Assembly (NCBI RefSeq): GCF_013402875.1
Contig: NZ_CP058579.1
Coordinates: 3,782,001 to 3,846,000 of the forward strand
DNA length: 64,000 bases
Origin: Halorarum salinum
Lineage (GTDB): Archaea; Halobacteriota; Halobacteria; Halobacteriales; Haloferacaceae
Direction: 5' to 3'
Shown: piece by piece, positions 1-64,000 of the stretch
Layout of the letters: each line of letters starts with the position of its first letter
Position numbering within the stretch: position 1 is the first letter of the stretch
The notes under the pieces: generated by a model
What the model was told of the DNA's origin: nothing
Database searches by the model: none
Seen by the model: only the letters and a program-made list of their open reading frames with translations
Program-made: the position numbers and the translations under genes

Positions 1-39
1 CATACTGTTTTTACCACTCTCTGTTATTGTTTTTATCCA

Positions 40-1191
40 ATGAGGTCCCCGACACGACGCGCGGCGCTCGCCGTCTGCGTCGCCCTCCTTCTCGTCACCG
101 CCGGCTGTAATGGCGGGACGACCCCAACCAGCACCGCTCCGACGACCACTGGCACGCCCACGACGACTGGCACGTGGTCGCCGAATGCCACCGTGGAGCA
201 GTATCCACCGGGCGTCGCGGCGAACGGCACACTCACGAACGCATCGAGACTCGTCAACGCGCACTTCAACGCGACCGCGAACAAATCGTTGGAGCTCACT
301 TATAAGGGAGTGTACTCGGATCAGCGCTTCGTCAACCGCTACGCACACGGCACGAACCAGACGCCGTACTACAGCACGCTCAACAGGACGCACACCTCCG
401 ACAGCGACCACAGCATCCGAAGGGCGGGAGAGTCGTACCAGACGGGCTCACATGGCTACATCAAGGATGACGGTGGCACTAAGACGGATTACACCGTCAC
501 ACAGGACCCCAGCAGCGGCGGCTCCAGTTGGCTGGACCTCGCACCATACACCGCACAGCGGACTATGTGGGGCCATCTCTCCACCGGGAACTACACTGTC
601 AACGGCACCGTCGAACGAGATGGGCAGACGTTTGTCCAACTCACCGCCAACGGGTCCACACCACCGGACAAGCTTCCATCGTACGAGGGGACGGCGCTCG
701 TCACGCCCGACGGCGTCGTCTACAACATCGATGCGTCCTTTGGTCCACCCGACAATGAATACGATGAGTCGATTTCACTCGACACCGACGTGAAATGGTC
801 GGGGGCGCCGCCATGGGTTGCTGACCTCCCACAGCTCTCGCTGTCGGTGGTTCAGGACGGGCGCGCGCTCGAAATTCGGAACACTGGTGGGGCGGCCCTT
901 CCGGCGAACGTATCGTTTGATGTCTACGTGAGAAATACGACTACTGAAACGGTGGAGGACTCAGACCGCTCTACGGCTGACGCGAACGGGACCGTCATCA
1001 CGGATGCGCGACTCGAACCCGGTGACGCCGTCTACGTGACCGCTGAGATCGACGGGAACTCCTCATCGTTCACACTCCACGACGAACCAACTCGGGGGGA
1101 CTACACCTTCGGGTTCGCCGGCCTCCGCGGTACGCACGAGCACATTAGCTACCGGTTGGTAACGGGCGTTAAGACCTCCCAGTACGAGTGA
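40..1191 (+). CDS. Secreted lipoprotein, unknown function
   Basis: A 383-residue exported protein. The first 23 residues form a signal peptide: RR at 6-7, a hydrophobic stretch at 8-19 and a lipobox VTAGC whose Cys23 would be lipidated. A Thr/Pro-rich linker (about 26-46) follows, then a beta-rich acidic domain without cysteines. This build is common in haloarchaeal cell-surface lipoproteins of unknown role. A T-rich TATA-like stretch (tttttatcc, about 29-37) directly precedes the start, and another T-run lies at about 8-13. It stands alone, with the recombinase gene convergent downstream. Export and lipidation are well supported; function cannot be assigned. Confidence 0.8.
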   Translation: MRSPTRRAALAVCVALLLVTAGCNGGTTPTSTAPTTTGTPTTTGTWSPNATVEQYPPGVAANGTLTNASRLVNAHFNATANKSLELTYKGVYSDQRFVNRYAHGTNQTPYYSTLNRTHTSDSDHSIRRAGESYQTGSHGYIKDDGGTKTDYTVTQDPSSGGSSWLDLAPYTAQRTMWGHLSTGNYTVNGTVERDGQTFVQLTANGSTPPDKLPSYEGTALVTPDGVVYNIDASFGPPDNEYDESISLDTDVKWSGAPPWVADLPQLSLSVVQDGRALEIRNTGGAALPANVSFDVYVRNTTTETVEDSDRSTADANGTVITDARLEPGDAVYVTAEIDGNSSSFTLHDEPTRGDYTFGFAGLRGTHEHISYRLVTGVKTSQYE

Positions 1192-1311
1192 GAGACTACA
1201 GACCGCGCCGACCTGCTCGCCCACTCGCTCGCTCCGGAGAATCGGACAATCCCCTGAGCGATTGACCCTCTGTATGCAGCAGGAGGTTCCTGAGGGACGT
1301 TTGCGAGGTTT

Positions 1312-2016
1312 CTACCGGTGGTGGACTCGACGCAATGCGTCAGCAGTTGCTGTCCCCGAGATACGGATGTACTTCTGTGCAGTCGCCAGATCACTCCACC
1401 CCATCAGGGCCTGTAACGGCACCGGGGCGACGCCTTTGTACGCATGGTAGCTGGCGGCGGTTGCTCGCAGACAGTGTGGATAGACGCGTCCCGGGAGATC
1501 AGCCTCGCTGGCCGCAGCCTGTACTCGTCTATTGATCGTTGACCGTGAACGGGGAAATGCATCGTATCTGGAAGCAAAGCGTTCGAAACACAGCTCCAGC
1601 CGGAGCGAGAGATCGAACGGAATGAGTCGAGCCGAGGCGACGGTCTTCGGGTGCCACCGAGACGCGATGGCATCCGCGACGGACAGATCATCGTTATGGG
1701 TGGCTTCCTGTCGGGCCTGTCGTCGGCAGTACCCACACCGGCACGACTCGTGCTGTGGGATGCGAATCGTTCGGCGGTTCCAGTTCACCCATGCGGTCTG
1801 AAAATGTGCGATCTCGCCCGCTCGCAACCCCAGTCGGCCTGCGGGGAGACAGATGAATCGCGCCTCGAAATCGTACGGTTCCGGGAGTGCCGAGCACGCT
1901 TCAAGTAGGAGTTCGAACTGCCGGTCTGTGAGGACGTCCTCGTGAGTGTGCCTGGTGGTCAGGGCTCTCCGGTGTCGGTCCGCCCATTCAGTCGCAGGTT
2001 GGTTGTGATGGGACAC
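1312..2016 (-). CDS. Tyrosine recombinase/integrase, catalytic core only
   Basis: Site-specific recombinase of the phage-integrase family, 234 residues. Catalytic residues can be placed: Arg65 in GLRAGE, the H-x-x-R pair His181/Arg184, Trp207 in place of the second His, and Tyr216 in the KYIRISG context. A cysteine cluster (CRCGYCRR, residues 92-99) lies between the two halves of the core. The usual N-terminal SAM-like arm- and core-binding domain is absent, so this is either a minimal chromosomal form or a truncated integrase. No tRNA gene or attachment site is visible beside it. It lies in a segment less GC-rich than the rest of the window, which fits acquired DNA. Confidence 0.85.
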   Translation of the reverse strand: MSHHNQPATEWADRHRRALTTRHTHEDVLTDRQFELLLEACSALPEPYDFEARFICLPAGRLGLRAGEIAHFQTAWVNWNRRTIRIPQHESCRCGYCRRQARQEATHNDDLSVADAIASRWHPKTVASARLIPFDLSLRLELCFERFASRYDAFPRSRSTINRRVQAAASEADLPGRVYPHCLRATAASYHAYKGVAPVPLQALMGWSDLATAQKYIRISGTATADALRRVHHR

Positions 2017-2104
2017 CCGGTGCCATGTTCATGCTGGCGGATTGGAAGTATCGTTCGGTCGTGCTGAATAGAGCGCGCGTATCTCCCGCCATCGTATCGC
2101 GTTG

Positions 2105-2248
2105 TTAGTCTGTCCGGATGACGTCACCTGAGTCATTGTCTTTAAATTCTGCCCCGCCGCAGTCTGGGCATTCATCCTGGAGCGGCACTAACTCCTCGTC
2201 GTCGGGAGTCGCCCGCACGAACTCCCCGCAGGCTGTGCACATCACCAT
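2105..2248 (-). CDS. 47-residue zinc-ribbon mini protein
   Basis: A 47-codon ORF, MVMCTACGEF at the start and DVIRTD at the end. It has two CxxC knuckles (CTAC at 4-7, CPDC at 27-30) about 20 residues apart, the pattern of a four-cysteine zinc ribbon; acidic elsewhere. Haloarchaea encode many such micro-proteins. The start lies 6 bases after the stop of the upstream winged-helix gene on the same strand, so the two probably share a transcript. An in-frame ATG two codons later is an alternative start. The specific role is unknown. Confidence 0.6.
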   Translation of the reverse strand: MVMCTACGEFVRATPDDEELVPLQDECPDCGGAEFKDNDSGDVIRTD

Positions 2249-2254
2249 TTCCAC

Positions 2255-2593
2255 TTACACCACCTCCGCGATCGAGTAGGCAATCTCGACGAGGGACCTC
2301 AGATGGGTGGTGCTCTGCGTCGATGACACGAGGTTCGCGTCCGAATCGTACTCGATGAGGTCTCCCGCCGCGAGTTTCGGCAGATGGCTATGATGGAGTT
2401 CGATAGATATCGTCTCGACCGAATCTGACTCGTGGGCATCGGACCCGACCGCGTTGGTCCGAGTGCCGATTTCTCGCGCTAACTCGTCGACTGTTAGCGG
2501 CTCGCTCCGGTCCGAGACGATTGTAATGGTCTCCTGGCGGTACGGATGTCCGAGGTTCCTAAGTATCGTCGTGGTCCGTTGTCTCACGTCCAT
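2255..2593 (-). CDS. Winged-helix DNA-binding protein, DUF7344-like
   Basis: A 112-residue protein with a predicted winged-helix fold. The N-terminal part (RNLGHPYRQETITIV) and the segment PLTVDELAREIGTRTNAV read as helix-turn-helix elements. A middle block (ISIELHHSHLPKLAAGDLIEYD) matches the recognition helix plus wing seen in haloarchaeal DUF7344-type regulators, and the C-terminal helix may dimerise. No ligand domain is present. The zinc mini-protein follows in the same direction after 6 bases, so regulator and partner are probably co-expressed. Family assignment is from recalled pattern, not a search; the target is unknown. Confidence 0.7.
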   Translation of the reverse strand: MDVRQRTTTILRNLGHPYRQETITIVSDRSEPLTVDELAREIGTRTNAVGSDAHESDSVETISIELHHSHLPKLAAGDLIEYDSDANLVSSTQSTTHLRSLVEIAYSIAEVV

Positions 2594-2686
2594 CTGTACG
2601 GCCCATAGTAGGCTTGTTGCCTTCAGAATTAACCCTGTTCACACAGGGGATATACGACCCATCGAGTAACGTGGGCTCGAATTGGA

Positions 2687-3349
2687 CTACTCCTCGTCGT
2701 TCCGAGCGAGTCCAAGAGCCTCCAACATTACCTTCTCCATCCCGCGCCGGATTCGTTCGGACATCGCTTGCTGGGTGATACCGAGTTCGTCGGCCAACTC
2801 GCTCATCGAAGTTTCACGAGGGGTGCTGAAGTAGCCGTATCGGGCGGCGAGCACGAGGGCCTCGCGTTGGTCCGCGGTGAGTCCGAACTCGCGGGCGCGT
2901 TCGGAGCGGTCGGTCAGCGAGTAGATCTGCCGCATTTCGACGGTGATGTCGTGCTCCATGCAGTAGTTGTAGAACCGGCCGAGGTGGTCGTGGTCGGGAA
3001 AGCGGACGAGAAATTCCATCTGGGCCTGGCCGACGTCGCCCTCCAGAATCGCGCCCTCGGCTTCGACGATCCCCTGGATGAGCATGCCCTGGTCGGGTTT
3101 CCATTCGACGCGGTAGAGCGCCGTGTTCTCGAACTGGTCGAGGAGGTCAAAGTCCGTGACCAGGGGGCTCGCCGCAAGGTCTCCCTCGAAACTGGCGATA
3201 TCGCCCCCATGAACCCAGAAGTAGGGCATGAGCGCGTCCTCTGTCGGGACGATCCGCTCGAACTCCAGGGTCATACTAGGATTCTCACGGACCAGCTGTC
3301 CAATGGGGAGTACCTTGGAATCGACCACGAACGAGGCGAGGACAGTCAT
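2687..3349 (-). CDS. Bat-type (bacterio-opsin activator) HTH-10 regulator
   Basis: A 220-residue transcription regulator. Residues about 1-155 form the bacterio-opsin-activator-type sensory domain (beta-rich, including LVRFPDHDHLGRFYNYC). Residues about 160-215 form the HTH_10 DNA-binding domain: FGLTADQREALVLAARYGYF followed by SELADELGITQQAMSERI. Length and layout match the short haloarchaeal Bat-like proteins lacking PAS or GAF domains. It is transcribed away from the gap at 3350-3617, which holds a perfect inverted repeat (3485-3507) that could be an operator for it or a neighbour. Its target regulon is unknown. Confidence 0.85.
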   Translation of the reverse strand: MTVLASFVVDSKVLPIGQLVRENPSMTLEFERIVPTEDALMPYFWVHGGDIASFEGDLAASPLVTDFDLLDQFENTALYRVEWKPDQGMLIQGIVEAEGAILEGDVGQAQMEFLVRFPDHDHLGRFYNYCMEHDITVEMRQIYSLTDRSERAREFGLTADQREALVLAARYGYFSTPRETSMSELADELGITQQAMSERIRRGMEKVMLEALGLARNDEE

Positions 3350-3484
3350 CTGTGCGGTGAACCAGGCCCTGGAGGCGGGAAAAGGTGTCCCGAGCAGTTT
3401 TCACTCAGTAGTATCTGGTGAGTATAGCCTCTATATCTCGAACGCCGGTTCTGACAGCTTCTGGAGAGATCTATCCGGAGCGTG

Positions 3485-3507
3485 CAAGATACAGGGCGCG
3501 TATCTTG
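3485..3507. promoter_or_regulatory. Perfect 8-bp inverted repeat, possible operator
   Basis: caagatac (3485-3492) and gtatcttg (3500-3507) are exact reverse complements separated by 7 bases. The site lies in the 268-base gap upstream of the Bat-like gene, between it and the weak small ORF at 3618. The symmetry suits a dimeric regulator. No other copy was noticed in this window. The rest of this gap shows no convincing gene. Confidence 0.4.
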
Positions 3508-3617
3508 TAGGGGAGCCATGTTCAGATCGGAGCAGTCGAATCGGTAAGTGCAGGGAAAGCATTAACCGAGGCACCTTCATTTCGTACACGTCACCTATCT
3601 GTCATTCCCTCCCGTTT

Positions 3618-3755
3618 GTGCTGATTCTACTCGTCGTTAGCAGCGGTTGGATGACGACGACTGGGCCCGTCGAGTCAACATCGACCCTCTTCGAGCAGAC
3701 GCTATGGGACGCGCCCGAAGGAGAGGGGCGAATCACCGTCTCGACACCTACGTAG
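3618..3755 (+). CDS. Possible 45-residue membrane/secreted peptide
   Basis: A short ORF from GTG 3618: a hydrophobic start (LILLVVSSGW) followed by a Thr/Ser-rich acidic tail ending ITVSTPT. Codon third positions are mostly G or C, as in real genes of this genome, whereas the reading frame further upstream is not. It ends 54 bases before the lipoprotein gene at 3810, so they could be cotranscribed. No family is recognised, and it could be the 3' remnant of a larger gene. Confidence 0.3.
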   Translation: MLILLVVSSGWMTTTGPVESTSTLFEQTLWDAPEGEGRITVSTPT

Positions 3756-3809
3756 TGCTTGACCACACCGATGCTCAATTTCTTTACAGGTAGTTGTGAA
3801 ATAACGGGC

Positions 3810-4400
3810 ATGAACCGTCGCACAATCCTCGGGACTACAGGTGGCCTGTTGATGACGCTCTCGGGGTGCAGTGATAGACTCTCGGCCTCATCCGATACCG
3901 ATACACGGACTTCGTCCACGGCGACCGGGACGCCGACCACCCCGTGCGACCGGGAACTCAAGCACATCACCACCGAGAGGACGGTCGAAACCGGGACGCT
4001 GGAGGGGTTCGAACTCACGCTCTCCGAAGGATCGGTTCCACTCGCCGGGACGCTCACGGTCCGCTTGACGAACACGACGGACGAGGAGCGGGATTCAGGG
4101 ATCAAATCGAAGTACGACGTTCAGCGACGGACGGACGCGGGGTGGCGGTCCGTGTTCCGGTACGACGGTCCCGGCTGGGAGGACCTGGCCGTCGGTCACG
4201 ACCCCGGGGAGGGCTACCGGTGGGAGCTGACGCTCACCGAGGACGGGCTCACGCGACCCCGAGAGGAGGAACTCGGGCCCGCGTACTACGTCTGTGACCC
4301 AATTGAGGCGGGAGTGTACAGATTCCTCTACTTTGGCATCTCCTCGCCGAGCGCGAGGCGGTCCGCGCTCGGTAGGGAGTTTACCGTCATAAGAGATTGA
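3810..4400 (+). CDS. Secreted lipoprotein, unknown function
   Basis: A 196-residue protein. I start it at ATG 3810 because this gives a compact signal sequence, MNRRTILGTTGGLLMTLSGC, with a twin-arginine-like RR and a lipobox LSGC (Cys20); an upstream in-frame TTG would add 17 residues without signal character. A Ser/Thr linker (about 22-44) leads to one beta-rich domain (about 50-195) resembling small immunoglobulin-like folds, with two cysteines (Cys47 and one in YYVCDP) that might pair. Function unknown. The 345 bases downstream (4401-4745) contain no recognisable gene. Confidence 0.75.
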   Translation: MNRRTILGTTGGLLMTLSGCSDRLSASSDTDTRTSSTATGTPTTPCDRELKHITTERTVETGTLEGFELTLSEGSVPLAGTLTVRLTNTTDEERDSGIKSKYDVQRRTDAGWRSVFRYDGPGWEDLAVGHDPGEGYRWELTLTEDGLTRPREEELGPAYYVCDPIEAGVYRFLYFGISSPSARRSALGREFTVIRD

Positions 4401-4745
4401 GCGGTGACGACATCGGTTTCATCCGAACGGTCCACTCGCTTCCGGGCCGACCTTGGACCGCGAAACCGTAGCCCGACCGACTTGACCGAAACCACTGGGA
4501 AGATGCGAGCGTGTTTTCTCCGCCGTCTCGCTCAGCAGGGATCTGGCCAATGTCTGTGATGAATACACAGACCTTCTTAGCGACTGTTTCGTCGCTGGTG
4601 GCCTGAAACGAACACCGGCCGGCTACTGCATACATCCTCTGTATCTTGCACGAGTTTCTGTCATCAGCTGAGGGTTTCAACAGAGCCGATTCGCTCGGGC
4701 CGCAGGTACGACCGGTGGACGCTGCCGGCCGGGTCGCTCGACGGG

Positions 4746-5519
4746 TCAGTCCGCCGCCGCCGGCCCGTCACCCGACCCGTCCGCGTCGACCGCGTACAGC
4801 CGGGTCGCCTCCACGAGCGCCTTCCGGTGCTCCGATTCGGTGGGGTCGGCCGCCAGCGAGCGGAACAGCCGCCTGAACGCGGGCAGGTCCACCTCCGGCG
4901 CGTCGTCCGCGGCCGCGTGCGCGAGGTCGTACAGCCGGTGGTCGGACGCGACGAGGTCGTGGCGGTCGCACATCGCCAGCGCGAACGCGGCGTTGACGGC
5001 GGTGATGTCGGGGTCGGTCGCGCCCGTCAGCAGCCGCGAGTCGGGGTGGTGGTGCTCGCGGGGCCGGTCGGCGACCGCCGCGGCCAGCTGCGACTCGAAG
5101 AACGTGACGAGTTTCCCGGCCGGTCCCACCGAGAGGGTGATGTCGTCGGCGTAGATGTCCTTCATGTGGTTGGCGATCTGATAGCAGTGGGCCAGTCGGC
5201 GACGCTCGATGGAGTGGCCCGAGAGTGCGAGGAACAGCGCCTCGTCGGTCGACTGGACGTGTGAGGGGTGTCCCTCCTCGTAGCGGGCCATGTGGGCGAA
5301 CTCGTGGAGCGCGAGTTCGCGGGCCATCGCGCTCGTCGCGGCCTTCCGCGAGATGTTCAGCACGTGCCGGTCGTCGTAGTGGCCGGCCCAGGTCCGCTCC
5401 TCGGGGTTCCCCCGGACGCGGACGTGGACCGGCAGGTCGAGGTCGTGCTCGGTCTCGAAGAGGGACGCGGCCCCCAGGAAGGGGTCGACGGGACCGTCGC
5501 CCCGCAGTCGTACGTCCAT
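4746..5519 (-). CDS. Putative zinc metalloprotein, DUF5781-like
   Basis: A 257-residue cytoplasmic protein (no signal, no membrane helices). It holds an HExxH-type motif in ALHEFAHMARYEE at about residues 89-101, the usual zinc and catalytic signature of gluzincin-like peptidases, followed by a long helical part. The pattern is that of the haloarchaeal DUF5781 family, whose function is not established. I start at MDVRLRG (5519) rather than 15 bases earlier because the upstream residues MYSTR look non-coding. It is divergent from EF-2 and separated from it by about 300 bases. Confidence 0.75.
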   Translation of the reverse strand: MDVRLRGDGPVDPFLGAASLFETEHDLDLPVHVRVRGNPEERTWAGHYDDRHVLNISRKAATSAMARELALHEFAHMARYEEGHPSHVQSTDEALFLALSGHSIERRRLAHCYQIANHMKDIYADDITLSVGPAGKLVTFFESQLAAAVADRPREHHHPDSRLLTGATDPDITAVNAAFALAMCDRHDLVASDHRLYDLAHAAADDAPEVDLPAFRRLFRSLAADPTESEHRKALVEATRLYAVDADGSGDGPAAAD

Positions 5520-5822
5520 TCGAGTGGAGTACACGGGCCGAATCGATTTGACTCTTCCCCCGCCAGATGCCCCGTGCTGCCGTCCCCGTACCGGTCGCGC
5601 CCGTCCACGGGGACCGACCGTCGTCCGGCGAGGTCCGGCGCCGAGCGCGATCGGACGCCCGCGGCGGTCGGACGCCGAAGGGTGGTCGGCCGCGGGGGAC
5701 CGTCCGACGGGAGGCGGTCGGGTACGCGAATCGTTATCATGCGGCTGGAGACGCCCGCAGACGCCGCTTTCGGCGTCGGCAAAGCACTACCCTTTTGACC
5801 GGGCGTACAGTAGCGCCCGGTA
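5520..5822. promoter_or_regulatory. EF-2 upstream region with two perfect hairpins
   Basis: About 300 bases with no convincing gene. Near its end are two exact inverted repeats: gacgccg/cggcgtc with a 4-base loop (5760-5777) and ccgggcg/cgcccgg with an 8-base loop (5799-5820). The second ends two bases before the EF-2 ATG at 5823. Between them is a T-rich run (cccttttg, about 5790-5797) that could be the TATA box. They may be 5'-UTR hairpins or protein sites near the transcription start. Confidence 0.45.
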
Positions 5823-8015
5823 ATGGGCCGACGAAAGAAAATCGTACAGGAATGTGAGACGCTGATGGACAATCCGGAGCAGATCCGGAACATCGCCATC
5901 GCGGCTCACGTGGACCACGGCAAGACGACCCTCTCCGACAACCTCCTCGCTGGCGCGGGCATGATCTCGGAGGACACCGCGGGCGAGCAGCTCGCGATGG
6001 ACACCGAGGAGGACGAGCAGGAGCGGGGCATCACCATCGACGCGGCGAACGTCTCGATGACCCACGAGTACGAGGGGGAAAACCACCTCATCAACCTCAT
6101 CGACACGCCCGGCCACGTCGACTTCGGCGGCGACGTGACCCGCGCGATGCGCGCCGTCGACGGCGCGCTCGTGGTCGTCGACGCGGTCGAGGGCGCGATG
6201 CCCCAGACCGAGACGGTGCTGCGGCAGGCGCTCCGCGAGGGCGTAAAGCCCGCGCTGTTCATCAACAAGGTCGACCGCCTCATCAACGAGCTCCAGGAGG
6301 GGCCCCAGGAGATGCAAGAGCGGCTCCTCGACGTCATCACCGACGTGAACGAGCTCATCCGCGGGATGACCGAGGAGATGGACGACATCACCGAGGACTG
6401 GACGGTCTCCGTCGAGGAGGGCACCGTCGCGTTCGGCTCGGCGCTGTACAAGTGGGGCGTCTCGATGCCCTCGATGGAGGCGACCGGCATCTCCTTCGGC
6501 GAGGTCATCGACATGGAGCGGAACGACGAGCGCGACGAGCTCCACGCGCAGACCCCGCTCTCGGACGTCGTGCTCGACATGGTCGCCGAGCACTTCCCAA
6601 ACCCGCTCAAGGCCCAGCCGTTCCGCGTGCCGCGCATCTGGCGCGGCGACGCCGAGTCCGACGTCGCCGAGGACATGCGGACGGTCGACCGCGGGGGCGA
6701 CATCGTCTTCATGTGCACCGACATCGGGATGGACCCCCACGCGGGCGAGATCGCGACCGGCCGCGTCTTCTCGGGCACCCTCGAGAAGGGCCAGGAGCTG
6801 TACGTCTCCGGGACGGCGGGCCGGAACCGCGTCCAGTCGGTCGGCATCTACATGGGCGGCGAGCGCGAAGAGCTCGACCGCGGCGTCCCCGCGGGCAACA
6901 TCGCCGCCGTCACCGGCCTGAAGGACGCCATCGCCGGCTCCACCGTCTCCGACGTGGAGATGACGCCGTTCGAGTCGATCGAGCACATCTCCGAGCCGGT
7001 CATCACGAAGTCCGTCGAGGCACAGAACATGGACGACCTGCCGAAGCTCATCCAGACGCTCCAGCAGGTCGCCAAGGAGGACCCGACCATCCGCGTGGAG
7101 ATCAACGAGGACACCGGCGAGCACCTCATCTCCGGGCAGGGCGAGCTCCACCTCGAGGTCATCACCCAGCGCATCCAGAAGAACCAGGGCATCCCGGTCA
7201 CGACCGGCGAGCCCATCGTCGTGTTCCGCGAGCAGCCGCAGGAGGCCTCCCGCGAGGTCGAGGGCGTCTCGCCGAACCGGCACAACAAGTTCTACATCAC
7301 GGTCGAGCCGATGGCCCAGGGGATCGTCGACGCCATCCAGCTCGGCGAGGCGACGATGGACATGCCCGAACTCGAGCGCCGCGAGGCGCTCCAGGAGGCC
7401 GGCATGGACAAGGACACCTCCCAGAACGTCGAGCACATCCACGGGACGAACGTCCTCATCGACGAGACGAAGGGGATCCAGCACCTGAACGAGACGATGG
7501 AGCTCGTCATCGAGGGCCTCGAGGAGGCGCTCGACGACGGCCCGCTCGCGGCCGAGCCCGTCCAGGGCGCGCTGTTCCGACTCCACGACGCCCGGCTCCA
7601 CGAGGACACCATCCACCGCGGCCCGGCCCAGGTCATCCCGGCGGTGCGCGACGCGGTCCACCGCGCGCTCATCGACGGCGAGGTCCGGCTCCTCGAGCCG
7701 ATCCAGGACGTCCGCATCGACGTGCCCAACGAGTACATGGGCGACGCCTCCGGCGAGATCCAGGGTCGCCGCGGCCGCGTCGACGACATGTACCAGGAGG
7801 GCGACCTCATGGTCATCGAGGGCATCGCGCCCGTCGAGGAGATGATCGGCTTCTCCAGCGACATCCGCAGCGCGACGGAGGGTCGCGCCTCGTGGAACAC
7901 GGAGAACGCAGGCTTCCGCGTGCTGGTCGACAACCTCCAGCGCGAGACGATCATGGAGATCCGCGAGCGGAAGGGCATGAAGCTGGAGCTGCCCCAGTCG
8001 ATCGACTACATCTAG
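5823..8015 (+). CDS. fusA: Translation elongation factor EF-2
   Basis: GTPase that moves tRNA and mRNA through the ribosome after peptide-bond formation. Full archaeal length, 730 residues. The P-loop AHVDHGKT is at 28-35, switch [10 protein letters not shown] at about 94-101 and the NKVD guanine-specificity motif at about 148-151, followed by the beta-barrel and domains III-V. His598 in DTIHRGPAQ is the residue converted to diphthamide in archaea and eukaryotes. The ATG at 5823 gives the standard N-terminus, and a perfect hairpin lies just before it. The gene is monocistronic here. Confidence 0.98.
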
Positions 8016-8226
8016 GCGTACCGGTGCGGGCCGCTTCCCGTCAGTGCGGCCGCGACCCGCACGCCGTTTCGGCCCCGTCGGCCCCGATTTCTCCGGTCGT
8101 TCCCGACGTGCAACCGGGCCAGTGCGATCGCTCGTCCGATACGGAAGAATCGCTCCGGAGAGGGTTGCACGGTCGATTTAACGGTGATATAATAACTACA
8201 GCGGGCCGAGAGGTCGGCTACGGGTC

Positions 8227-9978
8227 ATGTCCATCCGGACTCGACGCACGGTCCTCGCATCGCTAGGCGCGCTCGCGGGTGTGAGCGTCGCCGGTCAATC
8301 ACTCGCCGCGGACGGAACGAACGAGGCCGGTTCCGACGCGAGCGAGCCCTCCGAGCAGTCCCTCGACTGGTCGACCCGCCGCGCCGGACCAGGTCGGACG
8401 GGGAGCGTCCCCGCCGACGCCGCCCCGGGCGGCGAGTACGCCGCCGAAGCGTGGACGGCGGGATCGGGGGAGTTCGTCTTCGTGGAGGAACCGATCGTCG
8501 CCGACGGCACCGTCTACCGCCCGTTCATGATCGACGACGTGTCGTTCCGCGGCGGCGTCGTCGCGTTCGACGCCGAGACGGGCGAGGAACGCTGGCGACA
8601 CGTCTCGGCCTACTACTCGCAGAATGACGGCTGGCCGACCGGAATCGGGCGCGTCAACTCGGCGCCGACGGTCGCCGCCGGTCGGCTCTACCTGACGAGC
8701 AGAGCCGGAACCAGCGACGCCGAATACGGCGGCCTCCACGCGCTCGACGCGGAGACGGGGGAGGTGGCGTGGAGCGAGACCGATCGGGGGTGGAACGGAT
8801 CCCCGCTGTACGCCGACGGTACCCTGTACGTCACAGCCGCCCCCGGGGAGGACGTCCACGCGCTGGACCCGGCGACCGGCGAGACACGCTGGCGCACCGA
8901 CGACTCGTACTCCAGCGGGTACGTCGGGTTCGCGGACGACACGCTCCTCGGGAGCCGCTACCCCGCCTCCGGGGACGCCGACGCGGACCCCGAGGTCGTC
9001 GGCTGGAACCCCGACGACGGGAGCATCCGGTGGGCCACGACGGCCGACGAGGACGTTCCCGTCGGGGGCGGCGCCATCGAGGGCGACGCCGTCTTCTCCA
9101 CCGTCGGAGCCACACCCGACGACGAGGACCGGGCAAACGAGGTGGTAGCGTGGTCTCCGAGGGAGGGGAGCGTACGCTGGCGGACGACGCTCACGCCCGA
9201 CGGCGAGGACCCCGAACCGCTCGTCAGCGCCCCGGCCGTCGCCGACGGGACCGTCTACGTCCACGTCGGCCCCAGAACCAGCCGCCGGGACCAGCACGAG
9301 CGGAGCCGCGACCCCCTGTCGACCGCGTACGCGCTCGACGCTGCGACGGGAGAGATCGAGTGGACGTACGACGCGCCGACCGTCCTCCTCGGCGACCCCA
9401 GCGTCGCCGGCGACACGGTGTACGTCGGCGGCCACGCCGTCCAGAAGAAGGAGAAGCAGGGACCCTCCACCATCCGCCGGTACCCCACCGTCCACGCGCT
9501 GGCCGCGGGGGACGGTAGCGAGCGCTGGAGCTACCTCCTCCGGGCCGAGAGCGACGACGTCAGGATGGCGATGACGCCCGCCGTCGCCGACGGCCGCGTG
9601 TACGCCGGGATCCACGACTACGGGTACGAGCAGTCCGACGGCGTCTTCGCGCTGGAGGCGAGCGACGTCGCGCCCGACTCGGCGAACCTGCCGATCTCCT
9701 CGGACGCGCCGGTCGCCCGTATCGCGACCGACCCCGAGGACGCCGAGAGCCGGACCCTCGACGGCGGGACCACCGTCACGCTGGACGGCTCCGCCTCTGC
9801 GGGCGAGGTGGAGACCTACGAGTGGCGGGTCGGCGAGAGCGGCTCGTTCGAGGCCGGCGATCCGTCGATCGACGTGACGCTGGACTTCTGCGGGTCGATC
9901 GAGGTCTCCCTCCGCGTGACCGGTCCGGACGGCGGGGAGAGCACCGCGTCCGCGACGCTCTCGACCGTGGAGGGGTAG
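8227..9978 (+). CDS. Secreted PQQ-type beta-propeller protein with PKD-like domain
   Basis: A 583-residue exported protein. The N-terminus has a Tat motif (TRRTVLASLGALAG) and a small-residue cleavage region (VAGQSLA). At least seven repeats of the PQQ-propeller signature follow, for example AFDAETGEERWRH, ALDAETGEVAWSE, ALDPATGETRWRT and ALDAATGEIEWTY, indicating a 7- or 8-bladed propeller over about residues 45-490. The last 90 residues resemble a PKD/immunoglobulin-like domain (VTLDGSASAGEVETYEWRV). Such proteins act as surface binding scaffolds; no quinoprotein dehydrogenase active site is evident, so enzyme activity is not claimed. A box (gatttaacgg, about 8173-8182) lies upstream. Confidence 0.85.
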   Translation: MSIRTRRTVLASLGALAGVSVAGQSLAADGTNEAGSDASEPSEQSLDWSTRRAGPGRTGSVPADAAPGGEYAAEAWTAGSGEFVFVEEPIVADGTVYRPFMIDDVSFRGGVVAFDAETGEERWRHVSAYYSQNDGWPTGIGRVNSAPTVAAGRLYLTSRAGTSDAEYGGLHALDAETGEVAWSETDRGWNGSPLYADGTLYVTAAPGEDVHALDPATGETRWRTDDSYSSGYVGFADDTLLGSRYPASGDADADPEVVGWNPDDGSIRWATTADEDVPVGGGAIEGDAVFSTVGATPDDEDRANEVVAWSPREGSVRWRTTLTPDGEDPEPLVSAPAVADGTVYVHVGPRTSRRDQHERSRDPLSTAYALDAATGEIEWTYDAPTVLLGDPSVAGDTVYVGGHAVQKKEKQGPSTIRRYPTVHALAAGDGSERWSYLLRAESDDVRMAMTPAVADGRVYAGIHDYGYEQSDGVFALEASDVAPDSANLPISSDAPVARIATDPEDAESRTLDGGTTVTLDGSASAGEVETYEWRVGESGSFEAGDPSIDVTLDFCGSIEVSLRVTGPDGGESTASATLSTVEG

Positions 9979-10142
9979 GGCCGGCAACGTTCCCCGCGGT
10001 TCTCGATCCTGGCCGGGCGGCCTTCCCCCTCGGTGACCGGGATTCCGGAGGAAGCGCACTCCTGCACGGCGCCCGACGGCCGGGCACGGGCGTTCGATCC
10101 GCCCAGTCGCGAACGCGACGGCAAACCTCGCCACCGTAGAAG

Positions 10143-10150
10143 ACTTATCA
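10143..10150 (+). promoter_or_regulatory. TATA box (box A) of the homoserine dehydrogenase operon
   Basis: The sequence acttatca with TTAT at 10145-10148 lies 27-30 bases before the ATG at 10175. This is the spacing of an archaeal TATA box to its transcription start, so the transcript is predicted to begin at or next to that ATG. The first codons translated would then be those of the small leader ORF, 141 bases before the ACT gene. Confidence 0.55.
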
Positions 10151-10174
10151 CCTCCCCACCCCCACGAACCGACC

Positions 10175-10315
10175 ATGCCAAGTGGCACGACCCACGGTCG
10201 GCGCGACGGCTGCGAACGACGGCACCAGCCCCGCACGTCGACAACAATCATCGGGTCGGCCACGACGGACGGAACCCGGATCGGACCGGCGGACGCGCTC
10301 CGGGGGGCGAGTTAG
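10175..10315 (+). CDS. Putative Thr/Ile-rich leader peptide of the hom operon
   Basis: A 46-codon ORF, 8 Thr and 3 Ile, with the run TSTTIIGSATTDGTRI at residues 21-36. Two successive Thr codons are ACA, unusual in this GC-rich genome, and are followed by two ATC Ile codons. The ATG lies 27-30 bases after a TATA box (leaderless). The TAG at 10313-10315 is directly followed by the ATG of the ACT gene, which favours coupled translation. The start codon is embedded in a short inverted repeat (tgcca-ag-tggca, 10176-10187). The Thr/Ile run resembles bacterial ThrL leader peptides ahead of homoserine dehydrogenase genes; attenuation here is inference. It could instead be an incidental ORF within a 5' UTR. 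Confidence 0.5.
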   Translation: MPSGTTHGRRDGCERRHQPRTSTTIIGSATTDGTRIGPADALRGAS

Positions 10316-10984
10316 ATGACCCCCGAACCGGCGTCCGCCCACGGCGAGCGCCCGCCGTCGGGGAGGACCGTGCTGACCGACGGCGGCCCCGGACGCGACG
10401 ACGCGTCGGGTGCCGACGGCGACGGCCCGAAGGGCGACCCCGCCGAGACCCAGGCCGACGGCGGCGACGCCCCCGTCGCCCACACCATCCGCCTCGAACT
10501 CGTCGACGAACCCGGCCAGCTGCTCGCGGCGCTGAAGCCCATCGCCGAGCACGGCGGCAACCTCCTGTCGGTGTTCCACGAGCGCGGGAACATCACGCCG
10601 CGCGGGCACATCCCCGTGGCCGTCGACATCGAGTGTCCGCCCGACCGGTTCGACACCATCCTCGAGGCGCTGCGCGAGAACGGCGTGAACGTCACCCGCG
10701 CCGGCGCCGAGGAGTTCGGCGCCGAGGTGACCGTCGTGCTCGTCGGGCACCTCATCGACACCGACCTCTCGGACACCCTCCGCCGGCTGGCCGACTGCGC
10801 GAACGCGACCGTCGCCGACCTGGAACTGTCCGCGCCCGCGGGCGCCGGGAGCGACGAACAGTCGAGCGCTCGCCTGCGCCTCCGCGCGCGGGAGGGCGAG
10901 ACGCGCGAGGTGCTCGACACCGTCCGGTCGGTCGCCGGGGAGAAGGGGATCCACGTCATCGAGCCGATGGAGGGGGGCCAATGA
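10316..10984 (+). CDS. ACT-domain amino-acid-binding regulatory protein
   Basis: A 222-residue protein. Residues about 55-130 form an ACT domain (HTIRLELVDEPGQLLAALKP followed by GGNLLSVFHERGN), and about 140-215 a second related domain with EVTVVLVGHLIDTD. ACT domains bind amino acids and tune linked enzymes. The gene overlaps hom by four bases (ATGA), so the pair is translationally coupled. The inference is that it senses threonine, isoleucine or a related product and acts on homoserine dehydrogenase, which here lacks its own ACT domain. The first 50 residues are low-complexity (Gly/Asp/Pro) and may be disordered; a later start is possible, but ATG 10316 abuts the leader ORF stop. Confidence 0.85.
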   Translation: MTPEPASAHGERPPSGRTVLTDGGPGRDDASGADGDGPKGDPAETQADGGDAPVAHTIRLELVDEPGQLLAALKPIAEHGGNLLSVFHERGNITPRGHIPVAVDIECPPDRFDTILEALRENGVNVTRAGAEEFGAEVTVVLVGHLIDTDLSDTLRRLADCANATVADLELSAPAGAGSDEQSSARLRLRAREGETREVLDTVRSVAGEKGIHVIEPMEGGQ

Positions 10985-11958
10985 CGCGGCTCGCCGTCCT
11001 CGGCGCCGGCGCCGTCGGCCGCTCCGTGGCGGAGCTCGCGGCCGAGTATGGCCACACCGTCACCGCGCTCGCCGACTCGACCACCGCGACGGTCGACCCC
11101 GAGGGCGTGGACGTGGCCGCCGCGCTCGCCGACAAGGGAGCGGGCGCGGGGCTCGGCGACGCCGACCCGGCCGACGCGCTGTCGGCCGAGTACGACGTGC
11201 TCGTCGAGGCGACGCCGACGACGCTCGGGGACGCCGAGCCCGCGTTCTCGCACCTCCGGACGGCCCTGGAGCGGGACGGACACGTCGTGCTCGCGAACAA
11301 GGGCCCCGTCGCCGAGCGCTACGCCGACGTCCGCGCGCTCGAGGCCGAGAGCGCCGGCGAGGTGCTGTTCGAGGCGACCGTCGGGGGCGCGATCCCGGCG
11401 CTCGCGACCGTCGACGACCTCGGCCCCGAACGGGTCGAGGCCGTCAGGGGCGTGCTCAACGGAACGGCGAACTTCGTGCTCTCCCGGATGGCCGCCGAGG
11501 GGCTCGACTACGACCACGTGCTCGCGGAGGCCCAGGACCTCGGCGTCGCCGAGGCCGACCCGTCCTTCGACGTGGAGGGGACCGACGCGGCGCTGAAGTG
11601 CGTCATCCTCGCGAACGTGCTCCGTGAGGCCGACTGCGGCTCGATCGAGGAGCTTCGGGAGCGGGAGCTCTCGCTCGCGGACGCGACCGTCGACGGCATC
11701 CGGAACGTCACCGGGAGCGCGCTGGAACTCGCGAGCAACGACGGCCGGACGGTCAGGCTCATCGGCGAGGCGACGCGCGAGGGCGTTCGCGTGGGTCCGC
11801 GGCTGGTCCCGGAGAACGGCACCCTCGCGGTGTCGGGCACGCGGAACATCGTCGAGATCGACGCGAGGTACGCCGGCAACCTGGCCATCTCGGGTGCGGG
11901 GGCCGGGGGGGAGGAGACCGCTAGCGCGGTGCTCTCGGACGTCGGTCGGCTGGGGTAG
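10981..11958 (+). CDS. hom: Homoserine dehydrogenase
   Basis: Reduces aspartate semialdehyde to homoserine, the branch to threonine, methionine and isoleucine. 325 residues: Rossmann NAD(P)-binding motif GAGAVGRS at about 7-14, the active-site region VLANKGPVAERY (about 102-113), ATVGGAIPAL (about 129-138) and the substrate segment GVLNGTANFVLSRM (about 159-172). The C-terminal ACT domain of many bacterial enzymes is missing; regulation may be supplied by the ACT protein encoded just upstream (4-base overlap). A lysine in the LKCVILAN segment (about 204) corresponds to the conserved catalytic region. Confidence 0.95.
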   Translation: MTRLAVLGAGAVGRSVAELAAEYGHTVTALADSTTATVDPEGVDVAAALADKGAGAGLGDADPADALSAEYDVLVEATPTTLGDAEPAFSHLRTALERDGHVVLANKGPVAERYADVRALEAESAGEVLFEATVGGAIPALATVDDLGPERVEAVRGVLNGTANFVLSRMAAEGLDYDHVLAEAQDLGVAEADPSFDVEGTDAALKCVILANVLREADCGSIEELRERELSLADATVDGIRNVTGSALELASNDGRTVRLIGEATREGVRVGPRLVPENGTLAVSGTRNIVEIDARYAGNLAISGAGAGGEETASAVLSDVGRLG

Positions 11959-12161
11959 GGTCGAGCGCGCCGGAGCCCGGCACCGTCGGTTCCGGTGTGA
12001 CGCCCGTCGAGAACGCCGGGGGAGACGCCGTCTCTCGAGCGGAACGGAACCCGGCGGACGACGAACGACGAGGGACCCACCGTGAGAGCCGAACGCACGG
12101 GAGACCGACGCACGGAAAATCGCAAGACGGCGCCGCGACGGGTCGTGTCGCGTATCGAAAT

Positions 12162-12171
12162 GGTTTTAGGG
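12162..12171 (+). promoter_or_regulatory. TATA box of the EF-1A gene
   Basis: ggttttaggg preceded by cgaaa (a BRE-like element) about 50-59 bases ahead of the EF-1A ATG at 12221, giving a predicted 5' UTR of roughly 25-30 bases. The remainder of the 262-base gap after hom (11959-12220) shows no gene. Confidence 0.5.
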
Positions 12172-12220
12172 CAATCGGACGAACGAAACCTCACAGAGCG
12201 CCTTAGCGCGTGAATCCACA

Positions 12221-13489
12221 ATGAGCCAAGACAAACCCCACCAGAACCTGGCCATCATCGGCCACGTCGACCACGGGAAGTCCACGCTCGTGGGTCGCCT
12301 CCTCTTCGAGACCGGGAGCGTCCCCGAGCACGTCATCGAGCAGTATCGAGAGGAGGCCGAGGAGAAGGGCAAGGGCGGCTTCGAGTTCGCCTACGTCATG
12401 GACAACCTGGCCGAGGAGCGCGAGCGCGGCGTCACCATCGACATCGCCCACCAGGAGTTCACGACCGACGACTACTACTTCACCATCGTCGACTGCCCGG
12501 GCCACCGTGACTTCGTGAAGAACATGATCACGGGCGCCTCCCAGGCCGACAACGCGGTGCTCGTCGTCGCGGCCGACGACGGCGTCGCCCCCCAGACCCG
12601 CGAGCACGTCTTCCTCGCCCGCACGCTCGGCATCAACGAACTCATCGTCGCCGTCAACAAGATGGACGTCGTCGACTACTCGCAGGACACCTACGACGAG
12701 GTCGTCTCCGAGGTCGAGGACCTCCTCAACCAGGTCCGCTTCGGCACCGAGGACGCCTCGTTCATCCCGATCTCCGCCTTCGAGGGCGACAACATCGCCG
12801 AGCGCTCGGACGAGACGTCGTGGTACGACGGCGAGATCCTCCTCGAGGCGCTGAACAGCCTGCCGGAGACGGAGCCGCCGACGGACGCGCCGCTCCGCCT
12901 GCCGATCCAGGACGTCTACACCATCTCGGGCATCGGGACGGTTCCGGTCGGCCGCATCGAGACCGGCGAGATGTCCCCCGGCGACAACGTCTCCTTCCAG
13001 CCCAGCGACGTGGGCGGGGAAGTGAAGACCGTCGAGATGCACCACGAGGAGGTCGACTACGCGGGCCCGGGCGACAACGTCGGGTTCAACGTCCGCGGCA
13101 TCGGCAAGGACGACATCCGCCGCGGCGACGTCTGCGGCCCCGCCGACGACCCGCCGACGGTCGCCGAGACGTTCCAGGCCCAGGTCGTCGTCATGCAGCA
13201 CCCGTCCGTGATCACGGCGGGTTACACGCCGGTGTTCCACGCCCACACCGCGCAGGTGGCGTGTACGATCGAGTCGCTCGACCAGAAGCTCGACCCAGCC
13301 TCGGGCGAGGTCGCCGAGGAGAACCCGGACTTCATCAAGTCCGGCGACGCCGCGGTCGTCACCATCCGCCCGCAGAAGCCGCTCAGCATCGAACCGTCGA
13401 GCGAGATCCCGGAACTCGGCAGCTTCGCCGTCCGCGACATGGGTCAGACCATCGCGGCCGGCAAGGTGCTCAGCGTCGACGAGCGATAG
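12221..13489 (+). CDS. tuf: Translation elongation factor EF-1A
   Basis: GTPase that delivers aminoacyl-tRNA to the ribosomal A site. Full length, 422 residues: P-loop GHVDHGKS at 14-21, switch [10 protein letters not shown] at about 91-98, guanine motif NKMD at about 146-149, then domains II and III. The stop TAG is directly followed by the ATG of the uS10 gene (TAGATG, 13487-13492), so the two are coupled in an operon, as is common in archaea where S10 accompanies EF-1A. Confidence 0.98.
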
Positions 13490-13804
13490 ATGCCGGACCA
13501 GCAGGCGCGCGTCCGACTCGCGGGCACGGCCCCGGAGGACCTGGACGACATCTGTGACGACGTCCGGGAGATCGCGGACAAGACCGGCGTCGCGCTGTCG
13601 GGACCGATCCCGCTCCCGACGAAGACGCTGGAGGTTCCGACCCGGAAGTCCCCCGACGGCGAAGGCACCGCCACGTGGGAGCACTGGGAGATGCGCGTCC
13701 ACAAGCGGCTCATCGACATCGACGCCGACGAACGCGCGCTCCGGCAGCTGATGCGGATTCAGGTGCCGAACGACGTCAGCATCGAGATCGTCCTCGAGGA
13801 CTGA
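13490..13804 (+). CDS. rpsJ: 30S ribosomal protein uS10
   Basis: Small-subunit ribosomal protein near the head of the 30S particle. 104 residues, the usual archaeal length, with the conserved core [18 protein letters not shown] (about 39-56), the [13 protein letters not shown] motif and the ending [13 protein letters not shown]. It starts immediately after the EF-1A stop codon, so expression is tied to EF-1A. Confidence 0.97.
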
Positions 13805-13981
13805 CGCACCGCTAAGGCGCACGGACGCCCGACCCGTTTCTCACCTCTTTCGACCGCCGAGCGGCACCGTTCGGTCGATCGGCGAGAGCCGCTCCCGGCC
13901 GGCCGATCGGCGACTCCCCAGAGGGAGCGTCCACCGCCCGCAGCCGGGGGCTTTTCGTTCCCGTGTCACGGATAGTCGGCA

Positions 13982-14599
13982 ATGTCCCCCACGTCGGGAA
14001 CCGACGCAGGCGGTGGGCGCGCCGGACGGTCCGTCCTCCTCGGGAACCCGGTCGTCGAGACGCTCGCCGCGATGGTTCTCATGTCGACGCTGACCTGGAT
14101 CGGCTCCCTCGTCGGGCTCGTCGGGCTGTTCGCGCTCGCGCCGCCCGTCCACCGGCCGCCCTGGGGGCTCCTCACGAGCGTCTACGCCCACGCCGGCCCG
14201 GGCCACCTGCTCTCGAACGCGGTCGTGGTCGCGCTCGCCGGCGGCCTGATCGCCCGGGCCACGACCCGGCTCCGCTTTCACGCCTTCTTCGTCGCGACGG
14301 GGGTGCTGGCGGGGCTCGCGCAGGTGTGGCTCGGCGGGCTACTCGGCCGGACGGGGGCGGTGCTGGGCGCCAGCGGGGCCGCGTTCGCGCTGGTCGGCTA
14401 CCTGCTCGCGGCGAACCCGGTCTCGTCCGGGGTGCTCGACCGGCTCCGACTCCCCCCGCGGGTCGTCGTCGTGGTCGCCGGCCTGATCGCCGGCGGACTG
14501 ACGCTCGCGTTCAGCCCGGCGGGGAGCGCGCTCGTCGCCCACTTCTCCGGCGCGACGCTCGGCCTGCTCGCGGGGCGACTCGGGCTGTTGCGGGTGTGA
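13982..14599 (+). CDS. Rhomboid-family intramembrane serine protease
   Basis: Polytopic membrane protein of 205 residues with about six hydrophobic helices. The catalytic serine is in GASGAAFALVG (GxSx motif, about residues 124-134); the partner histidine is in ALVAHFSGATLGLLAGR near the C-terminus. The HLLSN segment (about 75-79) matches the conserved H-x-x-x-N of rhomboids that stabilises the oxyanion. Rhomboids cut membrane-spanning substrates; the substrate here is unknown. The tRNA-Ala gene follows after 64 bases. Confidence 0.85.
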   Translation: MSPTSGTDAGGGRAGRSVLLGNPVVETLAAMVLMSTLTWIGSLVGLVGLFALAPPVHRPPWGLLTSVYAHAGPGHLLSNAVVVALAGGLIARATTRLRFHAFFVATGVLAGLAQVWLGGLLGRTGAVLGASGAAFALVGYLLAANPVSSGVLDRLRLPPRVVVVVAGLIAGGLTLAFSPAGSALVAHFSGATLGLLAGRLGLLRV

Positions 14600-14631
14600 G
14601 TCGGTGCCGAACCGGAGGGGGAAACGGAACC

Positions 14632-14639
14632 CTCAAGTG
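14632..14639 (+). promoter_or_regulatory. Box A-like element of tRNA-Ala
   Basis: ctcaagtg centred about 28 bases ahead of the tRNA 5' end resembles the haloarchaeal tRNA promoter consensus (cttaagt). It is a weak match but correctly spaced. Confidence 0.3.
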
Positions 14640-14663
14640 GACGCCAGCGGTTCGTTCGTGTGC

Positions 14664-14735
14664 GGGCTCGTAGATCAGCGGTAGATCGCTTCCTTCGCAA
14701 GGAAGAGGCCCTGGGTTCAAATCCCAGCGAGTCCA
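14664..14735 (+). tRNA. tRNA-Ala (anticodon CGC)
   Basis: 72 nucleotides. The acceptor stem gggctcg/cgagtcc includes one G-U pair, with discriminator A at 14735. The anticodon stem is cttcc/ggaag around the loop ttcgcaa (anticodon CGC, reading GCG). The T-arm is ctggg-ttcaaat-cccag. CCA is not encoded. No intron. The 3' side borders an AT-rich segment of foreign-looking genes, so this tRNA is a plausible insertion target, although no duplicated 3' end was found downstream. Confidence 0.97.
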
Positions 14736-14755
14736 TCCTCGCAGTTCCCGTTTCC

Positions 14756-15087
14756 TTAGAAGCCTGTAGTAGCGTCTGAGGTAGTCTCTCGCGGGTCCTC
14801 CGATTCGCTTTTTCCACCCTTCGTGTTCGCCAGTTGGTCACGGCTGGCGACGGGCGAACCCCGCCGCCGTTGACTCGGTTCCGTTCATCCTCAGGGAACC
14901 CGATATCGACCAGCGCCATCAAGAGTTCGTCGACGATCTCCTCGAGGACCTGGACGCCAGTCTCGAAGCCGAGTCGTTCCAGCGACTGCCGTCGCTCGAA
15001 CCGGACTGAGAACTCGAAGCCCTCATCGATTTGGATGGTGAGGAGCATTCGCCCAGAGACGGCGGTGTCGATATGGTTTCGCTGCAT
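14756..15087 (-). pseudogene. Frameshifted remnant of an unknown small gene
   Basis: The first part (MLLTIQIDEGFEFSVRF, then LEEIVDELLMALVDIGFPED) has the GC-ending codons of a true gene. The frame then runs on into the reverse complement of the tRNA-Ala. A shift of frame near 14865 would instead give the tail SRDQLANTKGGKSESEDPRE and a stop at 14756-14758. I read this as a small protein broken by one frameshift at a tract of c and g. No family is recognised. It overlaps the 5' end of the C2H2 ORF on the other strand by 15 bases. Confidence 0.35.
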
Positions 15088-15321
15088 CTGCCGGTGGAGC
15101 GTGTGCTCGAGGAGACGCGGCTGTCACAACCGCTACAGAAGGGTGAGATCTGGGGTTGTCGGAAGTGTAACGTCGCTATGCATAATCCCGAGATGATGGC
15201 CAGTCATTTTGTCGATCACGAGTTTGAAGACCCAGGAAATGTTGACCGGGTATTGAAATGTAAATACTATAATGATTCTCCTCGCAAATTGGTTTGTCAT
15301 AGCGACTCATATCTATGTTAG
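15073..15321 (+). CDS. Small C2H2-type zinc finger protein
   Basis: An 82-residue ORF from ATG 15073. It contains a canonical C2H2 spacing: the cysteines of CRKC, then 12 residues, His, three residues, His (CRKC...SHFVDH). Two further cysteines (KCKYY and KLVCHSDSYLC) lie in the tail. C2H2 fingers do occur in haloarchaea and their viruses, usually in tiny proteins. Base composition falls from GC-rich at the 5' end to AT-rich at the 3' end, so the gene may straddle an insertion junction. A start 42 bases upstream (15031) is also possible. The role is probably nucleic-acid binding, untested. Confidence 0.5.
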   Translation: MVSLHLPVERVLEETRLSQPLQKGEIWGCRKCNVAMHNPEMMASHFVDHEFEDPGNVDRVLKCKYYNDSPRKLVCHSDSYLC

Positions 15322-16268
15322 TTATATTTCTCATCTATTTGTTTATAGAATCTTGCTGTAGGGCGGCTGATTAATTCTCCCAATAACTCATCTACCAATT
15401 CAATCCCCTCAATCACTGAGTTATAGAATTCCTCAAAGTCGTCAATATTCACTACGTCATCCCGTTTTGTAACGTAGTGACTTACGTCGTCTCTTGATTC
15501 AACGACCTGACTTCTTATGCTATTGATATCGAAATCGTCACTAGCTGCATACTTATTCTCCAGGTCAGTCAAGATTGAACTTGCACTGGTATGATCACGA
15601 TCGTAATCCTTCCCGTCGATGTATGAATTGATGTATTCTGCTCCAACCTCTTCGATCATAGTAGTACATGCAATCGTGGCAACTATCAGTGGAGGATGGG
15701 CTATATAGGGAAATGCTGCGGTTGTAAAGCTCTCAAATCTGTGCTCGCTCTGAAGATTCGCCCCAAATCGATTTGCCTGATGCAATGCCTCATGAGTCCA
15801 TAATATCCAGAGATATGTATGAATGAATAATCGAATCCGTGGTAAAATTGTCCGAGAGTAGTTCAATCCAGCTTTAGCTAATTCTTCATATTCATCATGG
15901 CCGCCAAATACAGCTTCGGACCCAAATTGTTCAATCCTATCTTCAAATCCATTCAGCTGTGGTTCCACTTCGTCTTTTAATTTTATTGAGTTTAGAACTC
16001 CACCACTAATCTGAACTGGGTTTGCTGGATCGATTAGCCTTCCAGCAGTTTCAGATTCAGTTCTAATTTGCCGGTGGTAGTTTTTGATAGCTTCGTTGAC
16101 GCTTGTCCTTGTAAATTTGCTCAGTTCATAGGACTCTCTGACAATAGAAACTAGCCACTGGTTCTCTGATTTTTGGTACTTCACCTTTTGTTCAGGAAAT
16201 TCCTCTTCCTGATCCATTCGCCAATCAAGACAGAATCGAATTGCCTCCAGATGGCCGAAATCAATCAT
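15318..16268 (-). CDS. Unknown AT-rich gene; HEPN-like C-terminal domain
   Basis: A 316-residue, mostly helical protein with no signal peptide. Its AT-rich codons set it apart from its neighbours, marking recent acquisition. The C-terminal 120 residues fit the HEPN pattern: a helix (LIVATIACTTMIEEVGAEYI, about 194-213), a segment with a LENKY turn (about 236-240), then ESRDDVSHY with Arg259 and His264 as an R-x4-H pair, the RNase motif of HEPN toxins and defence effectors (usually R-N-x3-H; here D follows R). The N-terminal half is unrecognised. The gene is alone, with no adjacent nucleotidyltransferase antitoxin. HEPN is an inference from motif and helix pattern only. Confidence 0.7.
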   Translation of the reverse strand: MIDFGHLEAIRFCLDWRMDQEEEFPEQKVKYQKSENQWLVSIVRESYELSKFTRTSVNEAIKNYHRQIRTESETAGRLIDPANPVQISGGVLNSIKLKDEVEPQLNGFEDRIEQFGSEAVFGGHDEYEELAKAGLNYSRTILPRIRLFIHTYLWILWTHEALHQANRFGANLQSEHRFESFTTAAFPYIAHPPLIVATIACTTMIEEVGAEYINSYIDGKDYDRDHTSASSILTDLENKYAASDDFDINSIRSQVVESRDDVSHYVTKRDDVVNIDDFEEFYNSVIEGIELVDELLGELISRPTARFYKQIDEKYN

Positions 16269-16405
16269 TAGGATTGCGTCTCTCTGCTCCTAATAAATAC
16301 TATTTGCTGTGACAGTAGAACTATCGATAATCAGTTGTCTCGCTTAGTCTGTCAGTTTCACCTTCACCGAACCGTGCTCAAACTCTAGTATCGCCGACTG
16401 GAGTC

Positions 16406-16747
16406 ATAGCAACCGAAGAAGCTCCGTCCTTCGACGATCTCGACCCGGTCGAGTCGCCGGAGGCGAACGACGACGACGAACCGGTCATCAAACTCGACGC
16501 GGGCGAGGCCATCGTGGCCGAGGTCCGCCACGTCGAGCCCAACGTGGGCAAGTTCGACAACACGGTGCTGCACCTCACCCAGGAGGGCGACCCGTGCCGG
16601 ATGTGGTCGAACGCGACCATCGACCGCCAGCTCGACGCAGCCGACGTCTGCCCCGGTGAGACCATCGGGATCAAGAAAAGCGAGGAGCAGTACACTTACG
16701 AGACCGACGACGGCGAGGAGCGCGAGGCGTTCGACTACGAGGTATAG
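16406..16747 (+). pseudogene. Remnant of a haloarchaeal mobile-element gene, start codon lost
   Basis: A GC-rich open frame. A natural N-terminus would be ATEEAPSFDDLDPVESPE, but the codon in front is ATA (16406-16408) where ATG is expected. The frame then runs 112 residues through VRHVEPNVGKFDNTVLHL and DRQLDAADVCPGETIGI to a stop at 16747. A GTG at 16514 could still start a 77-residue product. The sequence is reminiscent of small conserved proteins on haloarchaeal proviruses and plasmids (recalled, not searched). It sits at the far side of the tRNA-Ala island. Confidence 0.5.
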
Positions 16748-17157
16748 GTGCGCGGCGGTGATGACCGATGGCGCACGCGAACCGGATGCGCGGCGTCCTC
16801 GGTGACTACGCCAACATTTCACCGGTTCGGTTGGCGAACTCGAACCGACCGGCGTCGAGTACAATCCGGACGATACCGCTCCGTAGTCGTGGGACCTCGG
16901 ATCCGGCCTGTCCGAGGCGGATCGTGACTGGCCCGGCTACCTCTCTCCTGCGTCAGCGTGGGCCGGTCGAAGAATGATCTTCGCGCGGCGGTGGTCACCT
17001 GGCTATCTTCTCAAGCAGGCGCGGTCGACGTGCGTCCATCCCTCTCTCGCTGAAGGGAGCGCCCGATGGGGAGGCGGCACGCGAGAGGCCTCTTGTGGGT
17101 CCGAGCGCGCGCCTCCCTATTGTTTTGCTGAAGAAAACTGTCGTCGAGGTGATGACG
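16748..17157. other. Island end, no intact gene
   Basis: 410 bases without a convincing gene. It begins with a short frame MTDGAREPDARRPR from 16760 that stops after 14 codons, probably another broken gene. The rest is mixed GC with no recognisable product, ending at the pilin gene stop. It is likely decayed mobile DNA between the tRNA-Ala island and the host chromosome. Confidence 0.4.
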
Positions 17158-17592
17158 TTAGTTGCTCGGCGTGCTGCCTTCAGCAAGTGCCTGCGAGTTA
17201 CTACCGTCCTGCGAGGTCCAGATTACTCTTACAGTTTCATCGGTCCCAACTTCCCTCAGGACAGCGGAGTCTCCAGAACTGATGCCCTCCGATAAGCCGT
17301 TGAATGCGGTGGTATTGCTCTCTGCACTGATCGTCAAGTTCCCGGCGTTGTCGTCACTTATCGTCGCACCACCAGAGTGCGTTGCAGTTACGTTGTAATC
17401 GCCATCAACATCGTCGTATTCATAGTCGAAGTCGAAATTCGCGTTCGGCGCGGTGTCGCCGAGGTTGTTCCCCAGCCCGAGGACGAACGTCCCGATCACT
17501 GCCGCGAGGATCACCGTGATCGCGACCATCAGGATGACGCCGATGACCGGCGACACAGCCCGTTCGTCCGTGAACAGCTTGCTGAATTTCAT
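17158..17592 (-). CDS. Type IV pilin
   Basis: Structural subunit of an archaeal type IV pilus, used in surface adhesion and biofilm formation. 144 residues from ATG 17592. The N-terminus MKFSKLFTDERAVSPVIG carries the class III signal; cleavage by PibD is expected before AVSPVIG, leaving the hydrophobic helix GVILMVAITVILAAVIGTFV for assembly. The rest is a small Asn/Asp/Thr-rich head domain with N-glycosylation sequons such as NVT and NTT. The preceding longer frame has no coding character, so I use the internal ATG. No pilus assembly ATPase is nearby, so assembly would use machinery encoded elsewhere. Confidence 0.88.
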   Translation of the reverse strand: MKFSKLFTDERAVSPVIGVILMVAITVILAAVIGTFVLGLGNNLGDTAPNANFDFDYEYDDVDGDYNVTATHSGGATISDDNAGNLTISAESNTTAFNGLSEGISSGDSAVLREVGTDETVRVIWTSQDGSNSQALAEGSTPSN

Positions 17593-18072
17593 TGCAACCG
17601 GATGGAGACTGAATATACTGATAAATCTAACCGTCCGATTTTCAGGTACGATAAAAAGGCGGTTGCCCTTCGAAATCGACGAAGAGGGCGAGGGACGGTT
17701 CGAGCGGCGCCCGTTCACGAACGCCGTGGCTCGTCGTGGAGGGTTCCCTCTACGAATACGTGTTCCCCCGCTATCAGATTCGAGGTCCGAGGAACGGAGG
17801 TCTCCCGAGGGGGACGGACTCACACTCTCAGTAATCCGGTAGTGTCCGTCCGCGTTGCCACGACGATTCGACCGACGGGGACGGGTCGTCGACGGCGCGT
17901 GCCTCGACCGCGCGAACGCCCTCCGCGGGGTTCCTGCCGATCCGCCCGCGGTGCTCCTCGTTCCGCTGCTCTCCGATGGAGACCGTTCGCCACGCCTGCT
18001 GGAGACGGTAGGGGGGATTGCCGGGTGCGGATAGTTGATTGCCGGATGTCGTTTACGTGGTGCCGGAGACAT
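17593..18072. other. Pilin upstream region, no gene seen
   Basis: About 480 bases between the pilin and the small zinc protein. On the minus strand, an AT-rich segment (gatttatcag, about 17616-17625) lies about 30 bases ahead of the pilin ATG and is a plausible TATA box. The remaining GC-rich sequence has open frames on both strands but none with a credible start, composition or product. Confidence 0.35.
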
Positions 18073-18080
18073 ATTTAAGC
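18073..18080 (+). promoter_or_regulatory. TATA box of the small zinc protein gene
   Basis: atttaagc, a strong match to the haloarchaeal TATA consensus, about 40 bases before the ATG at 18117, predicting a 5' UTR of roughly 10-15 bases. Confidence 0.55.
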
Positions 18081-18116
18081 ACGGGTGACGATGTGAGTAA
18101 CAGCAGGAGCGGAATC

Positions 18117-18287
18117 ATGGACTGCTCGCAGTGTGAAACCAGCGAGGGGGTGTTGATGCACGTCGATTACACCGACGGGAACGCGGAGGAACTTCCGTTG
18201 TGTGGGGACTGTCGGGAGGAGTTCGAGCACGGGGGCTTCATCTCCGATCTCGAACCCGTGGAGGAGCACGGCGAGTTTCGATCCTGA
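18117..18287 (+). CDS. 56-residue zinc-ribbon protein
   Basis: A small acidic protein with two CxxC pairs: CSQC at 3-6 and CGDC at about 29-32, with a beta-rich spacer (HVDYTDGNAEELPL). This is the four-cysteine zinc-knuckle plan frequent among haloarchaeal micro-proteins. A strong TATA box lies upstream. It precedes the CetZ gene in the same direction by about 210 bases, too far to claim cotranscription. No specific function is known. Confidence 0.7.
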   Translation: MDCSQCETSEGVLMHVDYTDGNAEELPLCGDCREEFEHGGFISDLEPVEEHGEFRS

Positions 18288-18495
18288 GGCGACGCTGTAC
18301 GGGATGCACCGCGTGGACGAGGAGAAGTGGAGCGACGGACTCCGGATCGGTCCGACCGGGTGAGGCCGGCGTACGGTCGCCTCGGCCGGCGCCTGACTCT
18401 CGACCGACGGTTTACGTAGTAGTCACCGCTTAGTGACGGCCTCGCGGGGAACTCAGTACATAACTAACGGGTTCCGTACCGCCGGTATCCCCACC

Positions 18496-19671
18496 GTGAA
18501 GATCGCACTGATCGGGTTCGGGAACGCCGGCGGAAAGGTCGCCGACGAGGTCTTCGCCTACCAGACCGAGGTCGGGCGATCGCTCTGCCGGTCGATACTG
18601 GCGGTCAACTCCGCACGCGTCGACCTGGCGCGGATCGAACGCGTCCCCGACGACGACCGCATCCTGATCGGTCAGACGGACGATCGCGTGAAGGGTCACG
18701 GCGTCGGAAGCGACCCCGAACTCGGCGGGGAGATCACCCGCAAGGACCTCCACGAGATCGAGCGGGCGATCGACGACGTGCCGATCTACGACGTCGACGC
18801 GTTCCTCGTCGTCGCCGGACTCGGCGGCGGGACCGGGAGCGGCGGCGCGCCGGTGCTCTGTTCCGCGCTCCGTGAGACCTACCGGGAGCCCGTCTACGGG
18901 CTCGGCATCCTCCCGAGCGAGGAGGAGGGCGGCCGCGCGTCGTTCAACGCCGCCCGGTCGTTCCGATCGTTCGTCGACGCGACGGACAACCTCGTCGTCT
19001 TCGACAACGACGCCTGGCGGGCCCACGACGACTCCGTGGGCGCCGGCTACGAGCGGACGAACCGCGAGATCGCAAAGCGCGTCGAGACGCTGCTGTCGGC
19101 CGGCAGCGTCGACGGCCCCCGGGTGTCCGAGAACGCGATGGACGCGAGCGACGTCAGGCGGACGCTCGCGACCGGCGGGATCGCCACCGTCGCCTACGCC
19201 GAGACCGACGTCGAGCGGTCGACGCGGGACTCGAGGGGACTGCTCTCCCGGTTCCGGAACGGCGAGTCCGAGGGGGAGACCGACACCGCGAAGAAGATCA
19301 GCGGCCTGGTCCGGCAGGCGGTCCAGTCCCGGCTCACCTGCCCGGCGGACGTGGCGTCGGCCGAGCGGTCGCTGATCGTCGTCACCGGGCCGCCCGAGGA
19401 GCTCTCGCGCAAGGGGCTCGAGAGCGCCCGCCGGTGGGTCGAACAGCGGACCGACAGCGTCGAGGTGCTCGCCGGGGACGGCCCGCGTCCGTCCGCAGAG
19501 ACGGTGTCCGCGGTCGTCCTGCTCTCGAACGTGACCGACGTGCCCCGGATCGAGCGACTCCAGTCGCAGGCGGTCGACGCACAGGAGAACGTCGAGGCGC
19601 AGGCCGCGACGCGCCAGGAGGAGATCCAGCAACTGATCACCGACGAGGGCGGCAGCCTCGACCCGCTGTGA
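18496..19671 (+). CDS. cetZ: CetZ-type tubulin/FtsZ superfamily GTPase
   Basis: A 391-residue cytoskeletal GTPase. The start is GTG 18496, giving the family's typical opening VKIALIGFGNAGGKV; an upstream in-frame TTG would add 21 atypical residues. The nucleotide-binding T4 loop GGGTGSG is at 110-116, with T1 at 8-13 and the segment SFNAARSF near the T5 region. In haloarchaea CetZ proteins control cell shape and motility development, while FtsZ1 and FtsZ2 drive division. Which CetZ paralog this is cannot be told without alignment. The C-terminal tail is Gln/Glu-rich (ATRQEEIQQL). Confidence 0.9.
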   Translation: MKIALIGFGNAGGKVADEVFAYQTEVGRSLCRSILAVNSARVDLARIERVPDDDRILIGQTDDRVKGHGVGSDPELGGEITRKDLHEIERAIDDVPIYDVDAFLVVAGLGGGTGSGGAPVLCSALRETYREPVYGLGILPSEEEGGRASFNAARSFRSFVDATDNLVVFDNDAWRAHDDSVGAGYERTNREIAKRVETLLSAGSVDGPRVSENAMDASDVRRTLATGGIATVAYAETDVERSTRDSRGLLSRFRNGESEGETDTAKKISGLVRQAVQSRLTCPADVASAERSLIVVTGPPEELSRKGLESARRWVEQRTDSVEVLAGDGPRPSAETVSAVVLLSNVTDVPRIERLQSQAVDAQENVEAQAATRQEEIQQLITDEGGSLDPL

Positions 19672-19813
19672 GCCTCCGTTCGTCGGTCGGCGACGGTCGT
19701 CCCCCGCCGCCGGGCGCGCCCGGCGGTCCCGACCGTGACCCGGCCCCTTCCCGCACTTTCACTTTCACTCCGCTAGGCCGACCTACAAGTCACTCCCCCT
19801 CCACGACGGAGGT

Positions 19814-19993
19814 ATGAGCGCGACCGTCACCGCACCCGAGCGTATCGACGTCGAGGGCCCCACGCGCGCGAGCATCGACGTGACCGAGTCGACGTCCGCG
19901 GAGATCCGGGCCTTCGCCGACCGCAACGACTGCGACATCCACCTGGAGCGGCGCGGCGGTCGGACCTACCTCGTCGCGGTCGCGGACCGGTAA
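19814..19993 (+). CDS. Small conserved-looking protein, unknown function
   Basis: A 59-codon ORF with strongly GC-ending codons. The product alternates beta strands and one helix: IDVEGPTRASIDV, then STSAEIRAFADRNDCDIHLE and RRGGRTYLVAVADR. It resembles half of a small alpha/beta domain such as a SpoIIAA- or HalOD1-like unit, but no family is assigned. The downstream gene is convergent. Coding character supports it being real. Confidence 0.5.
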   Translation: MSATVTAPERIDVEGPTRASIDVTESTSAEIRAFADRNDCDIHLERRGGRTYLVAVADR

Positions 19994-20133
19994 GCCGGAA
20001 CCCGGGCCGAGGACGCGAACGGCTCCCGGACCCCGTCGGCCGATACCGTCCGGGTCGACCCCGTCCCGACCGCTCCGGTCGCTCGCCCGCTGGCACCTCG
20101 CCCGTCGATCGGTGGACGGTCGGCGGGGACCGG

Positions 20134-20613
20134 CTACGTCCCGTCCCGGAACTCGTACTCGTCCTCCGGCTCGTCGTCGGCGAAGAACCCCCACGTCTCG
20201 TCGTCGCGGGGGAGGTACTCGTTCTCGAGCATCTCGGAGACGACCCGGCCGAGCGTGTCGAGTTCGTCCTCGACGAGCGCGACGACGTCGACCTCGAACT
20301 CCTCGCGCGCCTCGTCGGGGACCTCGGGCGCGCGGTAGCCCACCTCGTCGCTGGCGGGGTCCCAGTAGAAGTCGAACCGGTCGATCAGTTCGAGCCGGAC
20401 CACCGTCCCGAACTCCCCCTCGGAGAGCTCCGTCCCGTCCGCCCACTCCTCGAAGGCGTCCGCCCAGGCGCCGTCGCGGAGGACGCTCTCGAGCTCCGCC
20501 CTGCGGTAGTCGTCGCCCGGATCGTCGTCCTGCTCGGCGACGGCCTCGTAGTTCTCCCGGGACTGTGGGCCGCGTAGCGACGGCGGGTCCGGCACCTCGA
20601 CGTCGAGGGTCAT
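20134..20613 (-). CDS. Conserved-looking acidic protein, unknown function
   Basis: A 159-residue, highly acidic cytoplasmic protein, started at MTLDVEVPDPPSL (20613) because the upstream extension lacks coding character. Visible features are a helical Asp/Glu-rich middle (RRAELESVLRDGAWADAFEE), a beta segment GTVVRLELIDRFDFYWDP, and a C-terminal EDELDTLGRVVSEMLENEYL helix. No cysteines and no membrane segments. It lies head-on against the 59-residue ORF and upstream of the RNB ribonuclease on the same strand. Function unknown. Confidence 0.65.
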   Translation of the reverse strand: MTLDVEVPDPPSLRGPQSRENYEAVAEQDDDPGDDYRRAELESVLRDGAWADAFEEWADGTELSEGEFGTVVRLELIDRFDFYWDPASDEVGYRAPEVPDEAREEFEVDVVALVEDELDTLGRVVSEMLENEYLPRDDETWGFFADDEPEDEYEFRDGT

Positions 20614-20728
20614 GCCCGTACGTTCGCACGCCTCGGTGATGTGTCTTCGCTCCGTTCCGCGGCGACCTAGATGGCCCCGTTCCGGCGACGTGCGCGGGCC
20701 AGTTCCGAGGGCCGCCCCCACGGGTCGC

Positions 20729-22072
20729 CTACTCGGGCACCGTCTCGGGCGTCTCGTGGGTCGCCTCCGCGGGGTCCTCGACGACCTCGAGCCCGCGGTT
20801 GTTCACCGCGTAGGGGTCGAGCCCGACCTCCTGCATGAACTGCTTGTAGAGGCGCTCGACCGTCTCGCCGTCCTTCTGCTTGCGGGACGCGCGGTCGCAC
20901 AGTTCCAGGAGGTCCTCGGGCACGTCGTTCGTGTGGACGATCCAGTGGTTGACCAGGTCCGACAGGCGCCGGATGGGCGAGGTGAAGTGGCCGTAGATGT
21001 CGAAGTTGAGCGCGTGGTGGCCGCCGAACGGGTCGTTCATGTACTTCGCGCGGGGCATCACCTTCAGCACGGCCCGCTGGATCTTCGAGAGCGCGCGGTC
21101 GGGCGCCTCCTCCAGCGCGGCGTTGACGGCCTTCCGGGGGTCGTCCCACGAGTCGCCCGGGATGGAGACGCCCTCGGTCTCCTGGATCTCCCGGAGCGCC
21201 TCGTTCCACTGGTCGGGCGTCGGCTGGGGGTGGACGCGGTACATCGCCTCGACCCCGCGGTTCCACATCAGCTCGTGGGTGACCGCCTTGTTCGCCTTCA
21301 GCATGCACTCCTCGATGATGGTGTGGGCGCGGTCGCGGCTGGGGTTGAGCACGAGCGAGCCGTCCTCCTTGCGCTGTTCGTGCATCCGGTTTGCCACCTC
21401 GTAGGCGAGGACGTTCTCCTCGTGGAGCGGGGGGTCGGGGTCGTCGAGCCGCGCCTCGCACTGCGAGTAGGTGAGCCGCTCGTCGGAGTTGATGACCGAC
21501 TTGTAGATCTCCAGGTCCTCGAACGAGAGCGTCTCCCTGTCGAGGTGCATCTCGACGGTGTGGGCCAAGCGGTCCTCCTCGGGCACGAGCGAGCAGACGG
21601 TCTCGGCCAGCACCGGCGGGAGCATGTGGACCGTGTAGGCCGGGAGGTACACCGTGTTGCAGCGCTTCACGGCCTCCTCCCACATCGCGGACTCGGGGTG
21701 GACGTAGTGGGAGACGTCGGCGATGTGGACCCACAGCGTGTACTCCTCCTCGCCCTCCTCGATGGAGATGGCGTCGTCGAAGTCCTGGGCGTCGATCGGG
21801 TCGGTCGTCCAGGTCGTCAGGTCCCGGAGGTCCCGTCGCTCGTCGACCGCGTCGGCGATCTCGTCCTCCACGCCCTCGGTGCGCTCCCGGGCCTCGCGTT
21901 TCACCGCGGGCGGGAACTCGTCGTGGAGTTCGAACTCCTCGAACAGGTCATCGCGTTTGTTCTCGAGGTGACGCGCGAGGTCCTCCGTAATCGTGACGGG
22001 GCCCTGACCCTCGGCGGTACCCGCGGCCGCCTGCTCGTCCCGGTCGGACTCCTCCGGAGAAGGTTCGGTCAT
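20729..22072 (-). CDS. RNB-domain exoribonuclease (RNase R/II family)
   Basis: Predicted 3'-5' processive exoribonuclease. 447 residues from MTEPSPEESD (22072), which gives the usual haloarchaeal length; the upstream extension is not coding. The catalytic metal-binding aspartates are in TDPIDAQDFDDAIS (Asp91, Asp97, Asp99, Asp100). Later conserved segments are VHIADVSHYV and HFTSPIRRLSDLVNHW (the RNB SPIRR motif). There are no clear N-terminal cold-shock domains and no C-terminal S1 domain, consistent with the short haloarchaeal RNase R-like enzymes. The 221 bases upstream hold no gene. Confidence 0.92.
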   Translation of the reverse strand: MTEPSPEESDRDEQAAAGTAEGQGPVTITEDLARHLENKRDDLFEEFELHDEFPPAVKREARERTEGVEDEIADAVDERRDLRDLTTWTTDPIDAQDFDDAISIEEGEEEYTLWVHIADVSHYVHPESAMWEEAVKRCNTVYLPAYTVHMLPPVLAETVCSLVPEEDRLAHTVEMHLDRETLSFEDLEIYKSVINSDERLTYSQCEARLDDPDPPLHEENVLAYEVANRMHEQRKEDGSLVLNPSRDRAHTIIEECMLKANKAVTHELMWNRGVEAMYRVHPQPTPDQWNEALREIQETEGVSIPGDSWDDPRKAVNAALEEAPDRALSKIQRAVLKVMPRAKYMNDPFGGHHALNFDIYGHFTSPIRRLSDLVNHWIVHTNDVPEDLLELCDRASRKQKDGETVERLYKQFMQEVGLDPYAVNNRGLEVVEDPAEATHETPETVPE

Positions 22073-22293
22073 GACGGCGGCTACGGGGGAGCGGTACGTA
22101 GGCGTTTTGGGGTGCGCGCGGCCGTCGAAGCGGGCGAGACCGGGCGAATCGCGAGCCGGGGCGGCATCCCGGTCGGACGGCGGGTCGATCGCCGTCCTCC
22201 GGCGACCGTGCGAACCGGGCTCGGCACCGCGCCGTGGCCCCGACGCGTTCGATGAACTCGTCCGGACGTTACGGGGATCCGCGACGGGATCGG

Positions 22294-24372
22294 TCACGCA
22301 TCGTCGGGATCCGTCGCGGGGAGCGTGAACGAGAACGTCGTCCCCTCGCCGGGCACGGAGTCGAGCCACAGTTCGCCGCCGTGGCGCTCGACGATGCGTT
22401 CACACAGCGCCAGTCCGATCCCCGTGCCCTCGTACCGGTCGCGGCTGTGGAGCCGCTGGAACACGTCGAACACGCGATCCGCGTTGTCCGGATCGATGCC
22501 GATCCCCTCGTCGCTGACGGAGACGACCCACTCGTCGCCGTCACGCTCGGCCTCGAAACGGACGCGTGGGGGTCCGTCGCCGGAATACACGATGGCGTTG
22601 TCCAGCAGGTTCTGGAGCACCTGCCGCAGTTGGCCACGGTCCCCCCGGACGCGCGGGAGCGGTTCGGCCGCGATCTCGGCGTCGCTCTCCACGATCCTCA
22701 TCTGCAGGTCCTCACGGACGTCGACGAGCACGTCCCCGAGATCGACCGGCTCGAACGGCTCGCCCCGCGTCTCGACGCGCGAGTACGCGAGCAGACCGTC
22801 GATCATGTTCCGCATGCGGTCGGCGCCGTCGACGGCGAACTCGAGGAACTCCCGGCCGTCCTCGTCGAGCTCGTCCCCGTACCGGCCCTCGATCAACTGG
22901 AGGTAGCTCGACACCATCCGGAGCGGCTCCTGGAGGTCGTGGGAGGCGGCGTACGCGAACTGTTCGAGGCGCTCGTTCGACTCCTCCAGTTTCCGCTGGT
23001 ACTCCCGCCGGTCGGTGATGTCGTGGATGTAAACGGACAGTCCGGACTCGGAGGGGTACACGTTGTACTCCAGCCAGGCGTCGAGCTCGTCGTCGTACTG
23101 CTCGAAGTTCGTGTGTTCCTGCGTGTCCAACGCTCCGTCGAACTCCTCCCCCAGCCGGCCGCCGGCTCGCTCGGGGAACGTTTCACGGAGGGACTGCCCC
23201 AGAAGCTCGTCCTCGGAGTGCTGGAACAGCTCCGCTGCGCGTTCGTTGAGGTGGGTGAACCGTCGGTCCTCGTCGAGCGCGAAGAACGCGTCGGAGATTC
23301 GTCCCAGGATCTCACCCAGTTCCGTCCGGAGTTCCGACCTTCGCCGTTCGAGCCGTCGCTCCCGTTCCCGCCGGTCGGTGACGTCCTCGATCACGACGAC
23401 CGTTCCGCCGTCACCCGAGGGGATCCCATCGAGCGGAACCGCGGTGATCGAGAGCCACCGGTGATCCCCCTCGGGCCGGTCGATTCGGCACTGGAAATCG
23501 TGGACGGACTCTCCCGTCTCGCTCACCCGCGTCCACGGTCTCCTCCCGCCGGGAACGAGTTCGCCCTCGGCGTCGTACAGCGCCCTCGACTCGGCCGGGA
23601 GGTCCCCCAGATCGGCCTCGTTGATCTCGAGGAGGGCGAGTGCCTGCCGGTTCGCCCGCACGAACGTCCCGTCGGAGTCGATCACCGAGATTCCGACCGG
23701 GACGGTTTCGAGGATCTGCTCGGTGAGGTCGCGCTCCCGGCGGAGCCGTTGTTCGTACTCCCGCTGTTCGGTCATGTCGCGGGTTACCTTCGTGAACCCC
23801 CGGAGCGTGCCGTCGACGTCCCGGATGGCAGTGATGACGACGTCCGCCCAGAACCGCGAGCCGTCCTTGCGGATCCGCCAGCCCTCGTCCTCGACTCGGC
23901 CCTCCTCCGCCGCGGTCTCCAGGTTCGACTCCGGCACCCCCTCCTCGATTGCGTCCTCGGTGTAGAACGTGGAGAACGGCTCGCCGACGATCTCCCCCTC
24001 CGAGTACCCCTTGATGCGCTTTGCGCCCTGGTTCCAACTGACGACGGTGCCGTCGGGATCGAGCATGAAGATCGCGTAGTCCCTGACGGCGCTCACGAAC
24101 GCGCCGAACTCCTGCAGTTTGGACCGCTGATCGGGGAAGTCGACCTCGTTCGCCGGCTGCCACCAGACCCGGCTTCCATCGGCGAGCTCCCTGGTTCGGA
24201 GCTCGCCGAGTTCGACGAGCCTGGACAGGTTCCGTGCCACGTTCCGTTCGGCGTCCCCTAGTCGTTCCGCGATTTCCGCCGTCGTGAAGGGCGTACACTG
24301 CCCACCGGACCGGGAGGCGTAGCGCCGTAACTGCGCCCGAGTATCGTCCAGCTCCGAACTGGAGGAATCCAT
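22294..24372 (-). CDS. PAS-sensor histidine kinase with N-terminal winged helix
   Basis: A 692-residue soluble sensor kinase. An N-terminal winged-helix-like segment (FTTAEIAERLGDAERNVARN) is followed by three PAS domains (roughly 95-215, 220-335 and 350-465). The HisKA dimerisation domain has phospho-acceptor His478 in AASHDLQEPLRMV. The ATPase domain has the N-box NLLDNAI and glycine box YEGTGIGLALC near the C-terminus. No membrane segment is present, so it senses an internal signal. No response regulator is adjacent, as is usual in haloarchaea. The start at 24372 fits the domain layout; an upstream extension is unlikely. Confidence 0.92.
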   Translation of the reverse strand: MDSSSSELDDTRAQLRRYASRSGGQCTPFTTAEIAERLGDAERNVARNLSRLVELGELRTRELADGSRVWWQPANEVDFPDQRSKLQEFGAFVSAVRDYAIFMLDPDGTVVSWNQGAKRIKGYSEGEIVGEPFSTFYTEDAIEEGVPESNLETAAEEGRVEDEGWRIRKDGSRFWADVVITAIRDVDGTLRGFTKVTRDMTEQREYEQRLRRERDLTEQILETVPVGISVIDSDGTFVRANRQALALLEINEADLGDLPAESRALYDAEGELVPGGRRPWTRVSETGESVHDFQCRIDRPEGDHRWLSITAVPLDGIPSGDGGTVVVIEDVTDRRERERRLERRRSELRTELGEILGRISDAFFALDEDRRFTHLNERAAELFQHSEDELLGQSLRETFPERAGGRLGEEFDGALDTQEHTNFEQYDDELDAWLEYNVYPSESGLSVYIHDITDRREYQRKLEESNERLEQFAYAASHDLQEPLRMVSSYLQLIEGRYGDELDEDGREFLEFAVDGADRMRNMIDGLLAYSRVETRGEPFEPVDLGDVLVDVREDLQMRIVESDAEIAAEPLPRVRGDRGQLRQVLQNLLDNAIVYSGDGPPRVRFEAERDGDEWVVSVSDEGIGIDPDNADRVFDVFQRLHSRDRYEGTGIGLALCERIVERHGGELWLDSVPGEGTTFSFTLPATDPDDA

Positions 24373-24607
24373 CGGGAAGGTCTTCGTATCGTCCCGTATA
24401 CACCTAGCGGTTGCACGCCGGCACGGTTTCTCGGCGGGACGGGTTGCCTTGCCGACCCCGAAGCGAGGTCCGGCGCGATGGTTCGACGATCGGGCGTTCA
24501 CGGCGTACTGCCCACGACGCGTCGCGAACCCGTATCGGATCGCCGAGATCCGGCGTCACTCCGGGGGTCCGGGGCGCCGGTGACCGGAGGCGGTCCCCGA
24601 GCCGGGA

Positions 24608-24958
24608 TCACTCGCCCCGCGCGTCCCGGTCGCCCTCCGCGCCGGATCCGGATGCCCCGGGCCCCGCCGCGCCGTACCGCTCCCGAACCGCCCCCTGGTA
24701 CGCCCGCAGGAACTGCGCCGGACCGGTCCGGCCGTCGCGGTCCCGTTCCACGTCCACCAGCAGCGACTCGAGGTCCCCCCGCGGCTGGTGGCACAGTTCG
24801 CGGTGGCACGGCTTGCAGAGGTACTCGAACTCCTTGCCGTCCCGCTCCCAGCGGTTCCCCTCCTTGTCGTACTCGCGGGCGTTCCGGCGGGAGAGGGAGT
24901 CGCCACACGCGATACAGACGACCGATTGTTCGCCCCGGTTGGACCGGCCGCGCCACAT
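24608..24958 (-). CDS. Zinc-finger protein with HNH-like arrangement
   Basis: A 116-residue basic protein beginning MWRGRSNRGEQSVVCIACGD. It has CxxC (CIAC), then a charged helix (YDKEGNRWERDGKEFEYL), then CKPCHRELCHQ, giving two CxxC pairs plus histidines, a layout seen in HNH-type or zinc-ribbon nucleic-acid-binding proteins. The tail is Gly/Ala-rich. Catalytic histidines of HNH nucleases are not certain here, so nuclease activity is not claimed. It is divergent from the PUA-domain gene. Confidence 0.7.
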   Translation of the reverse strand: MWRGRSNRGEQSVVCIACGDSLSRRNAREYDKEGNRWERDGKEFEYLCKPCHRELCHQPRGDLESLLVDVERDRDGRTGPAQFLRAYQGAVRERYGAAGPGASGSGAEGDRDARGE

Positions 24959-25118
24959 GTACCGAACTGGGGCCGCCGGGAACTTAGCGATTTTCGTGCG
25001 ACCAAGTGACAGTCCGTTCGCCGGAGGTGTTCCGGTCGACGTCGGGCGACCGCCCGACCGGCGCCCGCGCGGCGGCCGGAACGGGCGATTTATCCCCGAT
25101 ACGGACCCAACCCGAGAC

Positions 25119-25598
25119 ATGGACGTGAAATCCCGCCACCACCTCCGGAGCGACGCCGTCTCGGAGATCCGCGAGACGCTCGCCGATCGGCTGGGGATCG
25201 ATCTCGGGGGCGACGCCTTCGAACTGGTGGAGCTGACCGACTCGGCGTTCGACCTCGTCCTCGTGGACGGCGACCCGGACGTGCTCTACTACGGGGACGA
25301 GCCGTTCGTGACCGTGCGCGGGGCGAACGACCACCCGCCCGAGCGCGGCGTGGTGACCGTCGACGCCGGCGCCATCTCGTTCGTCTCGGACGGCGCGGAC
25401 GTGATGCGGCCCGGCATCACCGAGGCCGACGAGGGGATCGCGGAGGGCGACCTCGTCGTGATCGCCGAGGAGACCCACGGGAAGGCGCTCGGCATCGGGC
25501 GCGCGCTGGTGGACGGGTCGGAGATGGTCGGCGACTCGGGGAAGGTCGTGAAGTCGCTCCACCACGTCGGCGACGAACTGTACGAGTTCTCGGTGTGA
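25119..25598 (+). CDS. PUA-domain RNA-binding protein
   Basis: A 159-residue protein. Residues about 75-155 form a PUA domain (RGVVTVDAGAISFVSDGADV, PGITEADEGIAEGDLVVIA, THGKALGIGRAL), which binds RNA, often tRNA or rRNA. The N-terminal half (KSRHHLRSDAVSEIRETL) is the pre-PUA domain of archaeal MCT-1/Tma20-like proteins. Eukaryotic relatives act in translation reinitiation and ribosome recycling. The start at 25119 matches the compact family form. Confidence 0.88.
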   Translation: MDVKSRHHLRSDAVSEIRETLADRLGIDLGGDAFELVELTDSAFDLVLVDGDPDVLYYGDEPFVTVRGANDHPPERGVVTVDAGAISFVSDGADVMRPGITEADEGIAEGDLVVIAEETHGKALGIGRALVDGSEMVGDSGKVVKSLHHVGDELYEFSV

Positions 25599-25691
25599 GT
25601 CCCGTTCGAATCTGACTTCGCTGCCGCGATCGAACGTCGCCGTGGTGGTTCTCCGAACGGATGATGGCGGACCACCACTGCTCGACCAATT

Positions 25692-25812
25692 ACAGCCACA
25701 CCCTCCCCAGCCGATTCGCTCGCGTCGGCGCGCCACGCGGGCGCGTCGGTTCGCTCATCCCTCGCGCGCAGTCGCCCGCGACGGAGCGCGGGCGACGCGC
25801 GCCACCGCGATC
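25692..25812. repeat. Short partial copy of the interspersed repeat family (copy E)
   Basis: The GC-rich tract beginning cacaccctccccagccgatt closely matches the arm of the 59.2 kb element (about 59274-59328) in the same orientation, and the reverse complement of 61631-61685. It includes catccctcgcgcgc. The flanking terminal repeats are absent, so this is a fragment. It fills most of the 216-base gap between the PUA and DUF1028 genes. Confidence 0.55.
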
Positions 25813-25814
25813 GT

Positions 25815-26522
25815 TCAGTCGTCGTTTTCGCCGTCCCCGCCTCCCTCCCCGTCGTACCGCTCGAGGACGATCTCGCCGCCCCGCCGCGCCTCCTCGAACG
25901 TCTCCCGGAGGTCGACGACGGGCGTCTCGGTCGCGTCCACCCGGAGGTCGTCGTAGTACGGCTCGAACTCCCTGTCCTCGGTGGTGGCGACCTTCAGCGC
26001 CGCCGACTGGACCGGAAGCTCCTCCCGCTTGTCGCCGCCCTCGTCCTGTCCGGCCTCGAGCGCGTCGATCAGCCGTTCGGCGAGCGGCGCGTCGCCGAAG
26101 GCATCCGACTCGTAGGTCGCGGCGACCGCGTCGACGACCGACTCGCCGGTCAGCAGGTTCCCCGCGACCGTGTAGTTCTCCCCGCTCGCGTGGCCGTACC
26201 AGTCGTTGCACTCCTCGCCGGAGAAGGCGAACGTCCCGTCGGCGTCGACGCCGTGGAGCTGCCGCCGCTCGCGCCCGTCGTCCGCGTTCAGGAGCGATTC
26301 GAGCGCGTCCCCGATCGCCAGTCCGTCGTCGAGGTACTCGATCCCCCTGCGGCCGAGGTCGACGTTGACGAGCGACTGGGTCGCCACCGCGCCGTTCCCG
26401 GAGGCGAACGGGCAGATCGTCCCCACCCCCGGCAGCCGGGTCGTGACCGCCACCCCGAACCGAGCGTGCCGCTTCCCCTCGGCCCCCGTGTACGCCTCCC
26501 GGACGCAGATGCTGAACGTCAT
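25815..26522 (-). CDS. DUF1028 (Ntn-hydrolase-fold) protein
   Basis: A 235-residue protein of the DUF1028 family, started at MTFSICVREAYTG. Family marks are the opening TFSICVRE, GFGVAV-like ARFGVAVTTRLPGVGTICPF, AVATQSLVNVDLGRRGIEYL and GENYTVAGNLLTGESVVDA. The family has the Ntn-hydrolase (peptidase-like) fold; no substrate has been established. The C-terminal 25 residues are acidic and Gly-rich. It is divergent from SepF, with the two starts about 190 bases apart. Confidence 0.9.
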   Translation of the reverse strand: MTFSICVREAYTGAEGKRHARFGVAVTTRLPGVGTICPFASGNGAVATQSLVNVDLGRRGIEYLDDGLAIGDALESLLNADDGRERRQLHGVDADGTFAFSGEECNDWYGHASGENYTVAGNLLTGESVVDAVAATYESDAFGDAPLAERLIDALEAGQDEGGDKREELPVQSAALKVATTEDREFEPYYDDLRVDATETPVVDLRETFEEARRGGEIVLERYDGEGGGDGENDD

Positions 26523-26682
26523 CGTCGGGGGTGGCGCGTCGGCGCGCAAAAAGACGGGGGTCCCGGCACGGCGGGCGCGCCCGGCGGGACCGAACCGACG
26601 GGACGCCCCGCGAATCGGCGCCGGCGGCGTGTTCCCTCCTCCGATCCCCGCACCCGCCCCGTCACCCGCGCGTCTGACGTAA

Positions 26683-26690
26683 GACCTTAA
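26683..26690 (+). promoter_or_regulatory. TATA box of sepF
   Basis: gaccttaa with TTAA at 26687-26690 lies about 25-28 bases before the SepF ATG at 26715, predicting a leaderless transcript. Confidence 0.5.
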
Positions 26691-26714
26691 GCGTGCAGTC
26701 ACACATGAGCGCGT

Positions 26715-27071
26715 ATGGGCATCATGAGCAAGATCCTCGGGGGCGGTGGGACCCACAGCGCCGAGGATTACGTCGAGCTCGACCTGAACGACTTCGAGAG
26801 CGCCCACGGGGGCGCCGGCATGCAGGTCCACATCGCCGAGATCGCCGACCAGACGGACGTCATCGACATCAAGGACGCCGTCTACGACGGCGACTTCGTC
26901 ATCGCCGACATCACGCGCCACTCGACCTCGGACCGCACGGTCGAGCACATCATCGACGAACTCCGGCAGGTCGCCGACGAGGTCGACGGCGACATCGTCC
27001 AGAAGGGCGACGACCAGCTGATCCTCACGCCGACCGGCGTCACCGTCTCGCGCGACAAGCTGAACGCCTGA
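26715..27071 (+). CDS. sepF: Cell division protein SepF
   Basis: Membrane anchor for FtsZ at the archaeal division site. 118 residues: an N-terminal amphipathic anchor (MGIMSKILGGGG), an acidic linker, and the SepF core (about 35-118) with ADQTDVIDIKDAVYDGDFVIADI and DEVDGDIVQKGDDQLILTPTGV. In haloarchaea SepF is essential and links FtsZ1/FtsZ2 to the membrane because FtsA is missing. The gene stands alone behind a good TATA box. Confidence 0.93.
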   Translation: MGIMSKILGGGGTHSAEDYVELDLNDFESAHGGAGMQVHIAEIADQTDVIDIKDAVYDGDFVIADITRHSTSDRTVEHIIDELRQVADEVDGDIVQKGDDQLILTPTGVTVSRDKLNA

Positions 27072-27163
27072 GCCCCCGTCCTCCCCGCATCCGTCCCCGC
27101 CCCTGCCGGCCCGTTCGCGTCCGGCAGCTCCCGTGCTCCCGACGGCTCACCGCTCGGATCCGG

Positions 27164-28171
27164 TCACGTTCTCGGGACGCCGGCACCCGCGTGGGCCGAC
27201 CGGTAGGCGGCGCGGTACCGATTGATCTTCCGCAGCAGCAACAGCCCGAAGACGCCGTCGTACACCACGACGTACGCGAAGAAGGCGAGCAGCCCGCCGA
27301 ACGTCGGAATGCCGAGCGCGCCGAACGCCAGGTCGAACAGCCCCGCGCCGATGCCGACCGTCGTGTTGTACGTCGCGTGGATGGCCGCCGCGATGAGCAG
27401 CCCCTTGATGACGATGGGGCCGCGGTGCTCCGGGTTGAACTTCGCGAGCCCGAGGTAGTAGCCCGCGAACGCCGAGTAGATGACGTGTCCCGGCCCCGCG
27501 AGCGCCCTGACCGCGGTGATCCCCCCGCCCATGCCGACGAGCCCGAGGCCGAGGTCGAGCTCGCCGGGCGCCGCGCCGACGTTCTGGGTGATGTAGAGTG
27601 CGTTCTCGATGAAGGCGAACCCGAGCCCGGCCATCGCGCCGTACACCGCCCCGTCGAGCACCGCGTCGAAGCTGTCGTCGCCGTAGGCGTACAGCCGGAC
27701 GGCGAGGAGCTTCACCGTCTCCTCGATCGGCCCGACGACGAGGAAGAAGAACAGCACGGTGCCGAGGAACTGGAGGGGCCGGAAGTACGGCTGGGCGATG
27801 CCGTTGAGCACCGCCGCGAAGTTCGCGGTGAGCACTCCGAGCAGGAACGTCACCACGAGCAGGGTCAGCGGTTCGTCGGTGGTGATGTCGGTGGCGTACA
27901 CGTACGCCGCCAGCCCGAGCGCGGGGATCGCCGACAGCACCGTGAGCAGGCCGATGGCGGGGTCGGTGAGCGCCGAGAACCCCCCGATCCCGACGAGCAG
28001 CAGGAACGCGAGGAGGATGAGCCCCCATCGCGCGGAGGCCGACAGCAGCCGATAGATGGCGACCGCGAGCCCGTCCAGGGAACTCCGCTCCTCCCAGGTC
28101 GCGATGTCGTAGAGGTCGGACGACCCGTCCGTCGCGCCCTCGACGGGATCCGTCCGCTCCTTGGCAGTCAT
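27164..28171 (-). CDS. PrsW-family intramembrane metalloprotease
   Basis: A 335-residue membrane protein with about eight hydrophobic helices. PrsW/CAAX-type motifs are present: VVGPIEETVKLLAVR (the EE pair), GFAFIENALY (F-x-x-x-N) and AGPGHVIYSAFAGYYLG (catalytic-type His). Bacterial PrsW cleaves anti-sigma factors; the haloarchaeal target is unknown. The N-terminal 40 residues are acidic and cytoplasmic (DLYDIATWEERSSLDG). It is convergent with SepF, with 92 bases between the stops. Confidence 0.88.
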   Translation of the reverse strand: MTAKERTDPVEGATDGSSDLYDIATWEERSSLDGLAVAIYRLLSASARWGLILLAFLLLVGIGGFSALTDPAIGLLTVLSAIPALGLAAYVYATDITTDEPLTLLVVTFLLGVLTANFAAVLNGIAQPYFRPLQFLGTVLFFFLVVGPIEETVKLLAVRLYAYGDDSFDAVLDGAVYGAMAGLGFAFIENALYITQNVGAAPGELDLGLGLVGMGGGITAVRALAGPGHVIYSAFAGYYLGLAKFNPEHRGPIVIKGLLIAAAIHATYNTTVGIGAGLFDLAFGALGIPTFGGLLAFFAYVVVYDGVFGLLLLRKINRYRAAYRSAHAGAGVPRT

Positions 28172-28310
28172 ATCGATGCTGTCGGCCGCCGCCGTCTAAG
28201 TTCTTGTCGCCGACGCGGACGCCTCCGTCGGCGCCGACCCCACGTCCACGCCCCCATCGACGGCCGCGGGAACGTGACCGTTCAAATCCCCGGCGTCCGT
28301 AGCGGTGGCC

Positions 28311-28688
28311 ATGCACTTCGACCCGCGCACCCAGGCCGCGCTCCGCGCGGTCGGGCTCGACACCGACGACCTCGAGGAGGCGTCCGACCTCGTCGCCGAG
28401 GCCGTCCGCGAGGACGCCGCAGCGCTGGAGACGTTCTTCGCCGACGGCGGCACGTACTACTCCGACATGGACGTCGCTCACGGCGACGCGACGATCCAGG
28501 AGCACGGGGTCGATCACCTCGACACGTACACCCACTCGGCCGACCTCCGCGGCTACCTCCGCTTCGACTCGTGGGGCGTCTACGTCGAGGGCGGGCGCGT
28601 CCTGAACGACGACGTGGTGGAGCTGACGCTCGGCCCGTCCGTCCACGACCGCGTCCGGTTCGCGCGCGACGCGGACGCGCTCCGATGA
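28311..28688 (+). CDS. Conserved haloarchaeal protein, DUF7532-like
   Basis: A 125-residue acidic protein starting MHFDPRTQAALRAVGLD; a GTG two codons earlier is an alternative start. The first half is helical (LEEASDLVAEAVREDAAALE), the second beta-rich (GYLRFDSWGVYVEGGRV, VELTLGPSVHDRVRF). It overlaps the FAU-1 gene by four bases (ATGA), so the two are translationally coupled and may share an RNA-related function. The family label is from memory; biochemical role unknown. Confidence 0.75.
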   Translation: MHFDPRTQAALRAVGLDTDDLEEASDLVAEAVREDAAALETFFADGGTYYSDMDVAHGDATIQEHGVDHLDTYTHSADLRGYLRFDSWGVYVEGGRVLNDDVVELTLGPSVHDRVRFARDADALR

Positions 28689-30121
28689 ACGCCCGCGTCC
28701 GCGGCATCTACGCGACCGCGCTGACGCGGCTGCTGCTCGAGGCCGACCACGAGGTCGTCCAGGCCTCCTCCCCCATCCGTCGGCGGTTCGACGCGGAGCT
28801 GCCGACGGCCGACCACGACGTCTCGCTCGAGACGACCGACGACAGGCAGGGCGTCGGCGTCGGGGGCGAACCCGACGCCGTCGAGGCGGCGACCGCGCTC
28901 CTCCGCGACGTCGGCATCGACGCGTTCGCGTGGGCGGACGCGACCCCGCGCGGCGCGGTGTTCGACGGCCGCGTGACCGAAACGTTCGGCGGCGGCGCGG
29001 TGCTCGACCTCGGCGTCGGCGAGGGCTACCTCCCGTTCGAGAACGCCGAGGGCTACGTCGGGGAGGACGACGTCTTCCGGGTCCAGGTCGTCGAGTCGCG
29101 GGCGCCCTGGGGCGACGGCCGGCCGGAACTCGACACGCGCGTCCGGGCGATGGCCGGCCTCGCGACTCTCGTTCCGGGACGCGAGGGGACCCGCGTCGCC
29201 GGCGGCGACGACGCCGCGGCGCGGGAACTCGTGGGGATGACCGACCTCCTCGACCCGGAACTCCCCGAGGGCTGGGGGATCGAGTGGGCCCGCGGCGCGA
29301 GGGACGCGGGCATGGACGCGCTCGGGAGCGCACTCGAACGGGCGACCGAGCACGCCCGAACGCTGGAGCCGGTGCTCGACGAACCCGAAGGCGAACCGGG
29401 ACGGGTCGCCGCGCCGACCGACGGCGCCTGGGTCTGGTTCGGCCGGGAGTCCCGGTTCGAACTCGACGGTCTCCGCCGGCGGGTGACGGCGACGATGCCG
29501 GGCCACCACCGGACGAAGGCGGCCTCCGCGGCCGCGAGCGCCGGCGTCGACCTCGCCGAGGCGCTCTGCTCGTTCGCGACGGACGGCGACGAGGGGAGCG
29601 TGGACGGCGGGGAGGGGAACGGGGGGTTCCCGTTCGGGGTCGTCGCGGACCGGTTCGGGCCCGTCGAGGGCGACTCGGTCGCCATCGAGCACGGGAAGCC
29701 CGACGGCAGGCTCATCACCCTCGGTCGCGGCGAGGTGACCGGCCGGGACGCGGACGGCACGGTCTCCGTCCGCCGGGAGATGACCGCCGGCGGGACCTAC
29801 GACGCGCTGGACGCCCGTCGCGAGGCGGGGGACGTGGCGCTCACGACGTTCCGCGAGGGACGCTGGTGGTACCCGACGGTGTACCGGGACGCCGACGGCG
29901 AGCGGAAGGGGACGTACGTGAACGTCTGCACGCCCGTCGAGGCGTTCCCCGGGAGCGTCCGCTACGTGGACCTCCACGTGGACGTGGTGAAGCACGCGGA
30001 CGGGCGAGTCGAGCGCGTGGACGACGACGAACTCGACGGGGCGGTCGCGGCGGGGGAGGTGTCCGAGTCGCTGGCGGCGAAGGCGCGGTTGGTCGCCGGC
30101 GCTGTCGAGAACGCGCTATAG
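28685..30121 (+). CDS. FAU-1-type RNA-binding protein / RNase AU-1
   Basis: A 478-residue archaeal homologue of the RNase E/G N-terminal region. The S1-like section is visible as GRVTETFGGGAVLDLGVGEGYLPF, and the family segments MPGHHRTKAAS and WWYPTVYRDADGERKGTYVN are present. Archaeal FAU-1 binds A/U-rich RNA, and an endoribonuclease activity (RNase AU-1) has been reported in Pyrococcus. It overlaps the upstream 125-residue gene by four bases. Confidence 0.88.
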   Translation: MNARVRGIYATALTRLLLEADHEVVQASSPIRRRFDAELPTADHDVSLETTDDRQGVGVGGEPDAVEAATALLRDVGIDAFAWADATPRGAVFDGRVTETFGGGAVLDLGVGEGYLPFENAEGYVGEDDVFRVQVVESRAPWGDGRPELDTRVRAMAGLATLVPGREGTRVAGGDDAAARELVGMTDLLDPELPEGWGIEWARGARDAGMDALGSALERATEHARTLEPVLDEPEGEPGRVAAPTDGAWVWFGRESRFELDGLRRRVTATMPGHHRTKAASAAASAGVDLAEALCSFATDGDEGSVDGGEGNGGFPFGVVADRFGPVEGDSVAIEHGKPDGRLITLGRGEVTGRDADGTVSVRREMTAGGTYDALDARREAGDVALTTFREGRWWYPTVYRDADGERKGTYVNVCTPVEAFPGSVRYVDLHVDVVKHADGRVERVDDDELDGAVAAGEVSESLAAKARLVAGAVENAL

Positions 30122-30365
30122 GGGAACCGCGCGCTGGCCGACCTCGTCGAGGCGGGACGGACGGGCGGAGGGGTGAACACCGGGGACGAACGTCGGTGGG
30201 GTCGCGAGCCGCCTCCCCCCGGAGTTTCGCGGGGCGGCCCACGGCGACGGTCAGCGCACGGGGGCGCTGGTCCCGGCTCCGCGTATGAACCTTCGGTCGT
30301 TCCGGAGCCGCGAGCGTACGCGTCGAAGCGCGTCGGGGGAGAAGAAACGCGGGGACCGTCGCCGC

Positions 30366-30644
30366 CTACTCCGCGCAGCAGGCTTCCTGGCCGCCGTCGG
30401 CCTCGGCCCGCTGGGGGGCGTCGAGTTGATAGAGGTTCTGCCGGGCGTCGGCGAAGTAGACGTCCTCGTCCACGATGCCGATGTTCTCCAGTCGTTCGAG
30501 CGCGTACCGAACCGTGCGGGCCGAGAGCATCGACTCCTCGACGATTCCCTTCTGGGTCAGCGAACCGTTGTACTCCAGAACCTTGTACACGAGTTTGGCG
30601 CTGGGGGGCAAATCGTCGAGACTCTCCTCTTCGGTTCCAGCCAT
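30366..30644 (-). CDS. Small winged-helix transcription regulator
   Basis: A 92-residue protein consisting of one winged-helix domain: PPSAKLVYKVLEYNGSLTQKGIVEESMLSARTVRYALERLENIGIV followed by a wing (DEDVYFADARQNLYQL). The plan is that of archaeal MarR/TrmB-type regulators without a sensor domain. It ends in QEACCAE, a Cys pair that could bind metal or sense redox state. It is divergent from the membrane-protein plus RLI operon (about 175 bases between starts). Confidence 0.85.
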   Translation of the reverse strand: MAGTEEESLDDLPPSAKLVYKVLEYNGSLTQKGIVEESMLSARTVRYALERLENIGIVDEDVYFADARQNLYQLDAPQRAEADGGQEACCAE

Positions 30645-30818
30645 CGTTACGATTCGAAACAGTGCATCGGCTTAAAGCTTGACGACTCGCGAATCGAACC
30701 GTCGCCCGCGGAGGGGAGGTCGGCCGACCCGCCGGCACGCGGGCGGGCTCGAACGGGTCGGAGGGGCGTCTGAACCGCAAGCGAACCCCTTTTGTCGCCG
30801 CCCGCCGGATTCCCGAGT

Positions 30819-31139
30819 ATGAGTACGGAAACCGCCTCCGGGCTGTCCGACCACACGCGCGGGGTCGCGGTCACCACCGTCGCGTGTCTGGCCGGGATCG
30901 CCGCGGCGTTCGTCTCCGCGGCCGTCTTCGGGCTCTCGACGGAGACGGCGGCGAGCACGGAGCCGTTGCTGGTGCTCGCGGCGTTCCTGTTCGTCGAGTA
31001 CCCGCTCTTGAAACTGATCGGCGTCGACGTCGGCGAGTTCGGGATCAAGGACAACCTCTACGTCGGGTTCATGACGTTCACACTCTGGTTCATCTCGTAC
31101 GGCGTGTTGCTGTCGACCACCCTCGCCGGGTCGGTCTGA
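30819..31139 (+). CDS. Small membrane protein, EMC6-like, paired with RLI
   Basis: A 106-residue protein with three hydrophobic helices (AVTTVACLAGIAAAFVSAAV; LLVLAAFLFVEYPLL; YVGFMTFTLWFISYGVLL). The order of helices and the conserved KDNLYVGFMTF segment are like archaeal proteins annotated as EMC6-like, relatives of a subunit of the ER membrane insertase; this is recalled and tentative. I start at MSTETASG (30819), 26 bases after a T-rich box. It is followed one base later by the RLI gene, so both belong to one operon. Confidence 0.7.
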   Translation: MSTETASGLSDHTRGVAVTTVACLAGIAAAFVSAAVFGLSTETAASTEPLLVLAAFLFVEYPLLKLIGVDVGEFGIKDNLYVGFMTFTLWFISYGVLLSTTLAGSV

Positions 31140-31140
31140 G

Positions 31141-32970
31141 ATGGCCGACGACAGCATCGCGGTCGTCGACCTCGACAGGTGCCAGCCCGACCGCTGCAAC
31201 TACGAGTGCGCGAACTTCTGTCCGCCGAACCGCACCGGGAAGGACTGCATCGTCACCCGCGGCGAGCACTACGGGGAGGACGAGCCGTACGACGGCGGCC
31301 CCGACCAGGTGTGGATCTCCGAGGAGATCTGCCTGGGCGAGTCGTGTGGAATCTGCGTCGAGAAGTGCCCGTTCGACGCCATCGAGATCATCAACCTCCC
31401 CTCGGAGCTGGAGGACGAGCCGGTCCACCGCTACGGCGACAACGCGTTCGCCCTCTACGGCCTGCCGGTGCCCGAACCCGGCTCGGTGACGGGCATCCTC
31501 GGGCCGAACGGCATCGGGAAGTCGACCGCCGTGAAGATGCTCTCCGGGGAGCTGACGCCGAACCTCGGTCGACACGACGAGGAGGCGAACTGGGACGCCG
31601 TCCTCGACCGCTTCCGCGGGACGGAGCTCCAGAACTACGTCGAGAAGGTCATCGAGGGCGAGGTGACCGTCGCCCGCAAGCCCCAGTACGTCGACCAGAT
31701 CCCGAAGCAGTTCGACGGCAACACCCGGGAGCTGCTGGAGGCGACCGACGAGCGGGGCGAACTGGACCACCTCATCGAGCGGCTGAACGTCGCGCCGGTG
31801 ATGGACCAGGACATCGACTCCATCTCCGGCGGGGAGCTCCAGCGGGTCGCGCTCGCGGCGACGCTCGCGAGGGACGTGGACTTCTACTTCCTCGACGAGA
31901 TCACGCCGTACCTCGACATCGGCCAGCGGATGACCGCCGCGCGGCTCGTCCGCGAACTCGCCGAGGACGGGGAGCGCTCGATGATGGTCGTCGAGCACGA
32001 CCTGGCCATCCTCGACCTGCTGGCGGACACGCTCCACGTCACCTACGGCGAGCCCGGAGCGTACGGCGTCGTCACGGACCCCAAGTCGGTCCGGAACGGC
32101 ATCAACGAGTACCTGAAGGGGTACCTCGACAACGAGAACATGCGCATCCGGCCCAACGCCATCACCTTCGAGGAGCACGCGCCCCGCGAGTCGGTGACCG
32201 GTCGGCCGCTGTTCGAGTACCCCGGCCTCGAGAAGTCCTACGGCGAGGGCGAGTTCTCGCTGACGGTCGAGGGCGGGACGGTGTACGAGTCGGAGGTGCT
32301 GGGCATCGTCGGCCCGAACGGCATCGGGAAGTCGACGATGGCGAAGCTGTTCGCCGGGCAGCTGGAGCCCGACGCGGGCGAACTCGACTTCCGGATGGAC
32401 ATCGCCTACAAGCCGCAGTACATCGACATCGACCGGCCGATGCGCGTGGACGCGTTCCTCGCCTCGATCACCGACCAGTTCGGCTCCTCCTACTGGGACA
32501 CCGAGATCGCGCGACCACTCCAGTTGAACCGGATCATGGAGCAGAACCTGACGGACCTCTCCGGGGGCGAGCGCCAGCGCGTCGCCATCGCGGCGTGCCT
32601 CTCGGAGGACGCGGATCTGTACCTCCTCGACGAGCCGTCGGCCCACCTCGACGTGGAACAGCGCGTGCAGGCCACGACGGCCATCCGGCGCTACGCCGAG
32701 AACCACGACGCGACGGTGATGGTCATCGACCACGACATCTACATGGTCGACCTGCTGGCCGACCGGCTGATGGTGTTCGACGGCGAGCCGGCCGAGCGCG
32801 GGCACGCGAGCCCGCCCCAGGAGATGCGCGAGGGGATGAACGACTTCCTCGCCGATCTGGACGTCACCTTCAGGCGCGACGAGCGGACCGGGCGGCCGCG
32901 GATCAACAAGCCCGACTCGCAACTCGACCGCGAGCAGAAGCGCGAGGGCGAGTACTACTACTCAGTTTGA
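31141..32970 (+). CDS. Ribosome recycling ATPase RLI/ABCE1
   Basis: Twin-ABC ATPase that splits 70S ribosomes after termination. 609 residues. The N-terminal region carries eight cysteines for two 4Fe-4S clusters (CQPDRCNYECANFC...C; CLGESCGICVEKC). Walker A motifs GPNGIGKST are at 121-129 and 391-399. Signature motifs are SISGGELQR and DLSGGERQR, and Walker B motifs YFLDEITPYLDIG and YLLDEPSAHLDVE. Standard archaeal length. It begins one base after the stop of the EMC6-like gene. Confidence 0.98.
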   Translation: MADDSIAVVDLDRCQPDRCNYECANFCPPNRTGKDCIVTRGEHYGEDEPYDGGPDQVWISEEICLGESCGICVEKCPFDAIEIINLPSELEDEPVHRYGDNAFALYGLPVPEPGSVTGILGPNGIGKSTAVKMLSGELTPNLGRHDEEANWDAVLDRFRGTELQNYVEKVIEGEVTVARKPQYVDQIPKQFDGNTRELLEATDERGELDHLIERLNVAPVMDQDIDSISGGELQRVALAATLARDVDFYFLDEITPYLDIGQRMTAARLVRELAEDGERSMMVVEHDLAILDLLADTLHVTYGEPGAYGVVTDPKSVRNGINEYLKGYLDNENMRIRPNAITFEEHAPRESVTGRPLFEYPGLEKSYGEGEFSLTVEGGTVYESEVLGIVGPNGIGKSTMAKLFAGQLEPDAGELDFRMDIAYKPQYIDIDRPMRVDAFLASITDQFGSSYWDTEIARPLQLNRIMEQNLTDLSGGERQRVAIAACLSEDADLYLLDEPSAHLDVEQRVQATTAIRRYAENHDATVMVIDHDIYMVDLLADRLMVFDGEPAERGHASPPQEMREGMNDFLADLDVTFRRDERTGRPRINKPDSQLDREQKREGEYYYSV

Positions 32971-33048
32971 GGAGTCGGATCGTACGTTTCCGGCGCCCGG
33001 GCTGGTTCTTCGGTACATTCGACTCGGGGTAAATGCTCGGTGACGACT

Positions 33049-33366
33049 GCCTCGAAAGCCCCCGGCCGGCCCCTTTCAGTCCCGCCCGCCGCGCCGCACA
33101 GCACCTCACCCTCCCCAGCCTCCTGCGCTTCTCGCTCCCTTCGGTCGCTGCGATGCTCGCCCCTCGCACGAGCGGTCGCGCTGCGCGCGACCGCCGCGCG
33201 CCAAGCGGCTGATTCCCCCGTGACGCATCTGAAATCGTAGCCGCTGCGCTCGACCGATCAACCGGCGGGTGGGACTGAAAGGGGTCGCGGGGCTATCGGC
33301 GACTGCTCCGCGACGACCGGACGGATTCCGGAGCCGACAGCCGCGGGTACCTGCGGCACCTTCGAG
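33049..33366. repeat. Interspersed repeat element, copy A
   Basis: The left end gcctcgaaagccccc and the following block cccctttcagtcccgccc are shared with copies B and C. An inverted partner, gtgggactgaaaggggtcgc, sits at about 33268-33287, followed by ctatcggcgac as in copy D and by gccgacagccgcgg (reverse complement, one mismatch, of ccgcggctatcggc in D). The right terminus is degenerate (cttcgag near 33358). Together with flanks it fills the 505-base gap between RLI and the ferritin-like gene, which has no other gene. Confidence 0.6.
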
Positions 33367-33475
33367 ACGACGACCGGACCGAGTGCCCAGGGGACGTTCG
33401 CGGTCGTCACCACGAATCAGTTTCCCCGTCCACCAGCCTGGAGAGGCGGCGAATCGACCGCGAACCCGAATCGGA

Positions 33476-33931
33476 CTACCCGTTCCCGTACTCCTTCTTG
33501 AAGCCGCGGAACTCGGCCCGGTGGGCCTCCTCGTCGGCGAGCAGCGTCACCCCGAGGTCCTCGGAGACCGGGTCGTCCGCCTCCTTGGCGGCGTCGATGA
33601 GCGACTTGTACGTCGAGATGGCGTCCTCCTCGGCGTCGAGCACGCCGTTGATGACCGACAGGACGTCCGTCGAGTCCGCGGGCGGCTGGAGGCTGTTCTG
33701 GTTCGCCGTGAACTCCGCGGAGCCCGGCGGCCTAGCCTCCAGTTGGCGGAGGCGCTGGCCGATCCGCTCCGCGTGGCCGAGCTCCTCCTGGATGTCCGCC
33801 TGGAGGCTCTCCTTGATCTCCTCGGCGCTCACGCCCTCGAGGACGACGGCGTTCGTCTGGTAGTTCATCACGGTCTCCATCTCGTCGCCGTACGCCTTGC
33901 GGAGCAGCTCCACGACGCGATCGCTGGACAT
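33476..33931 (-). CDS. Ferritin-like domain protein
   Basis: A 151-residue four-helix-bundle protein from MSSDRVVELLRKAYGDEMETVMNYQ. Metal-ligand-type residues recur in the ferritin pattern: the helix YGDEMETVMNYQ, EELGHAERIGQRL (E-x-x-H), AEEDAISTYKSL and ADEEAHRAEFRGF (E-x-x-H). It is probably a rubrerythrin- or Dps-like di-iron protein used in iron or oxidant handling; which one is not clear. The long frame upstream is not coding. Confidence 0.88.
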   Translation of the reverse strand: MSSDRVVELLRKAYGDEMETVMNYQTNAVVLEGVSAEEIKESLQADIQEELGHAERIGQRLRQLEARPPGSAEFTANQNSLQPPADSTDVLSVINGVLDAEEDAISTYKSLIDAAKEADDPVSEDLGVTLLADEEAHRAEFRGFKKEYGNG

Positions 33932-34014
33932 GACGGGTCGACGTTGGGCCGCGAACGGCAAATAGCTACTCGCCGAAACTCGCCGGGCCGACGGGTCCGG
34001 GTCGGGACTCGGAC

Positions 34015-34536
34015 TCAGCGCACGGTCCGCGAGCAGGTGCCACAGAGGTTCTCCTCCTTCACGTCGACCTCGCGGACCGTGGGGGAGAAGCTCATCACGC
34101 ACTTGTTGTTGTCGCAGTGTTCCAGCCCGAGCGTGTGGCCGATCTCGTGGACGACCTCCTTGCGGACGCGGTCCGAGAACACCTCCCCCGAGGGCTTCGA
34201 GGAGATGCCGCCGTCCGAGGAGGTCTGGAGGCGGTAGCTGGAGATGACCGAGCCGTTGCCGTTGAGGTACGCGAGCCCGAAGACGTAGTTTCGCCGCCGG
34301 TAGTAGAGGTCCTCCGGCGTGATGCCGATGTTCTTCTCGCCGGCGCCGACCCGCGAGACGAGTTCGATGAACTGCTCCGCCCGGTGTTGGTTCCGACTGC
34401 GGTCGTACGCGCCCTCGGGGATCTCCTGCTCGTCGTGTACGGACACCTCGCAGTCGTACACGGAACGGAGCGCCGCCGAAGCCTCCCGCTTCTCCTTCGC
34501 GGAGACGTCCCCGACGGGCACGATGTCGACGAGCAT
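34015..34536 (-). CDS. amzA: Archaemetzincin (zinc metalloprotease)
   Basis: A 173-residue archaemetzincin. The zinc site HEIGHTLGLEHC (HExxHxxGxxH plus Cys) is followed by the structural CxxC-type cysteines NNKCVMSF and NLCGTCSR that bind a second zinc. I start at MLVDIVPVGDV (34536): it is the family's usual first residue and lies about 26-33 bases after a TATA-like aaacttat on this strand (34562-34569). An in-frame ATG 27 bases upstream would fall inside that box. The physiological substrate of this family is unknown. Confidence 0.92.
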   Translation of the reverse strand: MLVDIVPVGDVSAKEKREASAALRSVYDCEVSVHDEQEIPEGAYDRSRNQHRAEQFIELVSRVGAGEKNIGITPEDLYYRRRNYVFGLAYLNGNGSVISSYRLQTSSDGGISSKPSGEVFSDRVRKEVVHEIGHTLGLEHCDNNKCVMSFSPTVREVDVKEENLCGTCSRTVR

Positions 34537-34541
34537 GAACT

Positions 34542-34569
34542 GCTTTATGCGTGGCCCCGCCATAAGTTT
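34542..34569. promoter_or_regulatory. Divergent TATA boxes for archaemetzincin and UPF0146 genes
   Basis: gctttatgc (34542-34550) lies 27-35 bases before GTG 34577 on the plus strand, and ataagttt (34562-34569, read as aaacttat on the minus strand) lies 26-33 bases before ATG 34536. The two leaderless promoters interlock within a 40-base intergenic space, so both genes may compete for initiation complexes. Confidence 0.45.
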
Positions 34570-34576
34570 CCCGCCC

Positions 34577-35071
34577 GTGTCCGCCAGTCGCCCGCGCGCC
34601 GTCGTCCGGTTCCTCGCCCGCTACGCGAGCCTGTGCGAGGTCGGCGTCGGCCGCAGGCCGGACGTGGCCGCCGCGCTCGCCGACCGCGGCCGTCCGGTGA
34701 CCGCGACCGACGTCCACGACCGGGAACTCCCGGCTGGGGTCCGGTTCGTCCGCGACGACGTGGTCGAGGCGAGCGAGCGACCCGACCCCGGCGACCACTA
34801 CCGCGCGGACGCCGTCTACGCCCGGAACCTCCCGCCGGAGCTCCACCGGCCGGTCCTGACGGTCGCGCGCCGCGTCGACGCCGACTGCCTGTTCACCACG
34901 CTCGGCGGCGACCAGGCGGCCGTGGACGCCCGGCCCGTCGCCCTCGAGGACGGGACGACCGTCCACGTCGCCCGCGAACGGAACTACCGTCGGGAACGCG
35001 ACGACGAGCCGAAGCGCGGAAGTGATCCGGAACGCGGGGGCGATTCGGAGCGCGAGATCGACCCCGGGTAA
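34577..35071 (+). CDS. UPF0146 family protein
   Basis: A 164-residue protein of the archaeal UPF0146 family, beginning at GTG 34577. It has a Rossmann-like start: [22 protein letters not shown] followed by [13 protein letters not shown] and [17 protein letters not shown]. The fold resembles a small SAM-methyltransferase-like unit, but no activity is established. The last 30 residues are charged and low-complexity ([19 protein letters not shown]) and probably disordered. Divergent from archaemetzincin. Confidence 0.85.
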
Positions 35072-35160
35072 CGCGACGGCAGTCCTCGGCCGCGCCCGCC
35101 GGCACCTCCCCACCGGCCGGAGTCGGAACGCACATACGCCGGGCCCCCGCCCCTCCGGAC

Positions 35161-36027
35161 ATGCGAGTGGACGCGGTCGTGCTCGACGTGGACGGGGTAC
35201 TCGTCGACGTCGCCGACTCCTACCGGCGGGCGGTCGTCGAGTCGGTCGAGCGGCTCCACGGCGACACCCTGCCGAAGGCCGACCTGCAGGCGTTCAAGGA
35301 CGCCGGCGGCTTCAACAACGACTGGGAACTGACCGACGCGGTCGCGCTGTACGTGCTCGCCCGCGAGCGGGGGCTGACGGCCGACGTGGCCGCGTTCACC
35401 GGCGCCGTCGCCGACCGGGGCGGCGGCCTCGACGCGGCCCGGGCGGTCGTCCGGACCGAACTGGGCGAGGACGCGGCCGACGACGTGGAGGCCGCGTGGG
35501 ACTCCGACCGCCTGCGGGACACCTTCCAGACGCTCTATCTGGGAACGGAGCTGTACCGCGACGTCGAGGGCGGCGAACCGCCGTTCGACGCCCGCGGGTA
35601 CGTCAACGACGAGCCGGTCATCGTCACGCCGGGGACCATCGGGACCCTCCGCGAGCGGTACGCGCTCGGCGTCGTCACCGGGCGGCCGCGCGAGGAAGCG
35701 GTCATCGCGCTGGAACGGGCGGGCCTCGACCTCCCCGAGGGGCACCGCTTCACGATGGACGACTGGGCGGAGGGCAAGCCCCACCCGCGGGCGCTCGTCA
35801 CCCTCGCCGAGCGGCTGAACGCGCGTCGGGTCGCGTTCGTCGGCGACACGCTCGACGACGTTCGGACGGCCGTCAACGCCGCCGCGGCCGACGCGGAGCG
35901 GGCGTACTTCGGCGTCGGAGTCCTGACGGGCGGCCTGACCGGCGACGAGGGGCGGGCGAAGTACGCGGACGCGGGCGCCACGGCGGTGGTCGACTCCGTG
36001 AACGACCTCCCCGACCTGCTGGAATGA
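35161..36027 (+). CDS. HAD-superfamily hydrolase, TIGR01548-like
   Basis: A 288-residue HAD phosphatase. The nucleophile motif DVDGVLVD places Asp9 and Asp11; motif II is [10 protein letters not shown] (Thr), motif III the lysine in [11 protein letters not shown], and motif [14 protein letters not shown] large helical cap (about 20-160) begins [18 protein letters not shown] and contains [15 protein letters not shown]. This matches a haloarchaeal/archaeal subfamily (TIGR01548) sometimes found with histidine biosynthesis genes; the substrate is not proven. The stop overlaps the next gene (ATGA). Confidence 0.88.
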
Positions 36028-36239
36028 GCGAGCCGCGGGGGAGGGACGGGCGGCGGGTTCGACTGCTCCGGTTCCTGACCTACGTCGCCCTCCTCGACCT
36101 CCTGGCGCTCGCGATCGCGGCGCAGTTCGCCGCGCCGGACCCGCTCGTCCAGCTGCTCGCCGTCGGGCCGATGCTGGTGGTCGCGCCGGTGCTCGCCTAC
36201 TGGTTCGTGTACGTTCGGGGACGGAACGACGGCGGCTGA
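36024..36239 (+). CDS. Small two-helix membrane protein, unknown function
   Basis: A 71-residue protein with a basic start ([17 protein letters not shown]) and two hydrophobic helices ([37 protein letters not shown]). It overlaps the HAD hydrolase gene by four bases, so it is translationally coupled to it. No family recognised. Confidence 0.65.
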
Positions 36240-36302
36240 GCCGGGCCGGCAGACGCGTCCGGTCACGCAACGTTTACCGGCGGCCCCCCCGCAGTTCGGG
36301 GC

Positions 36303-36971
36303 ATGCGAATCGCGTTGCTCGGCGGAACCGGCGACGTCGGCGAGGGGCTCGCCCTCCGGTGGGGCCGGGACACGGACCACGAACTGCTCGTCGGCTCGCG
36401 CGACCCGGAGAAGGCGCGGGACGCCGCCGAGTCGTACGCGGCGGCCGTCGCGGACGCCGGCGGCGAGGCCGACCTGAAGGGGTTCGCGAACGGGATGGCC
36501 GCCGACCGCGCGGACGTGGTCGTGCTCTCGGTCCCGCCGTACCACGTCGCAGACACCGTCGAGTCTGTCGCGGACGTGCTGGACGGGGAGGACGTGGTCG
36601 TCACCCCCGCCGCGGGGATGAAGCGCGACGACGACGGCTTCCACTACCACCCGCCGAGCGCCGGGAGCGTGACGGCGCTGGTCCGCGAGGCGGTTCCGGA
36701 CCCGATCCCGGTCGTCGGCGCGTTCCACAACCTCGCGGCCGGTCGGCTGGCGGACCTGGACGCCGACCTCGGCGTCGACACGCTCGTCCTCGGCGACGAC
36801 GCGGACGCGAAGGGGACGGTGTCGCGGCTGGCCGAGGAGATCGACGGGCTCCGGGCGCTGGACGCCGGCGGGCTGGCGAACGCCGCGGAGGTCGAGTCGG
36901 TGACGCCGCTGCTGGTGAACGTGGCGACGAACAACGAGGGGATGCACGACCTCGGCGTACGGTTTCTGTGA
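36303..36971 (+). CDS. npdG: NADPH-dependent F420 reductase
   Basis: Transfers hydride between coenzyme F420 and NADP(H). 222 residues with the N-terminal dinucleotide fold GGTGDVGEGLALRWG (about 8-22), the 2'-phosphate-binding region VGSRDPEKARDA (about 31-42), ADVVVLSVPPYHV (about 69-81), TPAAGMKRDDDGFHYHPP and VVGAFHNLAAGRL, all typical of Fno/NpdG. In haloarchaea it supplies or uses reduced F420. The gene lies just before repeat copy B. Confidence 0.92.
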   Translation: MRIALLGGTGDVGEGLALRWGRDTDHELLVGSRDPEKARDAAESYAAAVADAGGEADLKGFANGMAADRADVVVLSVPPYHVADTVESVADVLDGEDVVVTPAAGMKRDDDGFHYHPPSAGSVTALVREAVPDPIPVVGAFHNLAAGRLADLDADLGVDTLVLGDDADAKGTVSRLAEEIDGLRALDAGGLANAAEVESVTPLLVNVATNNEGMHDLGVRFL

Positions 36972-37013
36972 GTAGTGGCTAGTTTCGGTGTGGACAGCGG
37001 TTCGTAAACTACT

Positions 37014-37366
37014 GCCTCGAAAGCCCTCGGCCGGCCCCTTTCAGTCCCGCCCCGTGGGACGGTCGGGTGAGCGTCGTGGTGTGTCCCCAGGCCTCCCCGG
37101 CGGGCGCGGCGTCGCTCCCTCCGGTCGCTCGCGGGGCGCCCGCCGCATCCTTCCGACCGTCGATCGGCAAACGATTCGGTGGACTACCGGCGACGGACGT
37201 ACTTGGTAGTCGAGCCAACGACGCTCGGCCGGGAGGCCGGCAGGGTGGGAATGGAAGGGGCCGCGGCGCTCGGGGAAGCACGGCACCGCAAGCACCGCAG
37301 CGAGCGAAGCGAGCGAGGAGCGCAGCGTGTGGCGCGCGACCCGAGCGCCGCGGGGGCTTCCGTGGT
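37014..37366. repeat. Interspersed repeat element, copy B
   Basis: The left end gcctcgaaagccct and the block ggcccctttcagtcccgccc are shared with copies A and C. The inverted partner here reads gtgggaatggaaggggccgcgg (one base change in gggactgaaaggg) near 37247-37268, followed by gcaccgcaagcaccgcagcg and a right end cgcgggggcttccgtggtc. It occupies almost all of the 457-base gap between npdG and the MDR gene; no other gene is seen there. Confidence 0.6.
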
Positions 37367-37428
37367 CATGTCGTCGTTGGCAGCCACCACGACTCCCGAA
37401 ACACGGACCGATCGAATAGGAATCCTAC

Positions 37429-38433
37429 TCAGTGATCAGCGACCTCCACCACCTGCTTCCCGACGTTCTCGCCCTCGAACAGCCCCAGGAACGCGTCGGG
37501 CGCGTTCTCCAGCCCCTCGGTCACCGTCTCCCGGTACTGCAGTTCGCCGCCCGCCACCAGTTCCCCGAGGCGCTCGGTCGCCGCCCCGAACCGTGGCGCG
37601 AAGTCGCCGACGAGGAACCCCTCGACGCGGGCCCTCGTCTCGACGAGTTTCCCGAGTTTCCGCGGGCCTGTCGGAACCTCCTCCTCGTTGTAGAGGGCGA
37701 TCTGTCCGCAGATCCCGACCCGCGCGTCGACGTTCAGGCGCTGGAACACGGCGTCCGTCACCGGGCCGCCGACGTTGTCGTAGTAGGCGTCGACGCCGTC
37801 GGTCAGTTCGTCCAGCCGCTCGCCGACGTCCTCCGACTCGTAGTTGACGCCGGCCGTCAACCCCAGCTCCCCGGTGAGCCAGTCGACCTTCTCGTCGCTG
37901 CCGGCGACGCCGACAACGTCCGCGCCCTGCAACTCGCCGAGCTGCCCCGCCACGGAGCCGACCGCGCCCGCGGCGCCCGAGACGACCATCACGTCGCCGG
38001 CCCGCGGCTCGACGACCTCGCGGACGCCGAAGTAGGCGGTCCGGCCGGGCATCCCGAGCACGCCCAGCGCGGTCGAGACCGGGAGTTCGCCCGTGTCGAC
38101 CGGCGTGAGCTCGGAGCCGTCCGCGGCGGCGTACTCGGCCCACGGGAGGTTCCCGACGACCGTCTCGCCCGGCTCGAACCCCGCCCCGTTCGACTCGACG
38201 ACCTCGGCGACCGCGCCGCCGTACAGCGGCCCGCCGACGTCCCACGGCTCGGCGTACGACTCCCCGGCGCGCATCCGGCCGCGCATGTACGGGTCCACGG
38301 AGAGGTACAGCAGGCGGACGAGCGCCTGCCCCGGTCCCGGCTCCGGCCGCTCCGCCTCCCGAAGGTCGAACGTGTCGGCGTCGGGCGTCCCCTCGGGTCG
38401 CTTCGCCAGGTGGTACCGACGGTTGTCGGCCAT
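37429..38433 (-). CDS. NADP-dependent MDR oxidoreductase (CurA/leukotriene reductase-like)
   Basis: A zinc-independent medium-chain reductase of 334 residues, started at MADNRRYHLAKRPEG. The motif LYLSVDPYMRGRMR near the N-terminus is diagnostic of the prostaglandin/leukotriene reductase and YncB/CurA group. The NADP site VVSGAAGAVGSVAGQLGELQG is at about 150-170, and NYESEDVGERLDEL and VDAYYDNVGGPVTDAV follow. Such enzymes reduce the double bond of enones and protect against reactive carbonyls. The actual substrate is unknown. Confidence 0.92.
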   Translation of the reverse strand: MADNRRYHLAKRPEGTPDADTFDLREAERPEPGPGQALVRLLYLSVDPYMRGRMRAGESYAEPWDVGGPLYGGAVAEVVESNGAGFEPGETVVGNLPWAEYAAADGSELTPVDTGELPVSTALGVLGMPGRTAYFGVREVVEPRAGDVMVVSGAAGAVGSVAGQLGELQGADVVGVAGSDEKVDWLTGELGLTAGVNYESEDVGERLDELTDGVDAYYDNVGGPVTDAVFQRLNVDARVGICGQIALYNEEEVPTGPRKLGKLVETRARVEGFLVGDFAPRFGAATERLGELVAGGELQYRETVTEGLENAPDAFLGLFEGENVGKQVVEVADH

Positions 38434-38598
38434 GGGCGGGAGGACGGGTCCCGCGCCCAAAGTCCCCGCGGCCGACGAACCCGAACGGCAGGTCGCCCCG
38501 GCGGTGGGACGGCCCGACGACCGGGTGAGACGGGCGTCCGAGCGCCGGAGCGACGGGGCGGCAGGGCGCTTATCACCCCCGCAGGACTACTGCGGGGC

Positions 38599-39435
38599 AT
38601 GAGCGGACTCGCACTCGACTCCACCCAGCTCGACCGCTACTCGCGGCACATCATCCTCGACGAGGTGGGCCCCGAGGGGCAGTCGGCGCTGCTCGACGGC
38701 TCCGTGCTGGTCGTCGGCGCGGGCGGACTGGGCTCGCCGGCCATCCAGTACCTCGCGGCCGCGGGCGTCGGCCAGTTGGCAATCGCCGACGACGACGTCG
38801 TCGAGCGGTCGAACCTGCAGCGCCAGATCGTCCACGCCGACGCCGACGTGGGCCGACCGAAGGCGGAGTCGGCCGCCGAGTACGTCCGGGATCTCAACCC
38901 CGACGTCGAGGTGACGACCCACGAGACGCGGGTCGACCCGGACAACGCCGTCGACCTGGTCGCCGACCACGACGTCGTCCTCGACGCCTCCGACAACTTC
39001 CGGACGCGCTACCTCCTCAACGACGTGGCGCGGCTCGCGGACGTCCCGGTCGCCCACGGCGCGATCTACAAGTTCGAGGGGCAGGTCACGACGCTCGTCC
39101 CGGACGGCCCGTGCTATCGGTGTCTGTTCCCCGAGGCACCCGAACCCGGCGAGGTGCCCGACTGTGCCACGACTGGCGTGCTCGGCGTGCTCCCGGGGAC
39201 CGTCGGCTGCCTCCAGGCGACCGAGGCCGTGAAGCTCCTCCTCCGGGGTGAGGGTCTCCTCGTGGACGGCGAACTGCTGCAGGGGCGCCTGCTGTTCTAC
39301 GACGCGATGGCGATGAGCTTCGAGACGGTGCCGTACCGGCGGAACCCCGACTGTCCGGTGTGCGGGGACGACCCCATCGACACCATCGAGGGCGTCGAGT
39401 ACGCCGGCGGCTGCGGCATCGGGGGCGAGGCGTGA
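38599..39435 (+). CDS. ubaA: SAMP-activating E1-like enzyme UbaA
   Basis: Adenylates ubiquitin-like SAMP proteins for protein conjugation, tRNA thiolation and molybdopterin sulfur transfer. 278 residues: nucleotide loop VVGAGGLGSPAIQYLAAAGV (38-57), SNLQRQIVH (71-79), DASDNFRTRYLLND (129-142). Zinc cysteines are Cys172/Cys175 and Cys252/Cys255, and the catalytic thioester cysteine is Cys189 in PDCATTGVLG. Start at MSGLALDSTQ. It overlaps the thioesterase gene by four bases (GTGA). Confidence 0.95.
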   Translation: MSGLALDSTQLDRYSRHIILDEVGPEGQSALLDGSVLVVGAGGLGSPAIQYLAAAGVGQLAIADDDVVERSNLQRQIVHADADVGRPKAESAAEYVRDLNPDVEVTTHETRVDPDNAVDLVADHDVVLDASDNFRTRYLLNDVARLADVPVAHGAIYKFEGQVTTLVPDGPCYRCLFPEAPEPGEVPDCATTGVLGVLPGTVGCLQATEAVKLLLRGEGLLVDGELLQGRLLFYDAMAMSFETVPYRRNPDCPVCGDDPIDTIEGVEYAGGCGIGGEA

Positions 39436-39866
39436 ACGTCGTCGACCTGCTCAACCGGATGCCGTACACGGACCTGCTCGGCGTCGACGTGGTCGAGGCG
39501 GCCGAGGGCGCGGCGGTCGCCGAACTTCCGCTCCGGGAGGAGCACTCCTCGGTCCCCGGCCGGACCGTCGCCCACGGCGGCGTGACCTACGCGCTCGCGG
39601 ACACCGTCGGCGGGGCCGCGGTCATCTCGCTCCACCGCAAACCGACCCCGACCGTGGACATGCGGATGGACTACCTGGCGCCGGCCACGGCCGACCTCCG
39701 CGCGGAGGCCGAGGTCGTCCGCGACGGGGGGTCGGTCGCCACCGCGAGGGTCCGGATCGAGGACGTCGAGGGAACCCACGTCGCGGACGCCCGCGGGACG
39801 TTCAAGACCGGCGGCGGCGGGGACGGCGGCGCGTGGGGATCCGCCGACCCCGAAGACGCCGTGTGA
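39432..39866 (+). CDS. Hotdog-fold thioesterase (PaaI-like)
   Basis: A 144-residue acyl-CoA thioesterase-type protein starting at GTG 39432, overlapping the UbaA stop. Family pattern: the core ALRMPYTDLLGVDVVEA-like start (NRMPYTDLLGVDVVE), RTVAHGGVTYALADTVGGAA (HGG motif with the acidic catalytic-type Asp) and MDYLAPATADLRAEAEVV. The last 22 residues are a Gly-rich tail. Substrate unknown; the linkage to UbaA might be functional or positional only. Confidence 0.88.
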   Translation: MNVVDLLNRMPYTDLLGVDVVEAAEGAAVAELPLREEHSSVPGRTVAHGGVTYALADTVGGAAVISLHRKPTPTVDMRMDYLAPATADLRAEAEVVRDGGSVATARVRIEDVEGTHVADARGTFKTGGGGDGGAWGSADPEDAV

Positions 39867-39919
39867 GACGTTCTCAGGGACTGTACCCCCTGAATTACGC
39901 CGCGCACGTCCGCCAAGGC

Positions 39920-39927
39920 TTTTTAAG
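39920..39927 (+). promoter_or_regulatory. TATA box of the TFB gene
   Basis: tttttaag, a near-consensus archaeal TATA box, lies about 72-79 bases before the TFB ATG at 39999, so a 5' UTR of about 45-50 bases is expected. Confidence 0.55.
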
Positions 39928-39998
39928 CTTGGGGCACCTAACTCGGAGTGAAGTAAACGTCCGGGCGCGAACCGTCCCGGGTCGTCTTCCCCCCTCCA

Positions 39999-41030
39999 AT
40001 GAGCAACGCAAAACAGTTCCGACAGAACCGGCGAGAGCACCGAGCGGACGAACACGAGGTGAACGCGGACGAGCGGGAGTCGGCCGGCGAGCGGGAGTCG
40101 GCCGACGAGCGGCAGGTCTGTCCCGAGTGTGGCGGCACCCTGGCGTCCGACGAGCGCCGCGGCGAGACGGTGTGTCGCGACTGCGGGCTCGTCGTCGACA
40201 CCGACGAGATCGACCGCGGGCCCGAGTGGCGCGCGTTCGACGCCGCCGAGAAGGACGAGAAGAGCCGCGTCGGCGCCCCCACGACCAACATGATGCACGA
40301 CAAGGGGCTCTCGACGAACATCGGCTGGCAGGACAAGGACGCCTACGGCAACCAGCTCTCGGGCAACCAGCGGCGCCGGATGTCGCGGCTCCGCACCTGG
40401 AACGAGCGGTTCCGCACCTCCGACCACCAGGAGCGGAACCTGAAGCAGGCGCTCGGCGAGATCGAGCGGATGGCCAGCGCGCTCGGCCTCCCGGAGAGCG
40501 TCCGCGAGACCGCCTCGGTCATCTACCGGCAGGCGCTGGAGAAGGACATGCTGCCGGGCCGGTCCATCGAGGGCATCTCCACCGCCAGCCTCCACGCGGC
40601 CGCGCGGATGGCGAACGTCCCGCGCTCGATCGACGAGGTCGCGCGGGTCTCCCGCGTCGACGAGGAGACGTTCGAGCGGGCGTACCGCTACGTCGTCCGC
40701 GAACTGAGCCTCGAGATCGAGCCGGCCGACCCGGCCGAGTACCTCCCGCGGTTCGCCTCCGAACTCGGCGTCAGCGACGAGGCCGAGCGGCAGGCGCGCG
40801 AACTGCTGGAGACCGCGAAGGAGGCGAACGTCCACTCGGGCAAGTCGCCCGTGGGGCTCGCCGCGGCGGCCATCTACGCCGCCGGCATCCTCACGAACGA
40901 GAAGCTCACCCAGAGCGAGGTCAGCGAGGTGACCGACATGAGCGAGGTCACCATCCGGAACCGGTACCAGGAGCTGCTGGCCGCCCGCGAGGACGCGGTG
41001 GGGTTCGGCGCCGGGCGCGCCACGGCGTAA
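39999..41030 (+). CDS. tfb: Transcription initiation factor TFB
   Basis: Recruits RNA polymerase to TBP-bound promoters. 343 residues. The N-terminal zinc ribbon uses Cys41, Cys44, Cys59 and Cys62 (CPECGG...CRDCG), followed by the B-reader region and two cyclin folds (about 125-215 and 220-315), the second containing TDMSEVTIRNRYQELL. A charged extension of 40 residues with a small internal duplication (ERESAGERESADERQ) precedes the ribbon. Haloarchaea carry several TFB paralogs; which one this is cannot be told here. Alone in its transcription unit. Confidence 0.96.
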   Translation: MSNAKQFRQNRREHRADEHEVNADERESAGERESADERQVCPECGGTLASDERRGETVCRDCGLVVDTDEIDRGPEWRAFDAAEKDEKSRVGAPTTNMMHDKGLSTNIGWQDKDAYGNQLSGNQRRRMSRLRTWNERFRTSDHQERNLKQALGEIERMASALGLPESVRETASVIYRQALEKDMLPGRSIEGISTASLHAAARMANVPRSIDEVARVSRVDEETFERAYRYVVRELSLEIEPADPAEYLPRFASELGVSDEAERQARELLETAKEANVHSGKSPVGLAAAAIYAAGILTNEKLTQSEVSEVTDMSEVTIRNRYQELLAAREDAVGFGAGRATA

Positions 41031-41129
41031 GGCGCGAGCCGCCTTCCGGCGGTTTCCGCCGGGAATCCGGCGTTCGCCGATTCCTCCCGAAAGATAACGC
41101 TTTTCGGCAGCCACTAGGAACCGAAGGGT

Positions 41130-42266
41130 ATGTCCGACGAACTCAAGCGCGGACTGGAAGGGGTGGTCGTCGCCGAATCCGGTCTGAGCCACATCGACGG
41201 GGACGCGGGGAAACTCGTCTACAGGGGGTACGCCATCGAGGACCTCGCGGAACACGCGTCCTACGAGGAGACGCTCTACCTGCTCTGGCACGGGGAGCTC
41301 CCAACCGAGTCCGAACTCGCCGACTTCTCCGGGGAGACGTCGGCCGAACGGGCCCTGTCGGACGACGCGATGGAGACGGTCCGGCGGCTGGCCGAGGCCG
41401 ACGAGGAGCCGATGGCCGCGCTCCGGACGATCACCTCCTCATTCTCGGCTCACGACCCCGACACCGACGAGGACCCGACCGACCACGACGCGAACGTCAG
41501 GAAGGGCCGGCGCATCACCGCCAAGATGCCGACCGCCCTCGCCGCGTACGCGCGGATCCGCAACGGCGACGAGCCCGTCGTACCACGCGAGGACCTCGAC
41601 CACGCCGCCAACTTCCTCTACATGCTGAACGACGAGGAGCCCGACGACGTGTTCGCGGACGTCTTCGACCAGGCGCTCGTGCTCCACGCCGACCACGGGC
41701 TCAACGCGTCGACGTTCTCCGCGATGGTCACCGCCTCGACGCTCGCCGACCTCCATTCGGCGGTCACCTCGGCGGTCGGCACCCTCTCCGGGAGCCTCCA
41801 CGGCGGCGCCAACGCCAACGTGATGCGGATGCTGGAGGAGGTCGACGAGTCCGACTCCGACCCCGTCGAGTGGGTCGAGCGGGCGCTCGAGGAGGGCCGC
41901 CGCGTCGCCGGCTTCGGCCACCGCGTCTACGAGGTGAAGGACCCCCGCGCGAACATCCTCGGCGAGCGCTCGGAGGAGCTGGGCGAGGCCGCCGGCGACA
42001 CGAGGTGGTACGAGATGTCGGTCGCGATCGAGGAGTACATGGCCGAGGAGAAGGGCATCGCGCCCAACGTCGACTTCTACTCCGCCTCGACGTACTACCA
42101 GATGGGCATCCCCGTGGACATCTACACGCCCATCTTCGCGGTCAGCCGCGTCGGCGGCTGGATCGCACACGTGCTGGAGCAGTACGAGGACAACCGGCTC
42201 ATCCGGCCCCGCGCGCGCTACGTCGGCGAGCGGGACGCCGAGTGGGTCCCCATCGAGGAGCGGTAG
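41130..42266 (+). CDS. citZ: Citrate synthase
   Basis: Condenses acetyl-CoA and oxaloacetate to start the TCA cycle. 378 residues, the archaeal/Gram-positive short type. Signature segments are VLHADHGLNASTFSAM (catalytic His), SGSLHGGANANVM (second His) and GFGHRVYEVKDPRANIL (substrate-binding His/Arg), with VDFYSASTYYQMGIP containing the catalytic Asp (about 317). A T-rich box (aacgctttt, about 41096-41104) lies 25-34 bases before the start codon. Confidence 0.95.
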   Translation: MSDELKRGLEGVVVAESGLSHIDGDAGKLVYRGYAIEDLAEHASYEETLYLLWHGELPTESELADFSGETSAERALSDDAMETVRRLAEADEEPMAALRTITSSFSAHDPDTDEDPTDHDANVRKGRRITAKMPTALAAYARIRNGDEPVVPREDLDHAANFLYMLNDEEPDDVFADVFDQALVLHADHGLNASTFSAMVTASTLADLHSAVTSAVGTLSGSLHGGANANVMRMLEEVDESDSDPVEWVERALEEGRRVAGFGHRVYEVKDPRANILGERSEELGEAAGDTRWYEMSVAIEEYMAEEKGIAPNVDFYSASTYYQMGIPVDIYTPIFAVSRVGGWIAHVLEQYEDNRLIRPRARYVGERDAEWVPIEER

Positions 42267-42397
42267 GCCGGAGCCGCGCGGTCGGCCGCTCGCGTCGCGT
42301 TCGCGTGGCCGGTAAGGAGTTCCTACCGCCCGACTCGGCGGGGTGGCGGCGCCACGACCGCCGACGAGGTTATCCGTTTCGCGGCCCAACGACGGGT

Positions 42398-42664
42398 ATG
42401 GGGTTCACAATCAGTCCCGAGCAGCGCAGCCAGTACGCCGACCGAATGCGTGAGGGCGGCTCGAAGGCGCGGGTGAGGGCCCGCGAGACGGCCGCCGAGC
42501 GGCGCGAGACGCTTCGACGGGAGCTGGGCGACCGTCTGTTCGACGCCCTCGAGGAGAACTTCCCCGAGGAGTACGCCGCCCGCCGGCGCCGCGACGCCGC
42601 CAAGGCGTTCGGCGCGGGGGTCGCCGTCGGCCTCGTCGGCCGCGAACTCCTCCGGCGTCGCTGA
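42398..42664 (+). CDS. Small helical protein with C-terminal hydrophobic segment
   Basis: An 88-residue protein starting MGFTISPEQRSQYADRM. A long charged helix (ARVRARETAAERRETLRREL) leads to a short hydrophobic stretch (AAKAFGAGVAVGLVGREL) and a basic tail RRR, suggesting tail-anchoring in the membrane. No family recognised. It is in the same direction as citrate synthase, 131 bases behind it. Confidence 0.65.
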   Translation: MGFTISPEQRSQYADRMREGGSKARVRARETAAERRETLRRELGDRLFDALEENFPEEYAARRRRDAAKAFGAGVAVGLVGRELLRRR

Positions 42665-42720
42665 GGCGGCCCCGCGGTTCGACCCGACCCGTCGACGGCG
42701 TCGACGTTTTTCGGAGCCGA

Positions 42721-44100
42721 TCAGTCCGTCGAGCGGCCGCTCCCGCGCTCGGCCATCATCCCGGCCGCCCGTTCGGCCCACCCCGAGTAGCGGAAGCCGA
42801 CGAGGACGACCAGCGCCATCCAGACGTACTGGAGGCCGACGCCCCAGTAGGCGCCGGTCGCCCCGTGGCCGAGGACGACCCCCGCGACGTACGTGAAGCC
42901 GAGCAGGAAGCCGAACACGCCCGTCAGCCGCGCGACCAGCGGGACCCGCGTCTCGCTCGCGCCCTGGAGCGCCCCCGAGAGCACCGAGAAGGAGACGAGG
43001 AACGCCCCCGAGAGCCCGTACACGCGCGCGAACGTCACCGCGTACGGGACCGCGCCCGACTCGTCGGTGAACACGTCGACGAACGCCGGCGCGGCGACGA
43101 CCAGTCCGAGCCCGATGACGCCGACGGTCGCCAGCCCGAGCGCCGTCACCGCGTAGCCGTAGAACCGGGCCGCCTCGTCGTCGCCGTCGCCAAGCGCCTG
43201 CCCGACGACGACCGAGGCGGCGACGTTGTACCCACGCGAGAGCGGCCCGGTCACCTGCTGGTACATCCGCCGGCCGATCTGGAAGCCGGCGTTCACGTTC
43301 GTGCCGAAGCCGAGGAGGATGCCGTTGAACGGGAACTCCGCGAGCGTGGCCCCGAACCCCTCGACGATCCGCGGCGTCGACACCCGGACGAGCTGCCGGG
43401 CGATGACCGGGTCGCGCGGGCGGACGAGGCTCGCGTCCGACCAGTCGGTGACCATCGCGGCGACGAGCGCGACCGCCGTGAGGACGTTCGCGGCGGCGGT
43501 GGCGACGCCGACGCCGACGATGCCGAGCCGGGGAATCCCGAGCGGTGCGAACCCGAGCCCGAGCGCCAGCGACCCGGAGATGTTGAGCCCGTTGGCGACG
43601 ACGTTGACGTACATCGGCGTCCGGGTGTCGCCGGTGCCCTGGAGCGAGCGCGCGCCGATCAGCGCGACGTGGCGGGCCGGCGCGGTGGCGAAGACGATGG
43701 CGAGGTACTGTCCGCCGAGTCGGACGCTCTCCGGGGCCGCCCCGAGGACGGCGATCATGGGGCCGCCGAGGAACAGGCCGGCGAGGACGAACGGGAGGCC
43801 CGCGAGCGCGCCCACGAGCACCGCCTGCGTGACATCCTCGTCCCGGTTCGCGGTCGCGGACGCGCCGGTGTCCTGGCTGGAGAGCGCGATGGCGCCGCCG
43901 CCGAGGCCGAGGCCGATGCGGAGCGGGAAGCGGGCGTACAGGTCCGCGAGGCCGATGGCCACGACCGCCGCGGGGGAGAACTGCGCGGTGACGACGACGT
44001 CGGTCGTCCGCATCGCCGTCCGGAACGTCTGCTCGGCCATGACCGGCCAGGCCAGCGAGAGCACTCGCCTCCAGACCCCGACCAGTCGGCCGCCGTCCAT
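42721..44100 (-). CDS. MATE-family efflux transporter
   Basis: A 459-residue membrane transporter with about twelve helices in two homologous halves, each opening with a MATE-type segment (VWRRVLSLAWPVMAEQTFRTAMRTTDVVV; and the RIVEGFGATLAEFPFNGILLGFGT region in the second half). MATE proteins expel cationic drugs or metabolites using Na+ or H+. The C-terminus is Ser/Arg-rich. Transcribed divergently from the N-acetyltransferase gene across a region with a 30-bp tandem repeat. Confidence 0.9.
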   Translation of the reverse strand: MDGGRLVGVWRRVLSLAWPVMAEQTFRTAMRTTDVVVTAQFSPAAVVAIGLADLYARFPLRIGLGLGGGAIALSSQDTGASATANRDEDVTQAVLVGALAGLPFVLAGLFLGGPMIAVLGAAPESVRLGGQYLAIVFATAPARHVALIGARSLQGTGDTRTPMYVNVVANGLNISGSLALGLGFAPLGIPRLGIVGVGVATAAANVLTAVALVAAMVTDWSDASLVRPRDPVIARQLVRVSTPRIVEGFGATLAEFPFNGILLGFGTNVNAGFQIGRRMYQQVTGPLSRGYNVAASVVVGQALGDGDDEAARFYGYAVTALGLATVGVIGLGLVVAAPAFVDVFTDESGAVPYAVTFARVYGLSGAFLVSFSVLSGALQGASETRVPLVARLTGVFGFLLGFTYVAGVVLGHGATGAYWGVGLQYVWMALVVLVGFRYSGWAERAAGMMAERGSGRSTD

Positions 44101-44144
44101 ACCCCACGCTCAGCCGGTCCGGGTTTCACGGTACCGGAAGCGGA

Positions 44145-44234
44145 ACCGCGAGCGGTCGGCGCGGCTGCCGAAAAGCCGCAAGCGATCGGGGTGACTGTCG
44201 AAAAGCCGCGAACGGTCGGCGCGGGTACTGAAAT
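44145..44234. repeat. Three tandem copies of a degenerate 30-bp unit
   Basis: Three adjacent 30-base units (44145-44174, 44175-44204, 44205-44234) share the frame rccgcRaRcgRtcgg and end in gaaaa (gaaat in the third). Units 1 and 3 are closest. They lie in the 181-base space between the divergent MATE and N-acetyltransferase starts, so they could be protein-binding sites (iterons/operators) controlling both, or decayed coding repeats. No other copy was noticed. Confidence 0.6.
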
Positions 44235-44281
44235 CGAGTACAGGATACAGTGATGGGACCCGGGCGCGTCCTCACGAACGG

Positions 44282-45106
44282 ATGTCAGGCGACCAGGACG
44301 CCCCCGGCGGGATGGACCCCGACAGGTACCTCGAGCGCATCGGCGTCGATCCGGACGCCGTCGAAACCCCGGACCTCGAGACGCTCGCGCGACTCCAGCG
44401 CGCACACGTGACGGCGGTCGCGTTCGAGAACCTCGACGTCGTCGGGGACCCGTACGGCGACCGGGAGGGGTCGGGCGTGGTCCTCTCGGTGCCGGACCTC
44501 TACGCGAAGGTCGTCGAGCGGGGCCGGGGCGGGTTCTGCTTCGAACTCAACGGCCTGTTCCACTGGCTGCTCGCGGAGCTCGGCTACGACGTGGACCGGG
44601 TGGCCGCGCGGGTGACCAGCGACGGGGACGCCACCCCGCCCGCGAACCACCACGCGAACGTCGTCCAGTTCGACCGCCGGTACGTGACCGACGTGGGGAT
44701 GGGGACCCCGACGATGCGGCGGCCGCTCCCGCTCGACGGCGGGTCGCGCGCCGACGGGGCCGGCGTCGAGTGGCGCGTCGCCGAGAGCGACCGGCCCGAC
44801 GAGACGTACCGGACCGAGTACCGCACGCCGGGGGAGTCGGAGTGGTCGACGCGCTACGTGTTCAGCGACGTGCCGCGGGAGCTGAGCTACTTCGAGGCGA
44901 CCTGCGACTACCTGGCGAGCGCCCCCGAGTCGACGTTCACGGGCGACCCGATCGTCACCGTCGCCACCGACGAGGGGCACCTCCGGCTGTCGCGGGACAC
45001 GCTGACCGAGATCGTCGGGGGCGACGGGCGCGAGCGGACCGTGACCGGCGAGGAGTGGCACGAGGTGCTGGCTTCGAAGTTCGGCCTGCGCTACGACCGC
45101 GCGTAG
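44282..45106 (+). CDS. nat: Arylamine N-acetyltransferase
   Basis: Transfers acetyl groups from acetyl-CoA to arylamines or hydrazines. 274 residues. The catalytic triad is recognisable: Cys86 in RGGFCFELNGLF, the His in ANHHANVVQF and the Asp in YVTDVGMGTPTMR. Domain I opening TLARLQRAHVTAVAFENLDV is typical. In haloarchaea a role in xenobiotic or folate-type metabolism is possible but unproven. An unusual 30-bp tandem repeat lies upstream. Confidence 0.92.
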   Translation: MSGDQDAPGGMDPDRYLERIGVDPDAVETPDLETLARLQRAHVTAVAFENLDVVGDPYGDREGSGVVLSVPDLYAKVVERGRGGFCFELNGLFHWLLAELGYDVDRVAARVTSDGDATPPANHHANVVQFDRRYVTDVGMGTPTMRRPLPLDGGSRADGAGVEWRVAESDRPDETYRTEYRTPGESEWSTRYVFSDVPRELSYFEATCDYLASAPESTFTGDPIVTVATDEGHLRLSRDTLTEIVGGDGRERTVTGEEWHEVLASKFGLRYDRA

Positions 45107-45165
45107 CCCGAACGGCCGCGCCGGCCCGGCGAAAGCGCCTTCCCCGGCGGGCGGCACGGTCGCAC

Positions 45166-45711
45166 ATGGACGTGTTCGTGTACGGCACGCTGACGAACCC
45201 CGATCGCGTCCGGACGGTCGTCGACTCGTTCGTGTTCGTCGGCCCGGCCGTGCTGGAGGGGCTCCGCGTCGTCGACGGCGAGTGTCCGACGCTGGCGCCG
45301 CCGGCCGACGGCGGCGGGAGTGGATCGAGCGACGGCGGATCGAACGTCGACGCATCGAACGCCGACGCGTCGGGCGGCGGGATGGCGGGTCCGGACGTCG
45401 CGGGGCGCCTGCTCCGGACGAACGAGGTGGACGCGCTTGACGCCTACGAGGGGGTCGAGGACGGGCTGTACGTCCGGGTGTCCGTCCCCGTCGTCGACGA
45501 GACGGCCGGCAGCCGGACGACCGGACACGAAGCGGGCGCGAGCAGGTCGGATGGAGCGGCCGAGGGCGCGGGGGAGGCGGCGGTGTACGTCGGCGATCCG
45601 GACCGACTCGGCGCGCCGGCGGCGTGGCCCGGCGACGGACCCCTCCGCGAGCGGGTCGAACGCGTCCTCCGCGAGCGTCCGGTCGAGGTCCGAATTCCAC
45701 CGACAGGTTGA
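45166..45711 (+). CDS. Gamma-glutamylcyclotransferase-fold protein with low-complexity inserts
   Basis: A 181-residue GGCT/AIG2-like protein. The fold signature MDVFVYGTLTNPDRV begins the domain. A Gly/Ser/Asp-rich loop (about residues 48-75) and a second Ala/Gly/Ser-rich loop (about 118-140) interrupt it, followed by the closing VYVGDPDRL strand. The essential Glu of the family is likely in LDAYEGVEDGLYVR. Members may form pyroglutamate from gamma-glutamyl peptides. Both inserts have extreme GC content and probably arose by slippage. Confidence 0.85.
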   Translation: MDVFVYGTLTNPDRVRTVVDSFVFVGPAVLEGLRVVDGECPTLAPPADGGGSGSSDGGSNVDASNADASGGGMAGPDVAGRLLRTNEVDALDAYEGVEDGLYVRVSVPVVDETAGSRTTGHEAGASRSDGAAEGAGEAAVYVGDPDRLGAPAAWPGDGPLRERVERVLRERPVEVRIPPTG

Positions 45712-45799
45712 AGCGAGCGACGGACGGCGGACGGGCGTCATACGGACCGAACTTCCCGCCGCCGTGCTGCGGTTTCACTTCCGGTTCGCGTGACTCACC

Positions 45800-45807
45800 T
45801 TTTTATA
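45800..45807 (+). promoter_or_regulatory. TATA box of the ilvA leader transcript
   Basis: tttttata, a strong TATA match, is centred about 25 bases before the ATG at 45828. Transcription is therefore predicted to begin at or beside that ATG, about 78 bases before the ilvA start at 45906. Confidence 0.6.
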
Positions 45808-45827
45808 CCTGGGGTGCCAGTGAACTG

Positions 45828-45881
45828 ATGCACGTCACACGCGTGCATTTCCCCTCTTTCCCCTTCGGTCGCAACGACTAA
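45828..45881 (+). CDS. 17-codon leaderless ORF ahead of ilvA
   Basis: MHVTRVHFPSFPFGRND then TAA. The ATG coincides with the predicted transcription start. The first seven bases, atgcacg, pair perfectly with cgtgcat (45842-45848) around a 7-base loop, so the start codon of the transcript sits in a hairpin. The stop lies 24 bases before the ilvA ATG. Position and structure suggest a regulatory leader peptide; it may also be an uninformative short ORF in a 5' UTR. It has a single Thr and no Ile, so codon-based attenuation for those amino acids is not obvious. Confidence 0.4.
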   Translation: MHVTRVHFPSFPFGRND

Positions 45882-45905
45882 CCAGCGGCGCGTGGGACCC
45901 CCGGT

Positions 45906-47117
45906 ATGCTCTCGCTGGAGGACGTGCTCGCGGCCCGAGAGCGGGTGGACGCGGTCGCCCGCCGGACGCCGCTGGAGTACTCCCACACCTTCTCGGAAAT
46001 CACCGGCGCGTCGGTCCACCTGAAGCTGGAGACGTTCCAGCGGACCGGTTCGTTCAAGATCCGCGGCGCGACGAACCGCGTCGCGACGCTCTCGGCCGCC
46101 GAGACGGAGCGCGGCGTCGTCACCGCGTCGGCGGGCAACCACGCCCAGGGCGTCGCGCTGGCGGCCTCGCGGGCGGGCGTTCACTCGACCATCGTGATGC
46201 CGACGTACGCGCCCATCTCGAAGGTGGACGCGACGCGGCGCTACGGCGGCGACGTGGTGCTCCACGGCCTCGACTACAGCGAGGCGCAGGCCCGCGCCCG
46301 CGAGATCGAGGCCGCGGAGGACCGCACCTACGTCCACGCGTTCGACGACGAACTGGTCATGGCCGGACAGGGGACCATCGGCCTCGAGATCGCCGAACAG
46401 TGCCCGGAGGTGGACACCGTGGTCGTCCCCATCGGCGGCGGCGGGCTGATCGCCGGCGTCGCGACGGCGCTGAAGGGACGGCTCGACGACGTGCGCGTCG
46501 TCGGCGTGCAGGCGGAGGGCGCCTCCTCCGCCGCCGAGTCGCTCCGCAAGGGGAGCCCGCAGGAACTGGCGAGCGTGGACACCATCGCGGACGGCATCGC
46601 CGTCCGCTCGGTGGGCGAGCGGACGTTCCCCGTCATCCGCGAGCGCGTCGACGAGGTGGTGACCGTGAGCGACGAGGAGATCGCCGTGGCGGTGACGAAA
46701 CTCCTCGAGCGCTCGAAGACGCTCGTCGAGGGCGCGGGCGCCGTCCCGCTGGCGGCGACGCTCGAACGGGCGTTCGACTACGAGCCGGACGAGACGGTCG
46801 TCCCGCTCCTCTCTGGCGGCAACATCGACATGAACACCATGACGACGGTGGTGATGCGCGGGCTCGTCGAGATGGGCCGATACCTGAAGATCAGGACCGA
46901 ACTGAAGGACCGTCCCGGGTCGCTGGAGCGGCTGGTCGAGGTCGTCGCCGACGCGAACGCGAACATATTCGCGATCCGTCACGACCGCACCTCTCGGGAC
47001 ATCGCCGTCAACGCGGCGGAGGTCGAGGTCGACCTCGAGACCCACGGCCACGAACACGCGGCGGAGATCGTCGCCTCGCTGGAGGAGCACGGCTACGAGG
47101 TCGACGTGCTGGCGTAG
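45906..47117 (+). CDS. ilvA: Threonine ammonia-lyase
   Basis: Removes ammonia from threonine to give 2-oxobutanoate, the first step to isoleucine. 403 residues: PLP lysine Lys51 in SFKIRGATNR, the phosphate-holding tetraglycine loop IGGGGLIAG (about 178-186), SAGNHAQGVALAAS (about 76-89), and a C-terminal ACT-like domain (about 325-403, RTELKDRPGSLERLVEVVADA). The ACT domain allows feedback control. The 3' end overlaps the convergent downstream gene by 25 bases. Confidence 0.95.
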   Translation: MLSLEDVLAARERVDAVARRTPLEYSHTFSEITGASVHLKLETFQRTGSFKIRGATNRVATLSAAETERGVVTASAGNHAQGVALAASRAGVHSTIVMPTYAPISKVDATRRYGGDVVLHGLDYSEAQARAREIEAAEDRTYVHAFDDELVMAGQGTIGLEIAEQCPEVDTVVVPIGGGGLIAGVATALKGRLDDVRVVGVQAEGASSAAESLRKGSPQELASVDTIADGIAVRSVGERTFPVIRERVDEVVTVSDEEIAVAVTKLLERSKTLVEGAGAVPLAATLERAFDYEPDETVVPLLSGGNIDMNTMTTVVMRGLVEMGRYLKIRTELKDRPGSLERLVEVVADANANIFAIRHDRTSRDIAVNAAEVEVDLETHGHEHAAEIVASLEEHGYEVDVLA

Positions 47118-48007
47118 ATGCGGTAGCTGACGGTGAGGAACCGCCGCCCGAGGACCCACATCTCGTGTGATGCGCGGAGGTCGCCCTCCTCGTCCGGCCC
47201 CGCGGGTTCGACGGCGAACGACTGGTCCAGCGGGAGTTCGAACGGGCCGACCGGCGTCGAGAGGTAGAGCCCCGGATCGCCCGGGCCGTCCGTGTGGAGC
47301 CGGACGCCCGTTCCGCTGGCCGTCTCCCCGCGTTCGACCGTTCCACCCTCGCCGTCCGGGTCCAGGTGGTCGATCCGGAGCACCGTCGAGAGGTTCCCGC
47401 CCGGGAGCGGGACCGCGACGTTGACGAACCGCTCACCGTCCCGCTCGTGGCTCGCGTAGACGGCGACGAAGACTGCCGCGCCATCCTCGTCGGTTCGGAC
47501 CCAGGCCCGCGCGCCCTCGCGGGGGTCGATACCGGGGCGAACCGCGGCGAATCGGCCGTGTAGTCGCCCGCCTGGCCCCGAACGGCCGGGGAGGTTCAAC
47601 TGACCGATCGCGCTCGTGAGCGGCGAGACGAGCGCGGCGCCCGCCCGAAACGGCCCGTGCCACCGGACCGCGTACTCCATCTCGAACTCCGCGGTGCGCT
47701 CGTAGAACCCGCGAACGACCGGGGCCACCCGTTCGGAGTCGAACCCCGGGCGTTCGTAGGCGGTCAGGTCGTCCATCTCGCCGACGACGGGCTCCCGGTT
47801 CGAGCCGCCCGGTTCCCCGGCGGACCCGGTGTCGACCGCGATGCCGACCCGTTCGGGCCAGTCGGGACCGACCCGTCGGCCGGCCGAGAGCGGCGAGAGC
47901 GGGACCTCCCGGGCCCCACGCACCGCCCGGCGAACGACGACCCCGGCCAGGGCGACGAGGAGGACCGCCGGGAACGGGAGCGACGGGAGGACCCGTCGGA
48001 GTCGCAT
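47093..48007 (-). CDS. Membrane-anchored protein of unknown function
   Basis: A 304-residue protein. An N-terminal anchor (PFPAVLLVALAGVVVRRAV) precedes a beta-rich soluble domain (about 60-304) with segments VRWHGPFRAGAALVSPLTSA, FVAVYASHERDGERFVNVAVPLPG and LPLDQSFAVEPA. No cysteines or recognisable catalytic motif. It overlaps the end of ilvA by 25 bases (convergent) and starts about 50 bases from the divergent RidA gene. Confidence 0.7.
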   Translation of the reverse strand: MRLRRVLPSLPFPAVLLVALAGVVVRRAVRGAREVPLSPLSAGRRVGPDWPERVGIAVDTGSAGEPGGSNREPVVGEMDDLTAYERPGFDSERVAPVVRGFYERTAEFEMEYAVRWHGPFRAGAALVSPLTSAIGQLNLPGRSGPGGRLHGRFAAVRPGIDPREGARAWVRTDEDGAAVFVAVYASHERDGERFVNVAVPLPGGNLSTVLRIDHLDPDGEGGTVERGETASGTGVRLHTDGPGDPGLYLSTPVGPFELPLDQSFAVEPAGPDEEGDLRASHEMWVLGRRFLTVSYRIYASTSTS

Positions 48008-48057
48008 ACCCGACCCAGGTCACGCCGATTTAAGGGCCGTGCGGTTCCACTGGGGGT

Positions 48058-48438
48058 ATGAAGCGCGTGGTCTCCACCGACGAGGCGCCCGCGGCGGTCG
48101 GCGCGTACAGCCAGGCGACGACGAACGGCGACGTCATGTTCACCGCGGGGCAGATCCCGCTCACGACGGACGGCGAACTGCTGGACGACGCCCCCATCGC
48201 GGAGCAGACCGAGCAGGCGCTGGACAACGTCATCGCCATCGTCGAGGCCGAGGGCGCCGACGCCTCGGACGTGCTGAAGACGACGGTGTTCCTCGCGGAC
48301 ATCGACGACTTCGAGGAGATGAACGAGACGTACGCGACGTACTTCGAGGACGAACCGCCGGCGCGATCGGCGGTGCAGGCCGGCGCGCTCCCGAAGGGCG
48401 TCGGCGTGGAGATCGAGGCGGTCGTCGCGCTGGAGTGA
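48058..48438 (+). CDS. ridA: RidA-family enamine/imine deaminase
   Basis: Hydrolyses reactive 2-aminoacrylate and related enamines released by PLP enzymes. 126 residues with conserved YSQAT (about 17-21), TAGQIPL (about 29-35), LKTTVFLADIDDFEEMNETY (about 73-92) and Arg103 in PARSAVQAGALPKGVGVEIE, the active-site arginine. Linkage to threonine ammonia-lyase, whose product is such an enamine, makes biological sense. It overlaps the downstream membrane-protein gene by four bases. Confidence 0.93.
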   Translation: MKRVVSTDEAPAAVGAYSQATTNGDVMFTAGQIPLTTDGELLDDAPIAEQTEQALDNVIAIVEAEGADASDVLKTTVFLADIDDFEEMNETYATYFEDEPPARSAVQAGALPKGVGVEIEAVVALE

Positions 48439-48641
48439 CGCCGCGCGGGAAGTCGGCGCTCCTCTGGGGCGCGATCGGCGCGCTGACGTTCCTCGTGCTC
48501 GCCCAGGGCGCGGTGCTGCTGTCGGTGCCGTTGCCGGTCGGCTTCCTCGGGCTCCTCGGGGTGGCGGCGGCGCTGGGCGGGCTCGTCGCGGTCGTCGCCC
48601 ACCGGGTCGAACACCGCCTGACGGGGAAGGGACAGGCTTAA
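48435..48641 (+). CDS. Small two-helix membrane protein, unknown function
   Basis: A 68-residue protein starting at GTG 48435, overlapping the RidA stop (GTGA). It has two hydrophobic helices (LLWGAIGALTFLVLAQGAVLL; LGLLGVAAALGGLVAVVAHRV) and a basic C-terminus. Its 3' end contains the TATA box of tRNA-Ser. No family recognised. Confidence 0.65.
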   Translation: MTPRGKSALLWGAIGALTFLVLAQGAVLLSVPLPVGFLGLLGVAAALGGLVAVVAHRVEHRLTGKGQA

Positions 48642-48643
48642 AA
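48636..48643 (+). promoter_or_regulatory. Box A promoter of tRNA-Ser
   Basis: gcttaaaa, a strong haloarchaeal tRNA promoter, lies about 28-35 bases before the tRNA 5' end and overlaps the stop codon of the preceding membrane-protein gene (48639-48641). Confidence 0.6.
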
Positions 48644-48670
48644 CTGCGACGCCGGTATTTTCCGATGCGA

Positions 48671-48751
48671 GCCAGGATGGCCGAGTGGTAAGGCGCACGC
48701 CTGGAAAGCGTGTTCCCCTTGGGATCCAGGGTTCAAATCCCTGTCCTGGCG
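48671..48751 (+). tRNA. tRNA-Ser (anticodon GGA)
   Basis: Class II tRNA of 81 nucleotides. Acceptor gccagga/tcctggc with discriminator G at 48751; anticodon stem cacgc/gcgtg around ctggaaa (anticodon GGA, reading UCC/UCU); T-arm caggg-ttcaaat-ccctg. A longer variable arm lies between the anticodon and T stems. No intron and no encoded CCA. It borders a group of exported-protein genes. Confidence 0.96.
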
Positions 48752-48856
48752 TCTTCCGACGGACTCACACCGCGAGCGACGCGGCCGGCGTCCCGAGGGC
48801 ACGGGACGGAGTACCCGAGATAGGCTTTTCCTCGCGGCGGACGATGGTTCGAGGGA

Positions 48857-50062
48857 ATGGAGCGGTTCTCGCGCCGTTCGGTGGTGTCGATGGGCCTCTC
48901 CGCCGCCCTCGGCGGCGGATACGCGTCGACCGCGGAGGGCTCGCCGAGCGATCCGGCGAGGGGATCCGAGACCCCCCCACCGAACGGATGGGGCTGCAAC
49001 GACGGGCGGTCGCCGCAGGCTGTGAGCACTGGGTCCCGGCGGTGCCCCCCTCCGCCGCTCGACGTCCGGGGCGCCATCTACCTCCCGGCGCGAGCGTTCA
49101 ACACCTACCAGATGTGGAGCGACTACGACCGCGAGGTCGTAGAGCGCGACTTCGGTTACGCGAACCGGGTGAACCTGAACGCGATCCGCACCTGGGTGAA
49201 CTACGAGTACTGGAACCGGGAACCCCGCGACTGCGCGGCGAAACTGGAGCATCTCCTCTCGACGGCCGCCGACGAGGGGATGCGCGTGCTGTTGATCCTG
49301 TTCGAGGGGATCGGAAGTCGACCGACCGAGGACAACCTCACGGACACGGACCCGCAAACCGCGACGTCGGTCGCCTCGCCGGGGCCCTCGATCATCCGGA
49401 ACCGGGACCGGTGGGACGAGCCGAAGCGGTTCGCGAACTGGGTGATGGACCGCCACGGGGACGACGAGCGGCTGCTCGGCATCGAGGTGATGAACGAACC
49501 GGGGTGGTTCGAGGGCAAGCCGGCGTTCACCCGCGCCGTGCTCGAGGCGCTCGACCGGCGCGAGGGGAGCGTCCCGCTGACCGTGGGGTCGACGAGCATG
49601 ATCAACAACGTCGACTACTACGAGGCGGGGTGTGACGTCCTGCAGTTCCACTACAACTTCCCCATCGACGCGACGAAGTTCAGGGACGCGCTCCGGCAGG
49701 TTTCCATCGTCGAACGATCGATGGAAGCGCCGGTGTGGTTGACCGAGTGGCAGCGCATCCGCTCGGGCCGGGGCTCGCACGCCGCGCCCGCCGAGGACGA
49801 GCGGGTCCCGAACTACGCCTCGATGGCGCCACACATCCACGAGGCGGGGTTCGGCAACTTCTTCTGGTCGCTGATGGTGAAACCGGCGTTCAACCGCTCG
49901 CAGCGGCGGAAGGGGGTCCTCAACGGCCTGTTCCACGAGGACGGGGCGGTGTGGAGCCGCGAGGACGCCCGTGCCATCAAGGCGATGTCGGGCGACCCCG
50001 AGTTCCACGGGGAGAAACGGCAGGAGTGGCCCGAGTGGGCGGAGAGCGCACGGCAGGGGTAG
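48857..50062 (+). CDS. Secreted glycoside hydrolase, GH5-like
   Basis: A 401-residue exported protein with a Tat signal (SRRSVVSMGLSAALGG). The TIM-barrel features of clan GH-A are present: the acid/base Glu214 in IEVMNEPGW and the nucleophile Glu297 in WLTEWQ, with HYNF and WSLM strands between and after. A probable cellulase/mannanase-type endoglycosidase; substrate unknown. The C-terminus overlaps the 3' end of the convergent NosD-like gene by 86 bases. Confidence 0.85.
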   Translation: MERFSRRSVVSMGLSAALGGGYASTAEGSPSDPARGSETPPPNGWGCNDGRSPQAVSTGSRRCPPPPLDVRGAIYLPARAFNTYQMWSDYDREVVERDFGYANRVNLNAIRTWVNYEYWNREPRDCAAKLEHLLSTAADEGMRVLLILFEGIGSRPTEDNLTDTDPQTATSVASPGPSIIRNRDRWDEPKRFANWVMDRHGDDERLLGIEVMNEPGWFEGKPAFTRAVLEALDRREGSVPLTVGSTSMINNVDYYEAGCDVLQFHYNFPIDATKFRDALRQVSIVERSMEAPVWLTEWQRIRSGRGSHAAPAEDERVPNYASMAPHIHEAGFGNFFWSLMVKPAFNRSQRRKGVLNGLFHEDGAVWSREDARAIKAMSGDPEFHGEKRQEWPEWAESARQG

Positions 50063-50783
50063 CGACGGCGCCGACCCGGGCAAGGGCGTCGACGCTCTCG
50101 TCGGGGTGTCGTGTGGCTCCCCCTTCCCGGACGACGTCGTCGGCGTGGTTTGGTCCGAACGTGACGTTCGCGAGCGTCGTGGAGCCTGCGTCGTCGAGGT
50201 ACACGCCGACGAAGCCGGTCGAGGCGGTCGAGTCCCTGATCGTGCCGTTTCGGGCGTCCTCGAGGAAGAACCCGTAGGTGTTCCCGGTCGAGTTGACGCC
50301 GCGTATCGTCACGTTGGCCGCGTCGTGGACGTAGACCGCCCGATTCCACTCGGTGACCGAGAGGTCCGCAACGGTCACGTCCTCGAGTTCGTCTGACCCG
50401 GCGACCCGGATGGCCGTCGTGTCGCTCACGCCGAAGCCCTCGACGGTGTGGCCGTCGCCGTCGAGACGGACGTCGCTGGCCTCGATCCGAATGCAGGCCT
50501 CGGAGATGAACGTGAAGTTGCGACCCCTGTCGGCGTCCGCGATGTCCCTCGTGAGCCGGTACGTGCCGGGTTCGGAGATGGTCGTGCATCCGGAGATCGT
50601 CCGCACCGTCTCCGACCCGCGGTCCGCGTCCGGCGGCGGTTCGGTCCCGTCGGACGGTGGTCCGTCCTCGTCCGACGGCGACGTGTCCACGCCCGGGGGC
50701 GGGACGAGCGCGGCGGTCGCGGCCACCAGAATCACGACGAGGAGCAGCCCCGCGCCGACCGCGGGACGGACGCGACCGCTCAT
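49977..50783 (-). CDS. Secreted NosD-like right-handed beta-helix protein
   Basis: A 268-residue protein from ATG 50783. The N-terminus is a membrane anchor or signal (VGAGLLLVVILVAATAALV) and a Pro/Asp/Ser-rich linker. The middle (about 62-215) has parallel beta-helix repeats of the NosD/CASH type: IRIEASDVRLDGDGHTVEGF, VTVADLSVTEWNRAVYV, TGNTYGFFLEDARNGTIRDS. The last 50 residues are Pro/Arg/Thr-rich, overlap the GH5 gene and may not be natural. Possibly carbohydrate-binding, as are neighbours' activities. A longer upstream frame is not coding. Confidence 0.75.
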   Translation of the reverse strand: MSGRVRPAVGAGLLLVVILVAATAALVPPPGVDTSPSDEDGPPSDGTEPPPDADRGSETVRTISGCTTISEPGTYRLTRDIADADRGRNFTFISEACIRIEASDVRLDGDGHTVEGFGVSDTTAIRVAGSDELEDVTVADLSVTEWNRAVYVHDAANVTIRGVNSTGNTYGFFLEDARNGTIRDSTASTGFVGVYLDDAGSTTLANVTFGPNHADDVVREGGATRHPDESVDALARVGAVATPAVRSPPTRATPAVSPRGTRGRPTSP

Positions 50784-51022
50784 GCGGGAGGAACCACGGC
50801 GTGGACCAAAAGAGTGTACGCGGCATCTGCCACGTCGGGCGACCGATCGGTCCCGCTGGGCGGTCGACCGACCCCGCTGGGCGGCGTTCCGCCCGTCCGG
50901 CACCGCCCGTCGGTTTCCGGTAGGCACCTGGTACGTATCGGCGACGTATGGCGGTCGATACCTGTTCCAACCGTCTGAAACCGTGGAAAACCGTTGAAGG
51001 GATCGATGCCGGTGGTGTCGGT

Positions 51023-52876
51023 ATGGGACCCCGACCCGGGGCGGAGCGTGGCGACAAGTGGCCGGTATCGCGTCGCGAGTACCTCCAGTTGACCGGCGCG
51101 GTCGCAGGATCGCTGTCGGCCGCCGGCGGCGACGGCGCCGACGATGCCACCGTCGAACGGACGCCACCCGGGCCTTCCCGGGCCGCGACCGCCGTCGACA
51201 CCGAGTGGTACGGGCCGGAGCCGGCCAAGGCCGACGTCGAACCGGCGATCGGTCACACGTACACGGCGACGGGCAGCGGCGACCGGTACGTCGGGACCGG
51301 GACGGGGTGGGAGCGGGTCGCCGCTCCGGTCCGGATCGGCCTCCTCGGCGACGTCCACTACCCCGGCGGCATCCCCGGCCTCGGGTCGGTGAGCCGCGAC
51401 CGGACGGGGCGGAAACTCGAGGCGTTCGTCGAGGGGATGAACGAGTGGGGCCCGGACCACGTCTTCTTCATGGGGGACATGACGCACGAACACGGGACGA
51501 GAGCGGGGTCCCGGCGGCTGATCCGGGAGTTCCGGGCGCTCGTCGAGGACGGGATCGACGCGCCGACCCACCCCGTGTGGGGGAACCACGAGTACCACGA
51601 CGCGAAGCGCTGGGGGGCGACGTGGTCCTACGAGCCATGGGGGATCACCGACCACGAGGAGACGTGGTACAGGGTAGAGACGCGGACCGCCGACGTCGTC
51701 GTGTTGAACAACGGGTACTCGGAGACCGGAAGCCTCGACCCGCGGTTCCACCCCCAGGAGCTCCCGTGGCTGAAGCGGCTGCTCCGGACCACCCGGAAAC
51801 CGGTCGTCGTCCTCACCCACGTCCCGTTGTCGGTCGGAAACGGGGAAGCGTACGACCACGCGGTCGGTGAGGAGCCCGTCGGGCGGCTGCTCGGTCGGTA
51901 CGACAACGTGGTCTGCTCCCTGTTCGGTCACTGCCACCACGACAGCAACACGGCCAACAACCACGGCAGCCATCCGAACCCCTTCTTCGATCGGATGCGC
52001 GAACAGCGCGCCTACGGGATGTGCCACGTCTACGTCCCGTGGATCCACCGGCTCCGGTGGGACGGCTCGTACACGCCGTACGGCCGGCTCTACCTGTACC
52101 CCGGCGGCGAGGCGCGACTGGAGGCCCCGTACGCCGGTTCGGGCACCCGGGAGGCGTTCGTGATCGGTCCCCGCGGGCGGACCGCCCAGTCGCCCGACGA
52201 CACGTCCCTCCGAACGCCGCGGCGGCGGCTCCGGTGGCAGACCCACTTCGATTCGCTCGACGGGCTACGGACGCGGGCGACGGACGGTGCGTCCGTCGAC
52301 CTCCACGAGCGCGGCGTCCGCCTGTCGACTGCCCCGAGCTCGGCCACCGCGGCGACGGTGGCGGGCACGGGCGTCGGGGAGTCGACGGCGAGAGAGCAGG
52401 AGGCGAGCGTCGCGAAGGTCCGGGGGTTCCCGGGCGCGCCCAACCCCGTGCTCGGCGGGTGGACGAACTGCGTGTGGCGGTGCTACGCGAACGTCCGGGC
52501 CGTCCAGCAGGCGACCGTCGAGTTGCTCTGGGGCCGCCCCGACGTCGCGTACGTCGGCTACCGGATCGAGTCGGGCGAGGTGTACGGCGTCCGTGAGGAC
52601 GGGCGGGGCGAGGAACGCGTTCGCGTGGGTTCGGTCGGGGACGGCGACGCCGAACTGTTCCAGCTCTTCTACTCGGTCGACCTGGACCGGGTCGACTTCA
52701 TCGTCGGCGAGCACGGGACCCGTCCCAAGCGGGGACTCACGCCAGGGTCGCCGGACGAAGCCTGTGCCGACCACGTCTTCGTCGCTCGGATCGCGAGCGC
52801 CGAGGCGAGCGAGCAGGCGATCGACGTCGGGTGGGTCGAGGTCGACAAGCGCCCGGACCTGCCGATCCGGCAGTGA
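51023..52876 (+). CDS. Secreted metallophosphoesterase
   Basis: A 617-residue exported protein with a Tat signal near residues 16-40 (SRREYLQLTGAVAGSLSAAG). Calcineurin-type metal motifs occur in order: LLGDVHYPG, FFMGDMTHE, WGNHEYHD, LTHVPLS and FGHCHHDS (GHxH). An N-terminal linker of about 60 residues (EPAIGHTYTATGSGDRYVGT) resembles those of haloarchaeal exported pectate lyases and may attach the protein to the wall. A C-terminal half (about 420-617) is beta-rich and unrecognised. I start at 51023 because upstream residues lack signal character. Target phosphoester unknown. Confidence 0.88.
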   Translation: MGPRPGAERGDKWPVSRREYLQLTGAVAGSLSAAGGDGADDATVERTPPGPSRAATAVDTEWYGPEPAKADVEPAIGHTYTATGSGDRYVGTGTGWERVAAPVRIGLLGDVHYPGGIPGLGSVSRDRTGRKLEAFVEGMNEWGPDHVFFMGDMTHEHGTRAGSRRLIREFRALVEDGIDAPTHPVWGNHEYHDAKRWGATWSYEPWGITDHEETWYRVETRTADVVVLNNGYSETGSLDPRFHPQELPWLKRLLRTTRKPVVVLTHVPLSVGNGEAYDHAVGEEPVGRLLGRYDNVVCSLFGHCHHDSNTANNHGSHPNPFFDRMREQRAYGMCHVYVPWIHRLRWDGSYTPYGRLYLYPGGEARLEAPYAGSGTREAFVIGPRGRTAQSPDDTSLRTPRRRLRWQTHFDSLDGLRTRATDGASVDLHERGVRLSTAPSSATAATVAGTGVGESTAREQEASVAKVRGFPGAPNPVLGGWTNCVWRCYANVRAVQQATVELLWGRPDVAYVGYRIESGEVYGVREDGRGEERVRVGSVGDGDAELFQLFYSVDLDRVDFIVGEHGTRPKRGLTPGSPDEACADHVFVARIASAEASEQAIDVGWVEVDKRPDLPIRQ

Positions 52877-52923
52877 GTCGCCCCAGCCGGCACGCGCCAC
52901 CGCACCCCCGGGGGCTCCGGCGG

Positions 52924-53553
52924 CTACTCCGCGGTCAGATCGTCCAGCCCCGGCGAAACCGACTCCGCGTACCCCTCCAGCATGTTCTCGACGTACTTCG
53001 CGACCACGTCCACCTCGAGGTGGACCGGGTCGCCCGGTTCCTTCTCCGAGAGGTTCGTCAGGTCGTACGTCGCCGGGATGACCGCGACGTCGAACTCGTC
53101 GGGACGGCGCTCGGCGACGGTGAGCGAGACGCCGTCGAGCGTCACCGACCCCTTGTCGACGACGTACTTCGCGTACGCGGGCGGCAGCGCGAACGAGAAC
53201 CGCCAGTCCTCGCCGACCTCCTCGATCCCGGTCACCCGGGTCGTCGTGTCGACGTGGCCCTGCACGACGTGGCCGTCGAAGCGCCCGTCCGCGGCGAGCG
53301 CGCGCTCGAGGTTCACCGCGTCGCCCGCCCGGAGCTCCCCGAGATACGTCCTCCCGACCGTCTCGGCCGCGAGGAACGTCTCGAACCACCCGTCGTCGAA
53401 CGCCTCGACCGTGAGACAGACGCCGCTCACGCTGATCGACTGGCCGTGGTGGAGGTCGTCGAACCCCTCGACGCCGACGCGGAGGCGCACCCCGTCGTCG
53501 GTCGCCTCGCGGCCGAGGACCTCCCCCGTCGTCTCGACGATGCCGGTGAACAT
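52924..53553 (-). CDS. ribE: Riboflavin synthase, alpha-type
   Basis: Dismutates two 6,7-dimethyl-8-ribityllumazine molecules to riboflavin. 209 residues built of two homologous barrels: MFTGIVETTGEVLGREA with ISVSGVCLTV, and the second copy with HVVQGHVDTTTRVTGIEEVG and VTLDGVSLTVAE. Typical length of the bacterial-type alpha subunit, which haloarchaea use. The start MFTGIVE is the standard family start; a longer frame upstream is not coding. Confidence 0.95.
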   Translation of the reverse strand: MFTGIVETTGEVLGREATDDGVRLRVGVEGFDDLHHGQSISVSGVCLTVEAFDDGWFETFLAAETVGRTYLGELRAGDAVNLERALAADGRFDGHVVQGHVDTTTRVTGIEEVGEDWRFSFALPPAYAKYVVDKGSVTLDGVSLTVAERRPDEFDVAVIPATYDLTNLSEKEPGDPVHLEVDVVAKYVENMLEGYAESVSPGLDDLTAE

Positions 53554-53659
53554 GCTCCCGTCTTCCGCCCCGGAAGTGGAAAGCGTTCCGACCCCGTGAC
53601 GGCGGCGGCCGGCGCCGGAAGGCGCGGAAGTTTTCTCCCCCCGCTCCGTACCGCCCGGC

Positions 53660-53971
53660 GTGGCACTCGGCATCCTCGACCAACTGGGGCTCGCCGCGAG
53701 CCTCGTGTTCGCGCTCCCGGTCGCGCTCTACGGCCTCCAGCGGGCGGCGGGCGGCGAGGCGCTCGTCGGCGCGGCGTTCCTCGTCGTCGCCGCGCTGATG
53801 GTGTATCTCCCGCAGCGGCTGACGACGCCGAGCGACATCCCCGGCAAGGCCGCCGAGAAGGCCGTCGGCGCCGCGGTCAGGACGGAGGCCGAGGCGGGAA
53901 CTGACGTCGAGCGAGCGGGCGACGCCGACGACGAACTCGACGACGACGCGGTCGCCGAACCCGAGCCCTAG
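53660..53971 (+). CDS. Small membrane protein, DUF7533-like
   Basis: A 103-residue protein starting at GTG 53660. Two hydrophobic helices (LGLAASLVFALPVALYGL; VGAAFLVVAALMVYLP) are followed by an acidic Glu/Asp-rich tail. Family assignment is tentative. Its 3' end overlaps the M24 gene (convergent) by four bases. Confidence 0.65.
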   Translation: MALGILDQLGLAASLVFALPVALYGLQRAAGGEALVGAAFLVVAALMVYLPQRLTTPSDIPGKAAEKAVGAAVRTEAEAGTDVERAGDADDELDDDAVAEPEP

Positions 53972-55188
53972 CGTTCCCGCGGCACCAGCCCGAACGGGTA
54001 CTCGCCGAGCAGTTCGTACCCGTCGTCGGTGACCAGCGCGAGGTCCTCGAGCCTGACGCCCCCCCGCTCGGGATCGTAGACGCCCGGTTCGATCGTGACG
54101 ACGTTCCCCGCCTCGAGTTCCGCGTCCGCCGGGAGCGACGGCCCCTCGTGCAGCGAGAGGCCGACGCCGTGGCCCGTCGAGTGGACGAACCCGACCTCGT
54201 CCGAGTCGACCCTGAAGCCGTACGCCGCCAGCTCCGCGGCGGTCTCCTCGTGGACGGTCGAGGCGGGGACGCCCGCCGCCAGTTCCCCGAGCGCGGCCTC
54301 CCGGGCGGCCTCGACGGCGACGTACGCGCGTCGCTCCCAGCCGCCCTCCGGATCGACCGCGAAGGTCCTGGTGAGATCGCCGTAGTAGCCGTCCGGCCCG
54401 CGCGGCGAGACGTCGAGCAGGACCGTCTCTCCGGGTCGGATCGCGTCCAGCCCGGTGAAGTGGAGGTCCGCGGCCGTCGGCCCGCAGCCGACGACGGTGT
54501 TGCCCGCGTCCCGCACGCCGTGGGCCGCGAGGACCCCGTTCACCTGTCGGCGCAGCCGCTCGGTGGAGAGGGGCCCGCCGTTCCAGACCACCTCGTCCCC
54601 CTCGGCGTGCGCCTCGTACAGCACCTCCTCCGCCCTCTCCATTCCGCGGACGGCGGCGCGCTGGACCCGGCGCAGCCGGTCGACCTCCGCGTCGGCCTTG
54701 ACCCGCCGGGCCGTCGTCACCGCGTCGGTCGATTCCAGGTCGTATCCCGCCTGCTGGAGGTAGACCGCGGCGTCGTGTGGGACGTGTTGCGGGACGAGCA
54801 CGGTCCCGCCGTCCGCCGCGTCCGCCGCCTCGAGGACCGCGGCCGCCCTGCGTCCGGCGGGGTCTCCCTGCGTCGCAGTTTCGACGGCGTCGCCGGGGAA
54901 CTCCCGCTCCGCCTGCCCGTCGAACGGCGCGGGCGCACAGAGCGTCGCGGTCCCCCGCCGAAGGACGAACGCGTAGCCGCGGTCGGGACCCGAGAAGCGC
55001 GTCAGGTACCGGAGGTCGTCGTCGAAGCGGTCGCCGACGTGGACGAACGCCTCGGCGTTGCGGCGGCGGAGTTCCGCTTCGAGGAACCCGTAGTCGGTGG
55101 AGAGCGGGGAGTCGCGGCCGGTCGGACCGGTCGCGTCCGCGTCGTCGGCCGCATCCGCCGACCCGGTCGGATCGTCCGCGTCGCGCAC
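53968..55188 (-). CDS. M24-family aminopeptidase (Xaa-Pro type)
   Basis: A 406-residue metallopeptidase with the two-domain aminopeptidase P layout: an N-terminal creatinase-like domain (about 30-150) and a pita-bread catalytic domain (about 160-400). Metal ligands: Asp in LLDVSPRGPDGYYGDLTRTF, His in VHSTGHGVGLSLHE, and Glu in IEPGVYDPERGGVRLEDL. It removes N-terminal residues, often before proline. The first 27 residues are low-complexity Ala/Asp. It starts three bases after the helicase stop, forming an operon. Confidence 0.88.
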   Translation of the reverse strand: MRDADDPTGSADAADDADATGPTGRDSPLSTDYGFLEAELRRRNAEAFVHVGDRFDDDLRYLTRFSGPDRGYAFVLRRGTATLCAPAPFDGQAEREFPGDAVETATQGDPAGRRAAAVLEAADAADGGTVLVPQHVPHDAAVYLQQAGYDLESTDAVTTARRVKADAEVDRLRRVQRAAVRGMERAEEVLYEAHAEGDEVVWNGGPLSTERLRRQVNGVLAAHGVRDAGNTVVGCGPTAADLHFTGLDAIRPGETVLLDVSPRGPDGYYGDLTRTFAVDPEGGWERRAYVAVEAAREAALGELAAGVPASTVHEETAAELAAYGFRVDSDEVGFVHSTGHGVGLSLHEGPSLPADAELEAGNVVTIEPGVYDPERGGVRLEDLALVTDDGYELLGEYPFGLVPRER

Positions 55189-55191
55189 GGC

Positions 55192-57048
55192 TCAGGCTTC
55201 CGGCTCGGGGGCGTCCAGCTCCGCGATGACGTCCTCGACGAGTTCGTCGGCGGGCTGCTCGTGGAGTTCGTTGTACAGCACGACGCTGATGGGGAGCGTC
55301 GGGGCGCCCTTGACGAGGTTCTCCATCAGGACGAGCCGCTCGCGGGCGCGCGACATCCCGACGTAGAAGACGCGTCGCTCGTTGTCCGTGAGGATGGGCA
55401 CCGGGTTCGTCGTCTTCGTGAACTCCTCGTCGGGCGCCAGTCCGGGGACCTCGATTCCCTCCTGGCGGACCTGGGCGGCCATCTGCTCGACCACCTTCTC
55501 GGTCAGGTCGGTGTTGACGAACACGTGGTCGGCCTCGCGACCCTTCGCGGAGTGGATGGTGCCGAGCCGGACCCGGCTGGGGTCCATCCCCTCGTAGTCG
55601 CCCGCGAAGTACGCCTTCACGGACTTCCGCTGGAAGGAGGTAATCTTCCGGGCCATGTCGGCCGCGCTCACGCCGTCGGGCATGAACGGGACGAAGTCGG
55701 TCACGTCCTTCGGCGAGAGCGGGATCTCCGCGAGGTCGTCCTCGTCGGCGGTCTCCTCGGCGTCGTCGAGGAAGTCGTAGAGGTCGTCGCGCTCGTTCGA
55801 GCCGAACGCCGAGTCCTGGAGGATGTCGGCGAGCCGGCGGGCCTCCAGCACCGAGAGCGGCTCGTCCGCCTCGATCGCCTCGATCGCGCGGACGTAGTCG
55901 GTGAGTCGGTCGGTCCACATCCGCTGGTCGGTGAGACACGAGAAGGGGATGCCCTCGGTGATGAACTCGTCGATGAACTGGAACATCTGGTAGCGCGCCC
56001 GGAACAGCACCATGATCGTCTCGTCGGTACGCTGGACGGTGTGGCGGACGTTCCGCACCAGATCGAGCATCGACGGCGACTCGATGGCCTCCACCGAGCC
56101 GCCCTCCTTGCGGGGTTTCAGGTCCTTCTCCTGGCGCTTATCGATGTGTCGGATCTCGCGGTTGACGACGTTGAGGATCCGGGAGGGGAGCCGGTAGGAG
56201 TTGGGAAGCACCTGATCGTGGTCGACGTGGGTGTCGAGCAGCAGGTCGGGGTCCGCGCCCTGCCAGGCGTAGACGACCTGGTCGTCGTCGCCCGCGATGA
56301 GGACGGTCTCCATGTGCGGGCGCCACTCCTCGTACACCTCGTACTGGAGGGTGGTGATGTCCTGGAACTCGTCGATGACGAGGTAGTCGACGTTCGGCAG
56401 CAGCGAGCGCTGCTTCACGCGCTCGAGCATGTCGGCGAAGCCGGTGAGGTCGTGTTCGCCCTTGTACGTTCGCCAGGCGCGGATGGCGTTGGGCACGTCG
56501 AGTCGGTCGTCGTCGCCGGGCCAGGTCGGGGTGTACTTGTTCCCCTCCTGGGCGTTCGGGTCGATGTCCGGGGGGAGCCGCACCTCCTCGACGTCCCACT
56601 GGAACGGGACGTCGTACCAGTCGGCGACCTCGCGGTTCGTGCGCTGGAGCCACTGGGAGGTGGCGATCACCTTGTTCCCGAGCGTCGTCGAGCGGGCGGT
56701 CCGCCGTCCGGCGCCAGAGTACTCGTCCTCGAACTCGACGCCGTACTCCTCGCAGAACTCCTCCTTGTCGGAGTCCGAGACGACGTCGCCCCGCGAGAGG
56801 TTCAGCAGTTCGTACGCCTTCGCGTGCATGGTGCACACGTTGCCCTGGAGGTGCCGGGGCGTCGTGTCCAGTCGCTCGGCGAGTCGTTCGCGGATCTCCG
56901 CCGCGGCCGCCCGAGTGTACGAGACCACGAGGATGTCGCGGACCTCCGCGTCGTCCTCCTCGATGATGGTCTCGACGCGGTCGAGCAGCGCAGTCGTCTT
57001 CCCGCTGCCCGGACCGCCGAACAGTCGGGTCACCGTGGGGTCGCTCAT
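55192..57048 (-). CDS. UvrD/Rep-family DNA helicase
   Basis: A 618-residue SF1A helicase with Walker A GGPGSGKTT (11-19), the LVVSYTRAAAAEI motif Ia, motif II LVIDEFQDITTLQY, motif III LIAGDDDQVVYAWQGADP, motif IV region LPNSYRLPSRIL and motifs V/VI VRLGTIHSAKGREAD and FYVGMSRARERL. Compact, without the 2B insertions of long UvrD proteins. Probably acts in DNA repair or replication restart. It is followed directly by the M24 peptidase gene. Confidence 0.9.
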   Translation of the reverse strand: MSDPTVTRLFGGPGSGKTTALLDRVETIIEEDDAEVRDILVVSYTRAAAAEIRERLAERLDTTPRHLQGNVCTMHAKAYELLNLSRGDVVSDSDKEEFCEEYGVEFEDEYSGAGRRTARSTTLGNKVIATSQWLQRTNREVADWYDVPFQWDVEEVRLPPDIDPNAQEGNKYTPTWPGDDDRLDVPNAIRAWRTYKGEHDLTGFADMLERVKQRSLLPNVDYLVIDEFQDITTLQYEVYEEWRPHMETVLIAGDDDQVVYAWQGADPDLLLDTHVDHDQVLPNSYRLPSRILNVVNREIRHIDKRQEKDLKPRKEGGSVEAIESPSMLDLVRNVRHTVQRTDETIMVLFRARYQMFQFIDEFITEGIPFSCLTDQRMWTDRLTDYVRAIEAIEADEPLSVLEARRLADILQDSAFGSNERDDLYDFLDDAEETADEDDLAEIPLSPKDVTDFVPFMPDGVSAADMARKITSFQRKSVKAYFAGDYEGMDPSRVRLGTIHSAKGREADHVFVNTDLTEKVVEQMAAQVRQEGIEVPGLAPDEEFTKTTNPVPILTDNERRVFYVGMSRARERLVLMENLVKGAPTLPISVVLYNELHEQPADELVEDVIAELDAPEPEA

Positions 57049-57142
57049 CGTCCACGTACTGGCCCTGCCACCCCATAAGCGCCGTGGCTTCCGCTCGGCG
57101 GGGAAACGGCGGGCAGAACGGGTCGAGCGGGCGGTCGACCCC

Positions 57143-57325
57143 TCAGGGATCGGGTCGCCAGCCGCACACCGAACACGTTACCGCGTCCGCCCCGTGGAGG
57201 CCCCCACAGTCCGGACACTGCTTCTTGTTGTACGACTCCTCCCACTCGGCTCGCTCGGTGTCGTGGCCGCGGGCGGTCAGGAATCTGTCGAACAGGTCGT
57301 CGTCGGTGTTCGGGGCCGACGCCAT
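57143..57325 (-). CDS. HVO_0416-family zinc finger protein
   Basis: A 60-residue protein. The N-terminal half is helical (DDLFDRFLTARGHDTERAEWEES), followed by KKQCPDCGGLHGADAVTCSVCGW, two CxxC knuckles forming a zinc ribbon. The combination matches the haloarchaeal HVO_0416 family, recalled from memory. A TATA-like ctaaatact (minus strand, about 57347-57355) lies about 25-30 bases upstream, giving a leaderless mRNA. It is upstream of the M32 gene by about 170 bases, with no gene between them in the 167-base gap. Confidence 0.8.
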   Translation of the reverse strand: MASAPNTDDDLFDRFLTARGHDTERAEWEESYNKKQCPDCGGLHGADAVTCSVCGWRPDP

Positions 57326-57492
57326 ACATGCTACGCTATGTCATACCAGTATTTAGCTATTGGGGCGCTATGCGACTCGAAAAACCGCTGCACGACGAGG
57401 GGTAATCGTTCCCTTCGTGCGGTTTCGGTGAGGTGGCGGTGCGGCCGACGCCGGTCGGGTCGGCCCGACCGGGGCACGGGTGGTCAACGGTG

Positions 57493-59022
57493 CTACAGCC
57501 CGTACAGGTCGCCGAACTTCGCCTCGACGTAGTCGACGAAGTACTCGGCGGTCAGCGGCTCGCCGGTGGCCTCCTCGACGAGTTCGTCGGTCGGGTAGCG
57601 CCGGCCGTGCGAGTGGACGTTCTCGGTCATCCAGTCCCACAGCGGCTCGAACTCGCCCGCGCGGATCTTCGCGTCCACGTCGTCGACGTCCCGCCGCATC
57701 GCGTGGTCGAGTTGGGCGGCCAGCACGGAGCCGATGGTGTACCCCTGGAACGCCGCGAACCGGCTCGACCAGTGGATGTCCTGGAGGACCCCCTCCGCGT
57801 CGGCGTCCGGGACCACGCCGAGGTACTCCTCCATCTTCCGGTTCCACGCCGCCGGCAGTTCGTCCACCGAGAGGTCGCCCTCGACGAACGCCCGGTCGAG
57901 TTCACAGCGGAGGACGATGTGGAGGTGGTAGGTGAGCTCGTCCGCCTCGACGCGGATCAGGTTGTCCGGGTAGATGCGGTTCACCGCGGCGTAGGCCTCC
58001 TCGGCGGTCACGTCGTCGATGCCGTCGAGGTGCCCTTTCGCCGTCGGGAGGAACCCCTCCCAGAACGGCTTCGTCCGCGCCACGTGGTTCTCCCAGAAGC
58101 GCGACTGGCTCTCGTGGACGCCGCTGGAGAGCGACGCGCCCAGCGGCTCGCCGAACCGATCCCTCGGCAACCCGAGTTCGTAGCTCGCGTGCCCGAACTC
58201 GTGGACGGTCGCCGTGAGCGCGTCCATCGGGTCCTCGGGCTTGAACCGGGTCGTGATGCGCGCGTCGTACTGGTTGCCGGAGGTGAACGGGTGCGCCGAC
58301 TCGTCGAGGCGGCCGTGCTCCTCGGGGTAGCCGAGCAGGTCCAGCACGGCGTCCGAGAGCGCACGCTGGTCCCCGTCGGGATGCGGGCCGGCCGCCACGA
58401 ACGGCGACGGGAGGTCCTCCCCCTCGGCCTCGATCCGCTCGATGAGCGGCACGAGCGCGTCCTTCAGCTCCTCGAAGATCGCGGCCATCCGGTCGAGCGG
58501 GAGGTACGGCTCGCCGTCCTCGTACATCACCTCGTAGGCGGGCCGGTCGGGGTCGATCGCCTCCGCGCGCCGGACCTGCAGGTCCCTGAGCGCCCCCAGC
58601 GCGGGCGCGAAGCGGTCGAAGTCGTCCTCGGCCTTCGCCTCCTGCCAGACCCGCTGGCTGCTGGAGATGTGCTCGGTCAGTTCCTCGACGAGCGACTCGG
58701 GGACGCTCCGGTTGCGGTCGTGCCGCCGGCGTATCTCGCGGACGTTCGCCGCCCGCTCGTCGGTGAGGTCGGCGTCCTCCGCGTCGGCGATGGCCTCGGC
58801 CATCGCGTCGTTCGTCAGCTTCTCGTGGGTGGTCGCCGAGAGCGCGGCGAGTTGCTTGCCGCGTGCCGGCGTGCCGCCCTCGGGCATGGTGACCTGCTGG
58901 TCCCAGTAGAGGACGCCGGCGCCGCTCTCGAGGCGTGCGATCCGCCCGTATCGGTCGAGGAGGGCTTCGTACGGTTCGGGCGTTTCTCGATCGGATTCGG
59001 CGTCGGAGGACTGGCTCGACAT
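57493..59022 (-). CDS. M32 carboxypeptidase (Taq-type)
   Basis: A 509-residue, mostly helical zinc carboxypeptidase. Zinc ligands: HEFGHASYE with His274, Glu275 and His278; downstream Glu ligands follow in the SQSRFWENHVARTKPFW segment. The family motif YWDQQVTMPEGGTPARGKQL is at about 39-58. Cleaves most C-terminal residues except proline. Full length. Repeat copy C lies upstream (on the start-codon side) of this gene. Confidence 0.93.
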   Translation of the reverse strand: MSSQSSDAESDRETPEPYEALLDRYGRIARLESGAGVLYWDQQVTMPEGGTPARGKQLAALSATTHEKLTNDAMAEAIADAEDADLTDERAANVREIRRRHDRNRSVPESLVEELTEHISSSQRVWQEAKAEDDFDRFAPALGALRDLQVRRAEAIDPDRPAYEVMYEDGEPYLPLDRMAAIFEELKDALVPLIERIEAEGEDLPSPFVAAGPHPDGDQRALSDAVLDLLGYPEEHGRLDESAHPFTSGNQYDARITTRFKPEDPMDALTATVHEFGHASYELGLPRDRFGEPLGASLSSGVHESQSRFWENHVARTKPFWEGFLPTAKGHLDGIDDVTAEEAYAAVNRIYPDNLIRVEADELTYHLHIVLRCELDRAFVEGDLSVDELPAAWNRKMEEYLGVVPDADAEGVLQDIHWSSRFAAFQGYTIGSVLAAQLDHAMRRDVDDVDAKIRAGEFEPLWDWMTENVHSHGRRYPTDELVEEATGEPLTAEYFVDYVEAKFGDLYGL

Positions 59023-59220
59023 CTCGTGTTAGTGTGTTTGGTGGACGGTATCAAGTTCCGGGTGTACCGCGTTCGTGGCCGGTTTTCGTTCGATGTGTGG
59101 CCGTGCTTCGGAGGGACCAGGCAGGGGTTCTCGGTGGCTAATCGGACGACCTGGAAAGCGTCCGTAACCCTCGGTTCCCAAAATGTCGTCTCCGGTACCG
59201 TTTCGGATGTCGCGACGACC

Positions 59221-59624
59221 GCCTCGAAAGCCCCGGCCGACCCCTTTCAGTCCCACCCCGCACCGCAAACCGCAGCCACGCCCTCCCCAGCCGACTCGCT
59301 CGCTCCGCTCACTCGTCCCTCGCGCACGTCCCGGTCCAACCACGTGGCGCGCGGCGGCCAGGCGCAGCGCGGCCGCTCGTGCGAGGACGAGCACCGGAGC
59401 GTGCGCTCCCTCCGGTCGCGCACGCGAGGAGCACAGGAGGCTGGGGAGGGCGAGGCTGCGGTCCGGGCGGGACTGAAAGGGGCCGCAGGGCTCGACGACG
59501 TTCACGAGAGCTGCGCTCTCGTAAACGGCGCGGACCGACAAGCACCGCAGGAGGGAGGCCGCAGGCCGGCCGACGAGGAGCGCAGCGGCCGCACCGAGTC
59601 GAGCCCTGTGGGGGCTTTCGAGGC
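59221..59624. mobile_element. MITE-like element with perfect 14-bp terminal inverted repeats (copy C)
   Basis: 404 bases bounded by gcctcgaaagcccc (59221-59234) and its exact reverse complement ggggctttcgaggc (59611-59624). Inside is a second perfect inverted pair, ccctttcagtccc (about 59241-59254) and gggactgaaaggg (59469-59481). The centre is GC-rich and non-coding, with the arm shared by the 25.7 kb and 61.6 kb copies. No transposase and no clear target-site duplication are visible. A further right-end-like stretch (gggggcttccgcggtcgtcacc) lies at 59670-59691. Confidence 0.6.
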
Positions 59625-59753
59625 ATTCCGAACCGTATGATCGAACGGTTTACCACCAACGGTACAGCCGGGGGCTTCCGCGGTCGTCACCACGGTAGTC
59701 GCGGTGCTGACCGAACCAACACCGACGACGAAACCCGACCCGAAGAAAACCGA

Positions 59754-60590
59754 TCAGTCGCGCAGCTCCTTCACGCGCTGGATGTTCCACGCGAACGACT
59801 TCCCGTTCTCCGTCGGCGTCTCGAGGGCCAACGGAACGCAGCGCAGGTCCTCGTGGTTGAGGAACGCGCGCATTCCCTCCTCGCCGATGAGCCCCTCGCC
59901 GATGTGGGCGTGCTCGTCCTTGTGCGTCCCGCAGGCGTGCTTGGAGTCGTTCAGGTGGACGTACTTGAGGTGCTCCAGGCCGACGACGTCGTCCAGTTCC
60001 GCGACCGTCTCCTCGACGCCCTCCGCGGTCGAGAGGTCGTAGCCCGCCGCGAACGCGTGGGCCGTGTCGAGACAGACGTCGAGGTCCAGGTCACAGCGGT
60101 CGAGCACCCCCGCGAGGTGCTCGAACTCGCCGCCCAGTTTGGTGCCCGAACCGGCGTCGGACTCGACGAGCACCGTCACGCCGTTGGGGACGTCGAGTTC
60201 CTCCAGCGCCGAGGCGGCGTTGTCGAGGCCGCCCTCCACGCCCGCGCCGGTGTGGGCGCCGAGGTGGACGTTCACGTACGGGACGCCGAGCCGGTCGGCC
60301 GCGTCGACCTCCTTCTGCATGGACTCGATCGACTTCCGGCGGAGGTCGTCCTTCGGCGTACAGAGGTTCACGAGGTACGACGAGTGGATGACCCACGGGC
60401 CGACGTCGTTCTCGTCGGACGACTTCCGGAAGCGCTCGACCTCCTCGTCGTCGATCTCGCCGTGGTTCCAGACCTGCGGCGAGTGGGTGAAGATCTGTCC
60501 GCAGTTGCCCCCGTCCTCGAGGAGGTCGTCGACGGCGTTGGAGACCCCGCCCGCGATGGACTCGTGTGCGCCGACGCGAAGTTCCGTCAT
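59754..60590 (-). CDS. nfo: Endonuclease IV (AP endonuclease)
   Basis: Cleaves DNA 5' to abasic sites in base-excision repair. 278 residues, TIM barrel with three zinc ions. Family segments: [73 protein letters not shown] and [26 protein letters not shown], holding the zinc-binding His, Glu and Asp residues. Start at [11 protein letters not shown]. It lies between two copies of the interspersed repeat (C on its 3' side, D further on). Confidence 0.95.
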
Positions 60591-60678
60591 ACCAGCGGGT
60601 GGTAGGCGGGTCCTAAAAGCCGCTTCGGAAGCGGAGGCGCGGACCGGTGGCCACGGGTTCACACGGGACCGCGCTCCC

Positions 60679-61521
60679 CTATCGCTCGCCCGGAACCCGC
60701 CGCACCCAGTCGTCGCTCCGGTACTTCCCCTCGGCGATCTCCTCGGCGCGGGCGAGTTCCGCGTCCGTCCACTCGCCCGCCGCCGCGTCGGCCCACTCCG
60801 CGAGCGCGTCCTCGAACGCCGCGACCGCGTCCGCGCGCGTCGCGTCCGTCAGTTCCGCGATGCCGACCACCCGCTCCGCGAAGCGCGAGTCGGTCACGCC
60901 CGGGTCCGCGAAGCAGGCCAGGTGCTCCCCCGCCTTCGCCTCGTAGGTCACGGAGCCGTGCTGGATGACCGCGTCCTCGCGGCGGTACTGGGCGTTCCCG
61001 GAGAGCTTCCGACCGCCGCCGCCCGCCGAGAGCACGTCGTGGGCCGGGTGGAGCCCCCGGAGGTAGCACGCGGGGTGGTGGATGGCCTCGCGCTCCTCGC
61101 TCACGTAGTCGGCGTCGACGCCGAGCCGGGCGAACGCGTCCAGCACCGGTTCGCAGAGGAGGTGGTACGCTTCCAGCAGCGACCCGGGGAGTTCGGCCGC
61201 CGGGGCGGTGATGGAGTACGAGACGTCGCCCGAGTAGTCGTGGTAGATGCCGCCCCCGCCGGTCTGACGGCGCGTCACGTCCACGCCCGCGTCGGCGCAG
61301 TGGCCCCAGTCGACCGTCTCGGGGTCCTGGTTGTAGCCGAGCGAGAGGCACGACGGCTCCCAGCGGTACACCCGGACGGTTCGCGGGCCGCCGTCGGCCG
61401 CAGTCTCGGCCGCGACCTCGTCGAGTGCCATGTTCAGCGGACCTGGCCGGGCCTCCTCGCGGATCAGCCGCCACTCGCGGTCCGCGAGGGGGCCGACTGA
61501 ATCCGCGTCGCCGTCAGTCAT
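60679..61521 (-). CDS. Biotin/lipoate protein ligase family protein
   Basis: A 280-residue protein of the lipoate-ligase A/B fold. Signature: LNMALDEV start, [37 protein letters not shown] (active-site RRxGGG-type loop) and [26 protein letters not shown] (conserved lysine). Attaches lipoyl or a related acyl group to 2-oxoacid dehydrogenases or glycine-cleavage H protein. Which substrate is used is not established. It starts 88 bases from the divergent nfo end. Confidence 0.85.
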
Positions 61522-61586
61522 GCCCGAGGATGGACCACGACGGGGCAAAGACCCCTCGGTGTCGCGGTGTGAACCGACCGGGTTGC

Positions 61587-61830
61587 GGTGGCGCGCGTGA
61601 CGGCGAGCCCAAAGGGCGAGCGGACGCGCGCGAGGGATGAGAGAGGAGCGGAGCGACGAGCGAATCGGCTGGGGAGGACGTGGGCGGGGCGGGTGCGGTG
61701 GGTGGGACTGAAAGGGGCCGCGGCTATCGGCGACGGCGCGGACCGACAAGCACCGCAGCCGAACGAGCGAAGCGAGTGAGGCGAGGAGCGCAGCGGCCGC
61801 ACCGAGCCGACAGCCGCGGGGGCTTTCGGG
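61587..61830. repeat. Interspersed repeat element, copy D (left-truncated)
   Basis: Carries the inverse of the 25.7 kb arm (agcgacgagcgaatcggctg at about 61657-61676), then gtgggactgaaaggggccgc (61705-61724), ccgcggctatcggcgac, and near the end gccgacagccgcgg followed by gggggctttcgggggc (about 61818-61833). The left terminal repeat gcctcgaaagcccc is missing, so this copy is truncated. It fills most of the 376-base gap between lplA-like and the AT-rich cassette. Confidence 0.55.
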
Positions 61831-61897
61831 GGCTCTCGCTCAGGACGAGACGAAACCCTCGGTACGCCCGCTATGTTCTTCGTAGAGAGCGGTGGAG

Positions 61898-62338
61898 CTA
61901 TCGTTCTTTGATCCACCATTCAATGACCCGCAGGCCAAGGTCGTAACCTCGGGGGTCCGGACGTGTGATTGCCCCATAGAGAATGACACCCATCATGGTT
62001 GCACTTGATTGAATCACTCCCTCGTTCCATCCGGCCCGGAACCGGAGTTCTGTTGGAGGTACCCGAGTGCGTATCCTCCAGAACGGATACGCACTCTCAG
62101 TTACAAGGGCTTTTGCGAATACCAGGCCAGTGTTTAACGAATAGATGAACAGAGTCACTCCAAACGAGAGGATAATTGATGGAATCGATGGAACTCCGAG
62201 AGTTCTGGCGACCCAATTAACGATCAGTCCGAGAGCAGCAGAAAGCGCAGCATCTGAGAGGTTTAGCAAGTCAAGGTGAGTGCCGAACGTTACATATTGA
62301 CGTCGAGTTTCGTCAAGACCCTGTCTTCCCATTCTCAT
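61898..62338 (-). CDS. Membrane protein of an AT-rich two-gene cassette
   Basis: A 146-residue protein started at M near 62338; alternatives are 62440 and a further M at 62332. Three hydrophobic segments: AALSAALGLIVNWVARTLG, IPSIILSFGVTLFIYSLNTGL and SATMMGVILYGAI, with a short conserved-looking loop GWNEGVIQSS between the second and third. Low GC for this genome. It follows the 88-residue gene with a short overlap. No family recognised. Confidence 0.55.
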   Translation of the reverse strand: MRMGRQGLDETRRQYVTFGTHLDLLNLSDAALSAALGLIVNWVARTLGVPSIPSIILSFGVTLFIYSLNTGLVFAKALVTESAYPFWRIRTRVPPTELRFRAGWNEGVIQSSATMMGVILYGAITRPDPRGYDLGLRVIEWWIKER

Positions 62339-62579
62339 CCATGCTCGTTTCTCCCCACTCCGTCGCGTCACTCTCGTCTCGGTGATTAACATATATCTCG
62401 CACAAATCGTCCCTGAAGGACAATAACGTCTCATCGCCAAATATGGAATCGAGTTGTGCCTGGGCCTTCTCTATCTCGGATTTGAATAGGCCACTGACCG
62501 GCATTGAGGCACGATTGTATGTCCGTTGGTTTAAGTTTCGTCCAGTTACTCCCCAAACAGATACAATCTCGACATCCAT
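62313..62579 (-). CDS. Soluble partner protein of the AT-rich cassette
   Basis: An 88-residue protein started at MDVEIVSVWGVTGRNLNQ (62579). The first 28 residues look like a beta unit, the middle is a helix (LFKSEIEKAQAQLDSIFGDE), and the tail is Glu/Asp-rich. A short upstream extension exists but lacks coding character. It overlaps the downstream membrane-protein gene by 26 bases, so the two are coupled. Function unknown; the pair resembles a small cargo operon. Confidence 0.5.
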   Translation of the reverse strand: MDVEIVSVWGVTGRNLNQRTYNRASMPVSGLFKSEIEKAQAQLDSIFGDETLLSFRDDLCEIYVNHRDESDATEWGETSMDENGKTGS

Positions 62580-62662
62580 CAGATGTCGACCAAGCACTAG
62601 ATTCGATAACTGATGCTTTCGTGACCGACCGCTTTTACCGCGTCCCACGCCTCGTGTAACAC

Positions 62663-63580
62663 ATGGTCGAGAACGTCGCGGGGGTGATGGCCGAACTCGA
62701 ACCCGAGGACTTCTACCTCCTCTCGGGCGTCGAGCAGGGGATGCGCTTCTCCGAGTGGGTGAACCGCGAGAAGCTCCCCGAGTACGCGAACCTCACCGAC
62801 GAGGAGGTCGAGTACCGGGTCGACCGGTGTTCCGACCGCGGGCTGATCCGGCGCAAGACGATCCAGTACGAGGGGTACCAGCTCACCTTCCGGGGGTACG
62901 ACGCGCTCGCGCTGCACACGTTCGCCGAGCGGGACACCGTCCTCGGCGTGGGCGCCCCCCTCGGCGTCGGCAAGGAGTCGGACGTGTACGAGGTGGAGTC
63001 GTACCGGCCGTTCGCGCTGAAGTTCCACCGCGAGGGGTACACCAACTTCCGCGAGGTGAGCAAGGGACGCGACTACACCGCAGACCGCCAGCACGTCTCC
63101 TGGCAGTACACCGCCCGGAAGGCCGCCGAGCGCGAGTACGGCGCGCTGGAGGACCTCTACCCCGACGTCTCGGTTCCCCGCCCCGTCGATCACAACCGCC
63201 ACGCCATCGTGATGGAGAAGCTCCCGGGGCCGGAGCTCGCGGACGCGAAGCTCCGGTCGGAACAGGTGGTCGGCGTCCTCGATCTGGTCCTCCGCGAGGT
63301 CGCGGCCGCCCACCGGGTCGGCTACGTCCACGCCGACATGAGCGAGTACAACGTCGCCGTGAGCGAGGACGGCGTCGTCGTGTTCGACTGGCCCCAGTCG
63401 GTCGGGACCGACCACGAGAACGCCGACGAACTGCTCGCGCGCGACGTGGCGAACCTGATCGGCTACTTCCGCCGGAAGTACCCGCGGGAGACGCCCGAGG
63501 TCGACGCGGACGCCGTCGCCGACGCTATTGCCGGCGGCGAGTTCGAGTCCGTGCGGACGTTCGGCGAGGCGGAGCAGTAA
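62663..63580 (+). CDS. rio2: Rio2 serine/threonine protein kinase
   Basis: Atypical kinase for small-subunit ribosome maturation. 305 residues: an N-terminal winged helix (about 1-80: VMAELEPEDFYLLSGVEQGM, then NLTDEEVEYRVDRCSDRGLI), then the RIO kinase domain with GVGKESDVYEVESY (flexible P-loop), FALKFHREG (catalytic Lys), GYVHADMSEYNVAV (catalytic loop Asp and Asn) and VVFDWPQSVG (metal-binding Asp). It is divergent from the AT-rich cassette. Confidence 0.95.
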   Translation: MVENVAGVMAELEPEDFYLLSGVEQGMRFSEWVNREKLPEYANLTDEEVEYRVDRCSDRGLIRRKTIQYEGYQLTFRGYDALALHTFAERDTVLGVGAPLGVGKESDVYEVESYRPFALKFHREGYTNFREVSKGRDYTADRQHVSWQYTARKAAEREYGALEDLYPDVSVPRPVDHNRHAIVMEKLPGPELADAKLRSEQVVGVLDLVLREVAAAHRVGYVHADMSEYNVAVSEDGVVVFDWPQSVGTDHENADELLARDVANLIGYFRRKYPRETPEVDADAVADAIAGGEFESVRTFGEAEQ

Positions 63581-63625
63581 CGGGTTTCCTCAACAGTTTT
63601 CCCGCAGTCGGACGTGTCCGGACGC

Positions 63626-63946
63626 ATGAACGAGTCCCTCGCGGCGCTGTTCCTCCTCGCCGCCCTCCTCTCGCCCGCGCTCGTGAGTCGTCGGCCCGGT
63701 GTGCTCGGCCGGGCCGGCGCGGCGACCGCCGGAACCCTCGCGCTCGCGTACGGCGGCCGGGAGGTGCTCCGCGCGCTCGGCGGCGGCCACTACTGCTGCT
63801 CGCACGGCTACTACGCGGCCGCCGGCGTCGTCCTCGCCTTCGCCGGGTGGATCGCCCTGCTGCCGGCCCTGGGGGTCGTCGAGCCGCCGCGTCCGCCCGG
63901 CGAGCGGGGCGCCCCGTCCGCCACGAACCGTCCGGACGAGCCCTGA
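63626..63946 (+). CDS. Small membrane protein, unknown function
   Basis: A 106-residue protein from ATG 63626. It has two to three hydrophobic helices (LAALFLLAALLSPALV; AATAGTLALAYGGREVLRAL; AAAGVVLAFAGWIALLPALGVV), with a CC and HG motif (GGHYCCSHGYYAA) in the middle loop that could bind metal. A Pro/Arg-rich tail ends the protein. It follows Rio2 in the same direction by 45 bases. Confidence 0.65.
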   Translation: MNESLAALFLLAALLSPALVSRRPGVLGRAGAATAGTLALAYGGREVLRALGGGHYCCSHGYYAAAGVVLAFAGWIALLPALGVVEPPRPPGERGAPSATNRPDEP

Positions 63947-64000
63947 GCCGACGGCGCTTCGAAGTCCTTAACAGCGACCCCGCGGTACTACCGCCAACTC

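Follow-up and report, generated by a model that had tools for sequence, protein, structure and literature searches.

A candidate ribosome-read threonine-codon leader ORF ahead of the ACT and hom genes in Halorarum salinum and related Haloferacaceae

Control of amino-acid genes by leader peptides, exerted through the reading of codons by the ribosome, is a classic mode of regulation in bacteria. In the bacterial attenuators of this type (ThrL and those of trp, his, phe, ilv and pheST) a short leader ORF precedes the pathway gene, and a run of codons for the pathway's own amino acid is embedded within RNA helices. The thrL leader of Escherichia coli carries threonine and isoleucine codons ahead of homoserine dehydrogenase. 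In Streptomyces, the auxiliary Trp-tRNA synthetase is preceded by a Trp-codon leader, which operates by bacterial transcription attenuation.

For haloarchaea, strict termination-reinitiation coupling has been published for overlapping gene pairs of Haloferax volcanii, where internal Shine-Dalgarno (SD) motifs aid coupling and have no part in de novo initiation (PMC6728339). The portion of the H. volcanii transcriptome study by Babski et al. (2016) that we draw on describes transcripts as mostly leaderless, and holds that structured leaders play only a small part in haloarchaea, where long 5'-UTRs are few (PMC4983044). Its Table 2 lists uORFs in long 5'-UTRs at pheS (26 aa) and at the gene of a Trp-tRNA ligase (23 aa); this portion of the study covers only 5'-UTRs of 150–250 nt, hom/ACT is not among its uORFs and no codon-sensing role is stated in it (PMC4983044). 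A search of the open-access literature, which mostly excludes subscription journals and preprints, found no report of a codon-reading leader in Archaea.

The leader described here, located in a 64,000-nt stretch of the Halorarum salinum genome (hereafter the window), resembles leader-peptide control in its anatomy and would be a variant of it. Within the clade of the window the likeness to thrL extends to threonine plus isoleucine codons ahead of homoserine dehydrogenase. In contrast to the bacterial attenuators, however, the leader is archaeal, has a predicted leaderless start, is devoid of a detectable intrinsic terminator, overlaps or abuts the next gene with its stop codon, and shows no relation to them in sequence or in Rfam. 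Since a terminator or a switch at the ribosome binding site was looked for and not found, we do not assign the leader to the family of bacterial attenuators. With the termination-reinitiation gene pairs of haloarchaea the leader shares the ATGA/TGATG overlap and an SD motif within the upstream ORF, but it differs from them by an unconserved peptide, by conserved rare codons together with a fold, and in not being a protein gene.

Layout and conservation of the leader ORF

The leader ORF spans positions 10175–10315 of the forward strand, on which all features given below are located, and consists of 46 codons (MPSGTTHGRRDGCERRHQPRTSTTIIGSATTDGTRIGPADALRGAS) followed by a TAG stop (10313–10315). 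A TATA-box-like CTTATC (10144–10149) is situated with its first base 31 nt ahead of the ATG; the ORF is predicted to be leaderless, its ATG coinciding with the predicted transcript start. Two tandem rare threonine codons, ACA ACA (10241–10246), are directly followed by the isoleucine codons ATC ATC (10247–10252), and the 3' end of the ORF contains the purine-rich SD-like stretch GGGGGGCGAG (10302–10311), which is weaker than the GGAGGTG of relatives. Directly next to the leader stop lies the start of the ACT-domain gene (10316–10984; PF01842), which in turn shares an ATGA overlap (10981–10984) with hom, encoding homoserine dehydrogenase (10981–11958; PF00742, PF03447). The elements named in the original prediction were all found at the positions given there, including the 46-codon ORF behind a TATA box, the two ACA codons in a GC-rich setting (ACA accounts for 3 of 152 threonine codons in five genes of the window) and the leader stop abutting an ACT gene that overlaps hom. 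The leader ORF has no match in Pfam, and neither a terminator nor a promoter of the bacterial consensus type was detected in the leader region. At the predicted transcript start, a TGCCAAGTGGCA palindrome (10176–10187) common to the genus of the window could also be a DNA operator.

Loci of hom/ACT were gathered from whole genomes and from named genomes, yielding 63 leaders in a sample of 28 Haloferacaceae genera. An equivalent leader ORF precedes ACT-hom in 22 of these genera (tally over the sampled loci), its length ranging from 34 to 65 codons. The first base of the TATA element lies 31 nt from the leader ATG at 50 of the 63 loci. Relative to the leader stop, the ACT start is found at −4 (51 leaders), 0 (nine) or +1 (one), together 61 of 63, while the frame relative to ACT varies by genus. 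In most genera a GGAGGTG-type SD motif resides inside the 3' end of the leader, so that the geometry of termination-reinitiation, a stop overlapping or abutting the next start combined with an internal SD, is present, albeit with a weak SD in the window itself. The peptide reads MPSGTTHGRRDGCER..QPRTPITIIGS in the clade of the window and MPSGTTTGSRCVGTELSRGPFPSPITII in Haloplanus-type genomes; the remaining genera display forms of 34–39 codons, for example MQTGTPLPRRIDTEQQYDRSLSTTGERRVREVER. The leader of Haloferax has 35 codons. Conservation across genera in combination with frame-preserving length changes indicates that the leader is more than a chance ORF. The ACA leader is absent from six of the 28 sampled genera, one of which retains a 17-codon remnant that lacks ACA and keeps the stop-start overlap. 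Outside the Haloferacaceae, the ACT gene of Halorussus is leaderless, and others follow leader ORFs of 12–13 or 27 codons devoid of conserved threonine codons; the ACT paralogues, readable in three genomes, have no ACA leader.

An in-frame ACA codon occurs in 61 of the 63 leaders. In 60 leaders the core, composed of one or two in-frame ACA codons, is located at nt 66, 69, 72 or 75 counted from the ATG, the three exceptions being the 17-codon truncation, a frame shift of 1 nt and a leader with a lone in-frame ACA earlier, at nt 57. Ahead of the core, leaders differ in length by whole codons in 60 of 61 cases, which shows that the reading frame is preserved. Beyond nt 60, further ACA triplets number 57 in frame 0 as against four and seven in frames 1 and 2, although many of the 57 are an inherited tandem copy and do not represent 57 events. 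Of the threonine codons in the leaders, 31% are ACA, compared to 8% in ACT and hom; such counts partly reflect shared ancestry, the second tandem ACA being mostly inherited rather than independent. The expectation of conserved Thr/Ile-rich ORFs before hom/ACT in haloarchaea therefore holds for threonine (22 of 28 genera) and in part of the genera for isoleucine, whose codons stand beside ACA only in the clade of the window and in Haloplanus-type leaders; sensing of isoleucine would at best be lineage-limited. In one Halorubrum-type genome a length change of 1 nt places ACA out of frame, by sequencing error or decay.

Predicted RNA fold around the threonine codons

The ACA run is flanked by two nested RNA helices. 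In the outer helix, strand a (GTGGCACGACCC, 10182–10193) pairs with strand d (GGGTCGGCCAC, 10253–10263), joining codons 2–8 to the stretch directly 3' of the ACA codons. The inner hairpin is formed by strand b (GTCGGCGCG..GGCTG, 10197–10212) and strand c (CAGCC..CGC..GTCGAC, 10226–10242), the latter ending at the first ACA. The threonine and isoleucine codons of the window are thus situated at the junction between strands c and d, and in the predicted fold both helices are placed where a ribosome at the ACA codons would disrupt them.

Each of the four strands was predicted by folding and examined by shuffling, strand b additionally by covariation in a clade of relatives. The folding energy of the b:c hairpin lies below that of shuffles with a mean z of −1.60, compared to −0.24 for control segments, and its pairing exceeds that of shuffles with a mean z of −2.48 (p<0.1 in 84%). 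In 13 leaders that align without gaps, 91.6% of the pair cells form and four pairs show compensating changes; the covariation score was reached by none of 500 shuffles, which ignore relatedness, and paired cells fall to 31–41% in slid control structures. For the outer helix, pairing of strand a with the 24 nt after ACAACA gave a mean z of −1.47 (p<0.1 in 56% of 45 leaders, as against 7% for each of three control segment pairs), this narrower region having been picked after folds had been inspected, whereas an earlier test with wider windows yielded no overall signal (mean z −0.27). Pairing of c with the SD, of b with the SD and of a with c showed no excess over shuffles in the leader set, and an alternative fold in which strand c or b would pair with the SD was consequently rejected, as shuffles equal it. 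The ACA run has an unpaired probability of 0.68, compared to 0.40 across the whole leader.

Selection on the leader peptide itself was rejected, given that pN/pS is near 1 (0.9–1.2) within four clades. Lack of conservation of the peptide implies that the leader acts in cis. In the genus of the window and in Halorubrum, conservation is much stronger over the first 23 codons than over the rest of the ORF. This contrast applies to synonymous sites as well as to the others, a pattern expected from constraint at the nucleotide level.

Possible mode of action and alternative readings

The predicted leaderless start, the in-frame rare ACA codons, the nested helices, the stop at the ACT start, the unconserved peptide and the codon-matched leaders at other genes (see below) together argue for a cis-acting threonine-codon leader ORF that is read by ribosomes and gates ACT and hom at the level of coupled translation, a reading we consider probable. 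Strict coupling of overlapping pairs and the mostly leaderless transcripts of H. volcanii point to the leader as the most likely supplier of ribosomes for ACT-hom. Ribosomes would start on the 5'-terminal leader ATG, their speed at ACA would be set by charged tRNA-Thr(UGU), and their dwell at these codons would gate the coupled translation of the two genes. A ribosome dwelling at ACA would keep strands c and d apart, and the fold composed of a:d and b:c could not close over the 5' end; with ample threonine, ribosomes would pass, the fold would close, initiation at the leader would drop and expression of ACT-hom would fall. For this output step and its sign, 5'-end gating is weakly suggested by the folding models: with a ribosome at ACA, opening of the 5' end costs about 1 kcal/mol less (26 of 47 leaders; p=0.025), an exploratory result that is not specific for ACA and comes from one of several models tried. 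Neither a mutually exclusive terminator of the bacterial consensus type nor an alternative fold sequestering the ribosome binding site was found for the leader. Unmasking of the ACT SD site by a ribosome stalled at ACA is unsupported in two thermodynamic versions. The idea of attenuation or coupling put forward in the original prediction is borne out in part, by the conserved in-frame ACA codons and by codon-matched leaders at pheS, auxiliary trpS and ilvB. Attenuation itself, in the sense of stalling with an effect on hom, is at this point a hypothesis: no terminator was found, and the folding tests did not favour opening of the ACT SD by a stalled ribosome.

The same sensor might also operate with opposite sign, threonine shortage stalling ribosomes ahead of the ACT start and thereby lowering coupled translation of ACT-hom. 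This variant, which is counted within the preferred reading, is a tentative one: under the strict coupling published for H. volcanii (PMC6728339) stalling could equally reduce hom expression, and the SD is a little more accessible in the free native fold than when strand a is shuffled (4.82 vs 5.67 kcal/mol, p=0.0003), but a decrease upon shortage runs contrary to the usual logic of end-product control, and the leaders at other genes precede genes expected to rise upon shortage. Alternatively, the leader might do no more than supply the ACT start with ribosomes through termination-reinitiation, the ACA codons being present for reasons other than sensing. The strict coupling typical of H. volcanii (PMC6728339) would suffice for such delivery, and it is in line with the 12–13-codon leader ORFs of Haloarcula-type relatives, which possess ATGA at the ACT start and no conserved threonine codons, as well as with the 17-codon ACA-less version in one Haloferacaceae genus. 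We regard delivery without sensing as unlikely, however, in view of the near-invariant in-frame ACA with a fold around it and of the amino-acid-matched leaders at pheS, trpS2 and ilvB.

An RNA switch that binds tRNA in the manner of a T-box, or another structured RNA presenting ACA in a bulge, would make translation of the ORF incidental. Constraint at the nucleotide level with a pN/pS of about 1 and the position of the unpaired ACA run, at the junction on the 3' side of a long helix, are compatible with such an RNA, but Rfam returned only chance matches and no relevant family even at E up to 5, the T-box model included. Moreover, the frame is kept through length changes, the stop keeps its place at the ACT start, and the FFF, WRWW and IIV runs in the leaders of other genes fit codon reading, which renders an RNA switch quite improbable. 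In the window, leader ORF and ACT gene share a reading frame with the TAG alone between them, a detail absent from the original prediction, and the window by itself would be compatible with a broken N-terminal extension of the ACT protein. Relatives exclude this reading, as their leaders occupy other frames relative to ACT; taken together with the possibility of a functional small protein, against which the within-clade pN/pS and the missing Pfam match also speak, it is the least credible of the alternatives and can be given hardly any weight.

Codon-matched leaders at other amino-acid genes

Upstream regions of amino-acid genes in Haloferacaceae were sampled gene by gene for leaders of the same class. 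Upstream of pheS lies a leader ORF of 24–29 codons ending in GFGFFF or similar (MAPEPAVDRTAPETATGGFAFFFRRA in H. salinum), the auxiliary trpS gene (trpS2) has leader ORFs of the PWRWW type, and leaders ending in LIIVGA or similar precede ilvB at most of 24 loci, with GTA GGG invariant in the 16 that were tabulated. A table of motif by gene is near diagonal (FFF at 15 of 30 pheS loci, W at four of seven trpS2 loci, IIV at 16 of 24 ilvB loci and ACA at 20 of 32 hom loci, with off-diagonal counts of 0–2), where the TATA filter was loose, motifs were picked after viewing some loci and the off-diagonal zeros serve as control. The upstream regions of thrC, thrS, hisG, trpC, leuA and the main trpS, in contrast, contain no codon runs for the respective amino acid, trpC being mostly leaderless itself. 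The trpS2 leader shares its Trp codons with the Streptomyces auxiliary synthetase attenuator and differs from the latter's bacterial transcription attenuation. The uORFs at pheS and Trp-tRNA ligase in Table 2 of Babski et al. agree with the leaders found here (PMC4983044).

Whether these leaders constitute a family of ribosome-read amino-acid leaders in Haloferacaceae, present at at least four operons (Thr/hom, Phe/pheS, Trp/auxiliary trpS and Ile/Val/ilvB), is a question on which we are evenly balanced. Such a family would be terminator-free, would reside on leaderless transcripts and would act via 5'-end initiation gating and termination-reinitiation; it would represent leader-peptide control in Archaea, probably with an evolutionary origin separate from that of its bacterial counterpart. 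Several conserved candidate leaders with codons matching the downstream gene occur in genera including the model Haloferax and, if they do read codons, would bear on the view, expressed in the part of PMC4983044 cited above, that haloarchaea make little use of structured leaders.

The individual leaders display further features. The pheS leader of H. salinum is predicted to be leaderless and by eye possesses a possible hairpin right before the Phe codons, with a conserved CGAAACC downstream. In the ilvB leader of H. salinum, ATY ATY GTA GGG and the CCCCTA that follows the stop can give rise to a hairpin enclosing the leader stop. The auxiliary trpS leaders contain a conserved GGAGCGGACAGT stretch 3' of the Trp codons. 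Just ahead of the leaderless start of trpC, conserved GTACA..TGTACA-like repeats are located, possibly a repressor site.
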